64,000 nt of DNA from Microcoleus sp. FACHB-61 (lineage in GTDB: Bacteria > Cyanobacteriota > Cyanobacteriia > Cyanobacteriales > Microcoleaceae), in the NCBI GenBank assembly GCA_014695295.1, contig JACJNY010000007.1, positions 62,001 to 126,000 of the forward strand. Reading direction: 5' to 3'. Positions 1 to 64,000 of this stretch are shown here, piece after piece. Both the position numbers and the translations under genes were made by a program. The notes below the pieces were generated by a model. It was not told the origin of the DNA and did no database searches. It worked only from the letters and a program-made list of their open reading frames with translations. Position 1 is the first letter of the stretch; each line of letters begins with the position of its first letter.

Positions 1-44
1 CAATAGATTAGCTCGCTAATTAGCGATGCTCCTGAGAAACAAAT

Positions 45-938
45 ATGCTTTTAACACGTCCACTACAAGCGTTTGGAGCAATCTTCAGGCACCAACCTTC
101 TACAAATAGATCGTCGATCGAACAAAAAAGCATTAATAGTTACTTGGAGGAGAATATTCATCCCGCTGTAAACGAACAAATTGACTGGTATATCCAAATG
201 GAAATGTTAATGAGTAACGCTAAATCTTCCTGCACCGATGAAGAGATTACTGCTTGGCTGCGCGGATTGCTGACAATTGCTTGGGCAGACGGCAACTTTG
301 ACGAAGACGAGCAAAAAATGATTGCGGATTTCACTCAGGATGAAGTACATCCGGTATCTTTTGAGGCTGATTTTGAACCCATTACAGCAGAGGAACTAGC
401 CTCTGCGTTAGGGGAAGACACCGCCAAAGGTGAGAATTTTTTGAGGACAGCAGTAATGGTAGCCTTGGCAGACGGTACATACTCGCTCAGCGAAGACGAG
501 GTAATCTACAAGTTTTGCACAGCTTTGGGTCAGAACGTCGAGGCGATCGAAGCTCTGCGACACACTATCGAAGACAGCAAGTGCGATCCGCAGGGGCCCA
601 GCAGCCAAATAGTCTTTGATGCGAATGTCGCCCCCGTCGCCGGAACACCCCTTTCATCTCGGCTACCTAAACCTCACCAAAAAAATGTCCTGCAACCCGT
701 CAAAGACTGGCTTGACGCCTGGGAAATTCACGACCCCAAGCTGGCACACTTTGTCTGCAAAATGATTCCGCCGCAGTGTCCGTTTGAGCGAGATGTCGTG
801 TTATTCGGACGCAAAATCGTGCACATTCCGGCGATGTGCAAGATTAACCCGCTTTACGAACAGTTGGTAGGGATGCGCTTTCGAGCTCTCTGCTATTTGG
901 CAGATGAATGTAAGGAAGATGTATCGTCATATTGTTAG
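45..938 (+). CDS. TerB-like domain protein with C-terminal Mo-nitro_C domain
   Basis: A 297-residue soluble protein. The middle (about residues 60-180) shows two acidic helical repeats with the TerB-type signatures LLTIAWADGNFDEDE and MVALADGTYSLSEDE, typical of tellurite-resistance TerB-like modules that may bind metal. Residues about 215-297 match the cyanobacterial 'Mo-dependent nitrogenase C-terminal' domain (key stretches KDWLDAWEIHDPKLAHFVC, QCPFERD, KINPLYEQLVG, RFRALCYLADEC). Despite its name that domain occurs in many cyanobacteria without nitrogenase, and no nif gene is near. ATG start; no operon partner, since obgE lies 577 bases downstream. Function is unknown; domain calls are from motif memory. 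Confidence 0.75.
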   Translation: MLLTRPLQAFGAIFRHQPSTNRSSIEQKSINSYLEENIHPAVNEQIDWYIQMEMLMSNAKSSCTDEEITAWLRGLLTIAWADGNFDEDEQKMIADFTQDEVHPVSFEADFEPITAEELASALGEDTAKGENFLRTAVMVALADGTYSLSEDEVIYKFCTALGQNVEAIEALRHTIEDSKCDPQGPSSQIVFDANVAPVAGTPLSSRLPKPHQKNVLQPVKDWLDAWEIHDPKLAHFVCKMIPPQCPFERDVVLFGRKIVHIPAMCKINPLYEQLVGMRFRALCYLADECKEDVSSYC

Positions 939-1515
939 TAGGAGAGGGTAATTGCGAATTGCTAATTCGTTCCTGGGCGCACAAGCTCTATCTGTAGGGT
1001 GCGCCCACAAGCAGTTTTCCGCTATAGTTAGCACGTTAAATCAGTATTTGCAGAACTCGTGTAATTAGCAATTGCTAATTGGCAGTAGAGGATTGGCGAT
1101 GATTTAGAAACCTAATTTTTCCACAAAAAAACATTTTTACAGCTATCCGCCCCCTTATAAAAATTCGGCTTATTCAGTTTTTGTGCGTGAGTCCTGCTAT
1201 TATTAAATCGGCTTTGATAATACTAATTAAACAAAAGTTTTGGTACAATTCTCAATTTTATACAAATTATTAAAAGCAGATTTAGGAGCCGGACACGGCA
1301 GTGCAGTTTCCCTACAGATGCTCTGGTAGAATCTCTGGCTCTGCACTACTTTTCAGAATTGGTATAATTATATTTCTCCGACAACAGTAAATCGCGACTA
1401 AACTTGGCTTTCGTCGGCCGACGCGGACGGAAGGAAAAGGGCAATATGGTACTTGGATCTGGTATCATAATAAGTAATGACTATTGACTGCTGACTATTG
1501 ACTACTGACTAAATT
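939..1515. other. Intergenic region with repeat debris
   Basis: No reading frame is convincing here. It holds a degenerate REP-type palindrome near 1293-1318 (GGACACGGCAGTGCAG then TTTCCCTAC), related to the arrays near 42.6-44.7 kb, and a short tandem run of the motif TGACTATTGACTGC/TACTGACTA around 1478-1511 just before obgE. The segment CCCTACAGATGCTC...GCACTACTTTTC also recurs near 26.75-26.81 kb. Confidence 0.6.
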
Positions 1516-2556
1516 ATGCAATTTATCGATCGAGCAGATATTCAAGTCGCAGCCGGCAAAGGCGGCGACGGCATGGTAGCTTTTCGCAGAGAAAAGTATG
1601 TACCGGCGGGCGGGCCGAGCGGCGGCACCGGCGGGCGGGGCGGTTCTGTGTTTATGGTAGCGGTGGAAAGCCTGCAAACGCTGCTGGATTTTCAGTACAA
1701 CCGGATTTTTAAAGCTGAAGACGGGAAGCGCGGCGCGCCGAAGAATATGACTGGGGCTTCTGGGGAAGATCGCACGATCGAAGTTCCCTGCGGTACAGTT
1801 GTTTACGACGCGGAAACTCAGGCAATCTTAGCAGATTTAGTGACACCCGGGCAGACTTTTTGCGTTGCCCAAGGCGGCAAAGGCGGTTTGGGGAATAAGT
1901 GTTTTCTGACCAATTCTAACCGCGCTCCCGATTATGCGATGCCGGGAAAAGAAGGAGAACACAAATTTTTGCGTTTGGAATTGAAGCTGTTAGCTGAAGT
2001 GGGAATTCTCGGGATGCCGAATGCTGGCAAATCCACGTTAATTTCAGCTTTGTCTGCGGCTCGCCCCAAGATAGCAGATTATCCGTTTACAACTTTAGTC
2101 CCGAATTTGGGCGTAGTCAGAAAACCGACCGGCGACGGTACTGTTTTTGCTGATATTCCGGGATTGATTGAGGGAGCTCACGAAGGTGCTGGTTTGGGTT
2201 ACGAGTTTTTGCGGCACATTGAACGAACTCGGTTGCTGCTGCATCTGATCGATATTACCGATGAAGATCCGATCGCCAATTACGTCACAATTCAGGAAGA
2301 ATTAAAGGCTTACAGGCGTGGTTTAGCCGATAAACCGCAGATTTTGGCTTTTAATAAGGTAGATGCGATCGACCTCGAAAGCGAAGAAATCGGTAATTTA
2401 ATCAGCCGACTTAAAGAAATTAGCGGCGCTCCTGTTTTGTTGATTTCCGCTGTTAGTAGAGTTGGATTGGATGAATTGATGCAGCAAGTTTGGCAAAAAC
2501 TTGACGAGATGAACGAGAAAGAGGCGGCGGAACTCGAAGCCGTCGCGAGTGTTTAA
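1516..2556 (+). CDS. obgE: GTPase Obg/CgtA
   Basis: A 346-residue Obg-family GTPase acting in 50S ribosome assembly and stress control in the cytoplasm. Residues 1-158 form the glycine-rich Obg fold (GKGGDGMVAFRREKYVP, GGPSGGTGGRGG). The G domain follows, with G1 GMPNAGKST (166-174), G3 DIPG and G4 NKVD. The C-terminal extension found in some Obg proteins is absent, leaving only an acidic tail, as usual in cyanobacteria. The start ATG precedes the canonical MQFIDRADI. The gene stands alone; the CRISPR leader begins directly downstream. Confidence 0.97.
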   Translation: MQFIDRADIQVAAGKGGDGMVAFRREKYVPAGGPSGGTGGRGGSVFMVAVESLQTLLDFQYNRIFKAEDGKRGAPKNMTGASGEDRTIEVPCGTVVYDAETQAILADLVTPGQTFCVAQGGKGGLGNKCFLTNSNRAPDYAMPGKEGEHKFLRLELKLLAEVGILGMPNAGKSTLISALSAARPKIADYPFTTLVPNLGVVRKPTGDGTVFADIPGLIEGAHEGAGLGYEFLRHIERTRLLLHLIDITDEDPIANYVTIQEELKAYRRGLADKPQILAFNKVDAIDLESEEIGNLISRLKEISGAPVLLISAVSRVGLDELMQQVWQKLDEMNEKEAAELEAVASV

Positions 2557-2826
2557 TCGCTTTCCGGTTCCTGGAATTTCCGTGAATGGGTAGGTGTTTT
2601 TTTGAGGGGGTCAAATCTTTCGGCTGTATGGCTTGTGCGGCAAGGGTTTGAGCCTCTATGCTGAAAAAAACGGTTCACGGAAACGCTGAAATTATTGCTG
2701 TGTATAGCTTTGATGGTTGTTGAAAATTTTGTCTCTTGACAGGGCGGTGGCTGAAATGATATTTTGTAGGTGCTTCACGGAACTGTACCTTGAAAACTAA
2801 ATACTGTAAGGCTTCTGGCACGGGCG
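2557..2826 (+). promoter_or_regulatory. CRISPR leader with candidate promoter
   Basis: The 270 bases between obgE and the first repeat are non-coding and T/G-rich, and are placed as the leader because the opposite array end carries the degenerate repeats. A promoter is visible: TTGACA at 2736-2741, an 18-base gap and TATTTT at 2760-2765, which would start transcription about 50 bases before repeat 1. The nonamer TTCACGGAA occurs at 2674-2682 and 2774-2782, exactly 100 bases apart, and inverted (TTCCGTGAA) at 2578-2586. The leader assignment is inference; the motifs are seen. Confidence 0.7.
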
Positions 2827-5800
2827 GCCGAAATCAACCTAAACCCCTATCAGGGATTGAAACTAAGAAAGTTCCATTTTCAGCAATAAAGTATTGTGCC
2901 GAAATCAACCTAAACCCCTATCAGGGATTGAAACTCGGATACCGTGCGGGGATGGAAAATCCCGCCGGGGTTCGTGCCGAAATCAACCTAAACCCCTATC
3001 AGGGATTGAAACAAAAGGAAGCGTGGACTTGGCAAATTCTCTTAAAAAGCCGAAATCAACCTAAACCCCTATCAGGGATTGAAACCCCAATAATCACGAC
3101 CATTGCGTGGGGCGGAATAGCCTGAGCCGAAATCAACCTAAACCCCTATCAGGGATTGAAACATTCAGCACCCCCTTGAGGTCGATCACAGCATCATGCC
3201 GAAATCAACCTAAACCCCTATCAGGGATTGAAACTTTCGGTAAGCTTCGGCGATCGACTTGGCAACTATGCTCTGAGCCGAAATCAACCTAAACCCCTAT
3301 CAGGGATTGAAACCTACGGCTTGAAGGAAGGGGATTAACATAAGCGGACGCCGAAATCAACCTAAACCCCTATCAGGGATTGAAACATCGTGGATGATTA
3401 CCACCCCATTGGAGCAATTCAGCCCCGGGCCGAAATCAACCTAAACCCCTATCAGGGATTGAAACTTTTATGAGGATTTTCGATTCGCTCTTTTTTTGGC
3501 CGAAATCAACCTAAACCCCTATCAGGGATTGAAACATCTGCAAACCTCAGCAGCGAATCTACGCAAGAAGCAAGCCGAAATCAACCTAAACCCCTATCAG
3601 GGATTGAAACTATTCATCATCTAAGCAAGCCCGGTAATTCCATGCCGAAATCAACCTAAACCCCTATCAGGGATTGAAACCGGCATCACCCAAAGCTCGA
3701 TCGGCAAAGTACAAGGTGCCACCAACAAAGCCGAAATCAACCTAAACCCCTATCAGGGATTGAAACTCGGTAGCAAGTTGAATCTGTCGGCGCAGCCGCT
3801 TGCCGAAATCAACCTAAACCCCTATCAGGGATTGAAACGATGCCTTTTTCCCACAAGGGTCAGACAGCAGAGGAAGCCGAAATCAACCTAAACCCCTATC
3901 AGGGATTGAAACAATCGGGTGCGGAATCGCTGAGGATAGCACCGCATCCACGCCGAAATCAACCTAAACCCCTATCAGGGATTGAAACACCGTTGTATTT
4001 CGGCTCTCGGGTGGCGGTTTTTCTTGGCCGAAATCAACCTAAACCCCTATCAGGGATTGAAACTGGACTTGTCCCCAGACCTGCCTACATCAAATATAGC
4101 CGAAATCAACCTAAACCCCTATCAGGGATTGAAACTTACGGTAAGGCCTTGGCAATTCTGGAAGAAAAAAACGCAACGCCGAAATCAACCTAAACCCCTA
4201 TCAGGGATTGAAACTATGATTCTGTTTGGCGCCGTCGGCTCATAGCTACTTACGAGCCGAAATCAACCTAAACCCCTATCAGGGATTGAAACGTGGAATT
4301 CTGCTTTAAAATGCCTCGGGCCATCGCCGAAATCAACCTAAACCCCTATCAGGGATTGAAACTTGAGGTAATAAGTGAGCGAGGAAATGTCATATTTCAG
4401 CCGAAATCAACCTAAACCCCTATCAGGGATTGAAACAAGCTGACACCCATAGCCTTCGCATTAGCCAAAATCAGCCGAAATCAACCTAAACCCCTATCAG
4501 GGATTGAAACAATTAATTATTGATTATTTATACGAATTTTACAATGAGCCGAAATCAACCTAAACCCCTATCAGGGATTGAAACGCTTCCAAAAGTCGAT
4601 CGCCTGATGGGTTTCCCCCGTGTTCAAGCCGAAATCAACCTAAACCCCTATCAGGGATTGAAACATTGGCAAACGGCCTTATAGAAAGAAGTGGACTGAG
4701 CCGAAATCAACCTAAACCCCTATCAGGGATTGAAACGAACAGTGGGAAGATTTAAAGGTTGTCGGCGTCCCGCCGAAATCAACCTAAACCCCTATCAGGG
4801 ATTGAAACGCAGCAGTGGGATGCCGATGACATTAAGCAAGTCGTTTAGCCGAAATCAACCTAAACCCCTATCAGGGATTGAAACGCCGAGGACGTTGATT
4901 GCTGCGGCCAATTTTGGGATCTCGCCGAAATCAACCTAAACCCCTATCAGGGATTGAAACATCGATGTCAATTTGATCGGCGTGGTTTACTCTTGTTGCC
5001 GAAATCAACCTAAACCCCTATCAGGGATTGAAACTCGCCTCGCCGGAGGCTGGCACATCAAACCAGGCAGAGCCGAAATCAACCTAAACCCCTATCAGGG
5101 ATTGAAACGTATTTGTGATTCTAATTAGATCACTGAAAGTTTTGCCGAAATCAACCTAAACCCCTATCAGGGATTGAAACTCTTCGTACTCGTCGCTGCG
5201 GTAAGCTCCGGTGCACCACGCCGAAATCAACCTAAACCCCTATCAGGGATTGAAACCCGGCAAAAGCTAGGGCGACAACCAACGGAAAATTAGCCGAAAT
5301 CAACCTAAACCCCTATCAGGGATTGAAACTCGCTCGGTAGCACAGAAAATCGGTAGTGGCTAATATTCGCCGAAATCAACCTAAACCCCTATCAGGGATT
5401 GAAACCGCTATGGGTATGCAGCATTTACACCCTATCCACTGCCGAAATCAACCTAAACCCCTATCAGGGATTGAAACTTTCTTTGTCTTGATTGCGGTCA
5501 ATTATTGTAACGGCCGAAATCAACCTAAACCCCTATCAGGGATTGAAACGATGAAAAAGAAGGAGATATCGAGATTACAGTGCTTTCTGCCGAAATCAAC
5601 CTAAACCCCTATCAGGGATTGAAACTAAGCCTGCCTCTAGTTGCTGGGATTCGGCGACAAACTCACCGCCGAAATCAACCTAAACCCCTATCAGGGATTG
5701 AAACTTTTAGCCCGCACTTCTACTTTCGATTTCGCACCTCGCAAGCCGAAATCAACCTAAACCCCTATCAGGGATTGAAACCGACGGGGGCTAGCCTACT

Positions 5801-7452
5801 GATTGACGGCCGCATAAGCCGAAATCAACCTAAACCCCTATCAGGGATTGAAACTGAGCTTAACCGGGGCATTTATTCGCCCCCAACTTTGGGGGGGGCT
5901 ATATTTAAGCCGAAATCAACCTAAACCCCTATCAGGGATTGAAACGACGAATTGCCAGGGGAAATCATGATAGCCGTGCGACATTCAAGGCCGAAATCAA
6001 CCTAAACCCCTATCAGGGATTGAAACAATGAAGTAGAGCCAATGCTAATCAAAATGGCGTTGAGTGCCATTGCGCCGAAATCAACCTAAACCCCTATCAG
6101 GGATTGAAACACAATGCGGATAGTTTTTCCTTGCCAATACTCTTGCCGAAATCAACCTAAACCCCTATCAGGGATTGAAACTTTTTTTAGGCAATTGGCA
6201 CGTACCACTTTTTAAGCCGAAATCAACCTAAACCCCTATCAGGGATTGAAACGAAACTCCTCATTCTTGGCTAACAGTAACAATCCAAGCCGAAATCAAC
6301 CTAAACCCCTATCAGGGATTGAAACCTTTAACTAGCTCACCTGTTGGGCATTGAATGTTGCCGAAATCAACCTAAACCCCTATCAGGGATTGAAACAGTA
6401 GATTCTCATCATTCTTATCTTCACTACAATACCAAGCGCCGAAATCAACCTAAACCCCTATCAGGGATTGAAACGTTCAAGGCTTAATTAGGAGTGAAGG
6501 AGGAAAGATTAAGCCGAAATCAACCTAAACCCCTATCAGGGATTGAAACGTACTTCTGTAACTCTTTCTGCAACCTGTGCAACCTGTGCGCCGAAATCAA
6601 CCTAAACCCCTATCAGGGATTGAAACCCGCCGCCATAATCTTTCTGCGTTCCGGGCGAGCGCCGAAATCAACCTAAACCCCTATCAGGGATTGAAACTTA
6701 TGGATGGTAGGAATCGGCGCTAGAAATAGCGATAAGCCGAAATCAACCTAAACCCCTATCAGGGATTGAAACTTTTAAACGAAGTAGTGGAAGAAAGCCT
6801 TAATCAAGGTTCCCCGTAGCCGAAATCAACCTAAACCCCTATCAGGGATTGAAACGACAATGAAAATCCCTCCAAAGATTCGCAGTCTATGTCGCCGAAA
6901 TCAACCTAAACCCCTATCAGGGATTGAAACTATGGCTTTTATCCATTTTGCGTCTTTTCATTGCCGCTTGCCGAAATCAACCTAAACCCCTATCAGGGAT
7001 TGAAACGCTGCATCACTGAAAAGGAAGCAGCGGTTGAGCCGAAATCAACCTAAACCCCTATCAGGGATTGAAACTTGGGTAAAACCAGAACCGAAAAAAG
7101 CAGTAGGTAAAGCCGAAATCAACCTAAACCCCTATCAGGGATTGAAACCAAACCTACGTAGAAGCAGCATGGCGTGGGAGTATGGCCGAAATCAACCTAA
7201 ACCCCTATCAGGGATTGAAACTAAACGATTAAACGAAGTAGAGCGAAACCTTTGGAATGGAGCCGAAATCAACCTAAACCCCTATCAGGGATTGAAACTC
7301 GTACCAAAAATTGTCAGGCGCTCCAAAAGGCTGGCCGGAATCAACCTAAATCCCTATCAGGGATTGAAACTAACTTAATTGCTTCTACTTTGGGGTAGTA
7401 GGGGTCGTGGGTTCAGCCGGAATAAACCTAAAGCCCTATCAGGGATTGAAAT
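2827..7452 (+). CRISPR. CRISPR array, 62 repeats, 61 spacers
   Basis: A 37-base repeat begins GCCGAAATCAACC and ends GGGATTGAAAC. It recurs 62 times with unique spacers, mostly 33-43 bases. The first 60 repeats are identical as read. Repeat 61 (7334-7370) has two substitutions, and repeat 62 (7416-7452) has several and ends AAAT, marking the old trailer end. The terminal ATTGAAAC fits the 8-base 5' handle of crRNAs from Cas6-dependent class 1 systems (types I and III, known), so transcription should run on the plus strand. Unusually long spacers lie at 3681-3729 (49), 5855-5908 (54) and 6027-6073 (47). No cas gene occurs in the window, so the machinery must be elsewhere. The many small reading frames inside (AEINLNPYQGLK, RNQPKPLSGIET) are translations of the repeat, not genes. 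Confidence 0.99.
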
Positions 7453-7558
7453 TGGATTCAGTGCCAAAAAAACTTGGGAAATTACACTCGATCGTACAAG
7501 AAAATCAGCAAATTTTCTTGAGGCTTGGTATCGCTATTTTGGCAATTCAAACCGATGA
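7453..7558 (+). pseudogene. DUF4160 C-terminal remnant
   Basis: Immediately after the last degenerate CRISPR repeat the plus strand reads DSVPKKLGKLHSIVQENQQIFL, then after a one-base frameshift EAWYRYFGNSNR and a stop at 7556-7558. This resembles the C-terminus of DUF4160 proteins (helix ending near an ...EAWxxYFG motif), which are commonly encoded just upstream of DUF2442 proteins, as here. Everything N-terminal is missing, replaced by the CRISPR array. The assignment rests on a short segment plus gene order. Confidence 0.5.
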
Positions 7559-7886
7559 GAGACTTCAGCAACTCCATTTTACCCAAGACACAATTAGCCT
7601 CGATTTGATGGATGGGCCAACCATTACCGTTCCTCTAGTTTCCTATCCCCGATCGCTGAATGCGACACCCGCACAGCGCCAGAAGTTGCAAGTATGCGGA
7701 GGTGGTGAGGGCATTCATTGAGAAGAAATCGATCGGGATCTCAGTACCGAAAGAATGTTGCGTGGATCGCCCCCTCCCAAAGCTCAATCAATGATTTCTC
7801 TAATCGGGCGATCGCTATTCCACAAGTTCAGCCCTGGCCGCATCAACACCAAGAAACCGGGTTTTTTACGGTTTCTGGGGCTGTAA
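7539..7886 (+). pseudogene. DUF2442 protein, nonsense-mutated
   Basis: From a TTG at 7539 the frame reads QTDERLQQLHFTQDTISLDLMDG, then VPLVSYPRSLNATPAQRQ and GGGEGIH, the recognisable DUF2442 order. In the family the next residue is the W of GIHW; here the codon is TGA (7719-7721). Reading through gives EEIDRDLSTERMLRG and continues to TAA at 7884-7886, so a single TGG to TGA change broke the gene. It overlaps the end of the DUF4160 remnant, as such pairs often do. DUF4160/DUF2442 pairs are thought to be toxin-antitoxin-like; that role is not shown here. Confidence 0.75.
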
Positions 7887-7915
7887 CAAAGTATTTCGTG
7901 AAAAACCCGGTTTCT
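7852..7915. repeat. Inverted repeat of the AAACCGGGTTT family
   Basis: Arms AGAAACCGGGTTTTT (7852-7866) and AAAAACCCGGTTTCT (7901-7915) are perfectly complementary with a 34-base loop. The same palindromic word recurs singly or in pairs near 8392, 20707-20808, 29703-29883, 35531-35559 and 63061-63124. The T-tracts could act as intrinsic terminators. Confidence 0.7.
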
Positions 7916-7944
7916 GAACACCGGTGAGTAAGTCGGAAGTATTG

Positions 7945-8346
7945 TTAAATAGGGTTTGAGTTGCGAATTTGCCCGTTGTAATCGACTCTCACCCTTCCAT
8001 CTTGAGAAACCGTAACAACCGTCTCTACAGTATAGACAGACGAACCAGGCTTGTAACCCTTAAAAGTAAAAGTCCAAGTTCCATCGCCATTGTCAACAAA
8101 CGGCGATTCTTTAGAAGTACCGTGCATAGAAGCTTCAGCTCGATAGTTGCCTAAACCCCCATTAGCAATTTCTGCAGCTTGACGGGCTAAGTTTTTCGCC
8201 CGATTGAGTTCGATATTATTGTTAATCACTCTCACGCCGTCGGTCTCATATTCAGGAGCAGGACCGGGATTGCTCAAGGCGGGGGAGACTCCAACAGCTA
8301 AAGTTGAAAGCGCTACCAAACAAGCAAGTCGGATGTTTAGTTTCAT
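7945..8346 (-). CDS. Small secreted protein of unknown function
   Basis: A 133-residue protein. The ATG at 8346 is chosen because it opens directly onto a clean Sec signal peptide (MKLNIRLACLVALSTLAVGVSPALS, cleavage probably after ALS); the frame extends further upstream without such a signal. The mature part is a compact polar domain with WTFTFKGYKPGSSVYTVETVVTVSQDGRVRVDYNG, which looks like beta-hairpins. I do not recognise a family. It is followed at its 3' side by the long inverted repeat 7852-7915. Confidence 0.65.
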   Translation of the reverse strand: MKLNIRLACLVALSTLAVGVSPALSNPGPAPEYETDGVRVINNNIELNRAKNLARQAAEIANGGLGNYRAEASMHGTSKESPFVDNGDGTWTFTFKGYKPGSSVYTVETVVTVSQDGRVRVDYNGQIRNSNPI

Positions 8347-8592
8347 AATACAAGCTGATTTATAGTTTGTAAACTCTACACGAGTTGCGCTAAAAAACCC
8401 GGAACAGCCACAAATTGTCTGAGCAACCTCCAAGCGTTGACCCGAGTCAAATTCTGTCACCTTGTTGCGGCGGGTTTTGTACTGAAATTGTTTGCGGATT
8501 GGAATATTTCACGTCTTACCCGCCCCGAAGTTGTCTTGAATATATAATAGCCTATCAATCGAACATCATATCAAGCATCAATTTAATTTTAT

Positions 8593-10221
8593 TTAATCTT
8601 TAATTTTCACTTGCGAATCGGCTGGCGTTTCCCCACCGTTCAAATAGCGGTAACTCATCCGAGAAATATCCCGAATCAATGTTTGAGCTGGCTTCTCTGT
8701 TTCCGGCGAATGCTTCACCATCACCGCCACCAAATAACGCTTACCGTTCGGCAAATCCACCATCCCCGCATCCGCAAGCATTGTATCAATGTTGCCTGTT
8801 TTGTGAGCAATAATTGAACCTTCGCCTAAACCTTTCGGCAGCAAAGAAGCGTTTTGAGTTTGGCGCATGATTTGCAAAATGCGATCGCGCGATTTCACCG
8901 ATACCAAATTCCCGCGATCTATCTGGGCTATGATATTAATCAAATCCTGCGGACTCGTAGTATTAGTTCCCTCCAAATCCGGCAAATTATTGCGGAGAAC
9001 CGTCGCCCTCAAACCCCAATTGGCAAAATGCTGATTCAAAACCTCAGCACCTCCCAACAACTCAATCATCATATTTGTCGCCGTATTGTCGCTGACAACA
9101 ATCATCTTTTTGGCAACTTCCAAAGCCGAATACTTCTTGCCCGGAGCGTCGTCTTGCATCTCCCCAGAACCGCCCACAATGTGTTCGGACTTCAGCGTCA
9201 GCATCTGATCTAACTGCACTCTGCCCTCTTCTACTGCTTGGAAAAAAGCTACTAAAATAGGTACTTTAATCGTGCTAGCTGAAGCAAAAGCAGTATCGCC
9301 GTTAAAATTTAAGTAGCTTCCAGTATCTAAATCGACTAGAAATACTCCGGCTTTCAAACTAGGATTTTCTGTTGCTAAAACCTGAACTTGCGTTTTCAAA
9401 GCTCCTAATTCTTGATTCAGTTGCAGCACTTCTCCCGTCACCGCTGCTGCAGATGCGCTGTCGCCTGCATCTGGGTTTTTCTCCCCTGTGGTGGTTTGTT
9501 CTTCTGCCGCTACAGTCGATGCTCGACTCACAGCATTCACCACAGACAGCAGCGTCCCGCAAATCACCGCAATCCCAACTCCCAAAATCAGCAAGCGAGT
9601 AGCGTACACCAACGGCGGCACGCTCCGAGGTGCAGAGCGTTTGCTCGGTCTCTGGCTCGCTTGCGGACGCGGTTTCGAGACTGGGGCTTTTTTGGTATTT
9701 GGGCGCGATCGCGTGCCTGGAATGCGAGCAGGAGGCTCCTGGGGGCGGCTTTCACGCGGCTCCGGGGGAGTTGCAGTCCAAAGCTCGCTGTTGGGATTGG
9801 TGGCGATCGAACTCACATTTTCCCGTTCGAGATTCGGGTTCGGAAAATCGAACATATCGACAGCAGCGAGGCCCTTTTTGCCTGCTTGGCGAGTCTTCGA
9901 CGGGGAAATTTTGCTGGTTCTGGGTTTTCTGGGGTTAATGGCAGATCTGGGATCGGATAAAAAGTCTTGTGTAGTCACTTCTTCCGAAGGTGCGGGAGAA
10001 TTGGCTCTAATTCTGCTGCCGCGGCTTGGTTGCAGTGGCAAAGTAGCAGGTTCTGGCGATCGAATTTCTGGATTGCCGTTTTGCGGTTGCGGAGGGCGGC
10101 GGCGGCCCGAGTTGCCAGACTCACTTGCTTTGCCGGACTTAGGCTGCTTTGAGCCGGAGTTGGGAGAGGATATCGAGGATATCACCGATAATATCGATCC
10201 TTTGGGAAACCGCTCTGCCAC
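8593..10221 (-). CDS. Membrane-anchored class A beta-lactamase-like hydrolase
   Basis: A 542-residue protein. Residues 1-200 are Pro/Ser/Arg-rich, probably disordered and cytoplasmic; one transmembrane helix lies at about 204-228; a periplasmic serine-hydrolase domain follows from about 285. Active-site motifs are clear: SxxK as STIK (316-319), SDN (377-379) and KTG (474-476). The omega-loop region reads LPDLEGTNTTSPQDL and lacks the ExxLN pattern holding the deacylating Glu166 of true class A enzymes, so antibiotic hydrolysis is uncertain and a peptidoglycan-related role is possible. It is a single gene; the next gene upstream, the TrmJ-like one, starts independently. Confidence 0.8.
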   Translation of the reverse strand: MAERFPKGSILSVISSISSPNSGSKQPKSGKASESGNSGRRRPPQPQNGNPEIRSPEPATLPLQPSRGSRIRANSPAPSEEVTTQDFLSDPRSAINPRKPRTSKISPSKTRQAGKKGLAAVDMFDFPNPNLERENVSSIATNPNSELWTATPPEPRESRPQEPPARIPGTRSRPNTKKAPVSKPRPQASQRPSKRSAPRSVPPLVYATRLLILGVGIAVICGTLLSVVNAVSRASTVAAEEQTTTGEKNPDAGDSASAAAVTGEVLQLNQELGALKTQVQVLATENPSLKAGVFLVDLDTGSYLNFNGDTAFASASTIKVPILVAFFQAVEEGRVQLDQMLTLKSEHIVGGSGEMQDDAPGKKYSALEVAKKMIVVSDNTATNMMIELLGGAEVLNQHFANWGLRATVLRNNLPDLEGTNTTSPQDLINIIAQIDRGNLVSVKSRDRILQIMRQTQNASLLPKGLGEGSIIAHKTGNIDTMLADAGMVDLPNGKRYLVAVMVKHSPETEKPAQTLIRDISRMSYRYLNGGETPADSQVKIKD

Positions 10222-10476
10222 GTCTTACTCCTTCATCACTACTGTAAAGTTCAAGTTTAAGATTTTTCAGCTTGCCAGCCAATCAATTTTAGATTTTAGA
10301 TTTTAGATTTACCCCAAAAGCTGCATGGTATCAGAAACTGGGTTTATTGCCCGCAAATTATCGCAAAGCTTAGGTTTTTAGTCAAGAAACCCTGTTATGA
10401 ATGTGACAAGTGGGCGCAGGACTCTTCTCTGTGAAAAAAATCTTCAATGTCACATCCCCAATTATCACCATTTCTC

Positions 10477-11433
10477 CTAGCTATCCGTTTGATTTTCTGG
10501 CAACGCCCCATCCAGAGTATCAGAAACTGTATCTCGCGGGTAAGTTTTCATTGCCCATTCTGTTTGGCGGAGGACGCCCCGCAGCATGGCGACTTCATCA
10601 ATTGTCAAATACGCCCTGTTGTACAAACGCCGAAATTTTTCCATCCGACTTGCTGCTGTGTGCGGCTGCAAATATCCAATTTTGAGTAACAGCGTTTCTA
10701 GTTGCTGGTAATATCCCTCTAAGTTTTCCAAGGGAGCACTGGTGAGGGAAATTGAGGGATTTTTTCTCTGGCTGGCTGTAAGTTGTTCTTGGTAACAAGT
10801 TGATAAATTATCTGTTGCATCGGGTATTGAAGAGGCAGGGCCTCTGGATATGCGTTCCCAAGCTGAGTCTGGGAACGAGGCATCTTCTTCTTCCTTCCCT
10901 CTTCCTTCTTCCCTCTTCCTTCTTCCTTCTTCCCTCTTCCTTCTTCCCTCTTCCCGATACAGTTCGTAGCAGCAGATAGCGACCGCTTGGGCGAGATTTA
11001 GGGAAGTGTAGGCCTCACTGGAGGGAATGCGGATCAGGCGCTGGGCGCGGTTTAATTCGGCATTGGTCAAGCCGCAGTCTTCTCGGCCGAAAATTAGGGC
11101 GCTGGGGGCTTCTAGGAGCCAAGGCAAGGCGTCTGCGGGCTGTTCTAGCTGTGTTGGCAACGATCGACAATCGTCTCCTGTAGTCGCGATCGCTCTGACA
11201 GACCCAACCAAAGCCGCCGGCAAACTCTCGACTACTTGGGCAGTTTGCAATATGTCGGCGGCGCGAACTGCCATCAGTCGCGCCTCTTCCCCTAAATAAT
11301 CGCATTGGGGATTTACCAAAACTAATTGGTGCAAACCCATATTTTTCATGACGCGGGCCACAGAACCGACATTCAATGGGCCTGCAGGTTCGACTAAGAC
11401 TATTCGGATGTTGGCTAATGCCGTTTCGAGCAT
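10477..11433 (-). CDS. TrmJ/TrmH-family RNA methyltransferase
   Basis: A 318-residue SPOUT methyltransferase, probably a tRNA 2'-O-methyltransferase of the TrmJ group. N-terminal IRIVLVEPAGPLNVGSVARVMKNMG binds substrate; ALIFGREDCGLTNAEL and IRIPSSEAYTSLNLAQAVAICCYEL form the knotted SAM site. After CYEL the protein has an unusual insert, EEGRRKREEGRRKREEGRG followed by SFPDSAWERISRGPAS, which is a translated simple repeat plus a dispersed palindromic repeat. The usual C-terminal helices resume at about residue 240 (LENLEGYYQQLETLLLKIGYL). The reading frame stays open through the insert. The C-terminus ends normally. Confidence 0.85.
   Translation of the reverse strand: MLETALANIRIVLVEPAGPLNVGSVARVMKNMGLHQLVLVNPQCDYLGEEARLMAVRAADILQTAQVVESLPAALVGSVRAIATTGDDCRSLPTQLEQPADALPWLLEAPSALIFGREDCGLTNAELNRAQRLIRIPSSEAYTSLNLAQAVAICCYELYREEGRRKREEGRRKREEGRGKEEEDASFPDSAWERISRGPASSIPDATDNLSTCYQEQLTASQRKNPSISLTSAPLENLEGYYQQLETLLLKIGYLQPHTAASRMEKFRRLYNRAYLTIDEVAMLRGVLRQTEWAMKTYPRDTVSDTLDGALPENQTDS
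10826..10962. repeat. Dispersed repeat and polypyrimidine tract inside the TrmJ gene
   Basis: Bases 10879-10962 are an imperfect CTTCC/CTTCTT/CCCT simple repeat. Next to it lies a hairpin with arms CGTTCCCA (10853-10860) and TGGGAACG (10870-10877), part of a repeat whose translation SFPDSAWERISRGPAS is typical of intergenic repeats in filamentous cyanobacteria (from memory). Together they add roughly 45 in-frame residues. Confidence 0.7.
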
Positions 11434-11519
11434 TTTTATTTGGGGAGGTGTTAGGCAGAAATTGGTTGTTTTGTTTGTTTTGATTAAAATTTAATCACTA
11501 ATGTAATGTCCAAATTAGC

Positions 11520-11675
11520 ATGGCTAAGCAGCGATCGAAATCTGATTTACCGACAAAAATGTGCCCAGTGTGCGATCGGCCTTTTACTTGGCGCAAAAAA
11601 TGGGCGGACTGCTGGGATGAGGTCAAATACTGTTCCGAACGTTGTCGTCGCCGCCGTTTGGCGGCTCAAGATTAA
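11520..11675 (+). CDS. DUF2256 microprotein
   Basis: A 51-residue protein: [20 protein letters not shown] then [20 protein letters not shown] and [11 protein letters not shown]. The pattern [23 protein letters not shown] is the DUF2256 signature, a small Zn-ribbon-like family with four cysteines (CxxC and CxxxC) often found beside photolyase/cryptochrome genes; here no such gene is adjacent. It lies between the TrmJ-like gene (divergent) and the isoaspartyl peptidase, 71 bases before the latter. Function unknown. Confidence 0.88.
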
Positions 11676-11746
11676 GAATTTAGGGCAAGTTGCTCGATCG
11701 AGGCTAAGATTGCAAAGGAAAAATTTTAGGTATTAGGTTATAAATT

Positions 11747-12682
11747 ATGGCATCGCAACAAGTGCAACCAAAGCTAGTTATTCACGGCGGTGCGGGCAGT
11801 TCTCTACATAGTAAAGGCGGAATTGAGGCGGTGCGGAAATCGCTTTACGATGTTTTGGAGGAAGTTTATCCGCTGCTGAAAGACGGTGCAAGTGCCGTAG
11901 ATGCAGTGGTGCGGGGCTGCCAATTGCTGGAAGATGACCCGCGATTTAATGCCGGTACAGGTTCTGTGGTGCAGTCGGACGGTCAAATTCGGATGAGTGC
12001 TTCGCTGATGGACGGTTTGATGCAGCGTTTCAGCGGGGCGATTAATGTTTCTCGCGTTCAACATCCGATCGAACTTGCTAAATTTTTGCAGAATTCGGAC
12101 GATCGGGTTCTCTCTGATTTTGGTTCGGCGGAATTGCTGCGAGAACTTCAATTGCCGATTTACGATCCGATGACGGATTTGCGTTTGCACGAGTGGATGC
12201 AGGAACGCCAAGGCAATTTTAGCAAAGCAATGGCTGACGTGGTGGCGGAACCGGCGGGTATGGGTACGATCGGGGTCGTAGCTTTGGATGTTCATGGACG
12301 CTTGGCTGCTGGGACTTCGACTGGTGGCAAGGGTTTTGAGCGCATCGGGCGGGTTAGCGACTCGGCGATGCCGGCGGGAAATTATGCGACTGGAAATGCG
12401 GCGGTAAGCTGTACGGGGATTGGCGAGCACATTATGGACGAGTGTTTGGCCCCGCGAATTGTGATTCGGGTAACGGATGGTTTGAGTTTGAAAGCTGCTT
12501 TTGAGCGTTCTTTTGCTGAAGCTGACGATCGTCAACGGGATTTTGGGGCAATTGGAATTGATGCTAGCGGTGCGATCGCTTTCGGCAAAACTAGCGAGGT
12601 GATTTTGGGTGCTTTTCACAACGGTATGCAAATGGGCGACACTTTGGAAATGAGCAAGGGAAAGCTGATTTTTATTGCTTAA
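11747..12682 (+). CDS. Isoaspartyl peptidase / type 2 L-asparaginase
   Basis: A 311-residue Ntn-hydrolase that cleaves beta-aspartyl dipeptides and asparagine. N-terminal LVIHGGAGS, DDPRFNAGTGSV and ASLMDG are family marks. Autocleavage should occur before T174 in GMGTIGVVALD, giving alpha and beta subunits with Thr174 as nucleophile; the beta subunit continues with GTSTGG and a GGATGNGE-like segment (ATGNAAVSCTGIGE). Length is normal. The ATG at 11747 follows an A-rich leader without a strong Shine-Dalgarno. It is probably monocistronic or cotranscribed with the DUF2256 gene. Confidence 0.93.
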   Translation: MASQQVQPKLVIHGGAGSSLHSKGGIEAVRKSLYDVLEEVYPLLKDGASAVDAVVRGCQLLEDDPRFNAGTGSVVQSDGQIRMSASLMDGLMQRFSGAINVSRVQHPIELAKFLQNSDDRVLSDFGSAELLRELQLPIYDPMTDLRLHEWMQERQGNFSKAMADVVAEPAGMGTIGVVALDVHGRLAAGTSTGGKGFERIGRVSDSAMPAGNYATGNAAVSCTGIGEHIMDECLAPRIVIRVTDGLSLKAAFERSFAEADDRQRDFGAIGIDASGAIAFGKTSEVILGAFHNGMQMGDTLEMSKGKLIFIA

Positions 12683-12806
12683 AAAGGATCTCGAAATTGT
12701 CAGTCTGCTGTTCAGATACCCGACTTTTTGAAGAATTCGGGTATCTCGATCGGCGTTAGTTTTATATCAAATCTGGTGGCATCAGAATGGATATTATCCA
12801 CAGTCA

Positions 12807-12833
12807 GGACACGGCGCTGTGCCGTTTCCCTAC
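12807..12833. repeat. Single REP-type palindrome
   Basis: GGACACGGCGCTGTGCCGTT followed by TCCCTAC, the same unit as in the arrays flanking the RAYT gene at 43.3-43.9 kb. It sits 18 bases before the left end of the IS630-like element. Confidence 0.75.
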
Positions 12834-12851
12834 AATTCATCGGGCGATGCT

Positions 12852-14031
12852 TACTCCCTTCCCGCCCAAAGAATATAGATAGAGGTAAAATGAAAAAAAA
12901 AGGGAGTAATAGAAATGAATCTGAGCCAACAATTGCGGTTGGTAAGGCTAGAGAAAAAGCAGTGGCAACGACTGTACTACAATAATCAGCAATCCTATAT
13001 CAGGCAAAGGCTATCGGCAATTAGGCATCTAAGTGAACGAAAAAGTCGTGCAGAAGTGACGAAGCTATTAGGCTGCACAGATATAACATTGACAAGATGG
13101 GTCAAAACGTACTTAGAAATCCGGTTAGAGGGAATAGTCCAACCAATCAAGCACCAGGTAAAATCAAGACTGGAGCAAGAAAAACGGCAAGAATTAAAGA
13201 GAATGATTTTAGAGGAGAAACCAACAAAGTATGGGATAGACAGAGAAATTTGGACAGGAAAAATCAGGGCAGCGGTAATAAAGCAACGGTGGAAAGTAGA
13301 GCTAAAAACGTCGATAATCTCTGAAATTTTAGTCGCTCTAAATATATCTCATCAAAAAGCGCATCGAGATTAGGCAAAGGCATCGCCAGAGAAACAGAAG
13401 GAGTTTGTGGAAGTCCTAAAAAAAAAGCAGAAAGAAAGAGTGGGGAGAGAATAGTATTTTTTGATGAATTTGCAGTCACGAATCGACCAAGCCTATACTA
13501 TGGATGGGCAGAAAAAAATACGCGACCAGAAGTGGCATCAAATGAAGGGAAAAAAAGAGACAAGCTGAATAGACTATTAGCGATAGATGCTATGTAAAGG
13601 AGTTTGTCAGGCTATCACCCACAGCCAAAACTGAAGATATAGCATTATATATAGGAGAATTGTCCCAAGAAAGTATCAAAGAAAAAGCGCATCATATAAG
13701 GATATTGTTGGATAATAATTCGACCTAGAGAAAGAAGAGGAAGAAATATTTAATAGCTGAACAAATAGCATTAGAGATAGAGGAAAAGATCACAGTAGAG
13801 TTAATTTATACACCAACCTACTCACCGAACTTCAATCTAGCAGAATATCTAATTCATTTACTAAGACTGAGGCTACTACACCATTTGCCAGTGGGAACGA
13901 GCATAGAAGAGGTAAAAAAACGAATAAAAGAATTATTTGAAACGGAACAATTGCCGACACAAAGTCAGATCGCAAAGACAATTCAGCAGATCTACAACCT
14001 GATTCTATAATCTGACAGCGGGAAGGGAGTA
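12852..14031 (+). mobile_element. IS630-like insertion sequence, copy 1
   Basis: A 1180-base element bounded by perfect 14-base inverted repeats: TACTCCCTTCCCGC at 12852-12865 and GCGGGAAGGGAGTA at 14018-14031. The terminal TA at both ends fits the TA target duplication of the IS630/Tc1-mariner superfamily. It carries one transposase gene, now broken. A 5'-truncated second copy lies at 15666-16589. Confidence 0.9.
12915..14010 (+). pseudogene. IS630-family transposase, inactivated
   Basis: The N-terminal 152 residues are intact: a helix-turn-helix region (RAEVTKLLGCTDITLTRWVKTYLE) and the conserved HQKAHRD. The frame stops with TAG at 13371-13373. Downstream the DDE domain is readable only by changing frame: IVFFDEFAVTNRPSLYYGWAEK holds the first D, LLAIDAM ends at a stop, ILLDNNS holds the second D, and TPTYSPNFNLAEYLIHLL holds the E. 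The stop at 14008-14010 matches the C-terminus of the second copy. Several stops or frameshifts make it inactive unless recoded. Confidence 0.88.
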
Positions 14032-14155
14032 CGATTGCATAAATAGCAATTTTTTCAGCCAGCCTTTAACTATCCAAATTCTATTCATAGATCCAATTGT
14101 ATTGCTTAAATGACTCAAGCGAAGCATCTTATCGCGATTTATTGAACAGCTTGAC

Positions 14156-14189
14156 AGCGCGTAGCGCCCGACGACAGGCGCTACGCGCT
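14156..14189. repeat. 13-bp perfect hairpin repeat
   Basis: AGCGCGTAGCGCC (14156-14168) pairs with GGCGCTACGCGCT (14177-14189) across an 8-base loop. It lies between the insertion sequence and the end of the gene at 14222 (minus strand), where it could terminate that transcript or be a dispersed palindromic repeat. No long T-tract follows. Confidence 0.6.
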
Positions 14190-14221
14190 CGGAAACCGCT
14201 TCGCATAACTAGCAACTTGCG

Positions 14222-14623
14222 TTATTCGTCGTAGAACGAAAAGGTTCCTAGTGTACAAAGATTAACTTTATATTTTATACTTTCTGCCCCATCATCAAAA
14301 ACAGCTTTGATATCGTAAGTACAGACATTCCGACTGTCGGAAAAAGTTATTTTTGTAGATTCTCCAGGTTTCAGTATATCTATACCAAGAAGGTCTTCCT
14401 CCCAATCATCTACTCCTGTGGGAGAGGTCTGAAATGTTGTTATATTAGTAGCCGTATCGTTAGTAATATTAAACTCCAAAGTTTCAGCTAAAACACTCTT
14501 TGCTGTCATTACGGATAGTGGTAAGGCTAAGGCCGTAGCAACCATTAAACTCTGAAGGATTTTAGCGATTGGAACTGAATAATTCATTGTCAAGGAAGGC
14601 AAGCTGTATAGATTTTTCATCAT
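14222..14623 (-). CDS. Secreted protein of unknown function
   Basis: A 133-residue protein with a hydrophobic N-terminal signal (LMVATALALPLSVMTAKSVLA, cleavage probably after VLA). The mature part reads like a small beta domain: EFNITNDTATNITTFQTSPT, DDWEEDLLGIDILKPGESTK, CTYDIKAVFDDGAESIKY. That pattern (threonine/asparagine-rich strand, DW..DLLG..LKPG, CxYDI..VFxDG) recurs in short secreted cyanobacterial proteins I cannot name. Internal ATGs make the exact start uncertain. It is isolated inside the mobile-element decay zone. Confidence 0.65.
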   Translation of the reverse strand: MMKNLYSLPSLTMNYSVPIAKILQSLMVATALALPLSVMTAKSVLAETLEFNITNDTATNITTFQTSPTGVDDWEEDLLGIDILKPGESTKITFSDSRNVCTYDIKAVFDDGAESIKYKVNLCTLGTFSFYDE

Positions 14624-14953
14624 CAGAGTCTAGTGAGGGAGATTAGTAAAAACCGAAGTAGCCTTAATACTACAACATAAATAAATATACTTCCTCCTTA
14701 AGGAAGATGTCAAGAAAATTGCAGGGTGGCGAGGAGCTAGCGAAGCTGTTACCAGAGGCAAGATAGGCTAAAACCATTGCTGTGAAAGCTTTTTAAAACA
14801 AAACAAAAATTGTGTAACTTTTTAGACATTAATTAAACCACAGTCTCAATGGGGTTCAGCCGGGATACGCGCAAAAGAGGACAGGTTGTAAAATTTTGTA
14901 AAGCAAGGCAGTTGAAACCATTGATTTGTAGAGATTTTGAACCAAAAATAGTT

Positions 14954-15225
14954 TCAGTCGAGCCAGAAATTCTGGAAGCAGTCTGGCGATAACTCCGTGT
15001 AGCGAATAGTGTGTTGAATATTCTTGTGTCCCAGATAAGCCTGAATAGCTCTGGTGTCATGACCAATAGATGCTAGATAAAACCCACAGGCATGGCGTAA
15101 CATATGCGGATGCACGGATAACCCTAACCCAGCAAGAGTGCCAGCGCGACTAATAATGTTAAAGGCTGTGGCACAGCCATCGGAGTTCCACGCTCGGAAA
15201 CAAACAGGTAAGGGGAACTAGGACA
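14954..15225 (-). pseudogene. Tyrosine recombinase C-terminal remnant (XerC/FimB-like)
   Basis: On the minus strand SSPYLFVSERGTPMAV, a frameshift, then TAFNIISRAGTLAGLGLSVHP, HMLRHACGFYLASIGHDTRA, IQAYLGHKNIQHTIRYTELS and PDCFQNFWLD followed by TGA (14954-14956). The HxxR box (HMLRH), LGHKNIQHT and the catalytic Tyr (TIRYTEL) are present. Only the catalytic end survives and at least one frameshift separates the two parts. It is joined at its upstream side to a different integrase remnant. Confidence 0.8.
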
Positions 15226-15665
15226 TTCCCGATATACGATAGGCCAGATAAACTGGCGATCGCCCCTCTGACTTGTTCGGGTCTGACTTCTAAATAAGCA
15301 TGGAGTTGGCTGAGGTCTTGATGCCCACTAATTTTGGCGATTACTCTCAAAGGGATACAAGCATCGGACATTTGCGTTAATGCAGTCCGTCTAAATGAAT
15401 GGGTACTAACACCTTCTAAACCAATATTTTTACAAGCCATTCGCAGAATTAAGGCAGCGGCATCTCCTGTTATGTGTCGTTTACCCCATCTACCAGGGAA
15501 TAAATATTGCTTTCCGGCTTAAGGAAAATATTTAGCCAGCAGTAATCTTAGGTCTTTCGCTGTCGGTATGGTTCGGCTTGCCAGTTGACCTTTGGTATTT
15601 TATTTGCGGATTGTTAATTCCGCTCTAATCTGGCTTTTGCGGTCGTAAACATCGACACTCAACAT
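15226..15665 (-). pseudogene. Second tyrosine recombinase remnant
   Basis: In one minus-strand frame: SVDVYDRKSQIRAELTIRK, TAA (15600-15602), NTKGQLASRTIPTAKDLRLL, TAA (15519-15521), AGKQYLFPGRWGKRHITGDA, then STHSFRRTALTQMSDA and SGHQDLSQLHAYLEVRPEQV. HSFRR, SGH and the Tyr of HAYLEV are the catalytic features of phage/plasmid integrases. Two in-frame stops and truncation by the adjoining insertion-sequence fragment at 15665/15666 show it is dead. The exact join to the neighbouring remnant is uncertain (about 15225). Confidence 0.85.
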
Positions 15666-16568
15666 TTAGAGGGAATAGTCCAACCAATCAAGCACCAGGT
15701 AAAATCAAGACTGGAACCCGAAAAACGGCAAGAATTAAAGAGAATGATTTTAGAGGAGAAACCAACAAAGTATGGGAGTGACAGAGAAATTTGGACAGAG
15801 AAATTTGGACATCAAAAATCATGGCGGCAGTAATAAAGCAACGGTGGAAAGTAGAGCTAAAAACCTCGATAATCTCTGAAATTTTAGTCGCTCTAAATAT
15901 ATCTCATCAAAAAGCGCATCGAGATTAGGCAAAGGCATCGCCAGAGAAACAGAAGGAGTTTGTGGAAGTCCTAAAAAAAAATATCAGAGAGAAAGAGTGG
16001 GGATAAAATAGTATTTTTTGATGAATTTGCAGTCACGAATCGACCAAGCCTATACTATGGATGGGCAGAAAAAAATACGCGACCAGAAGTGGCATCAAAT
16101 GAAGGTAAAAAAAGAGAGAAGCTGAATGGACTATTAGCGGTAGATGCTATGTAAAGGGAGTTTGTCAGGCTATCACCCACAGCAAAAACCGAATATCTAG
16201 CATTATATATAGGAAAATTTTCCCAAGAAAGTATCAAATAAAAAGCGCATCATATAACGATATTATTGGATAATAATTCGACCCATAGAAAGAAGCTGAA
16301 GAAATATTTAATAGCTGAACAAATAGCATCAGAGAGAGAGGAAAATATCACAGTAGAGTTAATTTATACACCAACATACTCACCGAACTTCAATCTAGCA
16401 GAATATCTAATTCATTTACTAAGACGGAGACTACTACACCATTTGCCAGTGGGAACGAGCATAGAAGAGGTAGAAAAACTAATAAAAGAATTATTTGAAA
16501 CGGAACAATTGCAGACACAAAGTCAACTCGCAAAGACCATTCAGCAGATCTACAACCTGATTCTATAA
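15666..16568 (+). pseudogene. Truncated IS630-family transposase
   Basis: Fragments of the same transposase as copy 1 are readable in different frames: IVFFDEFAVTNRPSLYYGWA, then a 100-residue open segment at 16266-16568 starting MDNNSTHRKKLKKYLIAEQI and containing TPTYSPNFNLAEYLIHLLRR (catalytic E). The DNA-binding N-terminus is missing and stops lie between the segments. Confidence 0.85.
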
Positions 16569-16589
16569 TCTTACAGCGGGAAGGGAGTA
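15666..16589 (+). mobile_element. IS630-like insertion sequence, 5'-truncated copy 2
   Basis: Identity with copy 1 begins abruptly at 15666, corresponding to 13135 in copy 1. It runs to the same right terminal repeat GCGGGAAGGGAGTA at 16576-16589; the left repeat and transposase N-terminus are absent. Small indels distinguish the copies, for example an extra ACAGAGAAATTTGG near 15794. It interrupts the recombinase remnant on its left. Confidence 0.88.
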
Positions 16590-16620
16590 TATCCGAGCGA
16601 GGAAGATTGATTATTTTGGG

Positions 16621-16645
16621 GTAGGGAAACGGCAATGCCGTGTCC
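16621..16645. repeat. Single REP-type palindrome
   Basis: GTAGGGAAACGGCAATGCCG then TGTCC, a copy of the RAYT-associated palindrome, 31 bases after the right end of IS copy 2. With the copy at 12807-12833 it means both insertion sequences have a REP unit just outside their outer ends. Confidence 0.75.
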
Positions 16646-16652
16646 TCATTTT

Positions 16653-16826
16653 TTATTCCTTAGACTCAGAAATCAAGCCAATTTTTTCCTGCAATCTAGT
16701 AAAAATTAATTCACCATCAGTTACTTTTACCTGAGCAATTTGCTCGGTGCCACTAGCAATTTTTTGTTTGAGTTCTGCCAGAGGCTTCTGTTTCACTGCA
16801 ATATTTCTTTCTTCTGGCAGTTGCAT
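16653..16826 (-). CDS. Small hypothetical protein, 57 residues
   Basis: The minus strand encodes MQLPEERNIAVKQKPLAELK, QKIASGTEQIAQVKVTDGEL, IFTRLQEKIGLISESKE. The ATG at 16826 is preceded by a strong purine-rich site (GAGGGGG, about 8 bases upstream), which supports real translation. It is charged and probably one or two helices with a short strand; no membrane segment. I do not recognise a family; size and position next to mobile elements would suit an antitoxin, but no toxin gene is adjacent. Confidence 0.5.
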   Translation of the reverse strand: MQLPEERNIAVKQKPLAELKQKIASGTEQIAQVKVTDGELIFTRLQEKIGLISESKE

Positions 16827-16901
16827 TGTCTGGCCCCCTCTAAAAAACCTTAAATCAATTATAGTCTAATAATTTAATCATCGCCATTTAACTCTCTCAT
16901 C

Positions 16902-18152
16902 TTAAATCCTCAGTTGCCAAAGTTTAACAGTACCATTCTCCCCGCCGCTGACGAGAGTTTCGCCCAAAAGCCCGATCGCCACCGCAGAAACAGGGCTAGA
17001 ATGTCCATCTAAAGTGTGCAGCAATTCGCCGCGAAGATTCCAAAGTCTAACAGTACCGTCAAAACAGCCCACTGCAAAGTATTTCCCATCCGGGCTAATT
17101 GCGGCGGCGGAAGTGATGCGAATTCCTGTTTGCAGGGAATGCAATAATTCCCCTGTTTGCAAATTCCACAGTGCGATCGTTTGGTTGCCGTGAGTGACGA
17201 TAATTTTGCTATCTGGAGTAATTGCAACATAATTTTCGCTGCCAAATGTTCGCCTCACTTCTCCCCCCGGCAGTTCCCACAAAGTGACTGTTGCCCGACA
17301 GAAACCGCTGGCTGCGTTGAGGCCGCTGGCTACTAGCATTTTGCCGTTGGGACTCAGGGCGATCGCACTTATGTCATCCCCTTGATAGCCTTCCAAAACT
17401 TGCAGCAGTTGGCCGCTGTTGAGGTGCTGAAGCTTGATTGTGCCGCGGGTGGTGCCGATCGCCAAAATTTGCCAGTCGGGGCTGACAGCGACAGATTCGT
17501 GGCGGTGTACGTCTGCCAAACGCTTCAGCAGTTCGCCGTTTTGCAGGTTCCAGAGTTTGACTGTACCCGCGCGCGATCGCGTCAGCAGCGTTTTGCTGGC
17601 GGGGCTGAAAGCAACTAGCAACACGGCTGTTGAATGTCCGAAAATCGTCTGCTGCAGTTCACCGCTGTGCAAACTCCAAATTTTCACTGTACTGTCCTCA
17701 GATCCCGTTGCGAGGAATTGTCCGTCGGGACTGATAGCCGCAGACAAAATCCTGTCTGAATGGTGGAGAGTGGCTTTTAAGATGGCGCCAGTTGAGGTTT
17801 TTGGCTGCGTTTTATACCCTGCTATTTCCAGCCAGTCGATCGCATCTCTCCCATTTTTGAGAGCATTTCGGGGTCGATTTGTCAATAATTCTATGTATCT
17901 GTACAAAGTTTTTGACAAATCAACTTCTACACCTTTGATTTGTTTGTTGAGAAAAACCGCAATTTCGGCTGGGCTGTAGCCGCACAGCAAGCCGCAGAGA
18001 TGCCGCTTTTCTACAGGTGTCAACCCTCTTCTGGTGTGGGGGGCGAATTGTTTTTTGGCATTTGCCAAGTCGGTGTAAAGCTTTTGAATGTCCCAGCCGT
18101 TGCTTGCGCGTGCAAATGGTTCTTCTGGTGGATCGAGGGTAGAGGGTATCAT
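16902..18152 (-). CDS. WD40 repeat protein with N-terminal helix-turn-helix
   Basis: A 416-residue protein. Residues about 20-115 contain LTPVEKRHLCGLLCGYSPAE, IAVFLNKQ and LSKTLYRYIELLTNR, resembling the helix-turn-helix module found at the N-terminus of many cyanobacterial WD40 and NACHT-type signalling proteins (the vMAP-like type). From about 125 there are seven WD40 repeats (for example FLATGSEDSTVKIWSLHSGE, YFAVGCFDGTVRLWNLRGE), enough for one beta-propeller. Role is probably protein-protein scaffolding. No signal peptide or operon partner. Confidence 0.85.
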   Translation of the reverse strand: MIPSTLDPPEEPFARASNGWDIQKLYTDLANAKKQFAPHTRRGLTPVEKRHLCGLLCGYSPAEIAVFLNKQIKGVEVDLSKTLYRYIELLTNRPRNALKNGRDAIDWLEIAGYKTQPKTSTGAILKATLHHSDRILSAAISPDGQFLATGSEDSTVKIWSLHSGELQQTIFGHSTAVLLVAFSPASKTLLTRSRAGTVKLWNLQNGELLKRLADVHRHESVAVSPDWQILAIGTTRGTIKLQHLNSGQLLQVLEGYQGDDISAIALSPNGKMLVASGLNAASGFCRATVTLWELPGGEVRRTFGSENYVAITPDSKIIVTHGNQTIALWNLQTGELLHSLQTGIRITSAAAISPDGKYFAVGCFDGTVRLWNLRGELLHTLDGHSSPVSAVAIGLLGETLVSGGENGTVKLWQLRI

Positions 18153-18347
18153 TTGCGGCAGTCGCGATCGAGTTCCTAGTCAAATTCCTAACCAAAATCC
18201 TAACATTCGCTGTGCGCGATCGAAATGTTTTCACCGCTAATCTATTTTTAACACAGCCAACAGGGGAAAAAGTTTCAAGTTGAAAGTTTGCCTCAATCCT
18301 TAGCTTTACAGTTTGTAAAATAATTCTACATTAGCGGGAGAAACAGA

Positions 18348-18941
18348 ATGCCTGGTATTGCGATCGGCTTATTTTTTATCCTAGGTTTAGTTTTAAGTCT
18401 TGTTGGCTATTTTTGGGGATTAGTTCAAGCTTTTGGAGAGGAAACTATTTGGGGAGTGCTTTACTTGCTTGTCCCCTGTGCCGCCTTAGTTTTTTATATA
18501 AAAAATTGGCAGGATCGAAAAACCAGAAAAACATTTTTAATTAAATGTAGTGGTTTACTAATGTTTGTGTTAGGAGGTGTTACTACTTCAGTAGCTTATG
18601 GCGCAAATTTTGTAAAAAGTTCTCAATCTGGGCTGAATGTAGAACTGAAGAATAACGACCAATCGTCTTTTTATTTTCCTGCGTATTTCAACACTTCTCC
18701 CTCAGAAACTCAAGAATTATCTCCGGGTTCTGAGTCATCTCCTCAAGGTTCTGCTGCGCCTGGTCAAAAATATGACTTCAAACAATCGATGAAACTCGGC
18801 TATACCTACTACGGGCAGGGAGACTATCAAACGGCTTTAATCAATTTTAACCGAGCTTTACAGATACGTCCGGGCGATGCTTATGTTGTCAAGGCTGTTT
18901 ACAACACCAAAAGTGCGATCGTCCAAGGCAGCGTCAAATAA
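18348..18941 (+). CDS. Membrane protein with C-terminal TPR
   Basis: A 197-residue protein. Three hydrophobic segments (about residues 3-30, 36-50, 65-85) are followed by a Ser/Pro/Gln-rich linker and one or one-and-a-half tetratricopeptide repeats (KLGYTYYGQGDYQTALINFN, RALQIRPGDAYVVKAVYN). It is probably an integral membrane adaptor; the TPR side is likely to bind a partner. It precedes two paralogous membrane proteins on the same strand, but spacings (about 70 and 400 bases) do not prove an operon. Confidence 0.7.
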   Translation: MPGIAIGLFFILGLVLSLVGYFWGLVQAFGEETIWGVLYLLVPCAALVFYIKNWQDRKTRKTFLIKCSGLLMFVLGGVTTSVAYGANFVKSSQSGLNVELKNNDQSSFYFPAYFNTSPSETQELSPGSESSPQGSAAPGQKYDFKQSMKLGYTYYGQGDYQTALINFNRALQIRPGDAYVVKAVYNTKSAIVQGSVK

Positions 18942-19014
18942 GCCGTGCCTGAGAAATTGCGTACAGCGGAAAGATTAGTAATTCGCCTTGTTTGTAAAAT
19001 CAAAAAATAAACTC

Positions 19015-19539
19015 ATGAAAGTTCTCAAGCAAACACCAAATGAACTAATAATTCAAAATTCTAGCGTCTGGGATGGTTGGCTATTAATTTCTCCCTTCAT
19101 CGTAATTGGGTTATTACAGATTATCTTGGCGTCAAATTGGATAGGCGGAGGCATATTTCTGCTATTTTCACTGTTTTTGTTGGACGGCGCGATAGAGGAA
19201 ATCTACATTTTTGATAAAACTTTTGGCAAAATGACTGTTAAACGATGGGGTTTGTGGCTTAATGATGTTACCGAATGCTCAACTCGCGAGATTTCTGCGG
19301 TGGAATTAGACGAAATAGCAGATAGCGATGGAAATCGTAGCTACTATGTTGATTTGTTGATGTTGGGGGGCGCTCTCATATGTTTAAGAAGCCATTCACT
19401 AACAGAACAATACAAAATGGCTGGCTTGATTCGCAGCTATACCTCTACCAGCGATCGTGGCACGCTTAGCAACGCAACATATTTCCCGTGCAAGTCCGTG
19501 AAGGGTAGCTATTTCGTAGGGAATCGCCCAAATCAATAA
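19015..19539 (+). CDS. Membrane protein, paralogue of the gene at 19943
   Basis: About 174 residues. The ATG at 19015 (MKVLKQTPNELIIQ) is preferred over an in-frame ATG at 18988 because the paralogue begins MKIIKQTASELIIQ. Two hydrophobic segments (WLLISPFIVIGLLQIIL, GGGIFLLFSLFLL) precede a beta-rich, PH-like half (KMTVKRWGLWLNDVTECSTR, EISAVELDEIADSDGNRSYY). After RSYTSTS the C-terminus diverges into RGTLSNATYFPCKSVKGSYF, and the stop lies in a 33-base tandem duplication, so the original end has probably been replaced. Function unknown. Confidence 0.65.
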   Translation: MKVLKQTPNELIIQNSSVWDGWLLISPFIVIGLLQIILASNWIGGGIFLLFSLFLLDGAIEEIYIFDKTFGKMTVKRWGLWLNDVTECSTREISAVELDEIADSDGNRSYYVDLLMLGGALICLRSHSLTEQYKMAGLIRSYTSTSDRGTLSNATYFPCKSVKGSYFVGNRPNQ

Positions 19540-19583
19540 GTAACGATAATAGGGAATCGCCCAAATCAATAAGTAACGATAAT
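19518..19583. repeat. 33-bp tandem duplication
   Basis: Two identical 33-base units starting AGGGAATCGCCCAAATCAAT lie at 19518-19550 and 19551-19583. The first unit supplies the stop codon of the preceding gene. Confidence 0.9.
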
Positions 19584-19942
19584 TAGGTAGGTGCATATAA
19601 ACTTTACAATATAAAACTTTATAATGTAACAGAATGTAAACCTGCTCTCACCTTTGCGATTACTTTCCTTCAGAGCGCGAAAGCTAACCTTTCACTCGCA
19701 ATTACATAATTAATATATGTTTCAGATTCATCTACTTTAAATAACGGAAAGCTATCTTAAACGCAGGCGCAGATAAATTCACGACATTTGTAGTTCGCCA
19801 GACATTTTAGTGCTAATCTATTAGCAAAATAAAAGGGTCATGGCATAAGACGACTTCAAATAATATATAACTTAACAATTCGGCGGCTTGGGGTCAGGAA
19901 GTCGATCTGTAGCATCATTTTTGGAATCAAAAGGTAAGATCA
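19584..19942. other. Intergenic region, nothing recognised
   Basis: About 360 A/T-rich bases between the two paralogous membrane-protein genes. No reading frame, tRNA-like fold or strong terminator was seen; a weak purine-rich site (AAAGGTAAG) precedes the ATG at 19943. Confidence 0.5.
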
Positions 19943-20686
19943 ATGAAAATAATCAAGCAAACAGCAAGTGAATTGATAATTCAGACTCAAAGCATATTTA
20001 ATTTTTGGCTCCATAGTTGTTTATTAATGACACTTGGACTGATCTCGCTGACTTTTGACTATCATGCAGCAAGTCTGAGCTGCCAGCGATTGCAGGCAAA
20101 ACAAGGAAAGTGCCAGATTGTGCGATCGAATTTACTGGGGTCGAACATCCAAGACATTGAGCTTGCTTCTTTGCGGGGAGCTAAAGTTGAAAGATGCGGC
20201 TATAAAACCAGAGTTGTACTTTTGACTTCTGTTGGCAATGTTCCTTTCACTGCTAACTCCACTAATTGGGGCAACCAAGACGCTGTGGCTTCTGACATCA
20301 ATTTTTTTGTTAAAGACGCAAAAGATCGATTGCTGCGCTTAAGCCAACACGAGCACTGGTTGGGATGGACAGGAGGCATATTTTTGCTCGCAGCAGTCGG
20401 AGCGATCGTGTTGAGGAATAATGAAACCTACAGCTTCAATGGAACTTTAAACACGTTGACTATTAAACAGCGGGGTTTGTTCGCACGTAAAGTAATTCAA
20501 TATTCTCTGTGTGAGATTTATGGCGTGGAAGTCGAGCGAACAAAAGATCGGGATAATGACATTTGGTACGAAGTCAGACTGTTAGTTTCTGGAGGCTCTC
20601 GCATATCCCTGCCCAACACTATGAGTCCCTACGAGCAAGAAAAAATCGCCAAAGCGATTAACAACTATCTGCACCAGCAAAAATAA
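19943..20686 (+). CDS. Membrane protein, longer paralogue
   Basis: A 247-residue protein with two hydrophobic segments (about residues 22-40, and 135-155 in WLGWTGGIFLLAAVGAIVL). An inserted extracytoplasmic-type segment lies between them, with two cysteines (SCQRLQAKQGKC). The C-terminal beta domain (LNTLTIKQRGLFARKVIQYS, LCEIYGVEVERTKDRDND, VRLLVSGGSRISLP) aligns with the neighbour's KMTVKRWGLW...LICLR region, so the two arose by duplication. Probably a PH-like or bPH2-like membrane domain; function unknown. Confidence 0.7.
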   Translation: MKIIKQTASELIIQTQSIFNFWLHSCLLMTLGLISLTFDYHAASLSCQRLQAKQGKCQIVRSNLLGSNIQDIELASLRGAKVERCGYKTRVVLLTSVGNVPFTANSTNWGNQDAVASDINFFVKDAKDRLLRLSQHEHWLGWTGGIFLLAAVGAIVLRNNETYSFNGTLNTLTIKQRGLFARKVIQYSLCEIYGVEVERTKDRDNDIWYEVRLLVSGGSRISLPNTMSPYEQEKIAKAINNYLHQQK

Positions 20687-20852
20687 CAAAAAATAGCCGA
20701 GCGCGAGAAACCCGATTTCTCAAGCTTGCGGACTTACGCAGAAACCGGGTTTTTAACCAAAATCTATTCTAGAGCGCGATCGCTCCTGTTATAAAAACCC
20801 GGTTTCTTTGGTATCGATCGCGCAACTCGCGATCGCGTGGAAACTCATCATC

Positions 20853-20880
20853 AAAAAAGTGAACAATTGTTCACTTTTTT
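20853..20880. terminator. Perfect palindromic terminator overlapping the glmU stop
   Basis: A 28-base perfect palindrome: AAAAAAGTGAACAA (20853-20866) followed directly by its complement TTGTTCACTTTTTT. On the minus strand it supplies the last Lys codons and TGA of glmU, then a T-run, and should stop transcription in both directions. Confidence 0.8.
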
Positions 20881-22256
20881 GGTTCTTTCAACTTCCAACC
20901 TGGTTTGACAACTTGCCGGGAACGGGCAATTACTAAACAATCATTTTGCACATCTTCCGTCACTACAGAACCCGCCGCTACAGTAACATCTTCCCCCAAA
21001 GTTATCGGTGCAACAAGTACGCTGTTAGAACCCGTTTTAGTTCGATCGCCTATTTGAGTTTTGTGCTTGTTTTTTCCGTCGTAATTTGCCGTAATTGTCC
21101 CAGCACCGATGTTGACTTTTTCTCCCAAAGTCGCGTCGCCTAAATAAGACAAGTGAGCGACATTAGTTCGATCGCCTATTTGAGTATTTTTCAATTCTAC
21201 AAAATTGCCGACGCGACAGTTCGCCCCAATTTCTGCGTGTCCTCGCAGGTGTGCGTAAGGGCCAATTCGCGAATTTTCGGCCACACTACTGTCAGAAACC
21301 ACCGAATAAAGCACAGTCACATTTTCCCCAATTTGACTGTTTTCGATCAAACTGCCGGGGCCGATGCGACTCCCAGAGGCGATGGAAGTATTTCCCCGCA
21401 AGTGAGTTTGAGGTTCAATTACCACATCCGGCTGCAACTCTACGGTATCGTCGATCGTGATGCTGTTGGGATCGAGCAGCGTTACTCCCGCCGTCATCCA
21501 CTTGTCCTTTACCCGCGTTTGCAAAATATCGCAAGCTGTGGCTAAATGTTTGCGATCGTTAATTCCCAATATTTCTTGATAATCTTCGACATCCACCGCC
21601 ATCACCGGAGCGAGGAAATTTACCGTATCGGTTAGGTAATATTCTTTTTGGTCATTGTCTGCCTTCAATTCTGGCAAAATTTTCTCTAAATCCGGCCAGT
21701 GAAAGCAGTAAACACCTGCATTAATTCGGTGGTTTTGCTTTTGAGCTTTTGTGCAGTCGCGGTCTTCGACAATTTGCTGGACTAAGTTTTGACTGTCGGT
21801 AAATACTCGCCCGTACCCTTGAGGATTCGGCAAATTAGCTGTCAATAAAGTAGCAGAGTTTTGGTGCTGTTTGTGAATTGCCATCAATTCTTTAATAGTT
21901 TCTGCCCTCAGCAGAGGTACATCCCCATTTAAGACCAGCAAATCTCCTTGAAATCCTTCTAAGTGAGGTAGCAATTGTTGGATAGCGTGACCGGTTCCCA
22001 ATTGTTCGGTTTGTTCGACAAATTCTAGGGGAGAATATTGAGGATTGTCCGGTATTTCTTGACTACCCATCAAAGCTTCTTTCACGAGTTCGCCTCGATA
22101 ACCGACGATGACAAGTCGCCGGGAAATTTGAATTTCTTGACAACTTTGGAGGACTCGCTCAACTAGCGATCGACCGGCCAATTCGTGTAGAACTTTCGGC
22201 AAGTCAGATTTCATGCGCGTGCCGCGTCCAGCAGCTAAAATTGCTATTGCTACCAT
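20871..22256 (-). CDS. glmU: Bifunctional GlmU (GlcNAc-1-P uridyltransferase/acetyltransferase)
   Basis: A 461-residue enzyme making UDP-GlcNAc for peptidoglycan and glycans. The ATG at 22256 gives the canonical start [20 protein letters not shown]; the frame runs further upstream without homology. The N-terminal uridyltransferase ([16 protein letters not shown]) is followed from about residue 250 by the left-handed beta-helix acetyltransferase ([28 protein letters not shown]-like [31 protein letters not shown]). Full length. The gene ends inside the palindromic terminator at 20853-20880. Confidence 0.97.
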
Positions 22257-22826
22257 TGTGCGATCGACTTTTTTGCTATAAAAACTTGAATATTGACTAA
22301 CTGATGATATCACTCGCTGTCCGTCGATGGCACTGCGATCGCACAATTTTTTAATCTCAAATCTCGAATCCGCGCGATCGAGGCTTTTTCCAGCCGGATG
22401 TCGGTTTTAGAGGCTATGCTTGCGATATCTGGACTGGCGCGCCCGGTATCAAAAACCGGCGTTGCAGCAGCAGTATTTGGCGGCTCAGCGAGAGGACTTG
22501 CATTCCTGACTACAAACCTGAGCTCGGCTTTTAGCAAGGAATTCAAGTCCTTCCCCAAGGGATGCGAGGGGGAGCGAGAGTGATAATTTGCATCTTAGGG
22601 CTTGGATTTGCCACCATATATTATACTATTCGTTGAATTTCAGTTATGGTGTTTTCAACTAAAAAAATTATTTCTGCCTTTTTCATTGCTTCTGCCTTCT
22701 ATAGCAACCGCGCCCGACGGTGAGGACGTTCTCGCATTGCTGAAACCCTTGTGAAAAATTGCTTATTCGTTTTTCGTTCTTCGTTCTTCCTTCTGCTATA
22801 CCTTCTGCATTATCAGGTGTCCAGCT
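22257..22826. other. Intergenic region with probable dispersed repeat
   Basis: The stretch 22310-22583 is open in both strands (minus: PLAEPPNTAAATPVFDTGRA; plus: [20 protein letters not shown]). It has the look of a dispersed intergenic repeat rather than a gene: no start signal and no domain. A TTCGTTCTTCGTTCTTCCTT run precedes the gene at 22827. Confidence 0.45.
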
Positions 22827-23783
22827 ATGACAGAGCTTAATTTTCAGGAACTTGCCAAGCAGGGAAATCTCGCCACTGCGATCGCATCTTGGCTTGACAG
22901 CCAGTTGCAATCTGAAGGCATTACAGCCTCGGCAAATCTCGACGGCGATTGTTTGGATGTAATTCTTGAGGCCGAGCAGGTACCGATAGAAGATACGTTA
23001 GTTGATTTTGTCCGCACCGAGCTGACGAATTTGCAGCCGGATTCGATTCGCAAAGTGAAGGTTGAGGGGCGACAAAGCGGTCAGATTGCTGCTGCTTGGA
23101 GTCAAGAGTTTAGTTTGGAAAACAGCAATTTTGAACCACAGAGCTTTGCAGGAGAATCTGCACCAAATACTGCGGTTGCTAATATCGACGATCGCACAGA
23201 GATGGAGAGCAATATTGAGGAGGAGAAACTGCCGGAACTTGCTGCATTTGAGAACCGACTGCGATCGACTTTTATTGTGGTTGGGCTGGTGACAGGTATG
23301 TTGGCGATCGCCGTGGTGGCTTTTGTCGGTAAGATTTTGAACCAATCAGCAGCAACTGCGGGGAACAATCTAGATGGAACAGCAGATTTAGCAACTGCAC
23401 CAGATACTTTTCGAGAAGCCGTTAACAGCGCACTCCAAGCAGCAGAATTGGGGCGAGCAGCAAAAACCAAGGAAGATTGGACGACAGTTATCGATCGCTG
23501 GCAAGAAGCGGTCTCACTAATGAGAAGAGTACCAGCGTCTAGCCCCAACCATCAACTAGCTCAGGCAAAAGTGATCGAGTATCAGAAATATCTGCTTTAC
23601 GCTCAAGAAGCAGCAGTAACTCCCCCTCCGCCAACTCCAACTCCCGCAACAGCCGAAAAATCACCTTCAAAGAAAGAAACTCCTAAAAAATCCAATTCTG
23701 AACAAAGAGCTGCGGAGAAAGAAACTTCTAAAAAATCTCGTACCGACAAAGCCGAACCCGAGAAAAAAGCTCCTTCCCGATAA
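22827..23783 (+). CDS. Single-pass membrane protein, unknown function
   Basis: A 318-residue protein. Residues 1-95 form a cytoplasmic domain (MTELNFQELAKQGNLATAIA, LDGDCLDVILEAEQVP) that recurs at the N-terminus of several cyanobacterial proteins, without a known role. One transmembrane helix follows at about 150-172 (TFIVVGLVTGMLAIAVVAFV). Next is a helical TPR-like segment (ALQAAELGRAAKTKEDWTTV, IDRWQEAVSLMRRVPASSPN), then a Pro/Lys/Glu-rich low-complexity tail. It is 26 bases upstream of the sulfurtransferase gene and probably cotranscribed. Confidence 0.75.
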   Translation: MTELNFQELAKQGNLATAIASWLDSQLQSEGITASANLDGDCLDVILEAEQVPIEDTLVDFVRTELTNLQPDSIRKVKVEGRQSGQIAAAWSQEFSLENSNFEPQSFAGESAPNTAVANIDDRTEMESNIEEEKLPELAAFENRLRSTFIVVGLVTGMLAIAVVAFVGKILNQSAATAGNNLDGTADLATAPDTFREAVNSALQAAELGRAAKTKEDWTTVIDRWQEAVSLMRRVPASSPNHQLAQAKVIEYQKYLLYAQEAAVTPPPPTPTPATAEKSPSKKETPKKSNSEQRAAEKETSKKSRTDKAEPEKKAPSR

Positions 23784-23809
23784 ATGTTAAAACATAGATG
23801 TGAAAAATT

Positions 23810-24643
23810 ATGACTGACAACACTTTAATCGTTTCTCCTGAATGGTTAGCCACCAATACCGATAACCCGCAAGTTGTAATTATTGACTGTCGGTTTTCCC
23901 TCGCCGACCCAGAATTAGGAGAAAAACAATATCAAGAAAGTCACATTCCCGGATCTTTCTATTTAGATTTAAACCGCGACCTCGCGAGTTCTGTTGGCAA
24001 ACACGGCGGTAGACATCCGCTGCCAAATATTGAAGAATTAGCTGATAAATTGAGCGCGATCGGCATTAATTCAGCAGAAACTTTAGTCGTCGCCTATGAC
24101 GATTCGCGGCTGGCTTTTGCGGCTCGTTTGTGGTGGCTGCTGCGATATATGGGACACAGCAAAGTCGCTTTGTTAGACGGCGGTTTCAGCGGCTGGAAAG
24201 CTGCTGGATATCCGGTAACAAATATTTTGCCAGAACCCCGCGAGGGTAACTTTGTTGCCCGATTGCAGCAGGATTTGGCGGTAGATATTGAGGCGGTGAA
24301 AGAACGCAAAGACTTGCCGGGAAAGGTTTTGGTTGATTCGCGAGAAAGCGAGAGATATGAAGGTTTGCGGGAGCCGATCGACCCCATTGCAGGTCACATT
24401 CCGGGTGCGGTTAACTATCCTTGGCAAGGGGTGACGGATGAAACTGGAAAAGTGCGATCGACCTCCGAACAAAAACAGCGGTGGACGGAATTAGAAGAAG
24501 CGGAAGAAATCATCGTTTATTGCGGTTCCGGCGTGACAGCTTGCGTTAATTTACTGTCTTTAGAAATCGCTGGGATTCCCGATGCTAAACTTTATGTCGG
24601 TAGCTGGAGCGACTGGTGTTCTTATACCAATTCTGAAAATTAG
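23810..24643 (+). CDS. sseA: Thiosulfate/3-mercaptopyruvate sulfurtransferase
   Basis: A 277-residue tandem rhodanese. The inactive N-terminal domain (VVIIDCRFSLADPELGEKQY, HIPGSFYLDLNRDL) is followed by the catalytic domain ending in VYCGSGVTACVN, with Cys238 as sulfur acceptor. The CGSGVTA loop is the SseA-type version and favours 3-mercaptopyruvate, by family knowledge. DPIAGHIPGAVNYPWQG is conserved. Length is normal. Lies 26 bases after the membrane-protein gene and ends before a REP-type terminator hairpin. Confidence 0.93.
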   Translation: MTDNTLIVSPEWLATNTDNPQVVIIDCRFSLADPELGEKQYQESHIPGSFYLDLNRDLASSVGKHGGRHPLPNIEELADKLSAIGINSAETLVVAYDDSRLAFAARLWWLLRYMGHSKVALLDGGFSGWKAAGYPVTNILPEPREGNFVARLQQDLAVDIEAVKERKDLPGKVLVDSRESERYEGLREPIDPIAGHIPGAVNYPWQGVTDETGKVRSTSEQKQRWTELEEAEEIIVYCGSGVTACVNLLSLEIAGIPDAKLYVGSWSDWCSYTNSEN

Positions 24644-24648
24644 CATCT

Positions 24649-24677
24649 GTAGGGACACGGCAATGCCGTGTCCCTAC
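24649..24677. repeat. REP-type palindrome acting as likely bidirectional terminator
   Basis: GTAGGGACACGGCA, one base, TGCCGTGTCCCTAC: a perfect 14+1+14 inverted repeat followed by TTTT on the plus strand. It lies between the convergent sseA and MBOAT genes and is a full-symmetry member of the RAYT-associated family. Confidence 0.85.
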
Positions 24678-24726
24678 TTTTAATAATTTGTATCTAATTG
24701 ATGATTAGAGGAAATAAAATAATACC

Positions 24727-26199
24727 CTAAAAATCAAAATAAATATAAGGCAAACCGCCTTCGGGAGCCAACACCCAAACCGCATACAAACAAAGCGGCA
24801 CTAACACCAATTTCATCGGCCAATTTAACTCTAATTTCAAACCCCGACTCAACGCATAATTCCCCAGCATCCCCACAGCCAAAGCAGCCAACATCCAAGT
24901 TAAATGCACTCTTTCCAAACCCAAAGCTTCAACATAAACTTTATCTGCAAACTGCACGTCAGCAGTGTGGCCCCACAAATGCGAAATCGCCCATCCAGAA
25001 TCCTTTAAATCGGGAAGGCGGAAAAATATCCAACTACCAAAAACCATCGCCTGAGTCAACAGCCAACCGATCGCAATCCCGATCGGATTCTCCCACACAA
25101 ACTCAATCCGCAACCGCTTAAACACCACATCAGTCAGCCGGTGAACCGCCAAAGCCAAACCGTGCAAACCCCCCCACACAATAAATCCCCAAGCCGCCCC
25201 GTGCCAAATTCCCGCAATTAACATGACGAGGGACAAATTCAGACAAGTGCGCCACAAACCGACTCGCGAACCCCCCAAAGGAAAATACAAATAATTGCGC
25301 AACCAATCCCCTAAAGTCATGTGCCATCGCCGCCAAAAATCGGCTATGCTGGCACTAAAATAAGGGAAATCAAAATTTGGTGGCAAATACCAACCCAGCA
25401 GCAAAGCAGTACCGCGCGCCATGTCAACATAGCCACTAAAATCGAGATAAAGTTGCAGCCCGTAAGCAAAAATCGCCAGCCACAAATCCTCGCTACCCGC
25501 CCGCTGCAAGTTGGTAAAGCTTAAATCGACATAAATTCCCAAGTTATCTGCGAAAAGACCTTTTTTTACTGCACCGAAGGCGATCGTCCAAAGTGCCTCA
25601 GAAAGGCGATCGGGCGTCGGAAAATTCTGGGTTTTCAGTTGATAGATCAAGTTGTGATATCGAGTAATCGGGCCGGAAATCAGTTTTGGAAAAAACAACT
25701 TGTAAGCAGCAAAGTGCAGCAGCGAAGTAGCAGCCGGTGCGCCTCGGTACACGTCAATCAAATAAGCAATGCACTCAAAGCAAAAGAAACTCAATCCCAG
25801 GGGCGCGATGACATGACTTTTCACCCAGTCAGCACCGTCGAGAGCAAAAGGCCAATTTAACACAGTGCCGATCGAACTCAATAAAAAAGGCACATACTTA
25901 AAGCCCAGAAGCAGCAACACATTCAGGCAAATTCCTATCCACAGCAGCCACAAACGGCGGCGGTTCCAAGATTCATTAGCAATCCGCCAATCCAGAGGTT
26001 CCCCAATCGCCATCGCCAAGCAGTAATTAAACAGAATGCCGACTAACAGCAGAGGAATGTACCAAATTTGCAGCGAAGCGTAAAAAATCAGACTAGCCAC
26101 CAGCATGATGAACAGCCGCCACCACCGAACCGGAACCAACCAGTAAGTCGCAAATAAAACTAGCAGAAACAGGGCATATTGAAGGGAGATGAAAGTCAT
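24727..26199 (-). CDS. MBOAT-family O-acyltransferase (AlgI-like)
   Basis: A 490-residue polytopic membrane protein with about ten hydrophobic segments. The MBOAT signature region is intact: LDFSGYVDMARGTALLLGW, FWRRWHMTLGDWLRNYLYFP, then LSLVMLIAGIWHGAAWGFIV with the catalytic His. Relatives acetylate alginate, cellulose or other cell-surface glycans using a periplasmic partner (AlgJ/AlgX type); no partner is adjacent. ATG at 26199. Substrate cannot be told from sequence. Confidence 0.9.
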   Translation of the reverse strand: MTFISLQYALFLLVLFATYWLVPVRWWRLFIMLVASLIFYASLQIWYIPLLLVGILFNYCLAMAIGEPLDWRIANESWNRRRLWLLWIGICLNVLLLLGFKYVPFLLSSIGTVLNWPFALDGADWVKSHVIAPLGLSFFCFECIAYLIDVYRGAPAATSLLHFAAYKLFFPKLISGPITRYHNLIYQLKTQNFPTPDRLSEALWTIAFGAVKKGLFADNLGIYVDLSFTNLQRAGSEDLWLAIFAYGLQLYLDFSGYVDMARGTALLLGWYLPPNFDFPYFSASIADFWRRWHMTLGDWLRNYLYFPLGGSRVGLWRTCLNLSLVMLIAGIWHGAAWGFIVWGGLHGLALAVHRLTDVVFKRLRIEFVWENPIGIAIGWLLTQAMVFGSWIFFRLPDLKDSGWAISHLWGHTADVQFADKVYVEALGLERVHLTWMLAALAVGMLGNYALSRGLKLELNWPMKLVLVPLCLYAVWVLAPEGGLPYIYFDF

Positions 26200-26945
26200 A
26201 CCATTTTAGATTTTAGAGTTTAGATTTTAGATTTGGGGATGGCTTACTCTGTAGGGGGTTTGGATGTTGCTTACAGTTGCCTTATTTTTTTAAACAGGTG
26301 TCATTTTTCACTAATAAATAAGCTCTGATCTTCGATCGAGACACGCCGCCGCACCCAAGGCGTGTCAACAATCCGGCTAAAACGCTCTGTATCTCTCATT
26401 TTTACCGCAGCCTCCATTTCCCTCGCATCCGCCTAAAAAAGGGGAATTTTGAAAGTGCTTCCAGTTCCTCCCTTCTTAAGGTAGGGGGGAGCGAGAATCG
26501 CTCAACTAGCGATATTTATCAGGGATTTTAGCCGATCGCTGGCACGAAAAAAGGCACTGCCTAAGTCCGTACTATATGGTCGGCAACTGAGAACTGCTAT
26601 ATTTTACAGCACCAACGTTAAATGCTGTTACAAATTAAATAAATATTGCCTGCTATCAAACACTACCAATTTTAAAAAGTCTTGCTACAATCCTCCATCT
26701 TATACCAATTATTAATTCTCGCAGATATGCGTAAGGACTTAGGCTTAGCCTAAGTCCCTACAGATGCTCGCGTACAATCTATATATATGTCGCACTACTT
26801 TTCCGAATTATTATAAATTAACTGCTGGCTTAATGAGAGCGGATTTAATTAGAACGATCGCCTGCTGGCGGGAGGTATTAGTTTTAGAAAGGATCGCAAC
26901 TGTATCGGCAGATAAATCCTTCTATTCTCAAATTTCTAAATCTTT
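26200..26945. other. Intergenic region with repeat debris
   Basis: About 750 bases without a supported gene. Seen: a GATTTTAGA-type A/T repeat just upstream of the MBOAT start; CCTCCCTTCTTAAGG repeat pieces near 26455-26490; and a segment near 26740-26815 related to 1310-1360 (CCCTACAGATGCTC...GCACTACTTTTC). No promoter could be assigned with confidence. Confidence 0.5.
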
Positions 26946-27053
26946 TTAAGTTATCACGATAGCAGGTATTTGACAAGTAGCCCGATCCTATTTCAACTCT
27001 TCCAAAACTTCAAATCCGGTCAGCTCCGGCATTATCATGTCGATAAAAATTGC
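26946..27053 (-). pseudogene. Response-regulator receiver domain remnant
   Basis: The minus strand reads AIFIDMIMPELTGFEVLEEL K, a TAG stop, then DRATCQIPAIVIT and TAA (26946-26948). This is the core of a receiver domain: the phosphorylatable D of IDMIMPE, the G-F-E-V-L helix and the following IPAIVIT strand. The rest is absent and the upstream side merges into the terminator of the histidine-kinase gene. It may be the last trace of a receiver domain or separate regulator that once followed that kinase. Confidence 0.7.
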
Positions 27054-27089
27054 GATCGGTTGCTCAAAAAGCAACCGATCGCAATTTTT
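27045..27089. terminator. Strong bidirectional terminator after the stressosome operon
   Basis: A perfect 20-base stem (27045-27064 AAAAATTGCGATCGGTTGCT with 27070-27089) and a 5-base loop, with T-runs on both strands. It overlaps the stop codon of the histidine kinase (27089-27091). Confidence 0.9.
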
Positions 27090-28627
27090 CAGCTTCGTTG
27101 GCGGCTTGGATCGCAGTAGAGTGAATTTGTGCCAACAAGTTTTTCAGCAAATGTCGAAAAACTATCTTCATCCTCCCCAGTCAAGCCTTTTGCTGCTGAA
27201 TCCGGCGCTGACGAGCGAGAATTTGCGCTCGCCAGGGGTATTTCATCTCCCTTAGCAGCGGACGTTTCCAAAGAGTTTTCTTCCTCTCCAGCATACACGA
27301 TCGGCAGTTTGACCAAAAAAGTCGAACCCACTCCGGGCGTACTGGTGATTTCAATACTTCCCCCCAGAAATGCCGCCAGTTTTTTGCACAGAGACAATCC
27401 CAATCCTGTGCCTTTGACGCCCTTCTGCAAGGGATTTTCTATTTGGACAAATTCTTCAAAAATCCGCCTTTGGTCGCGTGGGGAAATGCCAATCCCTGTA
27501 TCTGCCACTGAAAAAGTAATTGTTTCCCCGTCTCCTATTTCCGCAGCAACTCGAACTTCGCCTGCTTCAGTAAATTTGAGGGCATTAGAAACCAGATTGC
27601 GCAAAATCTGAGAAACTTTTCCCTCATCGGTTGTGAGGGTTGGAAGTTCTAGAGGCGCTTCAAAAATCAGAGAAACGGGCGAGTTTTGGGGAAGCAGGGG
27701 GCGCATCATTCCTCGCACCGCGCTGAACAAATCTTCTACTTCAAAATCAGCCAAGCGAACAGTTAGTTTTCCGGCTTCGACTTTGGCTAAATCTAACGAA
27801 TCGTTGACAAGTTCTGCGAGAGACTCAGCGGATTTGCATATGTAATTTACTTGCTTTTCCTGTTCGGCTGAAAGTTCTCCGTCGAGGCGGTTTAACAATA
27901 CTTCGGAAAGCATCAGAATTGCCGTTAGCGGAGTGCGAAACTCGTGGCTCATATTGGAAAGAAAGCTGGTTTTGAGTTCGCTGGCGCGCCGGAGAGATTC
28001 GGCTTTGTCGTTCAATTCGGCGTAAAGTGCCACGACTCCGCGATTGGTATCTTCAAGTTCTAGATTTAATTGTACGAGTTCTTCTTGACGCTGGCGGAGT
28101 TCGTCTAAAGTGCGCAGTAATTCTTGATTTTGCTGCTGAATTTCGGCGTAGGGATCTTCGGGAATTTGGCGCGCTAGTTTGTCAACTAATTGATTTAGTT
28201 CGATCGTACTCAGCGCAGGCATATGTTTGGAAAACTGCTTAACTAATTGTACGGCTGTTCCGCGATCGGGCGCAGAATCGATTTCCACCTCGTCCATCAA
28301 CCGTTTCGCTGCTGCTAAACCGAGTCCCGCGCCGGTTTGCGATCGAAAATTGGGGCTTAACACAGCCGGTAAATCAGCAATTCCCGGCCCCGTGTCAGAA
28401 ATCCGAGTCCGAAAAATTTGGGGTGATTCCCCTTCCACAATGAATTCTACTTTGCCGCCGCCTGCATATTTGAAAGCATTGCGGGCAATTTCGGAAACTG
28501 CTGTGGCGATGCGGGTTTGTGCTTGGGAATCGAATCCCAGCCCTTTAGCAATTTGGCGAGCTCTTTGGCGTACTTGTACGATGTCTTGTTCAAAGCGGAC
28601 TTCCGTCGTCAGGATTGGGTAACTCAC
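27089..28627 (-). CDS. Histidine kinase with N-terminal RsbT-like ATPase domain
   Basis: A 512-residue soluble kinase. Residues 1-135 are an RsbT/RsbW-type HATPase (SEIARNAFKYAGGGKVEF, DTGPGIADL, TGAGLGLAAAKRLMD). A coiled coil follows (about 160-215), then HisKA with SNMSHEFRTPLTAIL (phospho-acceptor H228), HATPase_c (LVSNALKFTEAGEVRV, DTGIGISPRDQRRIFEEF, GTGLGLSLCKKLAAFLGG) and an acidic tail. No membrane segment. The start is GTG, overlapping the stop of the upstream phosphatase gene (GTGA at 28624-28627), indicating translational coupling. It is the probable output of the stressosome operon, converting an RsbT-type signal into phosphotransfer (inference). A receiver-domain remnant lies just beyond its stop. 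Confidence 0.9.
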   Translation of the reverse strand: MSYPILTTEVRFEQDIVQVRQRARQIAKGLGFDSQAQTRIATAVSEIARNAFKYAGGGKVEFIVEGESPQIFRTRISDTGPGIADLPAVLSPNFRSQTGAGLGLAAAKRLMDEVEIDSAPDRGTAVQLVKQFSKHMPALSTIELNQLVDKLARQIPEDPYAEIQQQNQELLRTLDELRQRQEELVQLNLELEDTNRGVVALYAELNDKAESLRRASELKTSFLSNMSHEFRTPLTAILMLSEVLLNRLDGELSAEQEKQVNYICKSAESLAELVNDSLDLAKVEAGKLTVRLADFEVEDLFSAVRGMMRPLLPQNSPVSLIFEAPLELPTLTTDEGKVSQILRNLVSNALKFTEAGEVRVAAEIGDGETITFSVADTGIGISPRDQRRIFEEFVQIENPLQKGVKGTGLGLSLCKKLAAFLGGSIEITSTPGVGSTFLVKLPIVYAGEEENSLETSAAKGDEIPLASANSRSSAPDSAAKGLTGEDEDSFSTFAEKLVGTNSLYCDPSRQRS

Positions 28628-29643
28628 GCTGCTTCTCTCATCTTGACTACTATAACTGTCATGTCATCGCGAGTGCGTTTGAAGTCCCGGTAGAGCACGG
28701 CTGCTATTAATGCAGGATGTCTGGCGACTAAACCCGGGTAGTGGTTTAAATTCCACTGCGCCGCCAAACCGTCGGAGTGCATGATTAGTAGGGACTGCTG
28801 CGACCAAGGATAGACAAATTCTGCTACTTTTCGCATCATATGTCCAACTGTGCCATTATACGAAACCATGCTGCGGGTTTGGTTATCTGTGACCACTACA
28901 CCGCTGATATTGCCAATTCCAGCAAAACAAACTGTTTGTTGGGTACGATCGATTTGGGCGATCGCCGCAGCCGATCCTCTGGTATTTTTTAAAGCAGCGT
29001 GCGCCTTCTCTAAAATTGCTTTTGGTCCGAGTTTGGCGTTTTCCCCAAATACGCGCACTGCTTCCCGCGACGCTTCCTGGGCCAAATCCCCGTAGCCGAG
29101 CCCGTCAGCAACTAAAATCAGGTTTTTGTCCAGATGATTTTCCGTCGCCCAGGAATCGCCGCAAATTTGCTCTCCTACTTTCGGCAAGTGGACCACCCCA
29201 ATTTCCAAGTAATTCCGGTCTTGGGAGGCTTCCTGGCTATTTTGGGTCGGTTCCAGCCGCATTAATAAGGCCGTCCCCAGTTTCGGTACAGAATGAATAT
29301 CAAAAAATGTAGAGAGGCGTTTAATGGCGCCGAGTCCCGTTCCCGGGGTTCCCGCTGTAGAAAAACCGTCCCGCAGACACTGGCCGACATTTGCCATTCC
29401 GGGCCCTCGGTCTAGCGCTACTATTTCAATGCTATACCCTGCTGCTGTTTTTAAGGTTTGCAGCAAAAGTTCTCCTTCGCGGGCGTGCTTGACCAGGTTT
29501 TTTGCGGCTTCGGTGGTAACAATTGCCACTTTACCGCGATCGGTCTCGTTAAATCCGACTTCGGTCGCGAGGGCGACTGCGATTCGTCGCGCTTCTCCGA
29601 CTTGACTTTCTTCTGTTACGGGCAGGGCTATCGCATCTATCAT
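28624..29643 (-). CDS. HATPase-SpoIIE fusion (RsbX-like phosphatase)
   Basis: A 339-residue fusion. Residues 1-135 are an anti-sigma-type HATPase (VTTEAAKNLVKHAREGELLL, DRGPGMANV, GTGLGAIKRLS). Residues about 145-339 are a compact PP2C/SpoIIE phosphatase (GDSWATENHLDKNLILVADG, LGYGDLAQEASREAV, MHSDGLAAQWNLNHYPGL) with metal-binding aspartates. RsbX in Bacillus dephosphorylates stressosome RsbR/RsbS, so this protein probably resets the complex. Coupled to the downstream kinase by a 4-base overlap. ATG at 29643. Confidence 0.9.
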   Translation of the reverse strand: MIDAIALPVTEESQVGEARRIAVALATEVGFNETDRGKVAIVTTEAAKNLVKHAREGELLLQTLKTAAGYSIEIVALDRGPGMANVGQCLRDGFSTAGTPGTGLGAIKRLSTFFDIHSVPKLGTALLMRLEPTQNSQEASQDRNYLEIGVVHLPKVGEQICGDSWATENHLDKNLILVADGLGYGDLAQEASREAVRVFGENAKLGPKAILEKAHAALKNTRGSAAAIAQIDRTQQTVCFAGIGNISGVVVTDNQTRSMVSYNGTVGHMMRKVAEFVYPWSQQSLLIMHSDGLAAQWNLNHYPGLVARHPALIAAVLYRDFKRTRDDMTVIVVKMREAA

Positions 29644-29702
29644 TATTTTGTAGTTCTAACTTAAGCTGGCGCGCATTGAAAAACAAAAAATTCAGCAGTC
29701 GT

Positions 29703-29890
29703 TCGTGACCTCAGAAACCCGGTTTCTTCCTAGATTTCTCCTCACCAAACGCAAAACTCGTAGAATAGAAACCGGGTTCCTAGCCCCCCATGCGTCAGCA
29801 GCCATCAGTCATTAGTGACCTCACAAGCCCGGTTTCTTCCTAGATTTCTCCTCACCAAACGCAAAACTTGTAGAAACCGGGCTTCTAGCC
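29703..29890. repeat. Duplicated repeat with AAACCGGGTTTCT words
   Basis: The segment CCCGGTTTCTTCCTAGATTT then CTCCTCACCAAACGCAAAAC occurs twice (from 29708 and from 29832), each closing with an AGAAACCGGG word. Each copy can fold as a long hairpin. It separates rsbT from the phosphatase gene. Confidence 0.8.
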
Positions 29891-29915
29891 CAATCTCTCC
29901 CCCTCCCAATCTTCC

Positions 29916-30314
29916 TCACCGCCAGCGGACGATCGCAATTTTAGTCCCCTTACCCACTTTGGAAACAATCTCAAATTCGTGCATCAACCGCTTAGAACCA
30001 CTGAGACCCAAACCCAAACCGTGATTAGAAGTATAACCGTCAGTCATTGCCAATTCGATGTCTGGAATTCCCGGGCCCTTGTCTTCAAATATCAGCCGCA
30101 GCCCTTTGCGATTACCTAATTGGAGCGTTTCGAGAGTTACAGTTCCCCCTTTGCCGTAGTCTACAGTATTGCGGGCGAGTTCGCTGGCTGCGGTAACGAT
30201 TTTTGTTTGGTCTACTAAACCGAATCCCATTGCTACAGCCCAAATTCGCACTTGCTGTCGGACGTGGACTATATCGGATGACGATCGGATTTCTAGTGTC
30301 TCACGTTTTGACAT
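29916..30314 (-). CDS. rsbT: RsbT-like switch kinase
   Basis: A 132-residue GHKL ATPase with the order of RsbT: DIVHVRQQVRIWAVAMGFG, N-box ASELARNTVDYGKGG, G1 DKGPGIPDI, G2 HGLGLGLSGSKRLMHEF. RsbT kinases phosphorylate the STAS domains of RsbR and RsbS and, when released, activate a downstream partner. It lies between rsbS and the phosphatase gene in an rsbR-rsbS-rsbT order, which supports the name. Confidence 0.92.
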   Translation of the reverse strand: MSKRETLEIRSSSDIVHVRQQVRIWAVAMGFGLVDQTKIVTAASELARNTVDYGKGGTVTLETLQLGNRKGLRLIFEDKGPGIPDIELAMTDGYTSNHGLGLGLSGSKRLMHEFEIVSKVGKGTKIAIVRWR

Positions 30315-30473
30315 GGCTACTCTACTAAAATAGAACTTCTCGACAAAACATAGGACTTATGCTTATCAACCCAGTTTCTCGTCAGAAATCTTGAGCTTGT
30401 CAACAAGGTATCTACAAACAAACCAGATTTCATTACTGCATATGCCTAAGTTATGGGACAATTTATCGACTGC

Positions 30474-30851
30474 TTACGCTTTCTCGTCAGGAGGCCAACC
30501 CAAAGATTTCCGCAACAAAATCATGCCCTTTTCAACGCTTAAAGCTGTGCGAACTCCTGTCAGGGAAAGCCCCAATTCAACAAGGGTGATCGCAACCGCT
30601 GGCTGCATCCCTACAACAACTGTTTCAGCATCTAAAATTCGCGACATGGTGGCGATATTGTTGAGAATGCGACCGATAAAAGAATCTACAATTTCCAGGG
30701 AAGATATTTCTATTAAAACACCTTTGACGCCTGTTTTGACGATGCGGTTTGTCAGGTCGTCTTGGAGCGTCATTGCCAAGCGGTCGTGCATATCTACTTG
30801 AATTGTTACTAGCAGAAATTCTCCCATTTGCAGAATCGGTATCCGTTCCAT
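30474..30851 (-). CDS. rsbS: RsbS-like STAS-domain protein
   Basis: A 125-residue single STAS domain. The phosphorylation loop ISSLEIVDSFIGRIL is intact, with Ser57 in the position of the RsbS Ser59 phosphosite of Bacillus; VVVGMQPAVAITLVELGLSL is the conserved second half. It forms the stressosome core with RsbR and holds RsbT. Located 55 bases after rsbR. Confidence 0.92.
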   Translation of the reverse strand: MERIPILQMGEFLLVTIQVDMHDRLAMTLQDDLTNRIVKTGVKGVLIEISSLEIVDSFIGRILNNIATMSRILDAETVVVGMQPAVAITLVELGLSLTGVRTALSVEKGMILLRKSLGWPPDEKA

Positions 30852-30906
30852 AATTTACCTATTTTTGACCTGTGAATTAAACTTTTAGACGCAACGACAA
30901 TATTTT

Positions 30907-31776
30907 TTATTTTTCCTCTTTAATATTTCTTATAGTTAAACCTTGGCGCTGCAAAGCGACTTTAAAAGCATCTGCCAAAGTAGCTTTTGTCAGAATATCT
31001 TGCAAGTCAACTCCCAAATGAACTATGGTTTGAGCTATTTGCGGGCGAATGCCGCTGATGATACACTCAGTACCCATTAAACGGGCGGCAGCGACAGTTT
31101 TTAATAAATGTTGAGCGACTAAAGTGTCAACAGTCGGCACGCCTGTAATGTCTAAAATCGCAAATTCCGAGCCGGTTTCCATGATTTCCTGCAACAGAGT
31201 TTCCATGACTATTTGAGTGCGGGCACTGTCGAGAGTCCCGATCATGGGTAAAGCGAGAATTCCTTGCCAAAGTTTGACTACGGGTGTTGACAATTCGAGC
31301 ATTTCTTGCTGCTGGCGTTCGATGACTTCTTCGCGAGCTTTGAGAAAGATTTCTGTCACCCAAAGGCCTAGCTGGTCTAATAAACTGGTGGAAAGCCAAA
31401 GTTGTTCGACAAGTGCGTCGCGGTTTTGTGTTAGTTCGTGACAAAGCCGATCGAACAATGGCTTTTTGAAGCATAAAATGAAACTCGCTATCTCTGAGGG
31501 AGTAAAGCCTCTCTGAACGCGCGATCGCGAAACTTCTGCTAGCAGGAGCCGCATATTTTCCCATTCGGGTGTCTGGATGTCGCTAAAGTTACCGTGCCCC
31601 ACTGCAATGTGGAGCAATTGCAGGAACTCTTGACACTCGGAGCGCAATTCTTTGGCTCTCATCAAGTCGTCCCGCCTCAGTCCGGTATTTTGCAGTTCTT
31701 TGAGCCAGTCTGCTAGTAACTCTGCTTTGTGTCTTTGTAGGATTTCCGCGATCGTGTTATTGCTTGTGAGTTCCAT
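30907..31776 (-). CDS. rsbR: RsbR-like stressosome sensor (co-antagonist)
   Basis: A 289-residue protein starting MELTSNNTIAEILQRHKAEL; this ATG (31776) is chosen because AGGAGAT lies just upstream, although the frame extends to 31851. The N-terminal helical, globin-like RsbR_N sensor covers about residues 10-160. The C-terminal STAS domain holds both phosphosite equivalents: Thr218 in TGVPTVDTLVAQHLL (Bacillus Thr171) and Thr250 in SGIRPQIAQTIVHLG (Thr205). No haem, LOV or PAS motif is evident, so the signal is unknown. First gene of the operon. Confidence 0.92.
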   Translation of the reverse strand: MELTSNNTIAEILQRHKAELLADWLKELQNTGLRRDDLMRAKELRSECQEFLQLLHIAVGHGNFSDIQTPEWENMRLLLAEVSRSRVQRGFTPSEIASFILCFKKPLFDRLCHELTQNRDALVEQLWLSTSLLDQLGLWVTEIFLKAREEVIERQQQEMLELSTPVVKLWQGILALPMIGTLDSARTQIVMETLLQEIMETGSEFAILDITGVPTVDTLVAQHLLKTVAAARLMGTECIISGIRPQIAQTIVHLGVDLQDILTKATLADAFKVALQRQGLTIRNIKEEK

Positions 31777-31892
31777 TAAAATTATCTCCTGCGTAACAAT
31801 TGGGATGAAGTTGTACGAGCGATCGCACTTTAGTATTTTTTGATGGGGCAACTACTGAGTTTAGCTCACTGTTTGCTGTTTTCGATCGAGGG

Positions 31893-32396
31893 TTAAGTAC
31901 CTAATTGCAAAATGCGTTTAACGATCGCACTGGTAGAACTCGGAACTTCTATTTCGATCAAGGAAATCTTGCCGCCCCCGGCGATAACTGCCGGTGCTTC
32001 CGGCAGAGTTTCCAGTTGATAGTCGCCTCCTTTAACGTATATATCAGGCTTCAGGATACCGATCAGTTTAGTTGCTGTAATCTCGGAAAAAATTACTACG
32101 GCGTCTACTGCTTTGAGGGCTGCCAACACTTCGGCTCGCTGATTTTCCGGTACGATCGGGCGAGGTGGCAATCCCGGCTGCTGCGGTTTGATAGCTTGTA
32201 CGCTGGCGTCGCTATTCAAGCCCACCACGAGCGATCGCCCCAAATTTTTTGCCGCCTGCAAATAGCGGACGTGGCCAGCGTGTAGGATATCGAAGCACCC
32301 GTTAGTAAACACGATCGGACGCCAGTTGTCCGGATCGGATGCGATCGATCTTTCAAGTTCTCTCAACGTGTAAACACCAGAAATCATTGCAGTCAT
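31893..32396 (-). CDS. rfaE2: D-glycero-beta-D-manno-heptose 1-phosphate adenylyltransferase domain protein
   Basis: A 167-residue cytidylyltransferase-fold protein. VFTNGCFDILHAGHVRYLQA carries the HxGH nucleotide-binding motif; LVVGLNSDASVQAIK, RPIVPENQRAEVLAAL, VIFSE, KPDIYVKGGDY and VPSSTSAIVKRI follow the RfaE domain II order. It activates ADP-heptose precursors or a related sugar for surface polysaccharide. The start at 32396 (MTAMISGVYTL) is preferred; the frame extends to 32477. Confidence 0.88.
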   Translation of the reverse strand: MTAMISGVYTLRELERSIASDPDNWRPIVFTNGCFDILHAGHVRYLQAAKNLGRSLVVGLNSDASVQAIKPQQPGLPPRPIVPENQRAEVLAALKAVDAVVIFSEITATKLIGILKPDIYVKGGDYQLETLPEAPAVIAGGGKISLIEIEVPSSTSAIVKRILQLGT

Positions 32397-32719
32397 TACC
32401 AACAAATTTGAACAGCGATAAATGATCCTACCAAAAAATGTGATGCTTTGCACTTTTGCTATTGAACAATCAATCACTCAAGCTGCCAATAATTAGTAGT
32501 GGGCGATGAGTAATTGGTAATTAGTAATTGGTGGCTCTTAAGCAATAAAGAAGAAGTAAAAATAATCTTCGGCTTCGCGAGCGTATAAACAGAAGGAAAA
32601 AGGAAAAAACAGCTACTCGTGTATCTGTGACTGCCGTATCGTGCTGCTGGTAATTGGACGTTAAAAAGGTTGGGAAACAATTATTTATTCCACCACTCTC
32701 TTATATCAATTACTATAAG

Positions 32720-33150
32720 ACAGGGGATTTAGTTCCACGGCCTCTGGCAGGCGATGGGGTAGTGGGAGCCCTAGGGGGTGAAACCCAACGAAACGCGCTC
32801 CTCCTGTGTCTATTATTTCTGACACCGGGGCGGGAGCGAAAGCTAGTTAAAAGCTGGTACTCAAGCGTGCAGAGCTCATCTTTAAGCTGCATTCGTCAGA
32901 CTATAGAAGAAGCCAGCAGTTGCTTGCTGCAGTTTCTGGGCGCTATCTTAACCAAGCTTTACAGCCACCCCAGAACCGTGGCGCCTCTTCCAACTCTGCA
33001 TATCTGTGCAGACACTCGACCCAAAGGGTCGCAACCGCAGCCTGTGAAAACCCAGAGGAAAGTCGAGGTGGGTACCCGAAGCAGCTATTTTGGTGGAAAA
33101 TAGCTTGGAACTCGTTCAACAAAATCCACTCAACTACCCCCTTGAATCTA
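32720..33150 (+). ncRNA. Possible structured RNA or long 5' leader of hpsJ
   Basis: About 430 bases lack a believable reading frame but are rich in complementary segments. Local hairpins: GACCC-AAA-GGGTC near 33018-33030, CAGCA/TGCTG near 32914-32930, and AGCTATTTT-GGTGG-AAAATAGCT near 33083-33105. Long-range pairs: CCTCTGG (32741-32747) with CCAGAGG (33052-33058), and GGGGTAGT (32756-32763) with ACTACCCC (33133-33140). These two cross, so they would form a pseudoknot or alternate. TACTAT at 32711-32716 may be a -10 box. I could not match it to RNase P RNA, tmRNA or SRP RNA motifs. Confidence 0.35.
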
Positions 33151-33177
33151 ACGGTGTAGAATTATCTCACAGGAATT

Positions 33178-34008
33178 ATGAAAGCAAGTAATAGCCGTCA
33201 ATTTTCTTCAGTAGCTGCTCGAACTCTAAAAGTAGTCGGGATTATCTTGATTCTCTCTGCTTTGCTTCAGTGCATTGTTCTGTCGCTGCCGGGAGAAACT
33301 TCGGACTTTCTCAATCGAGGCTGGCAGCTTGCCGCAGCAATTCAAATAGTTGACAGGGGCATTATTCCTTTGATGGGTATCGCCCTGCTGATGACTGGCT
33401 TTTGGGTGGACAGCAGCAGTGGAGTCTCTATTGAGCGACGCAATGTTTGGCTGGACTTGCGATTCTGGGCGCTGTTGATTTCCAGCTTGTTAGGCCTAGT
33501 TTACCTATCTCTGGTTCCCGTTCACCTCAACAATACTCGTTTGGAACTCAAGGATGCTCTTGCTCAAGTCGATCAAGAAGCGGGACAAGCGGAAGGTCAA
33601 CTTGAGGCGCAAATTAAAAGCGATCAGTTTAAAGCTCAGGTAGAACAGCTCAAAGGCCAGCGGCGCACCCAGATAGCCGCGCTGCTGCAAGACGACGGGA
33701 AGCTGCAACAAGCACTCAAGAGTCCAGATGTTCCCAAGGAATTGAAAGCTGTGCTTCAGGAGTCGAAAAATGACCCGAAAGCCCTCGACAAGTTCCTGGA
33801 ACAGCAAGCTCAAGAACTGCCCGCTCAAGCTCGCAACGAGATTCGCAGCCGCAAGCAACAAAAAGAGAAAGAGTTAAGAACTCGATCGAGAAATTCGAGT
33901 TTGCAGACGGGAATCAACAGTTTGTTGTTAGCGATCGGCTACATTACTGTTGGTTGGACGGGATTGAGAAGTATGGGAATTCTGCGGTTCGGCCGCCGCA
34001 AAATTTGA
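33178..34008 (+). CDS. hpsJ: HpsJ-like membrane protein
   Basis: A 276-residue protein with three N-terminal membrane helices (VGIILILSALLQCIVLSL, IIPLMGIALLMTGFWV, FWALLISSLLGLVYLSLVPV), a long coiled coil (about residues 120-235, LKDALAQVDQEAGQAEGQLE and later KQQKEKELR) and a C-terminal hydrophobic segment (LLLAIGYITVGWTG). This matches the HpsJ family linked to hormogonium polysaccharide secretion and gliding motility in filamentous cyanobacteria. The main hps cluster of this window is at 46.5-54.1 kb. The name is from recollected family features. Confidence 0.75.
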   Translation: MKASNSRQFSSVAARTLKVVGIILILSALLQCIVLSLPGETSDFLNRGWQLAAAIQIVDRGIIPLMGIALLMTGFWVDSSSGVSIERRNVWLDLRFWALLISSLLGLVYLSLVPVHLNNTRLELKDALAQVDQEAGQAEGQLEAQIKSDQFKAQVEQLKGQRRTQIAALLQDDGKLQQALKSPDVPKELKAVLQESKNDPKALDKFLEQQAQELPAQARNEIRSRKQQKEKELRTRSRNSSLQTGINSLLLAIGYITVGWTGLRSMGILRFGRRKI

Positions 34009-34094
34009 CCGGCGCTGGCAGGGATTGCGCTGGTCGAGACATCCCTGAGAAATAGTTTGTTTACCCAATAGTTTGCCATTACTGAAAGCTGGGA

Positions 34095-35012
34095 ATGTTC
34101 TCAATTTATATTCTGACTTACAACGAAGAGATTGATATCGCCGCTTGCATTGAATCGGCGCTGCTTTGTGACGATATCATTGTAGTTGATTCTTTCAGCA
34201 CCGATCGCACCCTTGAGATTGTTCAGAACTATGCCGTGCAAACAGTGCAGCACCGCTTTGAAACTCACGGACGCCAGCGGACTTGGATGCTCCAAGAAGT
34301 CCCCTGCAAGTACGAATGGGTTTACATCCTCGAAGCTGACGAGCGGATGACGCCTGCACTGTTTGCTGAATGCTTAAAGGCGATCGAAAGTCAAGAATAT
34401 ATCGGCTATTACGTAGCTGAAAAAGTAATATTTATGGAGCGCTGGATTCGCCGCAGCACTCAATATCCCCGCTATCAAATGCGCCTGTTTCGCAAAGACC
34501 GAGTGTGGTTTACTGACTACGGCCACACTGAACGCGAAGTCTGCAACGGGCCTACTCACTTTTTGAAGGAAACCTACCCTCACTATACTTGCAGCAAAGG
34601 TCTTTCCCGCTGGATTGAAAAGCACAACCGCTACTCGACTGACGAGGCGGCTGAAACTCTCCGCCAATTAGAAGCGGGTCAAGTAAATTGGTGGGGTTTG
34701 TTGTTTGGCGCGTCGGAGGTGGAAAGGCGCCGCGCTTTGAAAGATTTTTCTTTGCGCTTGCCTTTGCGACCTGTGGTGCGCTTTTTCTATATGTATATTT
34801 TACTCGGCGGATTTCTTGACGGCCAAGCGGGATTGGCTTGGTGCACGCTGCAAGCTTTTTATGAATATCTAATTTTGCTGAAAGTTTGGGAAATGAAGCA
34901 TCTTCCACTGCCAAAGTTAGAGGTAGTGGCAGAACAATCTCTTTCAGAAGTAGTAACAGTTGATTCGCCTAAAGTTTCTTATAATCTTGGCGCTTCCGAT
35001 ACTCGAAATTAA
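34095..35012 (+). CDS. Family 2 glycosyltransferase
   Basis: A 305-residue GT-A enzyme. FSIYILTYNEEIDIAACIES starts the nucleotide-binding fold; IIVVDSFSTDRTLEIVQNYA and YILEADERMTPAL (DxD-like EADE) follow. The middle resembles WaaE/KdtX-like transferases (RYQMRLFRKDRVWFTDYGHT). One hydrophobic C-terminal stretch (VRFFYMYILLGGFLDGQAGL) may attach it to the membrane. It is 86 bases after hpsJ on the same strand, which suggests a joint role in surface polysaccharide synthesis. Confidence 0.88.
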   Translation: MFSIYILTYNEEIDIAACIESALLCDDIIVVDSFSTDRTLEIVQNYAVQTVQHRFETHGRQRTWMLQEVPCKYEWVYILEADERMTPALFAECLKAIESQEYIGYYVAEKVIFMERWIRRSTQYPRYQMRLFRKDRVWFTDYGHTEREVCNGPTHFLKETYPHYTCSKGLSRWIEKHNRYSTDEAAETLRQLEAGQVNWWGLLFGASEVERRRALKDFSLRLPLRPVVRFFYMYILLGGFLDGQAGLAWCTLQAFYEYLILLKVWEMKHLPLPKLEVVAEQSLSEVVTVDSPKVSYNLGASDTRN

Positions 35013-35635
35013 AAATTGGTAATGGGTAATTGGGAATTGGTATGTAGCCATCCTTTCGTCAGTTATGAACGTGGTTCAGGCACGCTAGCCTGAACGGGCT
35101 ACGAGTTCCTAAACCGCAACTCATGCAAGGATTGCTATAGCAACCGCCCATCACGGTTATACCATTTTAGATTTTAGACTTTGGGGTGAGCGCTCAGTCG
35201 AACGATTTTAGATTTTCAATTAAAGAATTGGCAATGACTTATTCCGTAATGGTTTGAAGCTTACCTACAGTTGCATTTTTTTAAATGGTGTTAGGACGTT
35301 CTGGCTCAGAGCACAAACATGAGCGTTTAATTACTTCTTCCTTCTTCCTTCTATCCGTTATAGCTTTTTCGATTGGCGATTAAAGAATTGGGAATAAACT
35401 ACTGCATAAGGGTTAGGAGCTTGCATAAAGTTGAATTATTTTTTGAAAAGTGGTATTACACCTGTTAAATCCGAAGAAAGCTAATTCGTTGCTGAACTTT
35501 ATTTTTTAGCCCCAACAACAAAACAGAAAAAAACCCGGCTTCTTGGGTAAACCGGGTTTCTGAATACCCTCAAAGTTTTAGAATTAAGAAAGTTTTGATT
35601 GTGAACTCAAAACTCTCACCACTCAAAACTCAAAA
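35013..35635. other. Intergenic region with hairpins and A/T repeats
   Basis: Between convergent genes. Seen: a hairpin GTTCAGGC/GCCTGAAC (35074-35081/35088-35095), GATTTTAGA-type repeats near 35165-35215, two similar stretches ATTAAAGAATTGG (35220 and 35380 area), and an AAACCCGG...CCGGGTTT pair (35531-35538/35552-35559) near the glgB end. No gene seen. Confidence 0.55.
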
Positions 35636-37927
35636 CTATTGAGAACTACGCAGCGCAGTTTTTTCGCGATCGATCTTTAAAATCAAAACACCCAAAGGCG
35701 GCAAACACAAGTCGATCGAGTAAGGGCTGTTGTGGAACCACCACTCATCAGTCCACTTGCCTCCCAAATTCCCCATATTGCTACCGCCGTACTCCCGCGC
35801 GTCGCTGTTAAATAACTCCGTATAGAAACCCGGTTCCGGCACTCCTACCCGATAGTGAGAGTGCGGCTGTGGTGTAAAATTGCACACCGTCACCACAAAC
35901 TCGTCGCCATCCTTCTCTCGGCGCACAAAGGCCACGACACTGTGCCGGTTGTCGGTGCAATCAATCCACTCAAACCCATCCTCAGCAAAATCTTGACTGT
36001 AAAGTGCCGTTTCGCTGCGGTACAAATTGTTCAAATCCTTAAAAAACAGCTTCAACTTTTGGTGCGGATCGAATTGCAGCAACTGCCACTGCAAATCTCC
36101 CCAAACGTTCCACTCGTGCCACTGACCGAACTCCATCCCCATAAAGATCGTTTTCTTTCCGGGATGAGCAAACATAAAAGTAAACAAACACCGCACGTTT
36201 GCAAACTTTTGCCATTCGTCCCCTGGCATTTTCCCGATGATGTGAGCCTTGCCGTGGACTACCTCATCGTGGGACAAAGCCAGCATGAAATTCTCGCTGT
36301 GGTTGTACCACATACTGAAAGTTATGTTGTTCTGGTGGAACTGGCGGAACCACGGGTCCATGTGGAAATAGTCGAGCATATCGTGCATCCAACCCATGTT
36401 CCACTTCAGGTTGAAGCCCAAACCGCCTACATAGGTCGGCCAAGATACCATCGGCCAAGAGGTAGATTCTTCGGCGATCGACAGCGCACCTGGGAAATAG
36501 CTAAAAATGACGTGATTCGCCTGCCGCAGAAAATCTGCAGCCTCGATATTTTCGCGACCTCCGTACTGGTTGGTCAACCATTCTCCGGGTTCGCGGCAGT
36601 AATCCAAATAAAGCATCGATGCCACCGCATCTACGCGAATCCCGTCGATGTGGTACTTGTCAAACCAGAACAGAGCGTTTGATACTAGGAAATTCCGCAC
36701 TTCGTTGCGGCCGTAGTTAAATACTAGGGTTCCCCACTCTTTGTGCTCGCCCTTGCGGGGGTCGGCGTGTTCGTACAAGTGAGTTCCGTCAAAGAAAGCC
36801 AAACCGTGGCCGTCTTTCGGGAAATGTCCCGGTACCCAGTCCACCAGTACGCCAATGCCGTTGGCGTGGCACTGGTCAACAAAATACATGAAATCTTCAG
36901 GTGTGCCGTAGCGGGAAGTTGGGGCAAAATAACCGGTGACTTGATAGCCCCAAGAACCGTCGAAAGGATGTTCGGCGATCGGCAGCATTTCGATGTGGGT
37001 GAATCCCAAATCTTTAACGTAGGGAATCAGCCGATCGGCCAATTCCCGGTAAGTCAGAAAGCGTGCCCCGGGATTCAGTTCCGAAACCTGCACGGCGGGT
37101 TGTATTTCCCCATTTGGTAGCACGGCGGGTTCGTCAGTAGCGGCGTGCAGCCAAGAACCGATGTGGCATTCGTAAACCGAAACCGGCTGCGTTAGTTGGT
37201 CTGTGTGCCGCCGCTGTTCGATCCAAGCGCTGTCGTGCCAAGTGTAGGTGCTTAAGTCGGTGACAATTGATGCTGTTTTCGGTCGCACTTCTTGCTGGAA
37301 ACCGTAAGGATCGGACTTTTCGTAGGGATGTCCGTCTTGGTTTTTCACTTCGTATTTGTAGTGAGTTCCCACTTCTAGTCCCGGAATAAATAATTCCCAG
37401 ATGCCGTTTTGCGATTTCCGCATTTGATGTTTGCGGCCGTCCCAATAGTTGAAATCTCCTAAAACAGAGACATTGCGAGCATTCGGAGCCCAAACGGCAA
37501 AATATACTCCTGCGACGCCGTCTACGTCGGTGAGGTGGGCCCCGAGTTTTTCGTAAATCCGGTGGTGGTTGCCTTCTGAGAATAAGTGAAGGTCAAATTC
37601 TGTGAGTTTGGGCGATCGAAAGGCGTAGGGGTCGTAGATAAAGCGATCGTGTTCTCCTTCTTTGACCCGCAGTTGATAGTTTGCTAGCTCTGGGGTTTCG
37701 ATCGTACATTCAAAAAAGTGAGGGTGATGATCTGATTTCATCGGGTATTCGGCCCTGGCCTCGGGCACAACTACCGATACCGAATCCGCATTCGGCAGAT
37801 AAGCTCGGACGACCCAGACTTTTTTGCCATTTTCTTCGATCGCGTGGGGGCCTAGCACTTCAAATGGATCGTGGTGCTGATTCCAAACTATTCGGTCAAT
37901 CTGTTCAAAGGGGACGGTCGCGGGCAT
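35636..37927 (-). CDS. glgB: 1,4-alpha-glucan branching enzyme
   Basis: A 763-residue GH13 enzyme introducing alpha-1,6 branches into glycogen. It has two N-terminal carbohydrate-binding-like domains (about 20-110 and 120-220, [20 protein letters not shown]) and the barrel with [35 protein letters not shown] (nucleophile Asp433), [10 protein letters not shown] (acid/base Glu486/487) and [10 protein letters not shown]. The C-terminal all-beta domain is complete. Family-typical length. Single gene with no glycogen partner nearby. Confidence 0.97.
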
Positions 37928-38290
37928 AAAACTACTTACCTCAATCTTTTGACTAAATGGCTTTCAAAACCTAGAGCGGCGCTGCACTTTACATTTCGAT
38001 ACATTTTTGATCGCTAATCCTACCACTGATTAGCATAATTTTGCCGGCCGCGGCTCCAGTGCGCGCCCTTGCGCACACAGCAGGCAATCTTATTACCTTG
38101 CCGGCAGCCGAGCTGGGGTTTTACTGCTAACTTCTAAGTATAGAAATATTAAAACAAATTGAAAAACTTATATTTTCTCTCAAATATCCTTGACTTTTTA
38201 TCAAATATGTGATAATCAATTTTTTTCCAAACTATTGTCGATTTGTGGCTGCCGGAGGGTCAAGGAGAGTATGTGTTGGGGAGCAGCTAA
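37928..38290. other. Intergenic region, nothing recognised
   Basis: About 360 bases upstream of glgB and downstream of the glutathione S-transferase remnant. It includes a GC-rich palindromic stretch CCGGCCGCGGC near 38044 and an A/T-rich part before 38220. The glgB promoter is presumably here but no consensus was clear. Confidence 0.45.
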
Positions 38291-39012
38291 TCATTGAACA
38301 GGAATTTTCAGGCAGGGACATCGCCCGATCGATAGACTTTCAAATCCCGGAGGCTGGGTTTCCCCACAAAGTCCGTGAATTTGGGCAATGCGCTCAACCA
38401 GCCAAGGATGGCCAAGTCGGTATTGAGGAATCAAAGCTAAAGCACTCAGCAGGGCGGCAGCAGCAATATCTGCCACGCTCAAGGAATTTCTTACCAAATA
38501 GGCTCCATCCTGCCAGCGACGGTGCAACCAATCTAAAGCAGCACTCAGGCGTAACGGGAGCGAGTTTTGCCGAGGCAGGGTTAATGCCAAACTGGCGGCG
38601 CGCGAATTGAATCACTAACTGGCTCTAAACAGTGGGGCCGATTTGCTTGCCCGCACCGGCGCGGAACTCGCAGTAAACAAATCGAGTAGCCATGCCGATG
38701 CTTTCATCGAGCCAGTCTTCAAGTATCCAAGCCTGAGCTTGCTTTTCTCTCGTCTGCGGGCAACAGCGGTCGGGAAGGAAAGCGAGACTCGATCGAGTGC
38801 AAAATTTGCGTCGAGTCTGCGATCGCCTCCGGTTGACCTTCGAGTTGAGGCAGCAGCACTGGCACTGTCTTCAAACCTCCCGTCAGAGACTTGAGTTTCA
38901 AAACGTGCAGGCCGGGAGTCAAATTTTCAACTTCAAAGGGGATGCCCTTGTAACCGAGCGCTAAGCGGACTTTGCGGCAGTAAGGGGATGTACGGAACTG
39001 TAGTAAAAGCAT
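38291..39012 (-). pseudogene. Glutathione S-transferase, frameshifted
   Basis: The N-terminal thioredoxin-like domain is intact from ATG 39012: MLLLQFRTSPYCRKVRLALG, PEAIADSTQILHSIESRFP. After ADERK a frameshift moves the continuation AQAWILEDWLDESIGMATRF into another frame, an in-frame TAG follows KQIGPTV, and a further shift is needed to reach ALDWLHRRWQDGAYLVRNSL, SVADIAAAALLSAL and the C-terminus at 38291. Every part of a full GST is recognisable, so the gene decayed recently by small lesions. Confidence 0.85.
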
Positions 39013-39131
39013 CAGACTACAACTAACACCCAACTTGAGGCCTAGACCTCTGAGATGAAAAAATGCGAGGAGCGAACGATTTTTCACCTGGAGGCTAGGC
39101 TCGTTGGGCAAACACTCTCGGATCGCCCTAG

Positions 39132-39398
39132 TTAGGGAGACGTTCTAGGAGAAGGGGAAGCTTTTCCACCAGCCCCAGCTCCACCAGCCCCAGCTCCACC
39201 AGCCCCAGGAGTGGACTTTGGAGATGGAGTAGAAGCAGGAGTAGTAGTAGTAGTGCCAGCGCCGCCAGTGCCACCAGTGCCACCAGTGCCGCCCGGAGTG
39301 GGGCTAGAGCCACCGCCGCCGCCGGTATCTCCTCCGCAGGCGCCGAGGGCTACTGCCAAGCCCACGACCAAAGTCAAACGAATTAATCCCTTGTTCAT
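39132..39398 (-). CDS. Glycine/threonine-rich small lipoprotein
   Basis: An 88-residue protein with a lipoprotein signal peptide (MNKGLIRLTLVVGLAVALGA, lipobox LGAC, lipidated Cys20). The mature part is low complexity: GGDTGGGGGSSP, three GGT repeats, a TTTTT run and three GAGGA-type repeats. The DNA shows matching tandem units (CCACCAGTG, CACCAGCCCCAGCTC), so length probably varies between strains. A strong AAGGAG site lies 6 bases before the ATG. Probably a membrane-tethered spacer; no function known. Confidence 0.75.
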   Translation of the reverse strand: MNKGLIRLTLVVGLAVALGACGGDTGGGGGSSPTPGGTGGTGGTGGAGTTTTTPASTPSPKSTPGAGGAGAGGAGAGGKASPSPRTSP

Positions 39399-39745
39399 AA
39401 AAACTCCTTAAGATTGAAAACCCATCGCAAGGAAGGGAATAGTGTACTTCAGAAACAATGCTGGCACGAATAGATCAACGATTCGCTCGTTGATTACAAT
39501 ACTGCATTTATTAATAAATTTCACATGGATTATCGCTAACCGGCAAAGATTTCTTTTTTTTTTGCAAATCCTGAAGTCAAAGAGACCGGTGGTAGGATGG
39601 GTTTGTTGGCTTGTGAGGTATCTTTGGTAAGGATGGTAAGGATAACCCATCGAACCCAGATTGCCACAACTGGCGCTCGTCGAGACAAAAAACTCTTAAG
39701 CTCAATCAAGCTGAAGCTACCCCACTTTACGTATTGGTGAACTCT
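39399..39745. other. Intergenic region, nothing recognised
   Basis: A divergent promoter region between the lipoprotein gene (minus) and the FtsL-like gene (plus). It has a T9 run at 39554-39562 and no clear consensus promoter. No gene seen. Confidence 0.4.
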
Positions 39746-40321
39746 ATGACCGCTGCTATCAGATCCCCGGATTCTCCCCGCTCCCGATCGACCCGCAAAC
39801 CCGCTGCTGGCGCAGCCAAAAGCAAAGTTACTTCTCTTGCCCGAGCTAGGCGGGCGAAGACAGGCCCGGTATTGCCCAACTACTCGCCAGCAGACGAACA
39901 GGCTCAGGCTCGGCAGTCCGCATCGGTGCTGAAAGTCATGCCAGCTCGCCAGCAGCAGCCAGTGTGGTTGCGATCGCTCCTGCAGGCACAGCGCGCCTCC
40001 TCAGTGGCAGCGCTTATGCTTTTGGGCGGTGCTCTGAGTCTCTACGGCTTGACTGTTTACGGCGAGCAGCGCTGGAGTCAGGATTATCAAAAACTGGAAA
40101 CTCTGCGCCTCCAGGAACAGCAGTTGAGTGCTGCTAGCGAAGTCTTGAAACACCAACTTGCTAAAGAAGCCCAAAATCCAGAAACCGGTTTGGCTCCGCA
40201 GAATCCTGGAAACACGATTTTCTTGCAGCCGGCCCCTGAAACCCGATCGCCCTTGGCGGCACCAAACTCTGAGCCCGCTCTCAAGAATGGAGCCGGTGTG
40301 GAAACACCGCTGGGCTATTAA
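39746..40321 (+). CDS. FtsL-like single-pass membrane protein
   Basis: A 191-residue protein with a basic Ser/Arg/Ala-rich N-terminus (1-75), one transmembrane helix (SSVAALMLLGGALSLYGLTV, about residues 90-109), a short periplasmic coiled coil (QKLETLRLQEQQLSAASEVL) and a Pro/Asn-rich tail. That topology, and its place 292 bases before a class B penicillin-binding protein, suit a cyanobacterial FtsL-like division protein. ATG at 39746 is chosen; an upstream TTG would add four residues. Sequence alone is weakly diagnostic. Confidence 0.65.
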   Translation: MTAAIRSPDSPRSRSTRKPAAGAAKSKVTSLARARRAKTGPVLPNYSPADEQAQARQSASVLKVMPARQQQPVWLRSLLQAQRASSVAALMLLGGALSLYGLTVYGEQRWSQDYQKLETLRLQEQQLSAASEVLKHQLAKEAQNPETGLAPQNPGNTIFLQPAPETRSPLAAPNSEPALKNGAGVETPLGY

Positions 40322-40613
40322 GCCTGTGTCAAAGCGGAGAGTGCCCTCCGGGCCTGAGTGTCCGAGGGCCTGAGAATTTGAGGATCTAATTTCTTTTTTG
40401 ACTTTTTTGCAACTCGCGATCGATTTCCTTGTTGCAACCGGAAGTTAAAAATTAAAACTTATTAACACGGCTTCAAAAAAAATGCAACTGTAGGTCCGAT
40501 CCAAACCTTGATAGCGATCGCTCATTCCCAAGTTTTTAATTTTCTATTATAAAATCAAAAATCTAAATTCTAAATTCTAGAATGATCAAACTTGCTATTG
40601 AATTTTTAATGCC

Positions 40614-42542
40614 ATGAGCTACGACCCCCGTTTTGACCGCTACAGATCGCCGGACTTGAAACGCCCAAAACCGTCGGGCGATTCCCTACGGGATAGCTTC
40701 GCCGCGCGTACTGGATGGGGAAAAGAAGCCAAACCTAGAGCGAACGGCAGTTTCGGCAGATCGCCACAACAGGCGGCTCGACCTTGGGGGCGGCCGGTGG
40801 AGCGTTTAAAACCCAGGAGGTTCCGGTTGTGGGCCGTGTGGGCGGTGTTGATGCTGGGGGGGCTGGGGCTGGCTGTGAATTTGTTTTATTTGCAGGTGAC
40901 GCGAGCTCCGGCGCTGCGCAAACAAGCGGAGCAGCAGCAAACTCTCAAAACTAAGCCGTTTGTGCCGAGACGCCCGATTGTTGACCGCGCGGGGAATGTT
41001 TTGGCGATCGACAGACAGGTGTACACGCTCTACGCTCACCCGAAGTTGTTTAACCACTCGAAGGCGGAAGTTGCTGCTAAATTGGCTCCGATGCTGGCGA
41101 TCGAACTGAGTCCGGGTACTACGTCGGAAACTGAACTGCTGCGCAGGTTTAATCTGGGTGAAACCGGTATTACAATTGCGGATTCTCTGCCTCAAGAGGT
41201 GGCGGATCGCATCGGCCAGATGCAAATTAAAGAGAGTCCGGTGGATGGCCTGGAGTTGCTGCGCCAGCAGCAGCGTTTTTACCCGCAACAGGAGTTGGCG
41301 GCGGATATCCTCGGTTATGTGGACGGGGAACGGAAGGGACAAGCTGGGGTGGAATACAGCCAGCAGAATTTGCTGGAACGATCGATGCCGTCGATTCAGT
41401 TTAGCAGGTCGAGCAATGGGAATTGGGTTCCCGATCGGCTGACGGCGGGATTTGTGCAGCTTGATGACTTGAAATTGCAACTGACGATCGACAGTCGCTT
41501 GCAGCGGGCGGCGCGAATGGCTCTCAAGGAAAAAATGAAGGAGCACGAAGCGAAGCGGGGCACGGTGATCGTGATGGATGCCCGTAACGGGGAATTGCTG
41601 TCAGTGGTAGCGGAACCTTCTTATGATCCGAATCAATATTTTAATTTCGATTTGTCGCGCTATAAAAATTGGGCTGTAACTGATGTTTATGAGCCTGGTT
41701 CGACTTTTAAAGCGATTAATGTGGCGATCGCTCTGGAAGCGGGTGCGGTGACACCTAATACTGTGTTTAGGGATGAAGGTCGGATTTACATGGATGTCTG
41801 GACTATCCAAAATTCCGATTACCAGCAGGCAGGCGCGCGCGGCCCTTCAACTGTTACTGAGATTTTGAAATATTCTAGCAATGTGGGGATGGTACACGTA
41901 ATGAGAAGTATGAAAGCTTCTCTTTACTATCAAGCTTTAGAAAAACTCGGACTCGGACAAACTGCAGGAACTGATTTGCCTTTTGAGGTAAGCAGCCAGC
42001 TTAAAAATCGAGAACAATTTATTAACTCTCCGGTGGAAGTTGCTACTACGGCTTTCGGGCAGGGTTTTTCGATTACTCCGATGCAGTTGGTGCAGCTTAA
42101 CGGTGCTTTGGCTAACGGCGGCAAGTTGGTCACTCCTCACGTTGTGCGGGGACTTTTTGATAGGGACGGTGAAGCTTATTGGAAGCTTCCGAGGCCGGTT
42201 CCGAAGCAGGTTTTTTCGCCGGAAACTACTAAGCAGGTGTTAGAAATGATGGAAACTGTGGTTGATGGTGGTACGGGGAAAGCTGCACAAATTCCTGGGT
42301 ATCGGATTGCTGGGAAAACGGGGACGGCTCAAAAAGCTAATGCTGGTGGGGGTTATTCTAAGAACGCGATTATTACTAGCTTTGTGGGGATAATGCCTGT
42401 GGAGGCTCCTCGGTATGTGGTTTTGGCGGTGATTGATGAGCCTAAGGAGGGTTCTTCGGGGGGTACGGTGGCGGCGCCGATTGTTGAGTCGGTGATGGAG
42501 GCGCTGATTTCTATTGAGAAGATTGCGCCGAGTAAGAAGTAG
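40614..42542 (+). CDS. Class B penicillin-binding protein (FtsI/PBP2-like)
   Basis: A 642-residue peptidoglycan transpeptidase. A cytoplasmic basic N-terminus, one membrane helix (about 71-94), a pedestal domain with RPIVDRAGNVLAI, then the transpeptidase with SxxK STFK (363-366), SxN SSN (421-423) and KTGTAQ near residue 565. It should cross-link septal or cell-wall peptidoglycan in the periplasm. The FtsL-like gene upstream supports the division-type FtsI assignment. The stop is followed directly by the REP repeat array. Confidence 0.93.
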   Translation: MSYDPRFDRYRSPDLKRPKPSGDSLRDSFAARTGWGKEAKPRANGSFGRSPQQAARPWGRPVERLKPRRFRLWAVWAVLMLGGLGLAVNLFYLQVTRAPALRKQAEQQQTLKTKPFVPRRPIVDRAGNVLAIDRQVYTLYAHPKLFNHSKAEVAAKLAPMLAIELSPGTTSETELLRRFNLGETGITIADSLPQEVADRIGQMQIKESPVDGLELLRQQQRFYPQQELAADILGYVDGERKGQAGVEYSQQNLLERSMPSIQFSRSSNGNWVPDRLTAGFVQLDDLKLQLTIDSRLQRAARMALKEKMKEHEAKRGTVIVMDARNGELLSVVAEPSYDPNQYFNFDLSRYKNWAVTDVYEPGSTFKAINVAIALEAGAVTPNTVFRDEGRIYMDVWTIQNSDYQQAGARGPSTVTEILKYSSNVGMVHVMRSMKASLYYQALEKLGLGQTAGTDLPFEVSSQLKNREQFINSPVEVATTAFGQGFSITPMQLVQLNGALANGGKLVTPHVVRGLFDRDGEAYWKLPRPVPKQVFSPETTKQVLEMMETVVDGGTGKAAQIPGYRIAGKTGTAQKANAGGGYSKNAIITSFVGIMPVEAPRYVVLAVIDEPKEGSSGGTVAAPIVESVMEALISIEKIAPSKK

Positions 42543-42574
42543 TTGATTATATTATATGTGGTGTCATGAATTGA

Positions 42575-43290
42575 TATCGCATATAAGCATCGACCACACG
42601 GCTATGGAGGACACGGCAGTGCCGTTTCCCTACTCGAAAATAATCGATCGCCCCCGAGGATGTAACGAGCGACAACACGGCAATTGAGGACAGGGCAATG
42701 CCGTTTCCCTACCCCAAATTTATCTATTAATTATTGTAGGGACACGGCACTGCCGTGTCCTGATTTCTATCGAAAACACGGCTGTGGAGGACACGGCAAT
42801 GCCGTTTCCCTACCCCAAAATTATCTATTAATTATTGTAGGGACACGGCACTGCCCTGTCCTGATTTCTATGGAAAACACGGCTGTGGAGGACACGGCAA
42901 TGCCGTTTCCCTACCCCAAAATTATCTATTAATTATTGTAGGGACACGGCACTGCCGTGTCCTGATTTCTATCGAAAACTGTGGAGGACACGGCAATGCC
43001 GTCTCCCTACCCCAAATTTATCTATTAATTATTGTAGGGACACGGCAGTGCCGTGTCCTGATTTCTATGGAAAACACGGCTGTGGAGGACACGGCAATGC
43101 CGTTTTCCTACCCCAAAATTATCTATTAATTATTGTAGGGACACGGCAGTGCCGTGTCCTGATTTCTATCGAAAACACGGCTGTGGAGGACACGGCAATG
43201 CCGTTTCCCTACCCCAAAATTATCTATTAATTATTGTAGGGACACGGCAGTGCCGTGTCCTGATGCCTGCCGTGTCCTGATTCCGTCGGT
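42575..43290. repeat. REP array 1 (101-bp tandem units)
   Basis: After one or two units of the type seen in array 2 (42575-42690), a 101-base unit repeats about six times to 43281; one unit is 96 bases because ACACGGC-like bases are missing near 42980. Each unit contains two palindromes in opposite orientation: GGACACGGCAATGCCGTTTC then CCTAC, and GTAGGGACACGGCACTGCCG then TGTCC, separated by TATCTATTAATTATT. This is the REP/inverted-REP arrangement (BIME) of RAYT systems. Confidence 0.92.
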
Positions 43291-43315
43291 TTCTATACAA
43301 ACCGTATTTTTATAT

Positions 43316-43894
43316 TTAAAAACGCAAATCTAGCAAAATAGGGTGATTTTTCTGATGTTCTAATTTCTCAGGATTTTGACCCCAACGCTGAGGATTATTG
43401 ATGATGTATTGCCTTTTGCAATTCAAAGTTTTTTCATCGCGGATAATTGATTCGTGAAAGCCATCTTGCCAGACAGGAACTTCTGTTGTTTGGCAGAACT
43501 TATGAATGAATCTTGTAACAGCACCTTTATACGAACGGATCGCGGTAGGAATAGAACTGCGAACGGGTTGACCAAATTGTTCCGGGGTAGGGACACGCCT
43601 TGGCTGTGCCTTTACTGGGGTATTGTCAACGATCGCCAACAGTCCATGTACATGATCGGGCATAATTACAAAGGTATCTAATTGAAAGCGGGAAAAATGA
43701 TTGGGAATGTCTAACCAACAAATGTGGGCAAGATAACCTAAAAAATTTAATCGCATTTGACCGTCAATCACCTCGCCGAATATACATTGTCGTGCCTCGG
43801 TGCAAATGGTAATATGATAAACGCCCGGTTGAGTGTAATCGTATCCTTTAAGACGAACAGAACGGCGGTGGTGTTTTTGTGGGTCGTAAGGCAT
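43316..43894 (-). CDS. REP-associated tyrosine transposase (RAYT)
   Basis: A 192-residue Y1 transposase of the IS200-like HUH superfamily. HUH motif: FVIMPDHVHGLLAIV (His81, His83). Catalytic tyrosine: probably Tyr163 in NCKRQYIINNPQRW. N-terminal RRSVRLKGYDYTQPGVYHIT is characteristic of the RAYT group. Such enzymes nick REP palindromes and are thought to spread them. It lies exactly between two large arrays of one palindrome family. Residues about 94-108 (VKAQPRRVPTPE) are encoded by a stretch itself resembling the REP (GTAGGGACACGCCTTGGCTG at 43588-43607). Confidence 0.93.
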   Translation of the reverse strand: MPYDPQKHHRRSVRLKGYDYTQPGVYHITICTEARQCIFGEVIDGQMRLNFLGYLAHICWLDIPNHFSRFQLDTFVIMPDHVHGLLAIVDNTPVKAQPRRVPTPEQFGQPVRSSIPTAIRSYKGAVTRFIHKFCQTTEVPVWQDGFHESIIRDEKTLNCKRQYIINNPQRWGQNPEKLEHQKNHPILLDLRF

Positions 43895-43982
43895 GGTATG
43901 AAAATAGCATTGTTGGAATATAAAAATTGTAGGGAAACGGCACTGCCGTTTCCTAATTTCGGGTAACGGGTAAAATTAACCG

Positions 43983-44711
43983 GATCGCATATAACCATCG
44001 ACAACACGGCTATTGAGGACACGGCAGTGCCGTTTCCCTACCCCAAAATAATCGCTCGGGCGCGATCGCATATAACCATCGACAACGAGGCTATTGAGGA
44101 CACGGCAGTGCCGTTTCCCTACTCCAAAATAATCGCTCGGGCGCGATCGCATATAAGCATCGACAACGAGGCTATTGAGGACACGGCAGTGCCGTTTCCC
44201 TACCCCAAAATAATCGCTCGGGCGCGATCGAATATAATCATCGACAACGAGGCTATGGAGGACACGGCAGTGCCGTTTCCCTACCCCAAAATAATCGCTC
44301 GGGCGCGATCGCATATAATCATCGACAACGAGGCTATTGAGGAGACGGCAGTGCCGTTTCCCTACTCCAAAATAATCGCTCGGGCGCGATCGCATATAAT
44401 CATCGACAACGAGGCTATTGAGGACACGGCAGTGCCGTTTCCCTACCCCAAAATAATCGCTCGGGCGCGATCGCATATAATCATCGACAACGAGGCTATT
44501 GAGGAGACGGCAGTGCCGTTTCCCTACCCCAAAATAATCGCTCGGGCGCGATCGCATATAAGCATCGACAACACGGCTATTGAGGACACGGCAGTGCCGT
44601 TTCCCTACCCCAAAATAATCGCTCGGGCGCGATCGAATATAATCATCGACAACGAGGCTATTGAGGACACGGCAGTGCCGTTTCCCTACCCCAAAATAAT
44701 CGTAGCTTGCG
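43983..44711. repeat. REP array 2 (nine 81-bp tandem units)
   Basis: Nine units with exact 81-base spacing (GATCGCAT/GATCGAAT at 43983, 44064 ... 44631). Each contains GGACACGGCAGTGCCGTTTC then CCTAC, CCCAAAATAATCGCTCGGGC and GCGATCGCATATAA. Units differ only by single substitutions (ACACGG or ACGAGG; CTACCCC or CTACTCC). Because 81 is divisible by three, both strands stay open for over 240 codons. A lone copy of the palindrome at 43930-43952 lies between this array and the RAYT start. Confidence 0.95.
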
Positions 44712-44732
44712 GGGCGGCACGCCATAGTCCTG

Positions 44733-45350
44733 TCAGTAACAATATCTTCCGTCTTTAGCTGTCCGTTGTCTGTTGGAGGTGCGTTTATGTCCTAGGAGAG
44801 TGGAGATGATGATGCAGCGTTGGCTGTTTCTTAAATTGGGATGATATAGCGTTAGGGTTCCTTTCGCTCTTATACTCGTTAGGGTGCAGTCGTGGTCGCT
44901 TCGAGATACGGGACAACCTCGGTGGTTGAACATGACTCGCCGGATTGTGCCGTTTACTTTTTGCTCGTTGCTTTCGTTTACTTGGAGCACTGTTGTTTCA
45001 TCTCTATCTATTTGAATTTGCGATTCTAGGTTTTTCCATTGGTTGGCTGGTACTTGGGCGGGGGCTATGTCGGCTGGGTGAACTGCTATTTGTACATTTT
45101 CTCCTACTTCTTTGAAGCTGGCTTGCCATGAAATTTTGTCGCGCTTGGCGTTGCTGTGGGCAAGTTCCATTGCCGAATAAGCTCGATCGAGCGATGCTTT
45201 TAAACGCTGGTTGTTGATGAACATCAGCCAGGAGGGGGCGACGATCGCACTGAATATTCCTATGATTAAAATAATTATCAATAGCTCAATCATCGTAAAA
45301 CCTGCGGCAGGTGTAGTGGCTCTGCCTTTGAGCGTTTTATTTATTGACAC
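44733..45350 (-). CDS. GspH-type pseudopilin
   Basis: A 205-residue type IV pilin-like protein. A short leader ends at the prepilin peptidase site AAG/FTMIELLIIILIIG, with Glu5 present; a hydrophobic N-terminal helix follows, and FINNQRLKASLDRAYSAMEL and AHSNAKRDK match the neighbouring HpsD. Two late Cys pairs may form the pilin disulfides. The last residues (HKRTSNRQRTAKDGRYCY) may be altered, since the stop lies 22 bases from REP array 2. Probably a second HpsD-like minor pilin, cut off from hpsDCBA by a Uma2 gene. Confidence 0.85.
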   Translation of the reverse strand: MSINKTLKGRATTPAAGFTMIELLIIILIIGIFSAIVAPSWLMFINNQRLKASLDRAYSAMELAHSNAKRDKISWQASFKEVGENVQIAVHPADIAPAQVPANQWKNLESQIQIDRDETTVLQVNESNEQKVNGTIRRVMFNHRGCPVSRSDHDCTLTSIRAKGTLTLYHPNLRNSQRCIIISTLLGHKRTSNRQRTAKDGRYCY

Positions 45351-45539
45351 GTAGATGCACTCCCTGATATTTAGCTGAAAAAAAAAACAGCTAGGAGGAG
45401 CTATTTTTTATAGCGTATATTTTAACTTTTGGGTTTTGTGGCTGTGTAGATCGGTTTTTACTGAAAATTTCTGCGAATCTCACAAAGCTGCGGGTAAGGA
45501 AACGGCACTCAGGAAACGGCTGTGCGGTTTGCTTAGAGC

Positions 45540-45746
45540 AAATTTGTCGATCGCCCGATCGGATAATTCGCCCGATCGCATAAATTGCCCGATCGCCCGA
45601 TCGCATAAATTGCCCGATCGCATAAATCGCGGGTATTGATTCGATCGCCCGGTGTGGATGAGAGTCGATCGCCCGATCGGATAATTCGCGGGTATTGATT
45701 CGAGGGCAGGGTGTGGATGAGAGTCGATCGCCCGATCGCTAAATTT
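45540..45746. repeat. CGATCG-rich minisatellite
   Basis: Eleven CGATCG sites lie in about 200 bases, mostly as GCCCGATCGCATAAATT or GCCCGATCGGATAATTC units. A 59-base direct repeat (GGGTATTGATTCGA...GTGTGGATGAGAGTCGATCG) occurs from 45631 and from 45690. It lies just downstream of the Uma2 gene and overlaps its last codons. Confidence 0.85.
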
Positions 45747-46377
45747 GCGCTTTCACCCAAGATCGAAAGGCTTTCATGGCGACGTTTCTGCCGGCTGTTT
45801 TGCTTTGCTGCAAATACTGGGGGATGAGCTCGGTGATGGGGAAGTTGGGAAACTGGAGACTGCGATCGGACTGTATGTATTTTGCATTTTGCAATACGCT
45901 GATTTCCAGGTTGCGGCCGTTGTAGCGCCACAATTCGGGCACTCCTAATGCTTCGTAGTTGTTGAACTGAGTGCGGGAGGTGAGGTCGATTTCTATCGCT
46001 AAATCGGGAGGTGGGTCTGTTTCTAAGTCGATGCGGTTTTTGCCTCTGACTGCGGCTTCGTTTTGGATATAGAAACAGGTATCTGGTTCTACTCCTTGAG
46101 CCATTTTTTTATTTTTGAAGGTTGTGGAACCTAGAGACCAAAATTCAATACCAAGTTCTTCTAGTAGTGCTTCGACTAAGTTACCAATCAGGACTTTACC
46201 AATTTCGTGTTCGGGTAGGGGAACCATGATTTCTAATGTTCCTTTGCTGTATGAAAGTCGGGATGCACGACTTTCTCCCAATTCTGTTAGTAGGGTTTCA
46301 AACATCAGCCAGGTTATGTCTTTGAGTAATAGTTGATTTCCTGGCTGGACGATTATTTGTTTTAGTTCGAGCTGCAT
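45739..46377 (-). CDS. Uma2-family (DUF820) endonuclease-like protein
   Basis: A 212-residue PD-(D/E)XK-fold protein. LSYSKGTLEIMVPLPEHEIG, GVEPDTCFYI and PPPDLAIEIDLTSRTQFNNY give the expected E...PD...ExD active-site pattern, followed by GVPELWRYN. This family is greatly expanded in filamentous cyanobacteria; its biological role is unknown. It sits between two pseudopilin genes and ends inside a CGATCG-rich minisatellite, suggesting insertion into an older hps operon. Confidence 0.9.
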   Translation of the reverse strand: MQLELKQIIVQPGNQLLLKDITWLMFETLLTELGESRASRLSYSKGTLEIMVPLPEHEIGKVLIGNLVEALLEELGIEFWSLGSTTFKNKKMAQGVEPDTCFYIQNEAAVRGKNRIDLETDPPPDLAIEIDLTSRTQFNNYEALGVPELWRYNGRNLEISVLQNAKYIQSDRSLQFPNFPITELIPQYLQQSKTAGRNVAMKAFRSWVKAQI

Positions 46378-46494
46378 ATTTTGACTGTTTTAATTAGATT
46401 TGAAATATAAAATAATTTAAGTTAATAGATTTTACCAATTCAGAACTTATGCGGAATTGCTGTTAGAGATTAAGATTAAATTTATTGAAAACTC

Positions 46495-47100
46495 TTAGGG
46501 GCACCCAGTTACGGGATCATTTCCTTCAGCAGTTCTCATGCCTCCTATGATAGTTTCCACGATCGCACACTGCTTACCACCACCCTTAACAGGAGAAACT
46601 GTGGCAACAAATCGACGAACATTTGGATTTACGGTATCTTGCGGAAGTTGATCCTTCACGTTTCCCTGGTAGTCAAAAGTGATTGAGGTTGCGTTAGAAA
46701 CAAGTGCAATGGTGCCGGGTTTAATTTCGCCTCCACCATCTAACGTCTGCGTACTACCACCCGTAGCTAGTGGGGGGTCAAACGTAACTGTTGGCGGATC
46801 GACAGATGGGGCAGAAAATGTAATAGTGATATCGCGCTTAGTTCGCTTTGCTTCGCTTTGTGCAAGTCGTAATGATTGGAAAACTCGATCGTTCACAGTG
46901 CGAACTCTTTGTCTGTTGATAAATGCCAGCCAGCTTGGAGCGGCGATCGAGCTTAATATACCTATGATTAACGCTATCACGAGCACTTCTAAAAGGGTGA
47001 ATCCTCCATCGCCTTTTCTGGATGCAGTTTTGTTGAAATTAGGGCTGGGCTTGGCAGCACACTTATGCAAAACTTTTAATAATATTGGTGGGGTTTTCAT
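46495..47100 (-). CDS. hpsD: HpsD-like pseudopilin
   Basis: A 201-residue GspH-type pilin. Leader with cleavage at GDGG/FTLLEVLVIALIIG, followed by SSIAAPSWLAFINRQRVRTV and a beta-rich C-terminal domain with CAIVETIIGGMRTAEGNDPV. It follows hpsC by 58 bases in the hpsA-B-C-D order known from Nostoc, where these proteins are needed for polysaccharide secretion during gliding (known). Confidence 0.85.
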   Translation of the reverse strand: MKTPPILLKVLHKCAAKPSPNFNKTASRKGDGGFTLLEVLVIALIIGILSSIAAPSWLAFINRQRVRTVNDRVFQSLRLAQSEAKRTKRDITITFSAPSVDPPTVTFDPPLATGGSTQTLDGGGEIKPGTIALVSNATSITFDYQGNVKDQLPQDTVNPNVRRFVATVSPVKGGGKQCAIVETIIGGMRTAEGNDPVTGCP

Positions 47101-47158
47101 GGTAATGTCCTATTGTTTATCGGCGGGCGGCTATTCAGAAATGTGTTTCAGGCCTAAC

Positions 47159-48244
47159 TTATTTTCCTACCGCACCGAAACCTTGTACTTGAACGGTTGC
47201 TGTTGGGAAATATGCGGAATTGTTGGCGCTGGAAAGAACATTACTAGGTTCAAGGCGACGCAGGCTATTTCCTCTGAGCGTAACTCTGGCTATGTTTCTC
47301 GCTGTATCTACACAAGCGTAGAAGCTATTTCTACCTTCTGTATCCGTTACTTTTAGAGTGGCTTCTCCGATTGCGGTTGAAGTTTTTGGATCGGTAGGAT
47401 TACCAAGAGCAGTCGTGCATGGAGTCAACATCGACCCTGAACCGTGGTCTATGTAGTTAACCAGTACCTGTGGCTTGGTTGCCCCAGATGTAGCTTGTGT
47501 CAGCCCCGCCGCAAGTGTCACCTTTTGGGTGGGTTTAGTAAAGTCAAAATCTTTATTAAAAGCTGGATCTGGTTGTTGAGTATCTTCGTCTGTATCAGGC
47601 TTGTTGTAGTAAGGAAGATTAATATCTGCCGCAACCGGGTCAGGTTTTCTTACTCCATCCCTAATTTCATAGCGAGCAATACGTGTTGGACAAGGGGCAC
47701 CTGAAGGCTCACACCAAATAGACTTAGGATCAGTTTCTTTGATCTGGTAGTAGGCAACTAATGATAGTACATAGGTGTCGTTACATTTACCTTTATTAGC
47801 TGCCTCTTTACATTTGATGGGTGTTATTGAACTGTTAATAGGAACAGCATTTGTAATTTGCTGTCGCTTCCAAAACACGAGCACCGGAGTTCCGTTAGAG
47901 ACAGAAGGAAGTTGAGTTGTGATAGCAGGAATACCTGTAGGGGTAGTGGTGGCAGTGATGGTAAGAGCGGGATTATTATCGTAAATATAAATAGCTTGGC
48001 TCAAATCTTGGGCGATGAAATCAACTGCTGCCTGAATGTCTTGCTCGGTATTTGACTTGACTTGTTCCCTCCTGTCGGTATTCAGCATATCCACTACAAA
48101 ACCGAGCATCGGTGTAAGGATTAAAAACGCCATAATTGCTCCGACTAATAGCTCAACGAGAGTCATGCCCTTTTCGGTTTGAGCTGGCCCGGATCTGTTT
48201 TTCTGGTGCTGACTTTTGAGAAGCAACCTGAGTAGACTTTTCAT
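47159..48244 (-). CDS. hpsC: HpsC-like pseudopilin (PilW-type)
   Basis: A 361-residue minor pilin. Cleavage site EKG/MTLVELLVGAIMAFLIL with Glu5 conserved, then VVDMLNTDRREQVKSNTEQD and AAVDFIAQDLSQAIYIYDNN, typical of PilW-like proteins. Several cysteines lie in the globular part (CKEAANKGKC, CEPSGAPC). Part of the hpsABCD operon, 79 bases after hpsB. Confidence 0.85.
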   Translation of the reverse strand: MKSLLRLLLKSQHQKNRSGPAQTEKGMTLVELLVGAIMAFLILTPMLGFVVDMLNTDRREQVKSNTEQDIQAAVDFIAQDLSQAIYIYDNNPALTITATTTPTGIPAITTQLPSVSNGTPVLVFWKRQQITNAVPINSSITPIKCKEAANKGKCNDTYVLSLVAYYQIKETDPKSIWCEPSGAPCPTRIARYEIRDGVRKPDPVAADINLPYYNKPDTDEDTQQPDPAFNKDFDFTKPTQKVTLAAGLTQATSGATKPQVLVNYIDHGSGSMLTPCTTALGNPTDPKTSTAIGEATLKVTDTEGRNSFYACVDTARNIARVTLRGNSLRRLEPSNVLSSANNSAYFPTATVQVQGFGAVGK

Positions 48245-48323
48245 TTTGACTTCTTCCTTTGGCGAGCGGTTGGGAGGGATTTTAAGCTAATAACACTCAC
48301 TGTAATTATGGGCATACAGTAGT

Positions 48324-49049
48324 TTAGGGTGTTTTGAGGCGGTCAAAGATTGACTTATACGAAGGATTTCCCGTAGCGGGAATCTCTGTAGACATTTCTA
48401 CTACTGGCATTGTCCGATCGCCCAAACCCGAACCAACAACAGATTGTTTGGTCGCATTCTTTGGAGCCTTCAAAGTTCCTACGGTGCCATCAAAGGAATC
48501 AGCCCTGTAAACCCGGACTAAGAGCTGGTAGCCTTTTGAGGTGGGATCGCCACCAGTAATTGATGTATCTTTATTTAGCCAAGCGCCCTGAACGTTAAAG
48601 TCTTTGTTGCTGCTGGACTTACAAATTCCGTCTCCATCCATGTCAACACAGTATGTCTCCTCGACGGTAGGAACTCGTGCACCCGCCAAATCACCTGCTG
48701 GTGCCTGTATTGGGAAACCTGAGCCTACTACACCGGGTTTTATAGCACCTGTTCTGAGAGCGTCGATGTAAGTTCTCGCCGCCTGCGTCGCCAGTTCCAC
48801 CCGCCGCGCTTGTACGCGAGTCGCTACTGAGAAAGCCATCACAGGGGCGATCGCAATCATTAGCACCGAAACCACAATCATCGCTACCAACGACTCGATA
48901 ATCGTGTAGCCACCATCTCGTGACTTCGATTTTTGCGCGCAACTGTCCGATTTACTCTCAACCTGCTGCCGGCTGAATTCTGTTTTTGTTTTGGCCCCAT
49001 TAAATAACAAGGGTGGTGAGTAGCTGTTGTCTTTTAGTAGTTTATTCAT
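48324..49049 (-). CDS. hpsB: HpsB-like pseudopilin (PilV-type)
   Basis: A 241-residue minor pilin. An unusually long charged leader (about 45 residues) ends at RDGG/YTIIESLVAMIVVSVLM, with Glu5 present. RVQARRVELATQAARTYIDA LR and a Cys-containing segment (TYCVDMDGDGICK) follow. Its ATG is two bases beyond the hpsA stop, so the two are translationally coupled. Name follows gene order and pilin type. Confidence 0.85.
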   Translation of the reverse strand: MNKLLKDNSYSPPLLFNGAKTKTEFSRQQVESKSDSCAQKSKSRDGGYTIIESLVAMIVVSVLMIAIAPVMAFSVATRVQARRVELATQAARTYIDALRTGAIKPGVVGSGFPIQAPAGDLAGARVPTVEETYCVDMDGDGICKSSSNKDFNVQGAWLNKDTSITGGDPTSKGYQLLVRVYRADSFDGTVGTLKAPKNATKQSVVGSGLGDRTMPVVEMSTEIPATGNPSYKSIFDRLKTP

Positions 49050-49051
49050 TG

Positions 49052-52000
49052 TTAGGCACCTGCTTTGAGTTTGCAGAATGAATTAGTTGGGCGCAAATCG
49101 CTACTGACAACTGGTGTTGTCCCCGTCTTATCGAAAGCACACATCAAACTTTGTACCCAGTCATCATTCCGAGGTACTTCTCTGAAAAATTCCGCCGGTG
49201 TAGTCTTTGTGCTAGGAGCCGTAAACCGTTGGGTAAACAAGTCGGGTGGTTGAGATAATAGGCCGACATCAAAGCCCCAATTCCGAGCGGGCGGACTGAA
49301 GAAAGGAATTGTACCGCCACCGTTAGAAGTCCTGTAAGTATTAATAGGATACAACTCAGGTGAAATTCCTGTCGGAGAGAAAACACTGCGAGGTAGAGAA
49401 CTTCCTAAGCCCGCCAAGAAGGGTCCGTTACTGTAAGCACTGCGATTTAACTGGATGAATGCACCTATAATTGTGGTACTAATTCCGCCATCTCTCCAGT
49501 TTTCTATGAAACGCGGCAAGTTTTGCAGACCGCCATTAAACTCACCTGTACTGGCATCTATTTTCCGTGAAGGAACGTCCCCTGACCCAACTATTAGATT
49601 GAATTCTTGAGATGTCGGAGTTGCAGGTAGTGGTAGCAGCCACTTGGTTTTCTCGACGTTTGAGCCGATTTGGAGTGAGGAGGCTGATGCTGGTGGCATT
49701 GTATCTGTTGCAGGGCTGATTTGCAACACGGGCATTAATAGCGGCTGCTTATCTAGATTTGGTGCGCTTGAGAATTTCGGCGGTTGTTTAGTCCCATCTG
49801 TAAATTGAAAGCCATTATTTGCATTTTGCAAGTTTACCGCGTTGAGAAAAAACAGGGGCTTTGTCTTCCCGAAATCTAAAGATTGTGGAGTTGTTGCTGA
49901 AGCAAACCACAAAGAGTTCTGATTCGTTGTTCGGGGCACTGTGGAACTTGAAGTGTCAAAGACCTTTATTTTCCCACTTCCCGTCTCAATGCCTAGAGCC
50001 ATTACTTTAGTAGCGCTTGCATCTTTTAATTTACTATTCCCATCCCTTTCAAAAGCAACTCGACGGGGAAAGCGTTGCAATGTAGGAATAGGAGGCTCAG
50101 CAGTTGTCCCTGCTTTATGAGTATTTAGGCTGTAAGTCTGATCTATCTGAGATGTTGCTGTTAGTGGTGTTGTAGCAGTTGGATCGAGATACCAATCATT
50201 TTCCGTACAGGCCGAAACAGGCAGCTTTGTGCAGACTTCCATTAAATACTCTGGATAATCCCCGCGTCGCTGAATAGGCGTTACAAAGTTATTGAAGTAA
50301 GAACTGTTTAGACCATTACCACTAATAGTCCGGTAGTCAGCGTCCTTGAGATTATCGTTGGGAGTGCCGTCAACAACGCCACTAGCATTAAATGCACCAC
50401 TACTGAGTCCATTAGTAACAAAGTTATTGTTATAAAATCCTTGATTCTGCCGAAGTTGAGTAGCAGGCTGAGGAGCAGGTAGACCGGGAATAGTAGAAGT
50501 ACCAAATGTCGCCCCGCCTGCATTATTTCTCAGATCAAAATCTCCCTCATTGCGGAAGCCTTCACGGAAAGTGCCAGAAAGTATGGTGACAGCATCCCCC
50601 AGCACCGTTGCGGGTCGCCAGTCGTCACCCGTACAAGCAGGAAGCCGCGGGTCGCCTTTACGACAGGCAAAGCTTGTATTGAGGTTACTGCGATCGTAGA
50701 AGGCAGTACCCGCACCGTCTGTAAACTCTTGTTGGGTGTGTTTGTTAAACTCTCCTTTGATATAAACAGGCAAATTTGATACCAGGGTTAAGCCCTTTTC
50801 CTTTACCACGTCTTCCACACTATTAACTTGTGCAGGGGCAGCGCCCCCCCGGAATAGCTTTTCTCCATTGATCAGCATAATCGCGTTCGGACGACGGGTA
50901 GGGTCGAGCCGAGAGTCTGTTGGACTCACTGTTTTGCTTTTATCTTCATCAAAAACGCCTGAACCTGCGCTGGTTTCTTTTCGCTCGCTGCGATCGGGTA
51001 GGGCGTCGTCTCTAGTGGCATAAATGATCCCACTGTATGGTAGAAGATACTCTTTACCAGTAGCATTTTTCGGCCCTGTACTAATCGATTGGGTAATTGT
51101 TGCCGTGTCACCCCTCATAACACCTATATCCAAAACAGTAGCCCGAATTTCCAAGGGTTGCCGTTCTTCTAGGGCGAGGTCGTATTTTCCTGATAATTTG
51201 GCTTTTTGAGTTCCTGTTAGGGGACTGCTGAGAGTAAAGGTTTCGTCAACATTGGTAGTTGAGTCATTGCGGTCTATGGCCTTAATGTCTCTCCCATCCA
51301 AAAATGCCACTTCCTTGATCACACCGTCAGGAATATCAGCAGTAGTAGACTTAGCACCCAAGGTGAAACCGGGCGTACCCAAAATGCCAAAGGAACACAC
51401 TGTAGCGTCAATGGCTGCGTTATCCGCCAAGGTGCGACTAGCTGGAGCCTTCAGCAGAGCATTTCTTAAAGGCTCATTAGCAAAGCGACCGTTAGGGAAA
51501 ACATAATTTGCTTGTTTCTCTAGGTTCGATGGGTTCGCGCCTCCCAGTAAGCCGGTGGTTGGACTTTGTACAGAAGCAGCGTTGGGTCTTGCCGTAGTAG
51601 GAGGAGGGCCGTAAACTACCCCGTTGTTTGAGCCAATGAAAGCGTCGCGCGTCCCTGCTCGCGTAGTCGTTCCCGGTACGAAATCGCCGCTGACATCTGC
51701 AAGGGTTGTACCGAAGTTTCTGGCTGTTGAAGAGGTACTGGGGTCGTAATAACTGCTGATGCAGGCAATGGGGGTTTGGCCTGGATCTGGATAGGGTTTA
51801 GTAGGATCGTAGGCATTATCTGCATAGTGATAAACTGCTGTTGCTCGCATCCGCAAATCGCCCTTGGCATACTTCTTGGGCGTGTTGATGTCAATGGTAC
51901 TAACCGCTGCTGGTAGCACTGCTGAAGTGGCAGGCAAGGGATTAGTCGCCCAACCGTTCGCAGGTGCAAGAGGATCAGCAGTGCCATTGTTATAAACTTT

Positions 52001-54100
52001 TTGCACTCCCAGTACAGGCGACATCGGCATCGTATCCGGCCAGACAATAGGGTATGTTTCTGTAATTGCAGTTGCCGGATCGTTGTATGTCGGTAATGCT
52101 TCTACCGCAGTTGTTGTCGGATTGTCCCATCCAGGCGGGGGTAGGAAAGAATCCACGCGATCGTAAACTCCGCCCCCTGTTACTACCCGCAGACCCCCAA
52201 CGCCATCAACTGGTGTTTCAGGTGCTTGGGCCGCTGCTAGTTCCCAGAATCCCGCGCGGTCTGTCGATCCCACGTCCGCGAGTTCCGTCACGCGAGGGGT
52301 GCGAGTGCGTACTTCTGTAGTGTCGGCGCCGTTTTCATCTTGCCATTTTGACCCGACAATTGTTTGTGGCGGTTCTAACCCGATAAATTTGGGCGGTGTA
52401 CTGGTATCGTCCCACCGCTGCTGTGGTAAGTTGTTGCCTACTTGGATGCGATCGCCCAGAAGTTTTTCATCTGTAGGTTCTAATGTGGGGTTTACTGCTG
52501 GTAGATTAACAAGTGTGATACCACTGGGGCCTGCAAGACCCCCGCTAATCGCAGTATCCGCGTTATTAAGCAGGTTCCACTCTTTTACAGGGCCAAGACT
52601 ATCCCCAGTACCCTGTATTAAAGATGAGGGAGTTGGGGTGGTGTCTCCAAAAGGCACTTTCCGCAGTCTTGCTTTAAAGTAACCCTGCAGCGCTCGTCTG
52701 CGGCTAGTGACAAAATCTGGTCCTTTTGTAAGTTGCTGGACTGATAATGGATCGGCAGCTATTGGATATGTATAGGTATCTAAGGCTGGAGGAGTGGGAG
52801 TAGTGCTGGCAATCCATGAGTCTACTACATTTGATAGACGGTCGGAGTAAGCTTGGTTGTTATAAAGTACGTCTAATTTATTGGTGCTAGTGGATGCGCT
52901 AAGTGTTTTTGTAGTTGGCTGTCCACCTTGTATAAAAAGATCCACATTCACCGTTTTTTGGTCAGTCACAACCCCAGCATTAACTACATTGCCGCTAACA
53001 ATTATCTTGCTGTTTTCTTGTTCATAAAAACAAGATTTTGGGCTGCTGACTTGAAATAATTTTAAGTTCGCGCGTGTGGTTGCGAACAAATTGCTATTGG
53101 TAAATATCCGCCCGTTTATACTAAAATCAACCCCAGCAGAGAGTTCTAAGTCATCTTCATAAACAACCGCATTATTGCTGAGAGGAATACGACTTTGGTC
53201 TTGCTGGTACTCTAGAGCTGAAAAGCTTGGAACTCCTTTAAATGCCTCTTCGTTATTGGTGGGGTTTGGGTTTGTGATGGGTAAATTAACTGTATAGACA
53301 AAAAAACTTTTTTTCAGCCTGCCTTCCGATTTATACCAACCCGAATCGCCTACCAAACTAGCGCTAGTACCAGCCGCCGCAGCACATTTCGGATCTGATA
53401 TCTTCCCGGTCATCGGTGGAGTTCTTGCCTCTAAAGGCTGTCTTGCTCTGATAAAACTCCCTGCATCTGGCGAAGTCGTTTTGCGCTCTGGACTGCGGAA
53501 GTAAATACCATAAAGTGTAAAAGTGTCAAACTTGCCGTTGTTGTCCGTATCAACCGCATATTTCCATGCAGTATTTATCTGTTCGTCTTTTTCGGCATTC
53601 GGGAGCTTCGTAGGGTCAAAGGGAGCGATTGTACCATTCCCGTCGAGATCATACTTAACTGTCAGTCGCTCTTCACCACCGAATGTATAAATATCCTGAG
53701 TAGAACCCGTAGCCGACATCATCCGGTACATTTCATTGTCGGAGGGAGTAGCTGTCGGTCTTTGCGGGTCTTCCCGCAGCATAAACTGAATTTTCGCTTT
53801 TGCCCGATCGAGCGCGGGAGTCGCGGCCGCCAGCACCTGCTGGTTCACGCGCACGTTACGCGCCGTATTCGCCCGATCGAACGATCGCAGGGTAATCGCC
53901 ACAGTCAACAATATTACTACCAGCAACACCATCGTCACCGTCGGCAGCACAAACCCCGCCATCGGTAGTCTTGCCCTCCGGCCCATAGCCATCAGGGTTT
54001 GCAGCATTGCTCTCATCAGCCGCTTTGCCCCGGATCTGGTAACACCAGCAATCCGCCGCAGCAGGGATACGATAACTTTGGATAATTTGCTCTTAAACAT
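49052..54100 (-). CDS. hpsA: HpsA-like hormogonium polysaccharide protein
   Basis: A 1682-residue protein. Near the N-terminus a basic segment leads to GFVLPTVTMVLLVVILLTVA, a pilin-like hydrophobic helix, then SFDRANTARNVRVNQQVLAA ATPALDRAKAKIQF, as in PilX-like minor pilins. The remaining 1600 residues are Ser/Thr/Pro/Asn-rich and beta-like with scattered cysteines (CSFGILG, CRKGDPRLPACTGDDW). This size, N-terminus and the following hpsB, hpsC, hpsD identify HpsA, required for hormogonium polysaccharide accumulation and motility in Nostoc (known). Probably exported or surface-associated. Confidence 0.88.
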   Translation of the reverse strand: MFKSKLSKVIVSLLRRIAGVTRSGAKRLMRAMLQTLMAMGRRARLPMAGFVLPTVTMVLLVVILLTVAITLRSFDRANTARNVRVNQQVLAAATPALDRAKAKIQFMLREDPQRPTATPSDNEMYRMMSATGSTQDIYTFGGEERLTVKYDLDGNGTIAPFDPTKLPNAEKDEQINTAWKYAVDTDNNGKFDTFTLYGIYFRSPERKTTSPDAGSFIRARQPLEARTPPMTGKISDPKCAAAAGTSASLVGDSGWYKSEGRLKKSFFVYTVNLPITNPNPTNNEEAFKGVPSFSALEYQQDQSRIPLSNNAVVYEDDLELSAGVDFSINGRIFTNSNLFATTRANLKLFQVSSPKSCFYEQENSKIIVSGNVVNAGVVTDQKTVNVDLFIQGGQPTTKTLSASTSTNKLDVLYNNQAYSDRLSNVVDSWIASTTPTPPALDTYTYPIAADPLSVQQLTKGPDFVTSRRRALQGYFKARLRKVPFGDTTPTPSSLIQGTGDSLGPVKEWNLLNNADTAISGGLAGPSGITLVNLPAVNPTLEPTDEKLLGDRIQVGNNLPQQRWDDTSTPPKFIGLEPPQTIVGSKWQDENGADTTEVRTRTPRVTELADVGSTDRAGFWELAAAQAPETPVDGVGGLRVVTGGGVYDRVDSFLPPPGWDNPTTTAVEALPTYNDPATAITETYPIVWPDTMPMSPVLGVQKVYNNGTADPLAPANGWATNPLPATSAVLPAAVSTIDINTPKKYAKGDLRMRATAVYHYADNAYDPTKPYPDPGQTPIACISSYYDPSTSSTARNFGTTLADVSGDFVPGTTTRAGTRDAFIGSNNGVVYGPPPTTARPNAASVQSPTTGLLGGANPSNLEKQANYVFPNGRFANEPLRNALLKAPASRTLADNAAIDATVCSFGILGTPGFTLGAKSTTADIPDGVIKEVAFLDGRDIKAIDRNDSTTNVDETFTLSSPLTGTQKAKLSGKYDLALEERQPLEIRATVLDIGVMRGDTATITQSISTGPKNATGKEYLLPYSGIIYATRDDALPDRSERKETSAGSGVFDEDKSKTVSPTDSRLDPTRRPNAIMLINGEKLFRGGAAPAQVNSVEDVVKEKGLTLVSNLPVYIKGEFNKHTQQEFTDGAGTAFYDRSNLNTSFACRKGDPRLPACTGDDWRPATVLGDAVTILSGTFREGFRNEGDFDLRNNAGGATFGTSTIPGLPAPQPATQLRQNQGFYNNNFVTNGLSSGAFNASGVVDGTPNDNLKDADYRTISGNGLNSSYFNNFVTPIQRRGDYPEYLMEVCTKLPVSACTENDWYLDPTATTPLTATSQIDQTYSLNTHKAGTTAEPPIPTLQRFPRRVAFERDGNSKLKDASATKVMALGIETGSGKIKVFDTSSSTVPRTTNQNSLWFASATTPQSLDFGKTKPLFFLNAVNLQNANNGFQFTDGTKQPPKFSSAPNLDKQPLLMPVLQISPATDTMPPASASSLQIGSNVEKTKWLLPLPATPTSQEFNLIVGSGDVPSRKIDASTGEFNGGLQNLPRFIENWRDGGISTTIIGAFIQLNRSAYSNGPFLAGLGSSLPRSVFSPTGISPELYPINTYRTSNGGGTIPFFSPPARNWGFDVGLLSQPPDLFTQRFTAPSTKTTPAEFFREVPRNDDWVQSLMCAFDKTGTTPVVSSDLRPTNSFCKLKAGA

Positions 54101-54688
54101 TGACGCCTTCCTGAATAATTTCAGAGATGGTATTGCAGGTAGTTACTGCTTGACAGTACAATCCCATCTTTATTGTTCCCATTTTCCGCAACTTACATAT
54201 CAGCCTCTTGCACAAATTTAAATCTGTACCTTGGCTGAAAAATAAAACCCACAAACCCGCGACCAAAATCACCGCCGATAACATATTCTTCAGCGAAAGA
54301 TTTGCCCTGCAAAGATTTTGGCCTAGGAACTACACCCTAGCTTATTTCACATCCGATTGTCAGTGTCCAGAGCGAGAATCTGTGCGATCACTCAACAACT
54401 GTGATCCGGATCGTATCCGCTGTATTTCCCGGCCCTTGCCTTGCCGACTTTGTTGCTGTGCTCCTGTTGCTACCGATTTCAATCGCCGGAATCTAGAATG
54501 TAGAGTGGGCGATCGAATTGTCGTCAGGCGTATCGGTGCGATCGAATCTAATTTGGGCGATCGAATTTCCGCGATGCCTCAAAGTGCGATCGAATTTCCG
54601 CGATGCCTCAAAGTGCGATCGAATTTTCGTTTTACCCCCCGGCGCACTGTCAGTACAAGTGCAAAATATAAACCTACCACCCCCACTC
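54101..54688. other. Divergent hpsA/sulfotransferase upstream region with 29-bp repeats
   Basis: It holds the promoters of hpsA (minus) and the sulfotransferase gene (plus). A 29-base unit (GCGATCGAATTTCCGCGATG then CCTCAAAGT) repeats from 54557, 54586 and partly 54615. CGATCGAAT words recur from 54510. No additional gene is supported. Confidence 0.6.
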
Positions 54689-55453
54689 ATGAAACAAACT
54701 CCCAAACCCCCCGACTTCATCATCATCGGCGCCCAAAAAGGCGGCACAACATCTCTGTACAACTACCTAATCCAACATCCCCAAATCGCCCCCGCCGCCC
54801 AAAAAGAAATCCATTACTTCGACTTCAACTTCGACAAAAGCCCAGACTGGTACTGTTCCCAATTTCCCCAGCCCCAAACCGGCGAAAATCTACTAACCGG
54901 AGAAGCCAGCCCCTACTACATCTGTCACCCCCAAGTTCCGCAACGAATCCACGATTTATTTCCCGAAGTTAAAATAATCGCCCTGCTGAGAAACCCAGTA
55001 GAACGCGCAATCTCCCACTATTATTACTATATCAAAATAGGCTACGAATCCCTATCCTTAGAAAAGGCGATCGCCTCCGAACCGGAAAGACTCAAAGGCG
55101 AAATAGAAAAACTCCAAACCAACCCAACCTACTACAGTTACGAACACCAACACCACAGTTATCTAACCCGAGGCATTTACGCCGAGCAACTCCCAGCCTG
55201 GATGAAACTCTTTCCCAAATCACAACTTTTAATCCTCAAAAGCGAAGACTTGTATACCAATCCCTTCGGCACATACAACAGCGTCTTAGAATTTCTAGAA
55301 TTGCCGCCGCACCAACTACAAACCTACGAAAAATACAACGCCACCCAATATCCGCCCATCAGCGACACAGTATACGAGCAATTGAGAGCATATTTTCGAT
55401 CGCACAACCAAAGACTCGCCGAATTGTGCGATCGAGATTTCGGCTGGGACTAA
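54689..55453 (+). CDS. Sulfotransferase
   Basis: A 254-residue PAPS-dependent sulfotransferase. DFIIIGAQKGGTTSLYNYLI is the 5'-phosphosulfate-binding loop and ALLRNPVERAISHYYYYIKI the 3'-phosphate-binding motif; LKSEDLYTNP and YAEQLPAWMKLFP follow. Start ATG 54689 is chosen because conserved sequence begins there; the frame is open further upstream through the CGATCG repeat region. It probably sulfates a polysaccharide or glycan; its position next to the hps cluster suggests the exopolysaccharide as target (inference). Confidence 0.92.
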   Translation: MKQTPKPPDFIIIGAQKGGTTSLYNYLIQHPQIAPAAQKEIHYFDFNFDKSPDWYCSQFPQPQTGENLLTGEASPYYICHPQVPQRIHDLFPEVKIIALLRNPVERAISHYYYYIKIGYESLSLEKAIASEPERLKGEIEKLQTNPTYYSYEHQHHSYLTRGIYAEQLPAWMKLFPKSQLLILKSEDLYTNPFGTYNSVLEFLELPPHQLQTYEKYNATQYPPISDTVYEQLRAYFRSHNQRLAELCDRDFGWD

Positions 55454-55858
55454 TCAATATATCTCCCTTGCATCAAAGCATCGCTCTTCCTCCCATCGGA
55501 AAGCTCCCTCTTGTCCCCCCCTTATTAAGGGGGGTTAGGGGGGATCGAAACGAAGGTATAAACGAGAAATACGTGAGGACTTTAAATACTAATCCCCCTT
55601 AATAAGAGGCGTTAGGGGCGATCGAAACGAAGGTATAAACGAGACATATTCCTGATTAAGGGGCGAAAAGAGCGATCGAACTCCACCTTACTACTTAGCC
55701 CCTCGATCCCCCCTAGCCCCCCTTAACAAGGGGGGGACAAGATTCCGATCAAAGTCCCCCTTCTTAAGGGGGATGCGAGGGGGATCGAGATATGTGCAAC
55801 TTCACATTAAATTGGTATAAAAACCTTTTTTGTGCCAGTTGCGCTCAGGACTAAAATA
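55454..55858. repeat. CCCCCCTTAATAAGGGGGG-type repeat cluster
   Basis: Several copies of a palindromic repeat with CCCCCTTATTAAGGGGGG or variants lie at about 55515-55540, 55590-55615, 55705-55745 and 55755-55785, some followed by GATCGAAACGAAGGTATAAA (two copies, 55544 and 55620 areas). They can form hairpins between convergent genes. No gene. Confidence 0.8.
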
Positions 55859-56266
55859 TTAAGCAGCGGCCGTAGCATTTGCTTCCAGAGGCTCGATTTC
55901 CTCCGGCGTAGCGTGACGGCGCGGATCGTTAAAGCTGCGTGCCGCTAGCCAGTTAGAATTTTGCGCCGCCTCGCAACCAATCACGTAAAGCGAAGATTGA
56001 TTAAAAGCAGCCCAGAGAGCATCACAAGCCTGTTTATCCATCAGTGAATCGGCGATCGGGCGATCGTGAATCAGAGCAAATAAATCAAACTCATTTCGTT
56101 TTGGATTCCACTGATATTGCAAAGTAGGAGCATAACCCATTTCGATCAATTGTGCGATCGCGCGATCGGGCGTATATCCGTCCAAATGCACCCGATTGAG
56201 ATAGATAGACACTTGGACATACTCATCTCTGGCAGGTAGCAGTCGGTAATTCGAGTTAGTCATCAT
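55859..56266 (-). CDS. Conserved protein of unknown function
   Basis: A 135-residue protein starting MMTNSNYRLLPARDEYVQVS. Segments: YLNRVHLDGYTPDRAIAQLI, GYAPTLQYQWNPKRNEFDLF ALIHDRPIADS and LYVIGCEAAQNSNWLAARSF. It reads as a compact alpha/beta domain without membrane segments; family not recognised. Its start (56266) overlaps the stop of the preceding 71-residue gene (56256-56258), so the two are translationally coupled as parts of a three-gene unit led by a ribbon-helix-helix protein. Confidence 0.6.
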   Translation of the reverse strand: MMTNSNYRLLPARDEYVQVSIYLNRVHLDGYTPDRAIAQLIEMGYAPTLQYQWNPKRNEFDLFALIHDRPIADSLMDKQACDALWAAFNQSSLYVIGCEAAQNSNWLAARSFNDPRRHATPEEIEPLEANATAAA

Positions 56267-56471
56267 TATTTGTCTCCGTGCAGTAGTAATAAGAACGGCC
56301 TGCAATATCGGGGCGTTTTTCAGCCTTCATTTTATGCTGAGCACATCGTCGCTTAGCATAAAGGTCTTTTTCAATTTCAGTCTCGCCAGGGGCATAAAAA
56401 GGACGGTGAGGAAGCAGTTCGGCTTCTAAATCCTCCCAAGATTTCTCTGGGTTGTCTGAATCTCTCAGCAT
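56256..56471 (-). CDS. Small hypothetical protein, 71 residues
   Basis: Charged, probably helical: MLRDSDNPEKSWEDLEAELL, YAPGETEIEKDLYAKRRCAQ, HKMKAEKRPDIAGRSYYYC. The CxxH...C pattern might bind a metal but is not a known zinc-finger spacing. Overlaps the next gene by 11 bases and lies 55 bases after the ribbon-helix-helix gene. Function unknown. Confidence 0.55.
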   Translation of the reverse strand: MLRDSDNPEKSWEDLEAELLPHRPFYAPGETEIEKDLYAKRRCAQHKMKAEKRPDIAGRSYYYCTETNNDD

Positions 56472-56526
56472 TTGTCCCTCGCGGTTTGTTCGAGGATGCC
56501 ATTTATTCGATATAGTCGATCGGTCA

Positions 56527-56742
56527 TCAGTCTGTTTCCTCAGTTTTGGCGCTCGTCTTGACGCGCTGGGGCTTTGGCTCTAAAACCGGTTCGTTTTCCT
56601 GTAACCAAGTTTCGATGTACTCCAACAGAACCTCATTCATGCTGAGGCTACGCATGGCGCAAGATGCTTTGAACTTGGCTCTTGTCTCTTCAGGTAGATA
56701 GATTTTTACGGACACAGTTTTGCTTGTTGTCAAAGTTTCCAT
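56527..56742 (-). CDS. Ribbon-helix-helix DNA-binding protein
   Basis: A 71-residue protein. VSVKIYLPEETRAKFKASCA followed by MRSLSMNEVLLEYIETWLQE is a ribbon-helix-helix fold: a basic strand then two helices, as in ParG, Arc or type II antitoxins. The tail is Lys/Pro-rich. The region before its start holds three ATCGATA palindromes that would suit autoregulation. It may be the regulator or antitoxin for the two downstream genes, or a plasmid-partition relic; no toxin family was recognised. Confidence 0.75.
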   Translation of the reverse strand: METLTTSKTVSVKIYLPEETRAKFKASCAMRSLSMNEVLLEYIETWLQENEPVLEPKPQRVKTSAKTEETD

Positions 56743-56850
56743 ATCGCTATATCGATTTGTCTATGTGTCTAGCCTGACACACAGGCGCGCGATCGGATAG
56801 GGTCGCTTATCGATATAAGGACTTGTCGGCTTGTCCCTATATCGATATAA
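56743..56850 (-). promoter_or_regulatory. Palindrome-rich operator region of the ribbon-helix-helix operon
   Basis: TATATCGAT at 56748-56756, TTATCGATATAA at 56807-56818 and TATATCGATATA at 56838-56849 (perfect palindrome). TATTATATCGATATAG on the minus strand also offers a -10-like TATTAT. Repeated near-identical palindromes before a ribbon-helix-helix gene are typical of autorepression. Confidence 0.6.
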
Positions 56851-56928
56851 TAACAGACATAGCCAAAAAACGACAACCGCGCCGAGTTAAACGCCATTGC
56901 CGTTTCCATACATTCTGCAAAAAAATGT

Positions 56929-56957
56929 TTGACATTCCTACCAGTCTGTGATAGCTT
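56929..56957 (+). promoter_or_regulatory. Candidate promoter of the DAHP synthase leader
   Basis: TTGACA at 56929-56934, a 17-base gap, then TAGCTT at 56952-56957 (weak -10). Transcription from here would include both aromatic leader peptides. The -35 is perfect; the -10 is poor, so the exact start is open. Confidence 0.45.
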
Positions 56958-57002
56958 GTCCAATAGTATTGTGTTTAATCCACAAATCGCAGCACTTCAC
57001 CC

Positions 57003-57059
57003 ATGTTCACAGCCAACAGCTATTTTTATTATTGGTACAGCCAAGTTCGCCCGGAGTGA
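57003..57059 (+). CDS. Aromatic leader peptide 1
   Basis: ATG TTC ACA GCC AAC AGC TAT TTT... encodes MFTANSYFYYWYSQVRPE, 18 residues with seven aromatic ones, six of them consecutive (YFYYWY, codons 57021-57038). The next codons, GTT CGC CCG GAG, form the 5' arm of a hairpin that can compete with a terminator. No strong Shine-Dalgarno is seen. Interpretation: a sensor peptide on which ribosomes stall when Phe-, Tyr- or Trp-tRNA is scarce. Confidence 0.8.
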   Translation: MFTANSYFYYWYSQVRPE

Positions 57060-57091
57060 ATTTGCAATTCACTGTGAACATCCGGGCGAAC
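57045..57091 (+). promoter_or_regulatory. Candidate antiterminator 1
   Basis: GTTCGCCCGGA (57045-57055) is a perfect complement of TCCGGGCGAAC (57081-57091). The inner GTGAATT/AATTCAC (57056-57062/57066-57072) can pair too. The 3' arm runs into the first bases of terminator 1 (57089-57096), so the two structures compete. The 5' arm lies under a ribosome that reaches the leader stop codon at 57057-57059. Confidence 0.65.
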
Positions 57092-57121
57092 CGCAGATTA
57101 ACACCTGCGGTTTTGTTTTTT
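57089..57121 (+). terminator. Attenuator terminator 1
   Basis: AACCGCAG (57089-57096) pairs with CTGCGGTT (57105-57112) over an 8-base loop, followed by TTGTTTTTT. An intrinsic terminator 30 bases after the stop of leader peptide 1. Confidence 0.8.
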
Positions 57122-57166
57122 CTACTTCTTTTCCCAACAACCAATCGACTGCAAGCGAAAACACCG

Positions 57167-57229
57167 ATGACATTATTCAGTAACTGGTACTACAGCTTTT
57201 ATTTTTGGCCCAACAAAAGTTCTGGGTAA
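57167..57229 (+). CDS. Aromatic leader peptide 2
   Basis: Encodes MTLFSNWYYSFYFWPNKSSG, 20 residues with eight aromatic ones (F, WYY, FYFW). TAA at 57227-57229. The final codons AGT TCT GGG T (57218-57227) can pair with the 5' arm of terminator 2. The layout repeats that of leader peptide 1: aromatic codons, then about 8-10 bases, then an antiterminator arm, stop, terminator. The DAHP synthase ATG is 108 bases beyond the stop. Confidence 0.82.
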   Translation: MTLFSNWYYSFYFWPNKSSG

Positions 57230-57264
57230 ATTGTCGCGCTGTCTTTTCGCACGAACCCGGAACT
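57218..57264 (+). promoter_or_regulatory. Candidate antiterminator 2
   Basis: AGTTCTGGGT (57218-57227) pairs with ACCCGGAACT (57255-57264) with one G-U pair, using the whole 5' arm of terminator 2. Ribosome stalling at the aromatic codons 57185-57210 would leave it free; completion of the peptide would cover it and allow termination. Confidence 0.75.
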
Positions 57265-57286
57265 CTTAAAAGTTCCGGGTTTTTTG
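57254..57286 (+). terminator. Attenuator terminator 2
   Basis: AACCCGGAACT (57254-57264) pairs perfectly with AGTTCCGGGTT (57271-57281) around a 6-base loop, followed by a T-run to 57285. It lies 51 bases before the DAHP synthase ATG and has no role there unless conditional. Confidence 0.9.
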
Positions 57287-57336
57287 TTGGTTTTTCGTTG
57301 TCAACCACCCACTTAATTTCCCAGGAAAATACCCTC

Positions 57337-58197
57337 ATGTTAGAAGCCAAACTCGTAACCAAATCTCATCCCGAACACCAAACAATTGTCAAACTCTCAG
57401 AAACAGTCTCAGTCGGCGGCACAGAATTATTAATCATCGGCGGCCCCTGTACCGTCGAAAGTTCCGCACAAATGGAAACAGTCGCCCGCCAACTATCCGC
57501 CGCATCCGTGCAAGCTTTGCGAGGCGGAGTCTACAAACCCCGCACTTCTCCCTATTCTTTCCAAGGGATGGGAATTGAGGGACTGGAAATTTTAGCCGAT
57601 GTCAGCCGGCGTTACGGTTTGCCCGTGGTGACAGAGGTAATGTCGATCGCCCAAATCGAGCCAGTTGTCACCTATGCTGATATGCTGCAATTAGGCAGTC
57701 GCAATATGCAAAACTTCGAGTTACTAAAGGCGATCGGTCAAGCCGGAAAACCAGTCCTGCTAAAACGCGGCTTGTCAGCCACAATCGAAGAATTTGTGAT
57801 GGCCGCCGAATACATACTCAGTCACGGAAATCCTCATGTAGTTCTCTGCGAAAGAGGCATCCGCAGCTTCGACAATTACACGCGGAATGTATTAGATTTA
57901 GGTGCCGTCGCAGCGCTGAAACAGTTAACTCATTTGCCAGTAATTGTAGACCCTTCTCACGCAGTCGGCAAGCGAGAATTAGTCGCGCCACTAGCCAAAG
58001 CAGCGGTTGCTTGCGGTGCAGACGGATTAATTATTGAGTGTCACCCGCAACCGGAAAAATCGGTTTCTGACGCGCGCCAAGCTCTTTCTTTGCCAGATAT
58101 GGTAGATTTAGTTGCGAGTTTGCGGCCTGTAGCCGCCGCAGTTGGGCGCCGCATACGCGAGATTAATGTGCCTTCAGAGGTATTAAGTTTGAAGTGA
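57337..58197 (+). CDS. 3-deoxy-7-phosphoheptulonate (DAHP) synthase
   Basis: A 286-residue type I-beta (AroA/KDO8P-like) DAHP synthase that condenses phosphoenolpyruvate and erythrose 4-phosphate at the entry to the shikimate pathway. Key stretches: LLIIGGPCTVESSAQMETVA, GGVYKPRTSPYSFQGMG, QLGSRNMQNFELLKAIGQ, LLKRGLSATIEEFVMAAEYI, LPVIVDPSHAVGKRELVAPL, LIIECHPQPEKSVSDARQAL. The ATG at 57337 is chosen over upstream in-frame codons because it follows AGGA and begins the short N-terminus; the upstream stretch is the attenuator. No N-terminal ACT/FL regulatory domain is evident, so transcriptional control by the leader would matter. Confidence 0.95.
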   Translation: MLEAKLVTKSHPEHQTIVKLSETVSVGGTELLIIGGPCTVESSAQMETVARQLSAASVQALRGGVYKPRTSPYSFQGMGIEGLEILADVSRRYGLPVVTEVMSIAQIEPVVTYADMLQLGSRNMQNFELLKAIGQAGKPVLLKRGLSATIEEFVMAAEYILSHGNPHVVLCERGIRSFDNYTRNVLDLGAVAALKQLTHLPVIVDPSHAVGKRELVAPLAKAAVACGADGLIIECHPQPEKSVSDARQALSLPDMVDLVASLRPVAAAVGRRIREINVPSEVLSLK

Positions 58198-58499
58198 TAT
58201 TGGTAGGAAATAATCTATAACTTTTAACGCCAAACTCTACAGTCGGTTTTCGCTGAGATATTTCACCATTATCAATAATCCTTTCTGGGCGGGCAGGATG
58301 CCCACCCCACAAGAAAATTGATATGTTGTGGAACAGGCCGGAAAGCCTGTTCTTAACAATGGTGCAAGATGTCAGTTTTAACCGGCTTTAGCTTTGAGGC
58401 AGGGGTTTAAACCCCTGCCAGAATCGGCGAAAGCGCGTGTTTGACGAATTTAGATTAAAATAAAAAATAATACTGTCATCTACGAAATTTTGCTTAATT
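58198..58499. other. Intergenic region with a transposable-repeat-like hairpin
   Basis: No gene. GAACAGGCCGGAAAGCCTGTTC (hairpin arms GAACAGGC and GCCTGTTC, about 58331-58352) and GGCAGGGGTTTAAACCCCTGCC (arms GGCAGGGGTTT and AAACCCCTGCC, about 58398-58419) are palindromic repeats and may terminate the DAHP synthase transcript. Confidence 0.65.
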
Positions 58500-58697
58500 A
58501 TGGCAATACTACTTAACGTTCCCTCGATCGTCTGTGCCGGCTGCGGCGATACAATTACCAAAGCCATCAAAACTGTTGACTCCGAGGCTTCTGTCAATGT
58601 GGATGTCGCAGCTAAGACTGTTACGGTTGAGGCTGAAGCTTCTGAAGAATCAATTAAACAGGCGGTTGTGGTGACAGGCCACACCGTCCAAGATTAA
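58500..58697 (+). CDS. HMA-domain metal chaperone-like protein
   Basis: A 65-residue heavy-metal-associated domain. LLNVPSIVCAGCGDTITKAI holds the CxxC metal site (CAGC), followed by the usual strand-helix-strand order (VNVDVAAKTVTVEAEASEES) ending in a second helix. It resembles CopZ/Atx1, but the strand before the CxxC is not the usual MxC form, so the metal may be copper or zinc. It converges on the SmtB-type repressor gene and belongs to the metal-handling island. Confidence 0.85.
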   Translation: MAILLNVPSIVCAGCGDTITKAIKTVDSEASVNVDVAAKTVTVEAEASEESIKQAVVVTGHTVQD

Positions 58698-58818
58698 TAT
58701 CTAGTTGGGTGGGGGCGGGTTTACAAGATTATTGGTCTTAGGCCGAGATTATTGGTAAAACCCGCCCCTAGAAAATTTTAAATCTATTACCAATGCCCAC
58801 TGCCCAATGCCCAAAAGA

Positions 58819-59259
58819 TTATTCTTCGTCTAAGTGTTCGGCGACGGCTTGGTAAAGTTCCAAAACGTGTCGATCGAGTAAACTATAAAAAACTTGTCTC
58901 CCAACCTTGCGGTAACTTACCAACCGCATCGCCCGCAATGCCCGCAACTGGTGCGATACTGCTGATTCGCTCATGGTCAAAGCTGCAGCCAAGTCACACA
59001 CGCACAGTTCTTGTTTTGCCAAAACCGACAGCAGCCGCAGGCGGTTCGCATCTCCCAAAAGACTGAAAAACTCAGCCATCCGCTGAGCTTTTGCGGTGTT
59101 GAGAACTTGTGTTTGGATGTCCCCGGCCCGCAAACAGTCAACTAAGTGCGGTCGATCGCACGTTGGTGTATCGTTTTGTGCGTGAGGCTGAGTTATCGCT
59201 CCGTTAACAGCAGACTTGGGTGACATCTTTTGCAGGCTTGTTTTAATTCTCATTTTCAT
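58819..59259 (-). CDS. smtB: SmtB/ZiaR-type zinc-responsive repressor
   Basis: A 146-residue ArsR-family repressor. Winged-helix core with AEFFSLLGDANRLRLLSVLA, ELCVCDLAAALTMSESAVSH QLRALRAMRLVSYRK. Metal sites: the alpha-3 ELCVCD cysteines, the alpha-5 pattern DRHVLELYQAVAEHLDE (zinc site of SmtB) and an N-terminal CDRPH segment as in ZiaR. It is divergent from the metallothionein gene, sharing a 113-base promoter region with a SmtB-like operator. Zinc should release it from DNA. Start is taken at 59259; ATG codons slightly inside are possible. Confidence 0.92.
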   Translation of the reverse strand: MKMRIKTSLQKMSPKSAVNGAITQPHAQNDTPTCDRPHLVDCLRAGDIQTQVLNTAKAQRMAEFFSLLGDANRLRLLSVLAKQELCVCDLAAALTMSESAVSHQLRALRAMRLVSYRKVGRQVFYSLLDRHVLELYQAVAEHLDEE

Positions 59260-59305
59260 TTTAGTGCGATCGGCAAACCTTTTGTAACAAAACTTTTACA
59301 TTCCC

Positions 59306-59340
59306 TTGACTTATATCTGAATATATGTTCATATATAAGT
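59306..59340. promoter_or_regulatory. smtA promoter with SmtB-type operator
   Basis: TTGACT (59306-59311) is a -35; CATATA or TATAAG near 59330-59339 is the -10. Between and over them lies the imperfect inverted repeat CTGAATATATGTTCATAT (59318-59335), of the TGAA...TTCA type bound by SmtB proteins. Confidence 0.7.
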
Positions 59341-59372
59341 ATAGACAAACAAACCCACGAGGAAAAACTCAA

Positions 59373-59540
59373 ATGACTACCGTCACCCAAATGAAATGCG
59401 CCTGTCCTTCTTGCCTGTGCGTTGTTAACCTCACAGACGCCATTCAAAAAGAGGGCAAAACATACTGTTCCACTGCTTGCGCTGACGGCCACCCCAACGG
59501 CCAAGGCTGCGGCCACACCGGCTGCGAGTGCAACAAGTAA
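59373..59540 (+). CDS. smtA: Bacterial metallothionein
   Basis: A 55-residue zinc-sequestering protein with nine cysteines and two histidines: MTTVTQMKCACPSCLCVVNL, then YCSTACADGHPNGQGCGHTG CECNK. Cysteine spacing equals SmtA of Synechococcus, including the zinc-finger-like YCSxACADGH segment. ATG at 59373 is preceded by CGAGG and stands behind the operator/promoter; an in-frame ATG at 59325 lies inside the operator and is unlikely. Divergent from its probable repressor. Confidence 0.96.
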   Translation: MTTVTQMKCACPSCLCVVNLTDAIQKEGKTYCSTACADGHPNGQGCGHTGCECNK

Positions 59541-59813
59541 ATATTTGCCTTCACAAAAGGTTAATCCACCACTCTAAAATCTATCTAAAGGGAGATGCGA
59601 ACAGCGCATTTCCCAATTATTTTACTTTTAGGTTAAAGAAAAGTTAAGACAAAACTAATTTAAGGTTAAAGCTGCATTAATAGACTAAGTACAATTGCTC
59701 CTTGCGGAATACAATAGAAGTAAGTTGTACCGCGATACTGAGTACAGATAGTGCTATTAAAAGCAGATACCGAACCAAAATTTGAATACCAAAAGTTTAA
59801 TTAGGAGGGGACA

Positions 59814-60074
59814 ATGAATGAGCGGGAAGATTTTTTACATCCTCGCAATCGGTACTACGGTGATTTCACCCCAGAAAACTTGGCGTTTAATGCCAACTTA
59901 CAGGAATTTGCTCAGAAAATAACTTATATTTGCTCGCTGGAAACTGGGGGGAAAATTAGCGCTGAGAAAGCCTATAAAGATATTAAGGCGCTTTGGAAAG
60001 ACTTAAAATCCTCTAAGAAGCAATTGGGAATTGGTCAAAAACCTCCCAGTACCGGTGAGGAAAATTCACCTTAA
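59814..60074 (+). CDS. Conserved cyanobacterial protein (DUF7219-like)
   Basis: An 86-residue soluble, mostly helical protein: FLHPRNRYYGDFTPENLAFN ANLQEFAQKITYICSLETGG KISAEKAYKDIKALWKDLKS. The pattern is one I have seen in short conserved cyanobacterial proteins (recently DUF7219); function unknown. AGGAGG lies 7-8 bases upstream, a strong start signal. It converges with znuA across a terminator. Confidence 0.7.
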   Translation: MNEREDFLHPRNRYYGDFTPENLAFNANLQEFAQKITYICSLETGGKISAEKAYKDIKALWKDLKSSKKQLGIGQKPPSTGEENSP

Positions 60075-60089
60075 AATCATTGCAGCAAA

Positions 60090-60133
60090 CGCAGCGCTCG
60101 CAATCCAAAACACCTGGGATTGCGAGCGCTGCG
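60090..60133. terminator. Bidirectional intrinsic terminator
   Basis: CGCAGCGCTCGCAATCC (60090-60106) pairs perfectly with GGATTGCGAGCGCTGCG (60117-60133) across 10 bases, with TTTT following on the plus strand; flanking GCAGCAAA/TTTTGCTGC extends the stem. Lies between convergent genes. Confidence 0.9.
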
Positions 60134-60183
60134 TTTTGCTGCGTACCCAGCCAATGTAAGCTGCTTGCTGCACCCTAAGAAGT

Positions 60184-61266
60184 CTATGGTTTGGGAGTTG
60201 GTGTTGCTTCTCTTGCAAAAGAAGTGCAATTGCCGCCGAGGCCAGAAGTAATTGCGCAAGTATTAGTTTTCAGCATTCCCTGATATGTATCAGCACCGGT
60301 GCCGGGGCCGCCCAACTCGTCGCTGTAAAGTTCTTTGTCCGAAATTCCGACATTTGCCTCCCTCGCCACAGTCTGCATCAACTTGGGATTAGTTGTAGTT
60401 TCGGCAAAAATTGTCGGCACTCCTGCGGTCTTAATTTCTGAGGACAATTCGGCAATTCTTGCTGCAGTGGGCTGTTCCTCTGTCGTCACACCCTGCAACG
60501 CTCCAGCAATCTCCAAACCGTAAGCATCGGCATAGTAAGTCAGAGCATCGTGAGTTGTTACTAACTTGCGTTTTTGGGCTGGAATTGTCGCAATTTGATC
60601 TTTTATCCAAGTATCTATTTTTTGCAAATCATCTGTTAAGCTTGCTGCATTTTTAGTATAAAGTTGAGCATTGCTGGGGGAAACTTTTATCAATTGGTCG
60701 CGAATTGTTTCTACCATGCGCAGCCCATTTTGAGGGTTATGCCAAACGTGAGGGTCAGGGACTTTTTCGCCTTCTGTGTGGGGTTGGTTTTCCGCTTTCT
60801 CTTCACCGTGTTCGTGCTCGTGTTCGCCCATCAGCGGTTTGGGAACTGCGACTTCGTGGACGGCGATTTTGGGCGCGGAGTTGGTACTAGATTGAATTAA
60901 CTTAATGATGCTGGGTTCGTGGTTGTAGCCGCCGTATAAAATCAGATTTGCTGTTTCAATCGCTTTGCGGTCTTCCGGCTTGGTTTGGTAGGCGTGGGGG
61001 TCGTCTCCCGGCTCGATGAGACAGGTGGTGTCGATCGAACTTTGAGCGATTTCTTTAGTTATGTCGCAGATAACGCCAGTCGTGGCGACGACTTTGGGCA
61101 AGTTGGCGGCGGGACTGGCTTGAGTTTGAGTTGTGGCGGGACTCTCTGACACCGGATTGCTTGCGTTCTGTCCTCCACTGCACCCAACCAGTCCGCAGCC
61201 GATCGCCAAAACAGCCGCACCGCAGAATCTGCCGCTTTTTCTACGCAAGTTTTTTAACATTTTCAC
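60184..61266 (-). CDS. znuA: Zinc ABC transporter substrate-binding protein
   Basis: A 360-residue cluster A-I metal-binding lipoprotein. Signal with lipobox (AIGCGLVGCSGGQ, lipid on a Cys near residue 29). VVATTGVICDITKEIAQ, DDPHAYQTKPED (first His), a His/Glu-rich loop HEHEHGEEKAENQPHTEGEK typical of zinc-specific members, DPHVWHNPQNG (second His), LVTTHDALTYYADAYGLEIA and ETTTNPKLMQTVAREAN. Delivers zinc to ZnuBC. Divergent from znuC, sharing a region with a Zur-like palindrome. Confidence 0.93.
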   Translation of the reverse strand: MKMLKNLRRKSGRFCGAAVLAIGCGLVGCSGGQNASNPVSESPATTQTQASPAANLPKVVATTGVICDITKEIAQSSIDTTCLIEPGDDPHAYQTKPEDRKAIETANLILYGGYNHEPSIIKLIQSSTNSAPKIAVHEVAVPKPLMGEHEHEHGEEKAENQPHTEGEKVPDPHVWHNPQNGLRMVETIRDQLIKVSPSNAQLYTKNAASLTDDLQKIDTWIKDQIATIPAQKRKLVTTHDALTYYADAYGLEIAGALQGVTTEEQPTAARIAELSSEIKTAGVPTIFAETTTNPKLMQTVAREANVGISDKELYSDELGGPGTGADTYQGMLKTNTCAITSGLGGNCTSFAREATPTPKP

Positions 61267-61272
61267 CTTTGG

Positions 61273-61336
61273 AACGATAATCGTTATTGCTTTTTCGAGT
61301 TATCCTATTCTAGTAGCTACGAACAAGAATCGTTCT
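61273..61336. promoter_or_regulatory. Zur/Fur-like palindromes in the znuA-znuC divergent promoter
   Basis: AACGATAATCGTT (61273-61285) is a perfect palindrome; a second, weaker one, AGAATCGTTCT, lies at 61326-61336. The 84-base divergent region and the zinc-uptake genes on both sides make a Zur operator likely. Confidence 0.6.
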
Positions 61337-61350
61337 CAAAAGTTTTAATT

Positions 61351-62070
61351 ATGTTAGAAGTGCAAGACTTAGCTGTTAATTATCGAGGAATTTCGGCCCT
61401 CAACAGCGTGAATTTCCAGTTAGATCCCGGGCAATTAACCGGTGTGTTCGGCCCCAACGGCGCGGGGAAAAGCACGATGGTGAAAGCGATGCTGGGATTG
61501 ATCCCGGCCTGTCGCGGTTTGGTGAAATATCAGGGGCGGTTGCTGAAGCAACAGTTGTCGCGGGTGGCTTATGTGCCGCAGCGATCGCAAATTGACTGGG
61601 ATTATCCGATTACGGTGTGGAATGCGGTGATGATGGCGCGAACCGTCCAGACTGGTTGGTTTCGCAGTCCCTCGAAGCAGTCGCAAGAATTGGTAAAAGC
61701 TGCTTTGCTGCGGGTGGGAATGTGGGATTTGCGCGATCGGCAAATTGGCGAACTGTCTGGCGGACAGCAGCAGCGGATTTTCTTAGCAAGGTCGATCGCC
61801 CAACAAGCCGATTTATTCTTCTTCGACGAACCTTTTAACGCGATCGACAAAGCAACCGAAGAAATTATTTTTGATATTTTTGCCGAACTCAAAGCCCAAA
61901 ATAAAACAGTGCTAGTAATTAGTCACGATTTAGGCGAAACTTTAAAACAGTACGACAATTTATTATTGCTAAATAAGCAGTTAATTGCAACTGGTTCCTG
62001 GCGGGAAGTCCTCACCGCCGCCAATATTCAAAAAGCCTATGGATACGATTTAAGTTTAGTGGCAGCGTAA
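61351..62070 (+). CDS. znuC: Zinc ABC transporter ATP-binding protein
   Basis: A 239-residue ABC ATPase. Walker A GPNGAGKSTMVKAMLG, Q-loop YVPQRSQIDWDYPITVWNAV, signature LSGGQQQRIFLARSIAQQ, Walker B ADLFFFDEPFNAID, H-loop VISHDLGET. The sequence matches the manganese/zinc (MntA/ZnuC/TroB) group; zinc is assigned from the His-rich loop of the divergent binding protein and the metallothionein neighbourhood. Confidence 0.93.
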   Translation: MLEVQDLAVNYRGISALNSVNFQLDPGQLTGVFGPNGAGKSTMVKAMLGLIPACRGLVKYQGRLLKQQLSRVAYVPQRSQIDWDYPITVWNAVMMARTVQTGWFRSPSKQSQELVKAALLRVGMWDLRDRQIGELSGGQQQRIFLARSIAQQADLFFFDEPFNAIDKATEEIIFDIFAELKAQNKTVLVISHDLGETLKQYDNLLLLNKQLIATGSWREVLTAANIQKAYGYDLSLVAA

Positions 62071-62096
62071 GCAAAAAAAGATTTATCTTTAAAGTG

Positions 62097-62160
62097 GATT
62101 GTGGCACGGGCGTCCCGCCTGTGCAGTTGATTGTGGCACGGGCGTCCCGCCTGTGCAGTT
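62097..62160. repeat. 32-bp tandem duplication with hairpin
   Basis: Two identical units beginning GATTGTGGCACGGGCGTCCC (62097-62128, 62129-62160), each able to fold through GCACGGGCG/CGCCTGTGC-type pairing. Lies between znuC and znuB and may lower readthrough. Confidence 0.85.
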
Positions 62161-62198
62161 GATTGTAGTTGAAAAAATCCTATTATTGACCTAATTCA

Positions 62199-63035
62199 AT
62201 GTTAAATTTGCTAATTGAGCCCCTCAAATTCGAGTTTATGCGAAATGCGCTCGCCGTCGGCGTTTTGCTCGGAATTCTCTGCGCCGTTGTTGGCTCCTAT
62301 TTAATTGTACAGCAAATGGGAATGATGGTTGACATGATTGCCCATTCAGTATTACCCGGATTGCCGGTGGCTTTTTATTTAGGTTTCAATATTTCGATCG
62401 GCGCGTTTATATCGGGAATTATCAGCGCCGTGATTATGGCGTGGATTCAATCACAATCGCGCCTAAAAATTGATGCAGTGATGGCATTAATTTTATCTAC
62501 ATTTTTAGCACTTAGCATCACGCTGATTAGCCTGTTGCGGACGACAAAATTAGACTTAGACGGGTTTTTGTTCGGGAATATCTTGTCAGTTGCACCGGCT
62601 GACGTGCAACTGACTTTTGTCATAACTTTGATAATTTTGGCGACGGTTAAAATGTTTTATAAAGAACTGCTATTTTATACTTTTGACCCCCTGGGAGCGC
62701 AAGCGTGCGGTTTGCCTGTAAACTGGATTTATTTTGGGATGATTTCAGCGATTACGCTGACGATTGTTGCGAGTTTGCAAACTGTGGGAGCGCTGTTAGT
62801 AATTTCGCTGTTAATCGGGCCGGGAATAACGGCGTATTTGTTGGTAAAAGAGCTACATTTAATGATGGGATTAGGAGCTATTATTGGGATTATAGCTAGC
62901 GTGACTGGTATGTATCTCAGCTATTATTGGAATATGCCGTCTGGTGCGGCAATTGTATTAGTTGTTTTTGGGTTATTTTTAGTAGCTTTGCTGTTCAGTC
63001 CCAGTCAAGGGATTTTGACCAGAAAGAGAGGATAA
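62199..63035 (+). CDS. znuB: Zinc ABC transporter permease
   Basis: A 278-residue ABC-3 family permease with eight or nine hydrophobic segments (for example GVLLGILCAVVGSYLIVQQM, VMALILSTFLALSITLISLL, IGPGITAYLLVKELHLMMGL). GMMVDMIAHSVLPGLPVAFY and FDPLGAQACGLPVNWIYFGM are family-typical. Partner of ZnuC; 128 bases after it, separated by the 32-base duplication. Confidence 0.93.
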   Translation: MLNLLIEPLKFEFMRNALAVGVLLGILCAVVGSYLIVQQMGMMVDMIAHSVLPGLPVAFYLGFNISIGAFISGIISAVIMAWIQSQSRLKIDAVMALILSTFLALSITLISLLRTTKLDLDGFLFGNILSVAPADVQLTFVITLIILATVKMFYKELLFYTFDPLGAQACGLPVNWIYFGMISAITLTIVASLQTVGALLVISLLIGPGITAYLLVKELHLMMGLGAIIGIIASVTGMYLSYYWNMPSGAAIVLVVFGLFLVALLFSPSQGILTRKRG

Positions 63036-63060
63036 CAGTCCTGGACGCACTTCGACGCTC

Positions 63061-63124
63061 AGAAACCGGGTTTTTTACTCGATGCGGTCTGCAACGAAGT
63101 AGACGCTCGAAAAACCCGGTTTCT
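63061..63124. terminator. Long inverted repeat of the AAACCGGGTTT family
   Basis: AGAAACCGGGTTTTT (63061-63075) and AAAAACCCGGTTTCT (63110-63124) are perfectly complementary around a 34-base loop, between the convergent znuB and WD40 genes. Same arms and same loop length as the element at 7852-7915. Confidence 0.8.
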
Positions 63125-63193
63125 GGGTACTCGTGGGTAAGTCCTAAAGTTTTCAATTGTTTATGTTTTGGTCAAACGGGTGCGTATGCGAAC

Positions 63194-64000
63194 TTAGCGC
63201 CGCCCGAAGCCTTTGCCGCGCATAGACTTTGACCAAACAAGCAATTCGCCACCACCACCGCCGGCCGCGAGAAACTGGCCTTCGGGATGCCATGCGAGAC
63301 AGGAAAAACCGCCCTGTGCACCTTCTAGAACTTGCAGCAATTGTTCTGCTTCGTCCCACAAACAAACTTGACCGTCTGCGGATGCGGAAGCTAATAAAAA
63401 TGTGGAAGGTTGAAAGGCGATCGCATTTACAACTTTTTCATGAACTTCTAACCCCCAAGAATCCCAACCGACACTTTCATCAGCGTGTTTTTCCCACACT
63501 GAAATGCCTTCCGAACTCGCAGCAGCTAACAAAGGTGCACCCAAAGAATTAGTTTTATCCGACCAAGCTAACTCCCGAACTTTCCCCGGAAAACCCTGCA
63601 TTACCCACGGTTCAAAATTGCCCCATTCATTAACAATTAGAGTATTGTCCATATTGCCGCAAGCTAAATATTCCCCTTGTGGCGACCAAGAAACTGCACC
63701 TGTGGCGGAGGGTACTGATAAAATTTCCGGGTCTTCGTCCCAGTCTTCGCCATGCCAAACTTTGACACCTTGATAGCCGCTAACTGCCAGATATTGAACC
63801 ATAGGATGCCATGCTAAATCTAGGATAGATGATGAGTCGAAATTCAGCGTTACTTCAACAACATTATCCTCAGCATTCCATACTTGAACGTAGCGGCCCA
63901 TACTGAAAGCTAACTGGTTGCAGTTGGGACTCCAAGCTAACTTGTCAACCCAGACGCGCTGGTTATCCAAATCAGCAATCAATTCCCCAGAATTAACGCG
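63194..64000 (-). CDS. WD40 repeat protein (5' end beyond window)
   Basis: The minus-strand frame is open to the window edge, so the N-terminus is missing; at least 268 residues are present. At least six WD40 blades can be read: KLAWSPNCNQLAFSMGRYVQ VWNAE, DLAWHPMVQYLAVSGYQGVK VWHGE, AVSWSPQGEYLACGNMDNTL and AFQPSTFLLASASADGQVCL WDE, and it ends LLVWSKSMRGKGFGRR. Probably a cytoplasmic beta-propeller scaffold; partners unknown. Confidence 0.88.
   Translation of the reverse strand, partial: RVNSGELIADLDNQRVWVDKLAWSPNCNQLAFSMGRYVQVWNAEDNVVEVTLNFDSSSILDLAWHPMVQYLAVSGYQGVKVWHGEDWDEDPEILSVPSATGAVSWSPQGEYLACGNMDNTLIVNEWGNFEPWVMQGFPGKVRELAWSDKTNSLGAPLLAAASSEGISVWEKHADESVGWDSWGLEVHEKVVNAIAFQPSTFLLASASADGQVCLWDEAEQLLQVLEGAQGGFSCLAWHPEGQFLAAGGGGGELLVWSKSMRGKGFGRR

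Follow-up and report, generated by a model that had tools for sequence, protein, structure and literature searches.

The question raised by this locus is how transcription of its DAHP synthase gene (57337 to 58197; forward strand, as are all of the attenuator features described below) might be controlled. The locus lies in a 64,000-nucleotide stretch of the Microcoleus sp. FACHB-61 genome, which is referred to as the window. The first-pass annotation of this stretch had proposed that an aromatic leader peptide with a complete attenuator precedes the gene. The identity of the 286-amino-acid product, a protein consisting of the catalytic domain only, was confirmed with Pfam and NCBIfam profiles (TIGR01361, 362.4 bits versus a cut-off of 267.75; PRK08673, 404.5 versus a cut-off of 335). 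The comparisons reported here suggest that the segment from 56929 to 57336 is a two-gate ribosome-mediated transcription attenuator of this gene, with two aromatic leaders in series, and we put the probability of this reading at roughly 0.9.

The unit closer to the gene, unit 2, begins with leader ORF 2 (57167 to 57229), which encodes the peptide MTLFSNWYYSFYFWPNKSSG, 8 of whose 20 residues are aromatic; the aromatic codons are at 57176 and within 57185 to 57208. The last codons of this leader, running into the stop codon, provide the 5' arm of antiterminator 2 (57218 to 57227, AGTTCTGGGT), which forms ten pairs, one of them G-U, with the segment from 57255 to 57264 (ACCCGGAACT). That segment is common to the two helices, serving as the 3' arm of antiterminator 2 and as the 5' arm of terminator 2 (57253 to 57282), in which it pairs perfectly with 57271 to 57280 (AGTTCCGGGT) ahead of a T run. 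The peptide, the ten-pair complementarity, and the strong terminator that the first-pass annotation had described were all found in place, and its description of the attenuator as complete was accurate for unit 2. It had miscounted, as unit 2 is one of a tandem pair and the upstream unit (57003 to 57113) was missed.

Unit 1, just upstream of unit 2, is itself complete, with an aromatic peptide, an antiterminator, and a terminator of its own. Leader ORF 1 (57003 to 57059), which is conserved in relatives, encodes MFTANSYFYYWYSQVRPE, with aromatic codons at 57006 and within 57021 to 57038. The 5' arm of antiterminator 1 (57045 to 57055) lies within the final codons of leader 1 and forms 11 pairs, which covary, with the 3' arm (57081 to 57091). 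Four bases of the latter (57088 to 57091), the whole of the overlap in the window, are common to terminator 1 (57088 to 57113), in which 57088 to 57096 pairs with 57105 to 57113 and a T-rich tract follows. There are 7 aromatic codons in unit 1 and 8 in unit 2 of the window, Trp codons among them. A further pairing of the start of leader 1 with the bases just before 57081, picked out by eye in the window, is absent, on visual inspection, from alignment rows of other lineages and was discarded for that reason. Short reading frames with clustered codons for the end products are a general feature of ribosome-mediated attenuators, as is an intrinsic terminator between reading frame and gene; both appear to be present here.

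A promoter-like site, TTGACA-17-TAGCTT (56929 to 56957; -35 box at 56929 to 56934 and -10-like box at 56952 to 56957), lies ahead of both leaders. Since this single site precedes both units, they should share one transcript. Of 173 distinct regions, 147 could be anchored, and in 143 of these a TTGAC box was found 70 to 230 nt upstream of the 3' arm of the leader-1 antiterminator, at a median distance of 162 nt (middle half, 153 to 163), compared to only 23 of 147 shuffled segments. A short way upstream of the promoter-like site, and facing away from it, a ParG-like small protein is encoded on the minus strand (56527 to 56742). Farther away in the window are genes for a sulfotransferase-domain protein (54635 to 55450) and, on the minus strand, a protein of 1682 residues (49052 to 54100) with no Pfam match at E values up to 0.001.

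Pairing and covariation point to the same arrangement in each unit, in which the last codons of the leader would act as the antiterminator 5' arm and the 3' arm would belong to the terminator. A ribosome that finished the peptide and rested on the stop codon would cover the 5' arm, so that the terminator would form and transcription would halt. When charged tRNA was short, the ribosome would stall on codons for Phe, Tyr, or Trp, leaving the arm free, and the antiterminator would form first, allowing RNA polymerase to continue. With two such gates in series, the basal level would be expected to be lower, and the response steeper, than with a single gate.

The nascent transcript of the window was folded to the point at which the shared arm ends, with an assumed downstream ribosome footprint of twelve bases, and the folds supported this scheme. 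The antiterminator formed in both units without a ribosome or with a ribosome at the aromatic codons, was shortened with the ribosome on the last aromatic codons, and did not form in either unit with the ribosome on the stop codon. The two units differed in how far the alternative helices exclude one another, as the helices of unit 1 share only 4 to 5 bases whereas the overlap in unit 2 is complete. Formation of antiterminator 2 changed the median energy of terminator 2 from -17.3 to 0 kcal/mol, and formation of antiterminator 1 changed that of terminator 1 from -17.3 to -9.1 kcal/mol (from -13.3 to -7.5 kcal/mol in the window). The models thus predict that a ribosome resting on the stop codon masks the antiterminator and that the antiterminator excludes the terminator, fully in unit 2 and by 4 to 5 bases in unit 1. 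With so few shared bases a shortened terminator can persist in unit 1 (7 pairs in the window fold), and because its terminator is only about halved by the antiterminator, unit 1 would be the softer switch; modeled in this way, its switching may be partial.

In minimum-energy folds of the complete unit 2, the terminator was present in all five states tried. Antitermination there must therefore be kinetic, set by the order of transcription, as in other attenuators. In trpL and pheL of Escherichia coli, antiterminator and terminator are mutually exclusive, and in the trp scheme an untranslated leader terminates via a protecting 1:2 hairpin. The cyanobacterial units resemble these leaders in the residue-rich peptide and in the mutually exclusive helices. 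They differ in that the antiterminator arm is within the last codons, in the mixture of Phe, Tyr, and Trp codons, in the tandem arrangement, in the lack of a match to an Rfam leader family, and in that no protecting (pause) 1:2 hairpin was seen in the window folds, the ribosome-free nascent folds giving the antiterminator in both units. Without a protecting hairpin, a wholly untranslated leader should be read through.

The first-pass annotation had suggested conservation of the peptide and stems in relatives as a check on its proposal, and peptides, antiterminators, and terminators proved to be conserved and to covary across the class. Among 80 orthologous loci from a public collection, ranging from Microcoleus to Nostoc, Calothrix, Brasilonema, Scytonema, Leptolyngbya, and others, and with the window counted as the 81st, the core pattern of leader 1 was present in 74 of 81 and that of leader 2 in 77 of 81. 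Strains carrying both leaders include Nostoc carneum NIES-2107, Calothrix brevissima NIES-22, cyanobacterium PCC 7702, and Anabaena subtropica FACHB-260. Four of the 80 loci had less than 300 nt upstream (L034, L043, L048, and L059), and four of the misses of the core pattern had too little upstream DNA. In a draw of 292 genomes across the phylum, an orthologue with 70% identity or more was present in 29, one of which is the genome of the window. All of the 28 other orthologues were preceded by at least one leader and 25 by both aromatic ORFs; in the remaining three, the first leader was truncated (L087) or only the second (L108) or the first (L112) was present.

Covariance models of the first unit (R1) and the second unit (R2) matched 84 and 74 of 242 class genomes, respectively (53 and 51 of 120 genera), with 71 genomes in both lists. 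A DAHP synthase orthologue follows 82 of the 84 R1 sites (67 of the 69 that were fetched, with identities of 64 to 78%, and 15 more by coordinates). The two exceptions are L176, which is at a contig end, and L135, where a decayed DAHP synthase fragment lies downstream. All three R2-only sites precede the orthologue; the first leader is strongly diverged in two of them and none was found in the other. At L135 (genome G030), leader 1 with its antiterminator leads into the DAHP synthase fragment; neither a terminator nor a second leader was seen, and the leader at this locus has decayed along with the gene.

The 178 loci collected overall represent 173 distinct upstream regions, 169 of which are at least 300 nt long. 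Two units were detected in 152 of the 169 regions, one in 15, and none in 2 under a lenient rule, and the corresponding numbers under a strict pairing rule were 131, 36, and 2. In six of the 15 one-unit loci the script had missed the other leader, which is readable (L013, L063, L110, L185, L187, and L191). Seven appear to be truly single (L108, L112, L159, L173, L175, L178, and L192), and the last two are L087, with its truncated first leader, and L073, in which no first leader was found. Searches for the first leader at L108 and L206 and for the second leader at L112 and at the five loci of one family (L159, L173, L175, L178, and L192) were negative. Two units are thus not obligatory, and the six first-only and two second-only loci offer natural tests of the role of each gate.

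Such units were rare outside the upstream regions of DAHP synthase genes. A search rule was used that combined a short ORF with at least 5 aromatic residues in 12 codons, a terminator, and pairing of the ORF end with the terminator 5' arm; its strict version specified a pairing score of at least 18 and at least 3 shared bases. In the 132,203 bases that precede orthologues, the strict rule identified 299 units, of which one was a decoy frame; in 734,264 strand-bases flanking the 80 loci, it identified a single case. The lenient rule gave 9 cases in these flanks, which contain 287 aromatic ORFs, 44 of them with a terminator. The strict rule found no further case on either strand in the rest of the window. 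In the genome of the window there was no further R1 match at E values up to 5, and the only extra R2 matches had E values of 3.3 and 3.4, so that no further credible site was detected with either model. The codon pattern for FYFW occurs at 27 sites in this genome (reversed pattern, 9 sites), 20 of which were examined for the reading frame around the pattern alone. One site, judged by its reading frame alone (L115; G000:C5:100417, minus strand), is another aromatic-dense short frame, GFWFRFYFWFRR.

Covariation was evaluated by comparing the alignments with shuffled versions of them, a comparison that ignores kinship among the rows. The diverse leader-1 alignment (A3) was anchored at the stop codon and left out the mis-anchored L103 and the duplicates L187 and L203. 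In its 80 rows, 94.1% of antiterminator 1 cells were paired, with 74 double-change cells versus a shuffle mean of 27.3, and 99.6% of terminator 1 cells were paired, with 20 double-change cells versus 2.0. The corresponding values were 80.7% and 46 versus 22.3 for antiterminator 2 and 88.7% and 55 versus 20.0 for terminator 2; these unit 2 values apply to 69 rows only, as the diverse leader-2 alignment (A4) omits the mis-anchored L142 and 13 loci without a scripted second leader, some of which do carry one (for example, L110, L144, L152, and L158). Pairing in the diverse sets fell to 16 to 60% when the partner columns were offset by one to three positions. Among close relatives, antiterminator 1 had 33 double-change cells (shuffle mean, 7.1) and terminator 2 had 22 (7.0); terminator 1 was nearly invariant (3 versus 0.1) and antiterminator 2 varied little (3 versus 1.0).

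The numbers of double-change pairs and of pair types were within the range of the shuffles for antiterminator 2 (297 and 399 of 500) and terminator 2 (299 and 235 of 500) in the diverse rows and for antiterminator 1 in close relatives (164 and 478 of 500). The covariation support for unit 2 comes, therefore, from the cells and the score. In the shared arm of unit 1, G replaces A in 19 cells (two columns), and pairing was kept in all 19 for the terminator and in 18 of 19 for the antiterminator. Mutually exclusive helices predict this behavior, in which three strands change together. By the sequence tests available, the pair of attenuators is conserved and under selection, and the attenuation interpretation of the first-pass annotation is supported.

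The limited overlap in unit 1 bears on an explanation in which true switching is confined to unit 2; the terminator of unit 1 would then be constitutive or weakly modulated, and its leader would serve mainly to adjust basal transcription. The 4 to 5 shared bases and the 7-pair terminator stem that is left in unit 1, compared to the complete overlap and median residual energy of 0 in unit 2, are what such an arrangement would give. However, unit 1 was matched at least as widely as unit 2 (84 versus 74 of 242 genomes), antiterminator 1 covaries strongly, and unit 1 stands alone at the five loci of the family without a second leader. A passive unit 1 therefore seems unlikely.

The codons of the leaders are consistent with ribosomes that sense charged tRNA. 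In the close-relative alignments, not counting the outer aromatic codons and one leader-2 codon that an alignment gap interrupts, there are 16 distinct variant codons at 11 aromatic positions, of which 6 are synonymous, 8 exchange one aromatic residue for another, and 2 leave the class. The 14 of 16 that remain aromatic compare with only 8 of 45 single-base neighbors of Phe, Tyr, and Trp codons that would. All three residues are present in 158 of 160 leader-1 and 139 of 144 leader-2 peptides classifiable by a simple rule, counts that omit 23 unclassified ORFs, some of them decoys. With all three types of codon in nearly all leaders, a shortage of any of the end products would elicit a response from the enzyme that opens the common pathway. 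Across the class, the aromatic cluster shifts and is reordered yet persists (for example, in L102, L110, L111, and L113). In the second leader of L035 (L035:2832-2981), an 18-base in-frame insertion adds a further aromatic stretch to give the peptide MTAFMSWFYSVYFWFGFYFWFGTCSG. No in-frame ATG, GTG, or TTG was seen ahead of the leader-2 core in L003.

The same variation argues against arrest peptides, for which TnaC is the model and which would detect a free amino acid in the exit tunnel of the ribosome rather than charged tRNA through codon stalling. Short conserved cores such as YFYFW and WFYGFYFW do look motif-like in Nostocales, but across the class the residues of the cluster differ in placement, order, and number while remaining aromatic, and the C termini of the peptides follow the RNA pairing. 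Furthermore, a peptide that stalled on abundance would induce the gene when the amino acid was plentiful, the opposite of what is expected for a biosynthetic enzyme. Sensing through the exit tunnel is thus very improbable.

It is likewise most unlikely that the attenuated short transcripts function primarily as trans-acting small RNAs, with attenuation being secondary. Termination at either site would yield a defined short RNA, and trans roles are known for the trp leader RNA of Sinorhizobium, but pairing within the leader together with coding accounts for much of the base conservation. Control by a T-box (tRNA-binding) element or another known riboswitch class, with the ORFs being incidental, is hardly credible, even though T-boxes likewise have a terminator and a competing antiterminator, because the ORFs are conserved at the codon level and no Rfam family, that for T-boxes included, was matched at E values up to 1 in the window segment from 56600 to 57600 or at the gathering score in 20 loci. 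Two RNA switches in series ahead of one gene are also found in tandem riboswitches and tandem T-boxes. The attenuator pair resembles them in this respect and differs in that the sensor would be the translating ribosome and in that no such Rfam family was matched.

The domain composition of the enzyme encoded downstream may also bear on its control. The genome encodes two DAHP synthases, as identified with PF00793. The one with the attenuator has 1vs1 (276 residues) as its best solved relative and matches longer relatives such as 1rzm only over residues 70 to 337. Its paralogue (L081) has an N-terminal ferredoxin-like domain (PF18152) and matches 1rzm over residues 1 to 334. No match to the ferredoxin-like domain was found in the gated enzyme, unlike the paralogue, and no aromatic ORF was found in the ca. 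1.2 kb present upstream of the paralogue in L081. In Thermotoga, the ferredoxin-like domain mediates feedback inhibition. As the gated enzyme lacks this domain, control at the RNA level may replace allosteric feedback. We consider it fairly probable, with less confidence than in the attenuator pair itself, that two ribosomes in turn would read the supply of charged Phe, Tyr, and Trp tRNAs, so that this feedback-free DAHP synthase would be made only if both stalled.

Downstream of the DAHP synthase gene, the window contains a metal-related gene cluster (58500 to 63035), which includes a gene for a protein with a heavy-metal-associated domain, an ArsR-family regulator gene (minus strand) divergent from one for a prokaryotic metallothionein, and a znuA gene (minus strand) divergent from genes for an ABC ATPase and an ABC-3 permease.

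Attenuation ahead of a DAHP synthase gene has a precedent. As far as the excerpted text of the sources describes it, the aroR leader preceding aroF of Corynebacterium glutamicum encodes a peptide with Phe-Tyr-Phe, and transcription of aroF, which encodes DAHP synthase, is increased under Phe limitation via ribosome stalling (PMC11802643, PMC4046766). In the same excerpts, E. coli trpL and pheL are described as leader peptides rich in the regulating amino acid and located ahead of a biosynthetic gene (PMC11802643). The cyanobacterial locus shares with aroR-aroF an aromatic leader peptide ahead of DAHP synthase. It differs in having two serial units, whose 7 and 8 aromatic codons include Trp codons, and in occurring in a different phylum, compared to the one leader with Phe-Tyr-Phe, and no Tyr effect, in the excerpts on C. 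glutamicum (PMC11802643, PMC4046766). Set beside aroR by description, the cyanobacterial attenuator is judged to be analogous only. A survey of leader genes from 2016 noted, in the portion available, that the attenuation mechanism was not backed by reliable data in cyanobacteria (PMC4833913). In the available portions of the open-access literature there was no description of leader-peptide attenuation at DAHP synthase in cyanobacteria, Synechocystis and Anabaena included (PMC4833913, PMC8632094), and none of the open-access titles listed for tandem ribosome-mediated attenuation concerned a tandem leader. The first-pass annotation had known of no description for DAHP synthase in cyanobacteria, and this held within the open-access literature. 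Attenuation at DAHP synthase is not new as such; the serial, three-amino-acid, cyanobacterial form is new within that literature.

In the accessible part of a study on Synechocystis, DAHP synthase was treated as an early flux-controlling node, and slower growth, rather than compensatory upregulation, was inferred at low Phe (PMC10875765). For phenylpropanoid engineering, strains with a gated DAHP synthase gene should respond to low Phe, unlike what was inferred for Synechocystis. If the reading as two ribosome-mediated attenuators in series is true, no earlier attenuator of this kind would have been shown in cyanobacteria, and the pair would also be the first tandem one. Serial gates on a single gene would permit a direct test of how attenuators combine, with the one-gate lineages as natural controls. 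The attenuator would also be evidence that the leading ribosome closely trails RNA polymerase in cyanobacteria, and its class-wide covariation would imply that transcription and translation are coupled tightly enough for a ribosome to steer RNA polymerase.
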